In this document: piece after piece, positions 1-10,911 of the stretch
Numbering within the stretch: the first letter of the stretch is position 1
Layout of the letters: every line of letters starts with the position of its first letter
NCBI GenBank assembly: GCA_030655715.1
Contig: JAUSPR010000278.1
Span: forward strand, 1 to 10,911
From: Thermoplasmata archaeon
Lineage (GTDB): Archaea > Thermoplasmatota > Thermoplasmata > SG8-5
DNA length: 10,911 bases
Direction of reading: 5' to 3'
Position numbers and translations under genes: made by a program
Notes under the pieces: model-generated
Databases searched by the model: none
What the model saw: the letters and a program-made list of their open reading frames with translations, nothing else
What the model was told of the DNA's origin: nothing

Positions 1-34
1 TTGGGAATCGGGAATCCAGGTTGATGAATATTAG

Positions 35-103
35 ATAGGGAATCGGTGACAGGTTCAATGGCTGTTCCCGGCAGCCATTCCGTACGATTCCCCTGTTCCC
101 TAT
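35..103. repeat. Nested inverted repeat in a G/C-rich intergenic region
   Basis: An outer 8-bp arm pair (35-42 with 96-103, ATAGGGAA/TTCCCTAT) encloses a perfect inner 8-bp pair (57-64 AATGGCTG with 72-79 CAGCCATT, 7-nt loop). The flank at 3-16 carries further GGGAATC-type words, so the block may be the end of a dispersed repeat cut by the window edge. It sits just before the promoter of the zinc-ribbon gene. Role unknown; it could be the upstream gene's terminator or a repeat element. Confidence 0.5.
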
Positions 104-142
104 TCCCCATAATATATGACCATTCCTTCCAATCAAAGAAAA

Positions 143-150
143 TCATTATA
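143..150 (+). promoter_or_regulatory. Possible TATA box for the zinc-ribbon gene
   Basis: TCATTATA is centred about 27 nt before the ATG at 174, the spacing expected for a leaderless archaeal mRNA and similar to other genes here. A second A/T stretch at 110-118 (TAATATATG) is an alternative that would give a leader of roughly 30 nt. No Shine-Dalgarno sequence is evident before the ATG. Confidence 0.4.
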
Positions 151-173
151 CGTCCTAACGGGAATTACCCATC

Positions 174-1247
174 ATGCCACAGACCAACCAGTTCGAGTGC
201 GGCGGTTGCGGCGCGCATCTGGAGTTCGACCCGAAGACCCAGAACATGAAATGCGAGTTTTGCCAGTCCGAGAAAATCATTCCCATTGAACCACAGCCCA
301 TCATGGAGCATGATTTTTTCTCCGCGCCATTTGCCACTGGCTGGGATCGCCCGGCAATAACCTTTCAGTGCGATTCCTGCGGCGCGACCACATCCTCGGA
401 GAAGAAGATTGCCGGCAAATGCACTTATTGCAACTCGCCTTATGTCAAGGAGCGACCGCCCAAGGCAGACCTTATCCGACCGGAGACGCTGGTCCCATTC
501 AAGATTGATAATGCCAGAGTAACAGAACTATTCAGGAACTGGCTGGGCAAAGGTTGGTTCACACCCTCGAACCTCACCCAGCTCAGCAGGCTGGATCTCA
601 TTAAAGGCGTTTACACGCCATTCTGGACTTATGACACCCAGGCATACTCCAACTGGACTGCCGAATCAGGTTATTATTACTATGAAACTGAAAGCTACAC
701 GGTCATGGTCAACGGCAAGCATCAGACCCGGACCAGGCAAGTAAGAAAGGTCCGCTGGGTGCCGAGCCACGGGCAGAGGGACGGTTTCTACAATGATGTG
801 CTGGTTCCGGCCTCCAGGGGCATGAATGAAGATCTCGTGCTCAAAATTTATCCATTTCATTTACAGCAACTGGTTCCCTATAAACCTGAATTCCTGAGCG
901 GCTTCATGGCCGAGGAGTACGGCGTGGACCTCCAGCAGGGCTGGGGAACTGCCCAGAACATTGTCAATGTCAGCGAGCGGGAGAAATGTGGACGGGACGT
1001 GCCAGGCGATACATACCGCTTCTTGAGGGTGCAGACCAATTTCAACAATATCACCTACAAGCATATTCTGCTGCCAGTCTGGATTGCAGTATATGAATAC
1101 AAGGCCAAGACCTATCATTTTCTGGTGAACGGACAGACCGGAGAAGTCCAGGGCTTCAAGCCGATATCCTGGGCCAAGGTCGCATTGTTCGTGGGCGCAG
1201 TGGCCGCAGTCGTGACCGGACTAGCGTATTTCTTCTATATATCCTGA
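174..1247 (+). CDS. Double zinc-ribbon protein with C-terminal membrane anchor
   Basis: This 357-aa protein has two N-terminal zinc ribbons: ligands C9, C12, C27, C30 (CGGC...CEFC), then C66, C69, C83, C86 (CDSC...CTYC). Residues about 100-330 form a mixed, aromatic-rich globular region with a Tyr-rich segment (YYYYETESY near residue 165). Residues about 333-355 are one hydrophobic helix ending the chain, so it is probably tail-anchored with the ribbons in the cytoplasm. Similar zinc-ribbon proteins in prokaryotes are often labelled 'TFIIB zinc-binding' or 'primosomal N-prime-like' although no helicase domain is present; that naming should not be copied here. The only sensible start is the ATG at 174, about 27 nt after a TATA-like box. 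It appears monocistronic. Function unknown. Confidence 0.85.
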   Translation: MPQTNQFECGGCGAHLEFDPKTQNMKCEFCQSEKIIPIEPQPIMEHDFFSAPFATGWDRPAITFQCDSCGATTSSEKKIAGKCTYCNSPYVKERPPKADLIRPETLVPFKIDNARVTELFRNWLGKGWFTPSNLTQLSRLDLIKGVYTPFWTYDTQAYSNWTAESGYYYYETESYTVMVNGKHQTRTRQVRKVRWVPSHGQRDGFYNDVLVPASRGMNEDLVLKIYPFHLQQLVPYKPEFLSGFMAEEYGVDLQQGWGTAQNIVNVSEREKCGRDVPGDTYRFLRVQTNFNNITYKHILLPVWIAVYEYKAKTYHFLVNGQTGEVQGFKPISWAKVALFVGAVAAVVTGLAYFFYIS

Positions 1248-1276
1248 AAACGTTTTTCTTGAAACCCAGAGCCTCG

Positions 1277-1340
1277 AAAGAGCCAGCATCGCGGCCTCTC
1301 AGTAAACTACCAGCCCCTAAAGTGGCTCTTTATTATTTTT
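1277..1340 (+). terminator. Long-loop inverted repeat plus T-rich tract
   Basis: A perfect 9-bp inverted repeat (1277-1285 AAAGAGCCA with 1323-1331 TGGCTCTTT) is followed by TATTATTTTT at 1331-1340. It lies 30 nt after the zinc-ribbon gene and could end its transcript. Its right arm overlaps the outer hairpin of structured repeat copy 1, so the two structures compete. A shorter T-run at 1253-1260 is an alternative termination site. Confidence 0.4.
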
Positions 1341-1415
1341 GAAGCCACATACCCTACCCTCACAGGCAGGGCTTGGATTGAGATTCGAATCGCAAATGCT
1401 TTGTCACTTAGCCTC

Positions 1416-1476
1416 GTTCCAAATGCCCTTTTGCTGCTCGTAGTTCCAAATCCCAAAACACCCCCTCGTTCCAAAT
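1416..1476. repeat. Degenerate tandem repeat, about 26-bp period
   Basis: GTTCCAAAT occurs at 1416-1424, 1443-1451 and 1468-1476, each preceded by CTCG or CTCGTA. The outer two copies share a 14-base word (1412-1425 and 1464-1477). It lies inside the DNA that splits structured repeat copy 1. Confidence 0.55.
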
Positions 1477-1487
1477 GTCCGCAGACT

Positions 1488-1538
1488 TTGGAAACCGAAT
1501 AAATTTGGATGCCATATAAAATTGGATGCCGATAAAAA
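1488..1538. repeat. Three tandem copies of a 17-bp unit
   Basis: The units are 1488-1504, 1505-1521 and 1522-1538. Each starts TTGGAxxCC and ends in an A-rich half. The second and third share TTGGATGCC exactly, while the first reads TTGGAAACC. It is inside the extra DNA of structured repeat copy 1. Function unknown. Confidence 0.6.
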
Positions 1539-1782
1539 CAGGCGGGCATGTTGCTGGGAATACATCCAGATTCCACATTGAGATTGCTGGAACTTCAGTG
1601 CCTAACATTTGTTACCAGGGCTGAAAGTTTGCCAAGCACCTGATTTATCAAAGCTGATGGCTTTGATTTTATTTGCAATAATCTGAACGGTGCTTGGCGG
1701 CATTTCCTTGCCATATCCGTGTCCTCGGTCAATTCATTTCAGGCGTTCACGCCTGATGCTTTCTTGACCGCTTGACACTAAA

Positions 1783-3119
1783 TTACTCCATCAAATCTTT
1801 GACAGCTTTCATTCCCTCGTCTGAAAGCTCCTTGGCCCTGGCAGGGTGCGGCGAATCAACATAAATTCTTACAAGTGGCTCGGTTCCCGATGACCTAATC
1901 AGAAGCCAGCTTCCATCCTCGAATATATATTTCAAACCGTCAATGTCATTGAGACTGGCTCCGGCAGGATGAAAGTTTTCCTTCACCCGGGCCAGGAGGT
2001 CTTTGACCTGTTCTACCGTGCCTTTGACATTTCTCTTTATCTGCACGTGCCTTGGAAATTCCATAACAATACTGGAGAGTTTTTTCTTGGTCGTGGAAAG
2101 GACCCTGGCCATCATTGCAGTGGCGATAATCCCGTCAGCCCACATTACCTCGGGCGGGAAGAAGTATTTTCCTGACTCTTCATAGGCAAAGACAGCATTG
2201 TTCTGTTGTGCGGCCAGTGTTATTTCGGGCGGGCCGATAACGCATTCTACAACTTCACCTTTCCAGACCTTCTTCATCAGACCGGAGGAATTCACTGGAG
2301 TAACAACAGTTCCCGGGCCACCGGAATAAATGTATTTGGCAAAAATCACCGCGGCCATGTCCTCAGAGACTGGTTTACCGGTCTCATCCACGAAAAGCAC
2401 GCGGTCGCAATCAGAATCATACGCTGCCCCGAAATTGGCATTGTTATCAAGTACCAGCTCGGAAAGTTCTCCCACGCAGTCCGCCCGGGGTTCCATCTTT
2501 CTGGGAGCGAAATCAAATCTTGAGTGATCAAGTCATGTACATTGCACCCCAGATCGTTCATGAGCCTGGGTATGAACTCTGCGCCTGTGGCACCGGCAGT
2601 GTCCAGGGCCAATTTTATGCCCTTTCCGGGTAACTGGCTACCGCAGATATGCTGGATGAATTCCAGATAATCATAAGTGAAATTCTCCTCAACTGGCAGT
2701 TGCCCGTGAATGTGGGCCGGGGCAATAATTTCCTTGGCCAGGAGAGCAATCTTTTCAGTTTCCAACTTCGGAGGTATGGCGCCAACACTGTCCAGGGGGA
2801 TAAGTCCAATCCTGTCATAGGGAAGATGCGAGCCAGTTACCATGAGACCGCCGTCATATTTTTTCTTGTAAATCATGGCGCAGACCAGGGGCGAGGGCGC
2901 GACACCCAGATTGACTACGGTTACGCCCGTGGATTCCATTGCTGCCGCGCAAATACCAGCAAGTCTGTCCGCACCGGGTCTGGTGTCATATCCAAGGCAT
3001 AGCGTTTTTGACTCTCCAAAATACTTTCCCAGTGCAACTCCAACTTGCCAGCACAGTTCCTCTGTAATCTCGGCATCGGTGAGCCCACGAAGTCCTGCTG
3101 TCCCGAACTCAATCTCCAA
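1783..3119 (-). CDS. Phosphohexomutase-family enzyme (phosphomannomutase / possible phosphopentomutase), frameshifted
   Basis: This alpha-D-phosphohexomutase enzyme moves a phosphate within a sugar phosphate and is cytoplasmic. In order it shows the N-terminal IEFGTAGLRG segment, the phosphoserine loop TGSHLPYDR, the metal loop DSDCDR (DxDxDR), the sugar loop EESGKYFF and the C-terminal phosphate loop RSSGTEP. All four functional loops are present but in two frames: the first half runs from 3119 to about 2510, the second from about 2510 to 1783. Adding one base near 2505-2515 (GATTTGATTTC context) restores one protein of about 445 aa, normal for the family. I chose the TTG at 3119 because GGAGG lies 9 nt upstream (3129-3133) and it gives a standard N-terminus; a longer ATG start at 3161 would overlap deoC. 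Being last in an operon with dGTPase and deoC, it may be a phosphopentomutase, as shown for a PMM-family enzyme of Thermococcus, but substrate cannot be read from sequence. The frameshift may be an assembly error. Confidence 0.85.
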
Positions 3120-3120
3120 G

Positions 3121-3774
3121 CTACTTTGCCTCCACAATTGCGATCCCGGCACTTGTGCCAATGCGATTGGCTCCAGCCTTAATCATGACAAGGGCATCAT
3201 CACGATTCCTGATTCCACCGGATGCCTTGACGCCGATATCTGGACCGACAGTCTGGCGCATTAATTTTACAGCTTCCACGGTAGCTCCGCTGGTTCCGAA
3301 TCCAGTGGAGGTTTTCACGAATTGCGCACCGGCTTCTTTGGATAACTGGCATGCCTTGATAATTTGTTCTTCATTGAGATAGCAAAATTCAATAATGACC
3401 TTGACAAGCCTTCCATTAGCTGCTGCCACGACTGATTGAATGTCATCTCTGACAAAGTCATAATCCCCATCAAGCAATTTTCCAATATTCATTACCAGGT
3501 CCAGCTCATCTGCACCGTCCTCAACGGCGATTTTTGCCTCAAGGGTTTTCGCCTGTGAGGCCGCATTCCCAAGGGGAAATCCGATCACCGCGCAGACCTT
3601 GACCGGGGAACCCATAACCAATGACCTGCATAGCTCAACCCAGGTTGGAGCCACACAGACAGAGGCAAAATTGTATTGCCTGGCTTCAGCGCAGAGTTTT
3701 TCAATCTGGGCAGAGGTGGCATTGGCCTTCAGAAGCGTGTGGTCAATCATTCCTGCAATTTTATTATCTATCAT
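3121..3774 (-). CDS. deoC: Deoxyribose-phosphate aldolase
   Basis: DeoC splits 2-deoxyribose-5-phosphate into acetaldehyde and glyceraldehyde-3-phosphate, the last step of deoxynucleoside catabolism. The 217-aa class I aldolase (TIM barrel) has the Schiff-base lysine K154 in FVKTSTGFG, the second active-site lysine K183 in GVKASGGIR, and the acidic residue D92 in DELDLVMNIG. The length is typical of the family. Its ATG overlaps the dGTPase stop codon by four bases (ATGA), and GAGG lies 8 nt before the ATG, so translation is probably coupled. The phosphohexomutase follows at once, its SD sitting inside the deoC 3' end. The placement suits use of deoxyribose phosphate released from deoxynucleosides. 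Confidence 0.95.
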   Translation of the reverse strand: MIDNKIAGMIDHTLLKANATSAQIEKLCAEARQYNFASVCVAPTWVELCRSLVMGSPVKVCAVIGFPLGNAASQAKTLEAKIAVEDGADELDLVMNIGKLLDGDYDFVRDDIQSVVAAANGRLVKVIIEFCYLNEEQIIKACQLSKEAGAQFVKTSTGFGTSGATVEAVKLMRQTVGPDIGVKASGGIRNRDDALVMIKAGANRIGTSAGIAIVEAK

Positions 3775-5138
3775 ACTACTGGCCTCGGTATTGTCAAAGA
3801 TTCGAATATGGCAGTTGCGACCGTATCGGTCATCAATGTGATATAATCAATCACCATCTGAGCATTATTCGTGGACAGCCAGTATTCCTCGTTCATCTGC
3901 TGCAGGAAGTACAAAATCGAATTTCTTGAGCCGCTGAAATGCTCAAGATTTTCCTTGATTATCAAAGCCCTGGCTGCGTTAATGGTAACCTGATCATGTG
4001 CATTGGTGAGCTCTTCCAATTCGCTAAGCGAATTCTTCAGAAGCTGGTTTTCGCCGTTCTGTTCCTGAAATCTGTGAAGCGTGGCCTGATTGTTTCCAGG
4101 CATGCGCATATTGTCCAGTTCATTCAGGAATGTCCCGAACAGGGAACGGAGCATCTTCTCGGTCTGGGCGGAGTACTCATTACTAACCTTGCTCATGTAG
4201 ATTTTGGGATAATTGAACTCCTTGACAAGCGTGTTGAGAGCGGTTAATACCGGTTCACTTAATCTGATGCCAATCTCATTTTTCTTCGGCTCCCTATCAT
4301 GCTCTTGAAGGCATGCTTTTCTGTCATGGTAGAAGTTCACCACCATGTCCCTGACCAGCGTATCAATTATTTCGCCATTGTTCTTTCCCAGTATTCCTGA
4401 AATAGCTGACGGGATGTCACCCTGGCTTACAATTCCTGATTCCGCAGCGTCCTCTATGTCCTTTCCGACATAAGCCAGTCTATCACAGAGCTTGACAATA
4501 CAACCCTCGAGTGTGGATGGTTCCTGCATGCAAGTTCCTTCCAAATCGTCTGACGGCTCGCCAACCATGAAGATGCCAGTGTCAACTTCACCGCAGTGAC
4601 GAACAATACCTTCTCTTACTTCGTAAGACAGATTAAGACCTTTACCGCCTTTCTCCAATATATCCATGACCCTGAGGCTCTGTACATTGTGGAAAAACGG
4701 TTTTCCCAGGCATTCCAGGCTGAGTTGGTTAAGAACTTTCTCACCTCGATGGCCGAAAGGTGAATGTCCGGTATCGTGACCCAGAGCTATGGCTTCTGCC
4801 AGGTCCTCGTTCAGGTGAAGCCACCTGGTAATTGCCCTTGCCAGTTGAGCAACGTGAATGGAATGTGTCATGCGATTGCTTATCAGCGGGTTGCGGGGTG
4901 ACATGAAGACCTGTGTCTTGCCGGATAACCTGAAAAAAGATTTCGAATATAGTATCCGGTCCCTGTCCCTGGCAAACGCGGTTCTGTTCTCGCCTGGCGT
5001 ATCGGGCTCCGGCCTTACTCTACCGCGTGACTGGCTGCTAGGCATTCCAAAATTAAGGTTTATGGTGCTTTCTTCCCTGGTCTGGGAATGAAGTTTTATT
5101 TCACCCAGTAATTTTTCCATTTCCGCATCGAAAGGCAT
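3771..5138 (-). CDS. dgt: dGTP triphosphohydrolase-like HD-domain protein
   Basis: The 455-aa protein belongs to the dGTPase branch of HD phosphohydrolases, which release triphosphate from deoxynucleoside triphosphates to give deoxynucleosides. The family signature RDRDRILYSKSFFRLSGKTQ is at about 57-76. Metal ligands are H92 (RMTHS), H121 and D122 (GHDTGHSPFGH) and D219 (LCDRLAYVGKD). The C-terminal third is helical and less conserved. Some homologues use other dNTPs or need an activator nucleotide, so dGTP is the most likely but not proven substrate. It is first in the minus-strand operon, followed by deoC (4-nt overlap) and the phosphohexomutase. The ATG at 5138 is about 110 nt from the divergent guanine deaminase start. 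A weak A/T element near 5158-5168 may be its TATA box. Confidence 0.9.
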   Translation of the reverse strand: MPFDAEMEKLLGEIKLHSQTREESTINLNFGMPSSQSRGRVRPEPDTPGENRTAFARDRDRILYSKSFFRLSGKTQVFMSPRNPLISNRMTHSIHVAQLARAITRWLHLNEDLAEAIALGHDTGHSPFGHRGEKVLNQLSLECLGKPFFHNVQSLRVMDILEKGGKGLNLSYEVREGIVRHCGEVDTGIFMVGEPSDDLEGTCMQEPSTLEGCIVKLCDRLAYVGKDIEDAAESGIVSQGDIPSAISGILGKNNGEIIDTLVRDMVVNFYHDRKACLQEHDREPKKNEIGIRLSEPVLTALNTLVKEFNYPKIYMSKVSNEYSAQTEKMLRSLFGTFLNELDNMRMPGNNQATLHRFQEQNGENQLLKNSLSELEELTNAHDQVTINAARALIIKENLEHFSGSRNSILYFLQQMNEEYWLSTNNAQMVIDYITLMTDTVATAIFESLTIPRPVV

Positions 5139-5212
5139 CTTGTTCTCTCACAGTTAATCATTATCAGCATATGTGCTTTTCTATTCACGAGAAGGGTTCA
5201 ATCGGAGCAAGA

Positions 5213-5220
5213 TATTTATA
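5213..5220 (+). promoter_or_regulatory. TATA box of the guaD-dus operon
   Basis: TATTTATA is centred about 29 nt before the ATG at 5246, placing transcription start close to that ATG and implying a leaderless mRNA. It lies in the roughly 110-bp region shared with the divergent dGTPase operon, where joint control is possible but no operator could be identified. Confidence 0.65.
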
Positions 5221-5245
5221 CGGATTGAATCATGGCCAGCATTGG

Positions 5246-5716
5246 ATGACAGACAAGAAGTTCATGAGCATGGCCATCGAAAAAGCCAGACAGGGCATCC
5301 AGGCCGGCCAGACACCGTTCGGAGCCTGCATTGTCAAGGATGGGACGGTAATAGCTTGCGAACACAATCGTGTTTGGGAGGATACAGACATCACTGCACA
5401 TGCCGAGATAGTGGCAATTAGGTCTGCATGCCAGAAACTTGGAACCATCGACCTATCGGGATGCGAAATCTATGCTACCACCGAACCTTGTCCGATGTGC
5501 TTCAGCGCAATTCACTGGGCCAAAATTGGCAAAATAATTTTTGGCACGAATATTGAGGATGCCAGAGAAGCCGGGTTCAATGAACTGGCAATTTCTAATA
5601 CCGAGATGAAGGAAAAAGGTTCAAGCCCCGTAAAGGTAGAGGCAAATTTCATGCGCCAGGAAAACCAGGAACTTTTCAAGGAATTCATGGCCAGGCCTGA
5701 AAGAAAAACATACTGA
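5246..5716 (+). CDS. guaD: Guanine deaminase (CDA-fold)
   Basis: GuaD deaminates guanine to xanthine and ammonia. From the ATG at 5246 the protein is 156 aa, which to my knowledge equals the Bacillus subtilis GuaD length. Zinc ligands are H52 (HAE), C82 and C85 (PCPMC); E54 is the proton shuttle. Features that favour guanine deaminase over tRNA adenosine deaminase TadA are the DAREAGFNE segment and the C-terminal tail ending in tyrosine (PERKTY), which in the GuaD family reaches the active site. I chose 5246 over an in-frame ATG at 5171 because the TATA box at 5213-5220 would lie inside the longer version and the extra 25 residues are not protein-like. It heads an operon with dus, a small membrane protein and arsC, and diverges from the dGTPase-deoC operon. 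Confidence 0.87.
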   Translation: MTDKKFMSMAIEKARQGIQAGQTPFGACIVKDGTVIACEHNRVWEDTDITAHAEIVAIRSACQKLGTIDLSGCEIYATTEPCPMCFSAIHWAKIGKIIFGTNIEDAREAGFNELAISNTEMKEKGSSPVKVEANFMRQENQELFKEFMARPERKTY

Positions 5717-5725
5717 GGCATCATC

Positions 5726-6676
5726 ATGAAATTTGGTAATATCCATGTTGAAAACCCATTCGTGCAGGCACCGATGGCCGGTGTTACAGACGCAGCATGC
5801 CGAACCATATCCAGAAAATTTCATTCCGGCATTATTTTCACAGAGATGATTTCCGCGGAAGGGCTTTGCCGCGGAAACTGGAAAACGCTTAATTACACCA
5901 GGATAAACGAGGAACATAAACCACTCGGGCTCCAGCTGGTAGGGAGAGACCCGGAACGAATGTCCCTGGCCGCTGTAAAGGCTGAAGAGCTGGGTGCGGA
6001 TTTTATTGACATAAATGCAGGTTGCCCCCAGGTCAGGATTACCTCCACGGGATGCGGCGGGGCTATGTTGAAAAATCCCGAGATACTGGCAAACACTGTT
6101 TCGGCAGTCAAGAAGGCAGCGTCAATACCTGTGACTGTCAAGATGAGGCTTGGATATTCCAAGGATGACTCCATACACATTTCAGGCATGGTGAGGGATG
6201 CTGGAGCAGACTTAATTACAATTCACGGGAGAACCGTGGCACAGAAATTTTCTGGGCACAGCAACTGGCAGGCAATAAAAGATATTGTAGAATTCCTGGA
6301 TATTCCGGTGCTAGCCAACGGAGATGCCAGGAACGAACAGAGTGCTGTTGAACTTCTGGACAATACAGGAGCGGCCGGTGTCATGATCGGAAGGGCGACC
6401 AGGGGAAGGCCGGACTTGCCAGGAACAGCATTTTCTCTGCTCGAAAATGGCCATTTCACAAGAATGTCACATAACACACTTCGAGACACCATGTTGGAGC
6501 ATGCCAGATTGGAGCAGGAATTATTCGACGAGCTAGGCGGAATGAAGAGGATGAGGAAGCACGTAACCTGGTACCTGAAAGCAGCTGGACTTGGATATGA
6601 CTCCCATCAGGTCTATTCCCTGGAAACAATGAAAGAACTGGAAAATTTTCTGGAAATAATCAGAGGGAAAAATTAA
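5726..6676 (+). CDS. dus: tRNA-dihydrouridine synthase (Dus family)
   Basis: This flavoenzyme reduces specific uridines in the tRNA D-loop with NADPH. The 316-aa protein has the FMN-binding TIM-barrel start (VQAPMAGVTDAACR, residues 13-26), the catalytic cysteine C100 in INAGCPQVRI, and FMN contacts K139 (VKMRLG), H168 (HGRT), NGD at 198-200 and GRATRGRP at 222-229, then a helical tRNA-binding domain from about 240. Length and order match the DusB-like group, but the modified position is not predictable. GAGG at 5715-5718, overlapping the guaD stop, lies 7 nt before the ATG. The gap to guaD is 9 nt and the stop overlaps the next start (TAATG), so it is in the middle of an operon. Confidence 0.93.
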   Translation: MKFGNIHVENPFVQAPMAGVTDAACRTISRKFHSGIIFTEMISAEGLCRGNWKTLNYTRINEEHKPLGLQLVGRDPERMSLAAVKAEELGADFIDINAGCPQVRITSTGCGGAMLKNPEILANTVSAVKKAASIPVTVKMRLGYSKDDSIHISGMVRDAGADLITIHGRTVAQKFSGHSNWQAIKDIVEFLDIPVLANGDARNEQSAVELLDNTGAAGVMIGRATRGRPDLPGTAFSLLENGHFTRMSHNTLRDTMLEHARLEQELFDELGGMKRMRKHVTWYLKAAGLGYDSHQVYSLETMKELENFLEIIRGKN

Positions 6677-6879
6677 TGCCTGCGTCCGGTGATAGACCCA
6701 TGGAGACAAGAATGAGAAAAAGAACCAAGAAAAACCATGTAAAAAAGTATTCTTATAGCCGAATTGCAGGCAATTATCTGAGAATATTTTCACTACCTGG
6801 CAAATTATTATTACTTTTAATTATAATTGTATTATTATTAATTATGTCAGTTATATTTATCAAGGTGATTTTCCCGTGA
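6676..6879 (+). CDS. Small basic single-pass membrane protein (67 aa)
   Basis: I do not recognise this gene. The product has a strongly basic N-terminal half (RMRKRTKKNHVKK, residues about 12-24) followed by one leucine/isoleucine-rich membrane helix at about 43-65 and a short tail. The charge pattern predicts the basic half in the cytoplasm. It is likely to be translated: GAGGG (6663-6667) lies 8 nt before the ATG, the ATG overlaps the dus stop by one base, and its stop overlaps the arsC start (GTGA). In-frame ATGs at 6700 and 6712 are alternative starts. Base composition turns A/T-rich in the helix, as usual for Leu/Ile/Phe codons. It could bring a partner to the membrane; no function can be named. 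Confidence 0.65.
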   Translation: MPASGDRPMETRMRKRTKKNHVKKYSYSRIAGNYLRIFSLPGKLLLLLIIIVLLLIMSVIFIKVIFP

Positions 6880-7289
6880 AGGTACTGTTTCTCTGCGTTG
6901 GAAATTCCTGCCGGAGCCAGATGGCAGAAGGTTTTCTCCTGCATATTGGAGATGGGGGAATAGAAGTCACCAGCGCTGGAACGAAACCAGCCAACAAAGT
7001 ATCATCCCTGGCAATCGAGGTAATGAAAGAAAAAGGCATAGATATTTCAAGCCAGCACCCGAAAGCCCTGACCGATGAAATGGTGGAGCAGGCAGACATT
7101 CTCATCTCCATGGGATGCGGCGTGGAAAAATCTTGTCCAGCCATATACCTGAACAAGTTCGAGGACTGGCATGTCGAAGACCCCTATGGCGGGACTATTG
7201 ATCAGTATCGTATTGCTCGGGATAGGATAGAAACAAAGGTAAAGGAACTCATTCAGCACATCTTGTTTTCTAAAGAGCTTGGCCATTGA
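6876..7289 (+). CDS. arsC: Arsenate reductase, low-molecular-weight phosphatase type
   Basis: The 137-aa protein has the P-loop C-x5-R as C7-VGNSC-R13 and the aspartate of the DP motif at 102-103 (HVEDPYG), which define the low-molecular-weight tyrosine phosphatase fold. Two further cysteines, C81 and C87 (MGCGVEKSC), sit where thioredoxin-coupled arsenate reductases carry their redox pair, so reduction of arsenate to arsenite is more likely than tyrosine dephosphorylation. The start is GTG at 6876, preceded by GGTGA (6864-6868) and overlapping the small membrane gene's stop. It ends the guaD-dus operon. No arsR or arsenite exporter is in the window. Its 3' part is partly duplicated at 7545-7652. 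Confidence 0.87.
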   Translation: MKVLFLCVGNSCRSQMAEGFLLHIGDGGIEVTSAGTKPANKVSSLAIEVMKEKGIDISSQHPKALTDEMVEQADILISMGCGVEKSCPAIYLNKFEDWHVEDPYGGTIDQYRIARDRIETKVKELIQHILFSKELGH

Positions 7290-7316
7290 CATTGTTGCGG
7301 TATATCAATCCAATTC

Positions 7317-7544
7317 GCAATTGTTGAATGCAACTCATAGCATTTCAAGCAACGCATTCGACCATGGCATGGCAACAACCAAAAGCTAAATCCAATGCCA
7401 TGCTGCTTGTATTAAACAGACAGCAATTGGTGAATCCAAAGCTAAATCTGAGCATATCACGGATTCGCCCAGGGTAAGCAATTTCGCAACAAACACTCCC
7501 AATTTAATTCCGTAATCAGCAATTTAAAAATAATGAGATTACGG
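7317..7544. repeat. Array of four stem-loops with matched geometry
   Basis: Four inverted repeats follow one another: H1 7323-7331 with 7354-7362 (9 bp, one T-G pair, 22-nt loop); H2 7367-7374 with 7396-7403 (8 bp, 21-nt loop); H3 7429-7437 with 7461-7469 (9 bp, one T-G pair, 23-nt loop); H4 7510-7517 with 7537-7544 (8 bp, 19-nt loop). H2 and H3 share AAAGCTAAATC (7382-7392 and 7438-7448), within the H2 loop and at the start of the H3 loop. H1 and H3 belong to imperfect direct repeats 106 bp apart (GCAATTG at 7317-7323 and 7423-7429), and their stems differ by paired changes. No protein is encoded. Possible roles are a folded RNA downstream of arsC, paired protein-binding sites, or recombination sites. 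Confidence 0.6.
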
Positions 7545-7652
7545 GAGGACCGGCATGTCGAAGACCCCTATGACGAAAATATCGCAGACTACCGGATGGC
7601 ACGAGACGAGATAGAGAGGAAGGTCAGTGCGCTATTGTCAAAAATCCATTGA
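7533..7652 (+). pseudogene. C-terminal fragment of a second arsC
   Basis: From residue 5 this 39-codon open frame matches the last third of the ArsC upstream: EDRHVEDPYDENIADYRMAR compared with EDWHVEDPYGGTIDQYRIAR, ending SALLSKIH. At DNA level 27 of 28 bases match (7161-7188 compared with 7545-7572), then identity falls sharply. The P-loop and redox cysteines are absent, so it cannot be an active enzyme. It looks like the remnant of a tandem paralogue whose 5' part was lost or replaced by the stem-loop array; H4 of that array overlaps its 5' edge. The ATG at 7533 is probably accidental. Confidence 0.75.
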
Positions 7653-7749
7653 GTTCTGCAATAAGTTTATTAATGGTTCGGTATTGAACGTTTGTTTGGA
7701 ATCAGGCCATATCTACTAATGATTGACCAGAAACCTGCAAAATACCCCT

Positions 7750-7832
7750 GCGAGGATAGCCCAGCCTGGTAAGGCGCAGGATTGCTAATCCTGTGCTCTT
7801 TGAGCTCGGGGGTTCGAATCCCCCTCCTCGCG
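7750..7832 (+). tRNA. tRNA-Ser (anticodon GCT)
   Basis: The acceptor stem pairs GCGAGGA (7750-7756) with TCCTCGC (7825-7831), with discriminator G at 7832. The anticodon stem CAGGA/TCCTG (7777-7781, 7789-7793) encloses loop TTGCTAA, giving GCT at 7784-7786, which reads AGC/AGU serine codons. A long variable arm (about 7794-7807) and the T-arm GGGGG-TTCGAAT-CCCCC (7808-7824) complete a class II tRNA. CCA is not encoded and no intron is seen. A T-rich stretch at 7834-7850 follows and may end transcription. Confidence 0.96.
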
Positions 7833-7833
7833 C

Positions 7834-7850
7834 TTTATTTTTATATATTT
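7834..7850 (+). terminator. T-rich tract after tRNA-Ser
   Basis: TTTATTTTTATATATTT directly follows the tRNA and fits archaeal oligo-T termination. It also contains TTTATATA (7840-7847), a good TATA box sequence, but start sites predicted from it would fall inside stem A of structured repeat copy 2. Confidence 0.45.
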
Positions 7851-8060
7851 AGTGTCAAGCGGTCAAGAACCCTCTGGCCTTCAGGCCCGAGATAAATTGA
7901 CCGAGGACATGGATATAGCAAAAATGCCGCCATGTACCGTGCATATTCAAATAAATGAAATCAAAGCGGATGGGGTTTGATAAATCAGGTACATGGCCTA
8001 TACATCTATACTTCCAGCCCTGGCAACAAACGTCAGCCACTTTAGGAGCTGGTAGTTTAC
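7847..8060 (+). repeat. Structured repeat, copy 2 (uninterrupted)
   Basis: This 214-bp element matches copy 1 (1302-1783, opposite strand). Stem A: GTGTC 7852-7856 with GACAT 7906-7910, and CGGTCAA 7860-7866 with TTGACCG 7897-7903. Hairpin B: 7872-7879 with 7884-7891, one mismatch, loop TTCA. Stem C: GCCATGTACC 7929-7938 with GGTACATGGC 7988-7997. Hairpin D inside C: ATCAAA 7960-7965 with TTTGAT 7976-7981. The conserved linear block is 8015-8033, then hairpin E (8034-8051) and the 3' end GGTAGTTTAC (8051-8060). Stem C matches copy 1's stem only through compensatory changes. It lies 14 nt after tRNA-Ser and 40 nt before pdaD, on the same strand as both. The 3' hairpin with CTTTAG followed by GGTAGTTTAC resembles right ends of IS200/IS605-type elements as I remember them. 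No transposase or TnpB is encoded here. Confidence 0.78.
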
Positions 8061-8071
8061 GATAACAAAGG

Positions 8072-8078
8072 CTTAATA
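8072..8078 (+). promoter_or_regulatory. Possible TATA box for pdaD
   Basis: CTTAATA is centred about 26 nt before the pdaD ATG, matching the leaderless spacing of neighbouring genes. It is a weak match and lies just outside the 3' edge of structured repeat copy 2, so insertion of that repeat may have set or altered this promoter. Confidence 0.4.
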
Positions 8079-8100
8079 CCAAAATGATTTAATCCGCCTC

Positions 8101-8658
8101 ATGTCACCAGTAAATGTTTTCCTTCCGAAGAACGTTTTCTTCACGAAGGGGGTAGGCAGGCACAAGGAAAAACTCAGCAGTTTCGAGGATGCGCTAAGAT
8201 CTGCTGGTATCGAGAAATTTAATCTGGTTAGGGTTTCATCCATCCTCCCGCCACGTTGCTCAGTTGTTTCCAGGGAAAAAGGATTGCCAATGCTCGAACC
8301 GGGACAGATAGTATTCGTGGTCATCGCACAGGTCGAGTCCAATGAACCCAACCGCCTTATGGCCGCTTCAATTGGCATGGCCAACCCGAAAGTGGATCAT
8401 TATGGTTATCTTAGCGAGCATCATTCCTTCGGGCAAACTGAAAAGGTCTGCGGTGAATATGCTGAAGACCTTGCAGCCAAGATGCTGGCATCCACTCTGG
8501 GCATTGAATTCAATGTTGAATTGGGTTATGACGAGGCAAAGGACATGTTCAAGATGGGCGGCCATGATGTCAAGACAAAACATGTCACCCAGTCCGCGAT
8601 ATGTGACAAGAACGGTCTCTGGACAACTGTGATTTCAGCAGCCGTGTTCGTTATGTGA
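8101..8658 (+). CDS. pdaD: Pyruvoyl-dependent arginine decarboxylase
   Basis: PdaD decarboxylates arginine to agmatine, which archaea use for polyamine synthesis and for the agmatidine base of tRNA-Ile2. The 185-aa proenzyme contains the self-cleavage site at S46-S47 (RVSSILPP); cleavage gives a beta chain and an alpha chain whose first serine becomes the pyruvoyl cofactor. The later block [13 protein letters not shown] (about 102-114) and the C-terminal TKHVTQSA segment are typical of the family. Length is close to the roughly 165-aa archaeal enzymes. The ATG at 8101 is the only reasonable start; no SD precedes it, and a weak TATA-like element about 26 nt upstream suggests a leaderless message. 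The glycosyltransferase follows after 68 nt with its own promoter. Confidence 0.93.
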
Positions 8659-8697
8659 AACAGACACATAAACCTGGAACATAAAGGCATAGGAAAC

Positions 8698-8706
8698 CTT
8701 TTATTC
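8698..8706 (+). promoter_or_regulatory. TATA box for the glycosyltransferase gene
   Basis: CTTTTATTC, preceded by the BRE-like GGAAAC, is centred about 25 nt before the ATG at 8727, so the mRNA is probably leaderless. This spacing supports ATG 8727 over the GTG at 8724. Confidence 0.55.
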
Positions 8707-8726
8707 ATTATCACAATCCATCAGTG

Positions 8727-9431
8727 ATGAGTTCGATAGTTGTTTCGGTTATCATACCCACAATGAACGAGGAAGAGGCAATCGGCAAGGTCATGGATGA
8801 GATAAACATCTCGCTGAAAGGCATGGCCTATGAAGTACTGGTCGTGGACACAGATTCAAAGGACAAGACCCGAGAGATTGCTACCTCCAAGGGTGCCAGA
8901 GTAATCAGTGAATCCAGGAGAGGTTACGGACGTGCATACAAGACCGGCTTCAAGGAGGCAAAGGGAACTTATATTGCCACACTGGACGCGGATTGCACCT
9001 ATCCTCCGTCCGATATCCCGAAATTCGTAAAAATTCTTGAATCCGAGGGCATGGATTTCATTTCCGGAGACAGGCTTTCCACAATGGAGAAAGGCGTGAT
9101 GTCAGGCAAGCATCGCATGGGAAACTGGACTCTGAAGGTTACAATGAATCTTCTTTTCTCCATGAAATCCGCAGACTCGCAAACCGGCATGTGGGTGTTC
9201 AAACGTTCCATCCTTCCCAAGCTAAACATAACCAGCGACAGGATGGCCATGTCGGAAGAGATTAAAATCGAGGCATTCAAACATGTCAAATACAAGGAAG
9301 TTCCAATAAAATACAGTCCCAGAGTGGGTGAAGTAAAACTCAACTCCTGGAAGGACGGTAAGGACAATTTGATTTTTCTGTTCAGCAAGAAAATGGGCAA
9401 GGCGGGCAAGGCAGAGGGCGAGAAATTTTAG
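8727..9431 (+). CDS. Family 2 glycosyltransferase, dolichol-phosphate sugar synthase-like
   Basis: The 234-aa GT-A protein is likely to transfer a sugar from a nucleotide sugar to a polyprenyl phosphate at the cytoplasmic membrane face. It shows the N-terminal VSVIIPTMNEEEAIG start (residues 6-20), VVDTDSKDKT (39-48), the metal-binding DAD (87-89, TLDADCTYPP) and, further on, QTGMWVFKR and SEEIKIEA, as in Dpm1/DPG-like enzymes. There is no C-terminal membrane domain, so it resembles the short soluble Dpm1 type; the tail is lysine/glycine-rich. Sugar specificity cannot be told. The convergent neighbour UppP recycles the lipid carrier such enzymes use, which supports a role in protein or surface glycosylation. 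The tail-to-tail gap is only 15 nt. Confidence 0.88.
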   Translation: MSSIVVSVIIPTMNEEEAIGKVMDEINISLKGMAYEVLVVDTDSKDKTREIATSKGARVISESRRGYGRAYKTGFKEAKGTYIATLDADCTYPPSDIPKFVKILESEGMDFISGDRLSTMEKGVMSGKHRMGNWTLKVTMNLLFSMKSADSQTGMWVFKRSILPKLNITSDRMAMSEEIKIEAFKHVKYKEVPIKYSPRVGEVKLNSWKDGKDNLIFLFSKKMGKAGKAEGEKF

Positions 9432-9446
9432 GACGATTAATTACCA

Positions 9447-10241
9447 TTACATCAACCAGAAAACTAGTGCCAGCATTATTGTAATGCCTCCCAGGAACAG
9501 GCAAAACTTCGAGAACCGGATATTTCTCGCCACCTTCAAGAGCCAGTTCATTGACAGGAATCCGAAAACATACGAGGCTATTGCCGCCAATACCAGGCAC
9601 ATTATGCATTCTGCGGCCACATCGCTGAATACCACCATGTAAGCGAATGCAGCCATTGAGACCGGAACCGAAAGCAGGAATGAGAATGTCAGAGCCTCCA
9701 CCTCGTTAAACTTTCTGGCCAGCAGAGCACCCATTGTCAATCCGGATCTGGATACGCCCGGCAATACCGCAAATGCCTGGGCCAGGCCGACAAGAAGGTA
9801 ATCAACGGGCTTGCCCTCCCGTACCTTTCTGAAGGAGGATTTTTTACTACCGCCCAACACAATACCCGTGGCTATCAATCCGATACCGACCAGCAGGGTT
9901 ATTGTCATGCCGGTCCACAGCTCGCTGTCAAAGGTGCTTTCAAGAAATATGATTATTGGAAGCGCGCATCCCAATGAAATAATCGTGGTTATCCAATAAA
10001 ATTTCTTCTGCGGCGTGAACTTTCGAATGTCCAGGGTCTTGAGCAGGGGCTTTGGAAATCTCGTGAACACAGCTAGAGCCGTACCGATATGCACTGCCAG
10101 ACCGAATGGAATTGCAGCTTCAGGGCGGATTCCCAGAAAATCCACCATGACTATCGAGGTCTGGCCCGAGCTTGAGACAGGCAGCCATTCCAAAAGACCT
10201 TGGATTGTGCCGATGAGGAGCGCGCTGAACCAGTCGAACAT
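9447..10241 (-). CDS. uppP: Polyprenyl (undecaprenyl) diphosphatase, BacA/UppP family
   Basis: This integral membrane enzyme removes one phosphate from a C50-C60 polyprenyl diphosphate, regenerating the lipid carrier for glycan assembly. The 264-aa protein has the usual length and about eight hydrophobic helices. The signature residues are present: QGLLEWLPVSSSGQ at 14-27 (Q14, E18 and the Ser-rich loop) and PGVSRSG at 161-167 with the essential arginine R165; HIGT at 51-54 is also typical. In archaea the substrate is probably a dolichol-type diphosphate. The ATG at 10241 lies about 25 nt after a TATA box on the minus strand, so the message is probably leaderless. It converges on the glycosyltransferase gene. 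Confidence 0.93.
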   Translation of the reverse strand: MFDWFSALLIGTIQGLLEWLPVSSSGQTSIVMVDFLGIRPEAAIPFGLAVHIGTALAVFTRFPKPLLKTLDIRKFTPQKKFYWITTIISLGCALPIIIFLESTFDSELWTGMTITLLVGIGLIATGIVLGGSKKSSFRKVREGKPVDYLLVGLAQAFAVLPGVSRSGLTMGALLARKFNEVEALTFSFLLSVPVSMAAFAYMVVFSDVAAECIMCLVLAAIASYVFGFLSMNWLLKVARNIRFSKFCLFLGGITIMLALVFWLM

Positions 10242-10262
10242 AACCGAGAATATATGTGATAC

Positions 10263-10270
10263 TATTTATA
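10263..10270 (-). promoter_or_regulatory. TATA box for uppP
   Basis: On the minus strand this reads TATAAATA within an A/T-rich run, centred about 25 nt before the uppP ATG. It predicts a leaderless transcript. Confidence 0.65.
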
Positions 10271-10336
10271 TTTTATTAAAGATTATAAATCATCTCCCGT
10301 GTAAGAGACTCTAGAATAGATAGGCCTGGTGAGCGT

Positions 10337-10835
10337 TTATGAGGCATCATACCCTGGCCTTAAGGAGGCATGGTCGAGTTGGCTGGAACTGAAATCGGAG
10401 ATAGCTGACCAGAAGATTTCAAGCTCTGACAGTAATTTCAATAATTTGGGGGGCATATCTTGACGCATTTCATGGATTCATCAAGTATTATCTGCTTCGT
10501 ACCTTTTTCGGAGGACGTGCCTTGGAATAGTACGCATATCACTTTGCCTTTTTTTGGATGATTGGTAGCGATAACGGAGTGCTTTGAATAATGGCCATCT
10601 CCGGCGAATTTAAAAATGTTTCCAGTTCGCACAATGCCTTTCTATAAGCCTCATGTCTAAAAACAACAAGTGTAACTAAATTGGACAATGTATCTTTGTT
10701 CTCATCTGAAACCCCTGGATAATCATATATCAACTTGCGCAATGCATCCATGTCTTCATCGTTCAGCGATCGGTCTGTCTGTTGGCATAGTTTCAGAACC
10801 GAGGAGGCTGGTGAAGTACGGGAGTGTCGAGACAC
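10337..10835 (-). pseudogene. Unrecognised gene in three frames (frameshifted or assembly-damaged)
   Basis: Three consecutive minus-strand frames each look protein-like and join end to end. Segment 1, from 10835 or the ATG at 10751 to about 10617, is MDALRKLIYDYPGVSDENKD... ending ALCELET. Segment 2, from about 10617 to 10450, includes KFAGDGHYSKHSVIATNHP and ends MKCVKICPP. Segment 3, from about 10450 to 10337, reads KLLKLLSELEIFWSAISDF and ends GYDAS. The shifts fall at a 5-base T/A run (about 10614-10618) and a 6-base C/G run (10448-10453), each mended by one added base. The joined protein would be about 138 aa from ATG 10751 or 166 aa from GTG 10835. I recognise no domain; segment 2 looks like a beta-rich core and segment 3 a helix. 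The GTG start lies within a strong hairpin, so the ATG is more likely. It may be a real gene with sequencing errors or a decaying one. Confidence 0.45.
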
Positions 10836-10854
10836 CCTAGCCAGCCTCCGCGGT
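10798..10854. repeat. Strong 57-nt inverted repeat upstream of the last gene
   Basis: Perfect 9-bp arms 10803-10811 (GGAGGCTGG) and 10841-10849 (CCAGCCTCC) extend after one mismatch by ACCG/CGGT (10798-10801, 10851-10854). Inside is the near-palindrome GTGTC-GA-GACAC (10824-10835). On the minus strand it follows a TATA-like TTTATATC (10904-10911), so it would lie in the 5' part of the transcript of the downstream gene. It could be a leader structure, a small RNA or a repeat end. Confidence 0.55.
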
Positions 10855-10903
10855 ATTTCTGCCCCGGCACAATTTTACCTCAATGGATGAATTGACGACG
10901 TCT

Positions 10904-10911
10904 GATATAAA
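10904..10911 (-). promoter_or_regulatory. Possible TATA box at the window edge
   Basis: TTTATATC on the minus strand would place transcription start near 10880, about 25 nt before the hairpin at 10798-10854. The same bases could also serve a plus-strand gene beyond the window. Confidence 0.35.

Follow-up and report, generated by a model that had tools for sequence, protein, structure and literature searches.

A dispersed structured repeat in an order of Thermoplasmata is very probably a PATE-like element of the IS200/IS605 family, with guide-like covariation between element and host target

A structured sequence in two inverted copies lies within contig C159 (10,911 bp) of a 1.73-Mb MAG that comprises 287 contigs and is 72.7 % complete; this whole contig is referred to here as the window. 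An earlier note had claimed that the stems of the two copies are kept by compensatory changes and had recognised no family for them, which raises the question of what the sequence is and why its fold has been kept. Both copies, 7847-8060 (+) and 1302-1783 (-), were borne out at the positions named, and a repeat search connected them by six inverted-repeat blocks of 22–54 nt with 78–100 % complementarity. The pairing was as described, with stem C arms of GCCAAGCACC/GGTGCTTGGC in 1302-1783 and GCCATGTACC/GGTACATGGC in 7847-8060, 5 + 7 pairs and a single G-C to G-T change in stem A, and arms of hairpin B that differ between the copies. The count and the extents required correction. Across the genome the copies number far more than two, with at least 149 matches, some of them partial; the copy at 1302-1783 is present but is split by 269 bp at 1328-1596; and the element does lie in 7847-8060, but the boundaries of sibling copies show that TTTAG at 7848-7852 is host target sequence outside the element. 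The features are as follows.

7848..7852, + strand: TTTAG, the host pentamer used as target, on the left side of the insertion (from the flank counts of 69 copies)
7853..8060, + strand: complete copy of the probably non-autonomous element, 208 bp (boundaries from the empty sites of sibling copies)
7860..7903, + strand: left-end hairpin HP_L, with stem A (CGGTCAA 7860-7866 / TTGACCG 7897-7903) and hairpin B inside it
7906..7914, + strand: candidate left guide, 3' of HP_L, with base 7910 opposite the last target base, 7852
7929..7997, + strand: central domain, with stem C (GCCATGTACC 7929-7938 / GGTACATGGC 7988-7997) enclosing hairpin D (7960-7981)
8032..8060, + strand: right end, with HP_R (approximately 8032-8052) and the terminal motif TTTAC (8056-8060)
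1302..1777, - strand: second copy, with the host target TTTAG at 1778-1782 on the minus strand
1328..1596, - strand: 269-bp stretch that separates element positions 195 and 189 of the second copy

The element is approximately 200–260 bp long, with 76 full-length matches of 197–266 nt, and has no recognisable gene of its own; three ORFs of 66–89 aa in the window copies matched no Pfam family at E values up to 0.1. Palindromes (HP_L and HP_R) lie near both termini. Terminal inverted repeats were absent from the window copy when its left end (TGTCAAGC..) was compared by eye with the reverse complement of its right end (GTAAACTACC..). The terminal TTTAC is presumed to be the right cleavage site.

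The 269-bp stretch in the second copy is accompanied by a 7-nt near-repeat (AGGCACT/AGCCACT), and parts of it had 51 matches in the same genome. A near-complete relative with 88 % identity was found in contig C182, while contigs C175 and C173 carry the stretch without insert part 76-168, the part that overlaps a second dispersed repeat. Because these relatives of the insert exist, 1302-1783 is read as having a variant right end, with a fragment of a second repeat family inside it, and a few other copies share this variant. The second repeat itself is centred around CATTTGGAACGAGG, at insert positions of approximately 76-187 of 1328-1596, and has dozens of partial matches in the genome. Other parts of the window were also annotated. 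The low-molecular-weight phosphatase gene at 6876-7289 (PF01451) has an 80-bp piece (7161-7240) that recurs upstream of the tRNA gene, at 7545-7624, with 74 % identity; the repeat is apparently a decayed duplicate of the 3' part of the gene. A phosphoglucomutase/phosphomannomutase-like gene at 1783-3161 (-) is split over two overlapping reading frames, with domain I in 2346-3161, domains III and IV in 1783-2496 and domain II in pieces in both, which is due either to a frameshift or to an error of assembly.

A DNA search of the genome gave 48 matches to the element. The covariance-model search that the earlier note had proposed was then based on 32 diverse copies (model R1, 138 positions and 27 pairs) and gave at least 149 matches at E≤0.001, the weaker ones being partial; this number is a lower bound, with 150 of 972 first-look candidates scored. 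At 149 matches, some partial, to a 138-position model in 1.73 Mb, the element makes up approximately 1 % of the genome. In a survey of 200 genomes of the class, with stricter filters and E≤1e-5, matches were present in 12 of the 13 genomes of the order of the window (9/9 of its own family, 3/3 of family f3 and 0/1 of family f2) and in 0 of the 187 other genomes of the class. An exact search of the GTDB collection with the last 20 bases of the element gave at least 98 stretches. Among the 80 loci listed, all were in archaeal MAGs, with titles naming Methanomassiliicoccales, Thermoplasmata, Thermoplasmatota or Euryarchaeota S2_100. A phage or viral origin was considered and rejected, as there was no match in the phage collection and the right-end 20-mer was found in 0 viral contigs.

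The boundaries of the element were defined from flanks and empty sites. After removal of 7 of the 76 full-length copies at ≥93 % identity, 69 copies remained, in which the first three of the five left-flank bases were T in 58, 65 and 64 copies, respectively, and the fourth was A in 68; the fifth was G (43), C (15), T (8) or A (3), with little base preference farther out. The right end was TTTAC in 72 of the 76 full-length copies, a conservation that comes partly from sampling since 21 of the 69 copies had been fetched by an exact right-end match. The two flanks were joined and searched for 64 copies, the other five having flanks that were too short, and a match across the junction was found for 22 of 64, at least six of which were trivial matches to the copy's own ends. 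Clean empty sites were obtained for L156 against L160, L115 and L144 (95–97 %, with 97 % for L160) and for L088 against L093 (97 %). The match of L152 to L156 was less exact, and the junctions of L093 and L163 align with gaps of 1 nt and 7 nt, respectively, beside the junction. Copies nested within other copies were found at L002, L013, L030 and L045, with the insertion in the HP_L loop for the last three, and at L104 and L124 a copy lies directly behind the right end of another.

The clean empty sites together with the nested copies L002 and L013 show no duplication and place the cut immediately behind TTTAG, GTTAG or TTTAC. The cut thus follows TTTAN, and in the clean cases no bases were duplicated or lost; a fixed short target, TTTA[GCTA], stays at the left flank and the insertion lies 3' of it. 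Many copies hold TTTAG in their own hairpin loops and TTTAC at their end, and nested and tandem clusters, for example on contig C116, therefore arise. At L077 (3856-3918), the left part of the element runs directly into right-end sequence, which resembles the terminal-only PATEs of Haloquadratum, and L045 seems to be inserted into a remnant of this kind.

Transposases were sought in the same genomes. The Y1 transposase family PF01797 was detected in five of nine family genomes. None was found in the genome of the window (72.7 % complete), a point against the assignment that leaves mobilisation in trans there presumptive. Two loci, L064 (genome G007) and L063 (genome G002), gave PF01797 scores of 100.2 and 100.1 bits and carry tnpA, on the + strand of the element, within elements of 706 and 707 bp that start after TTTAG and end in TTTAC. 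Their ends match those of the small element over approximately 50 nt on the left and 34 nt on the right (E values of 7.7e-10 to 2e-9), the right-end match being the last ~34 nt of the family profile. The two proteins are 85 % identical. NCBIfam NF033573 identifies that of L064 as an IS200/IS605 transposase (106.6 bits against a cut-off of 55), and the ISHp608 transposase (2a6m) is among the solved relatives. At L108, the C-terminus of a TnpA is followed by the same right end. Since tnpA of L064 and L063 sits between the same left and right ends, the small element is assigned to the IS200/IS605 family as a PATE-like relative.

The 706–707-bp elements had no sequence match to the central domain in the profile search, and by eye no recognisable 3' guide; L064 carries CTAAA 5' of its left hairpin, as in IS608. 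Another eight distinct Y1 loci in the order, with ~30–33 % identity to L064, were rejected as partners, as the profile found no such ends around their tnpA at E values up to 0.5. An ordinary copy of the element lies ~700 bp downstream of a TnpA match at L068. A further IS200-type transposase (L067/L176, G002:C33), ~30 % identical to that of L064, has an internal stop codon and is without these ends.

The fold was compared with dinucleotide shuffles. Folding of 7847-8060 gave z=-4.70 as DNA and z=-3.55 as RNA, and folding of 1597-1783 gave z=-5.21 as RNA, with 0 of 200 shuffles folding as well in each of the three tests. An alignment of the central domain and right end (A1) retained 32 copies, the other 37 of 69 having been dropped for containing N, exceeding 165 nt or being ≥85 % identical. 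In these 32 copies, 98.1 % of pair cells held standard pairs (shuffled mean 92.1 %), and sliding the partners by 1–3 columns lowered pairing to 25.4–41.2 %. Changes on both sides were detected for 14 of 27 pairs, against a shuffled mean of 8.2 and with 0 of 500 shuffles as high. Stem C alone was paired in 99.4 % of cells, with eight of its ten pairs doubly changed. These figures support the earlier note, which had preferred selection for a folded RNA or single-stranded DNA over plain repetition as the explanation of the differences between the copies. Stems broken at random among further copies, which that note had named as the case against it, were not seen in these alignments. Summed over stem A, outer stem A, hairpin B, stem C and hairpin D, non-Watson–Crick cells comprised 107 G-T/T-G and 17 A-C/C-A; the excess of G-T indicates that the + strand is likely the folded one.

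In a covariation scan of 69 copies, the top-ranking column pairs included some from stem A, hairpin B, stem C and hairpin D. Strong non-structural pairs such as 6-24 and 14-64 were also obtained, so the scan by itself is no proof of a fold; these pairs probably reflect subfamily history. On the tree, nine stem pairs changed at least four times on each side, and for seven of these the share of joint branches exceeded the 99th percentile (0.54) of 6,889 background pairs, while stem A pairs 14-55 (0.40) and 16-53 (0.33) stayed under the 95th percentile as well (0.43). Selection on the fold maintains the central domain, which probably serves within the transposition complex or leaves the guide free to pair. 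A three-way junction in the central domain is not claimed, as the alignment backs stem C and hairpin D and not a second small hairpin. In single-sequence and consensus folds, the central domain and the tnpA leader both have a closing stem around two hairpins in the same place; descent of the domain from such a leader was considered but homology is not claimed, as the profile gave no sequence match.

Compensatory change of this kind might equally be expected of an RNA, and a dispersed family of functional RNA genes or cis-regulatory RNAs, spread by chance and selected as transcripts, would account for the covarying stems, for a + strand that tolerates G-T/G-U far more than A-C, and for a conserved central domain, a need for which is not described in the available text of the IS608 accounts. 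The copy at 7853-8060 also begins 20 positions past the end of a tRNA gene, tRNA-Ser(gct) at 7750-7833. This explanation is nevertheless considered improbable. No Rfam family was found on the element at E values up to 1, and in the whole window Rfam gave the tRNA plus one sub-gathering match on the tRNA complement and nothing else. Insertion after TTTAN, empty sites, self-nesting and ends shared with tnpA-bearing insertion sequences are properties of a transposon, and covariation of a base in the host flank with a base in the element is not expected of a transcript. Single-stranded DNA is favoured over free RNA because the element is of the IS200/IS605 type.

Two further explanations were weighed. 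Template switching can copy one arm of a palindrome onto the other and so mimic compensatory change, and a family of double-stranded DNA palindromes, either protein-binding sites or REP-like sequences, could have kept its arms alike in this way and not by selection. Arm copying or a strand-symmetric site would not be expected to give the excess of G-T over A-C (107 vs 17), the L064 TnpA reached 29.6 bits with the model of REP-associated transposases, whose cut-off is 80, and full-length matches of 197–266 nt contrast with the 20–40 bp given for REPs in the available text of PMC3733652; palindromes of this sort are accordingly regarded as very unlikely. Even less credence is given to an RNA-guided element, in which the 3' part would be the omega RNA of a TnpB or IscB nuclease. 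An omega RNA ends at the right end of its element. IS200/IS605 elements also often carry tnpB (PMC8612924). In the nine family genomes, however, PF07282 was above its cut-off in none, with a single sub-threshold match in G007, and the 706–707-bp autonomous copies hold tnpA and no tnpB.

The flanks contain a further regularity. Flank base -1 and alignment column 63, which lies 3' of the left hairpin, formed a Watson–Crick pair in 62 of 69 copies (GC 39, CG 14, TA 7, AT 2; the remainder comprised two GT and five mismatches). In the window copy, guide base 7910 and target base 7852 form a G-T pair. On the tree, five branches changed both positions, against totals of 9 and 11 branches with a change in each of the two. 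This fraction of shared branches was matched by 65 of 6,889 background column pairs, which places the pair in approximately the top 1 % but does not make it unique. Copy L102 combines TTTAG with a complementary CACTAA within a TTTAC-type background, a state reached in two steps on the tree. In TTTAG-type copies the next position has A opposite G, which is not a Watson–Crick pair.

An alignment-free test of the guide was also used, since columns of a forced alignment slip in divergent copies. In the discovery set, 31 of 69 copies were scoreable (38 were not) and 27 of the 31 were Watson–Crick (permutation mean 8.9, uncorrected for relatedness). The test was applied to 40 fetched loci, some from genomes already used in the discovery set; 11 had no recognised left end, one was left out and 10 of the remaining 28 had no unique guide base. 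Watson–Crick pairing was found in 13 of these 18 loci (permutation mean 5.9). L220 appears to be the same copy as L089, and 12 of 17 were Watson–Crick without it; L222/L117 and L226/L096 are likewise apparent duplicates that were not scoreable. For family f3 alone, 8 of 13 scoreable copies followed the rule (permutation mean 3.9, P=0.014), with 8/9 in genomes G011 and G012 combined and 0/4 in G010. This second family bears the pairing out only partly. The G010 copies (L187-L194) retain the central domain and right end while their four scoreable members break the rule, and this genome may have a different guide position or target rule. Copy L202, whose flank reads GTGAG where others have TTTAG, carries CACTCAC within the left end and is not scoreable by the rule.

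This covariation, as read from aligned and unaligned copies, suggests natural retargeting by a DNA guide. The fuller proposal is that the base at the cut site is read by a Watson–Crick DNA guide that lies 3' of the left hairpin, on the other side from the guide of IS608, that lineages have been re-aimed repeatedly (to TTTAG, TTTAC, TTTAT, TTTAA and perhaps, in L202, GTGAG) by matching changes in the guide, and that the covarying central domain, which has no counterpart in the available accounts of IS ends, is part of the single-strand machine; the chances for and against this proposal are judged to be about even.

Taken as a whole, what had been an unrecognised structured repeat is now identified as an order-wide archaeal mobile element. 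It is, with high confidence, a non-autonomous, PATE-like member of the IS200/IS605 family that is presumably moved in trans by a Y1/HUH TnpA and whose top strand folds as single-stranded DNA. The boundaries, the target motif, the absence of target duplication and the ends shared with tnpA-bearing insertion sequences form the basis of this assignment, together with the compensatory stem changes and the top-strand bias of non-Watson–Crick pairs, and the folds are best read as recognition structures in top-strand single-stranded DNA. By analogy with IS608 and ISDra2, from which the single-strand circle, the action in trans and a guide that reads the target are taken, and beyond the definition of boundary and target, we infer the following course. 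The top strand would fold into the left hairpin, the central domain and the right hairpin as single-stranded DNA, and TnpA would bind the hairpins, cutting after the target on the left and after the terminal TTTAC on the right. The excised element would be joined into a single-stranded circle and inserted after a new TTTAN site, the last target base most likely being read by pairing with the base 3' of the left hairpin.

Several known systems share parts of this organisation. REP/REPIN sequences with their RAYT (TnpA-REP) are also high-copy hairpins, perhaps spread by a Y1 enzyme in trans, but the element differs from them in its unit size, its fixed ends and its TTTAN target, and the L064 TnpA fits the IS200 model. 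Among the literature, surveyed by title and mostly without subscription papers, none was found on the element or on natural guide-target covariation in IS200/IS605 derivatives.

The closest likeness is to the PATEs of Haloquadratum walsbyi. These are defined in PMC3119063 (Table 4), as far as the available text goes, by palindromes near the termini, no target duplication, no terminal inverted repeats, a length too short for a transposase and IS605-type ends, and all five properties were found in the element. High copy number and mutual insertion are also common to both. The element belongs to another archaeal lineage, however, and is likened to PATEs by description and not by sequence. Two traits make this order-wide, PATE-like element unusual: its central domain is kept by compensatory changes, and a base near its left end covaries, in the manner of a guide, with the host target. 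The available text of PMC3119063 mentions neither such a domain nor target switching with a matching change at the left end.

With IS608 and ISDra2, as described in the available text of PMC5934647 and PMC6006769, the element shares subterminal hairpins on the top strand, a target 5' of the left end and the lack of duplication. The TnpA of its relatives matches the ISHp608 enzyme, and a guide carried by the transposon, which reads the target in those systems, is proposed for the element from covariation; the element differs in having neither tnpA nor tnpB itself. The TnpA of IS608 binds top-strand hairpins (PMC5934647, in part), and the IS608 guide precedes the foot of the hairpin on its 5' side, while two bases on the 3' side of the hairpin take part through triplets (PMC5934647 and PMC6006769, in part). 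The covarying base of the element lies 3' of the left hairpin and would represent a variation on this placement. IS608 has been retargeted in engineering by changing the guide (PMC5934647, which cites Guynet 2009, in the available text), and the natural target switches with matching guide changes indicate that evolution seems to have done the same. If this is true, the rules of DNA-guided target choice could be tested from sequence.
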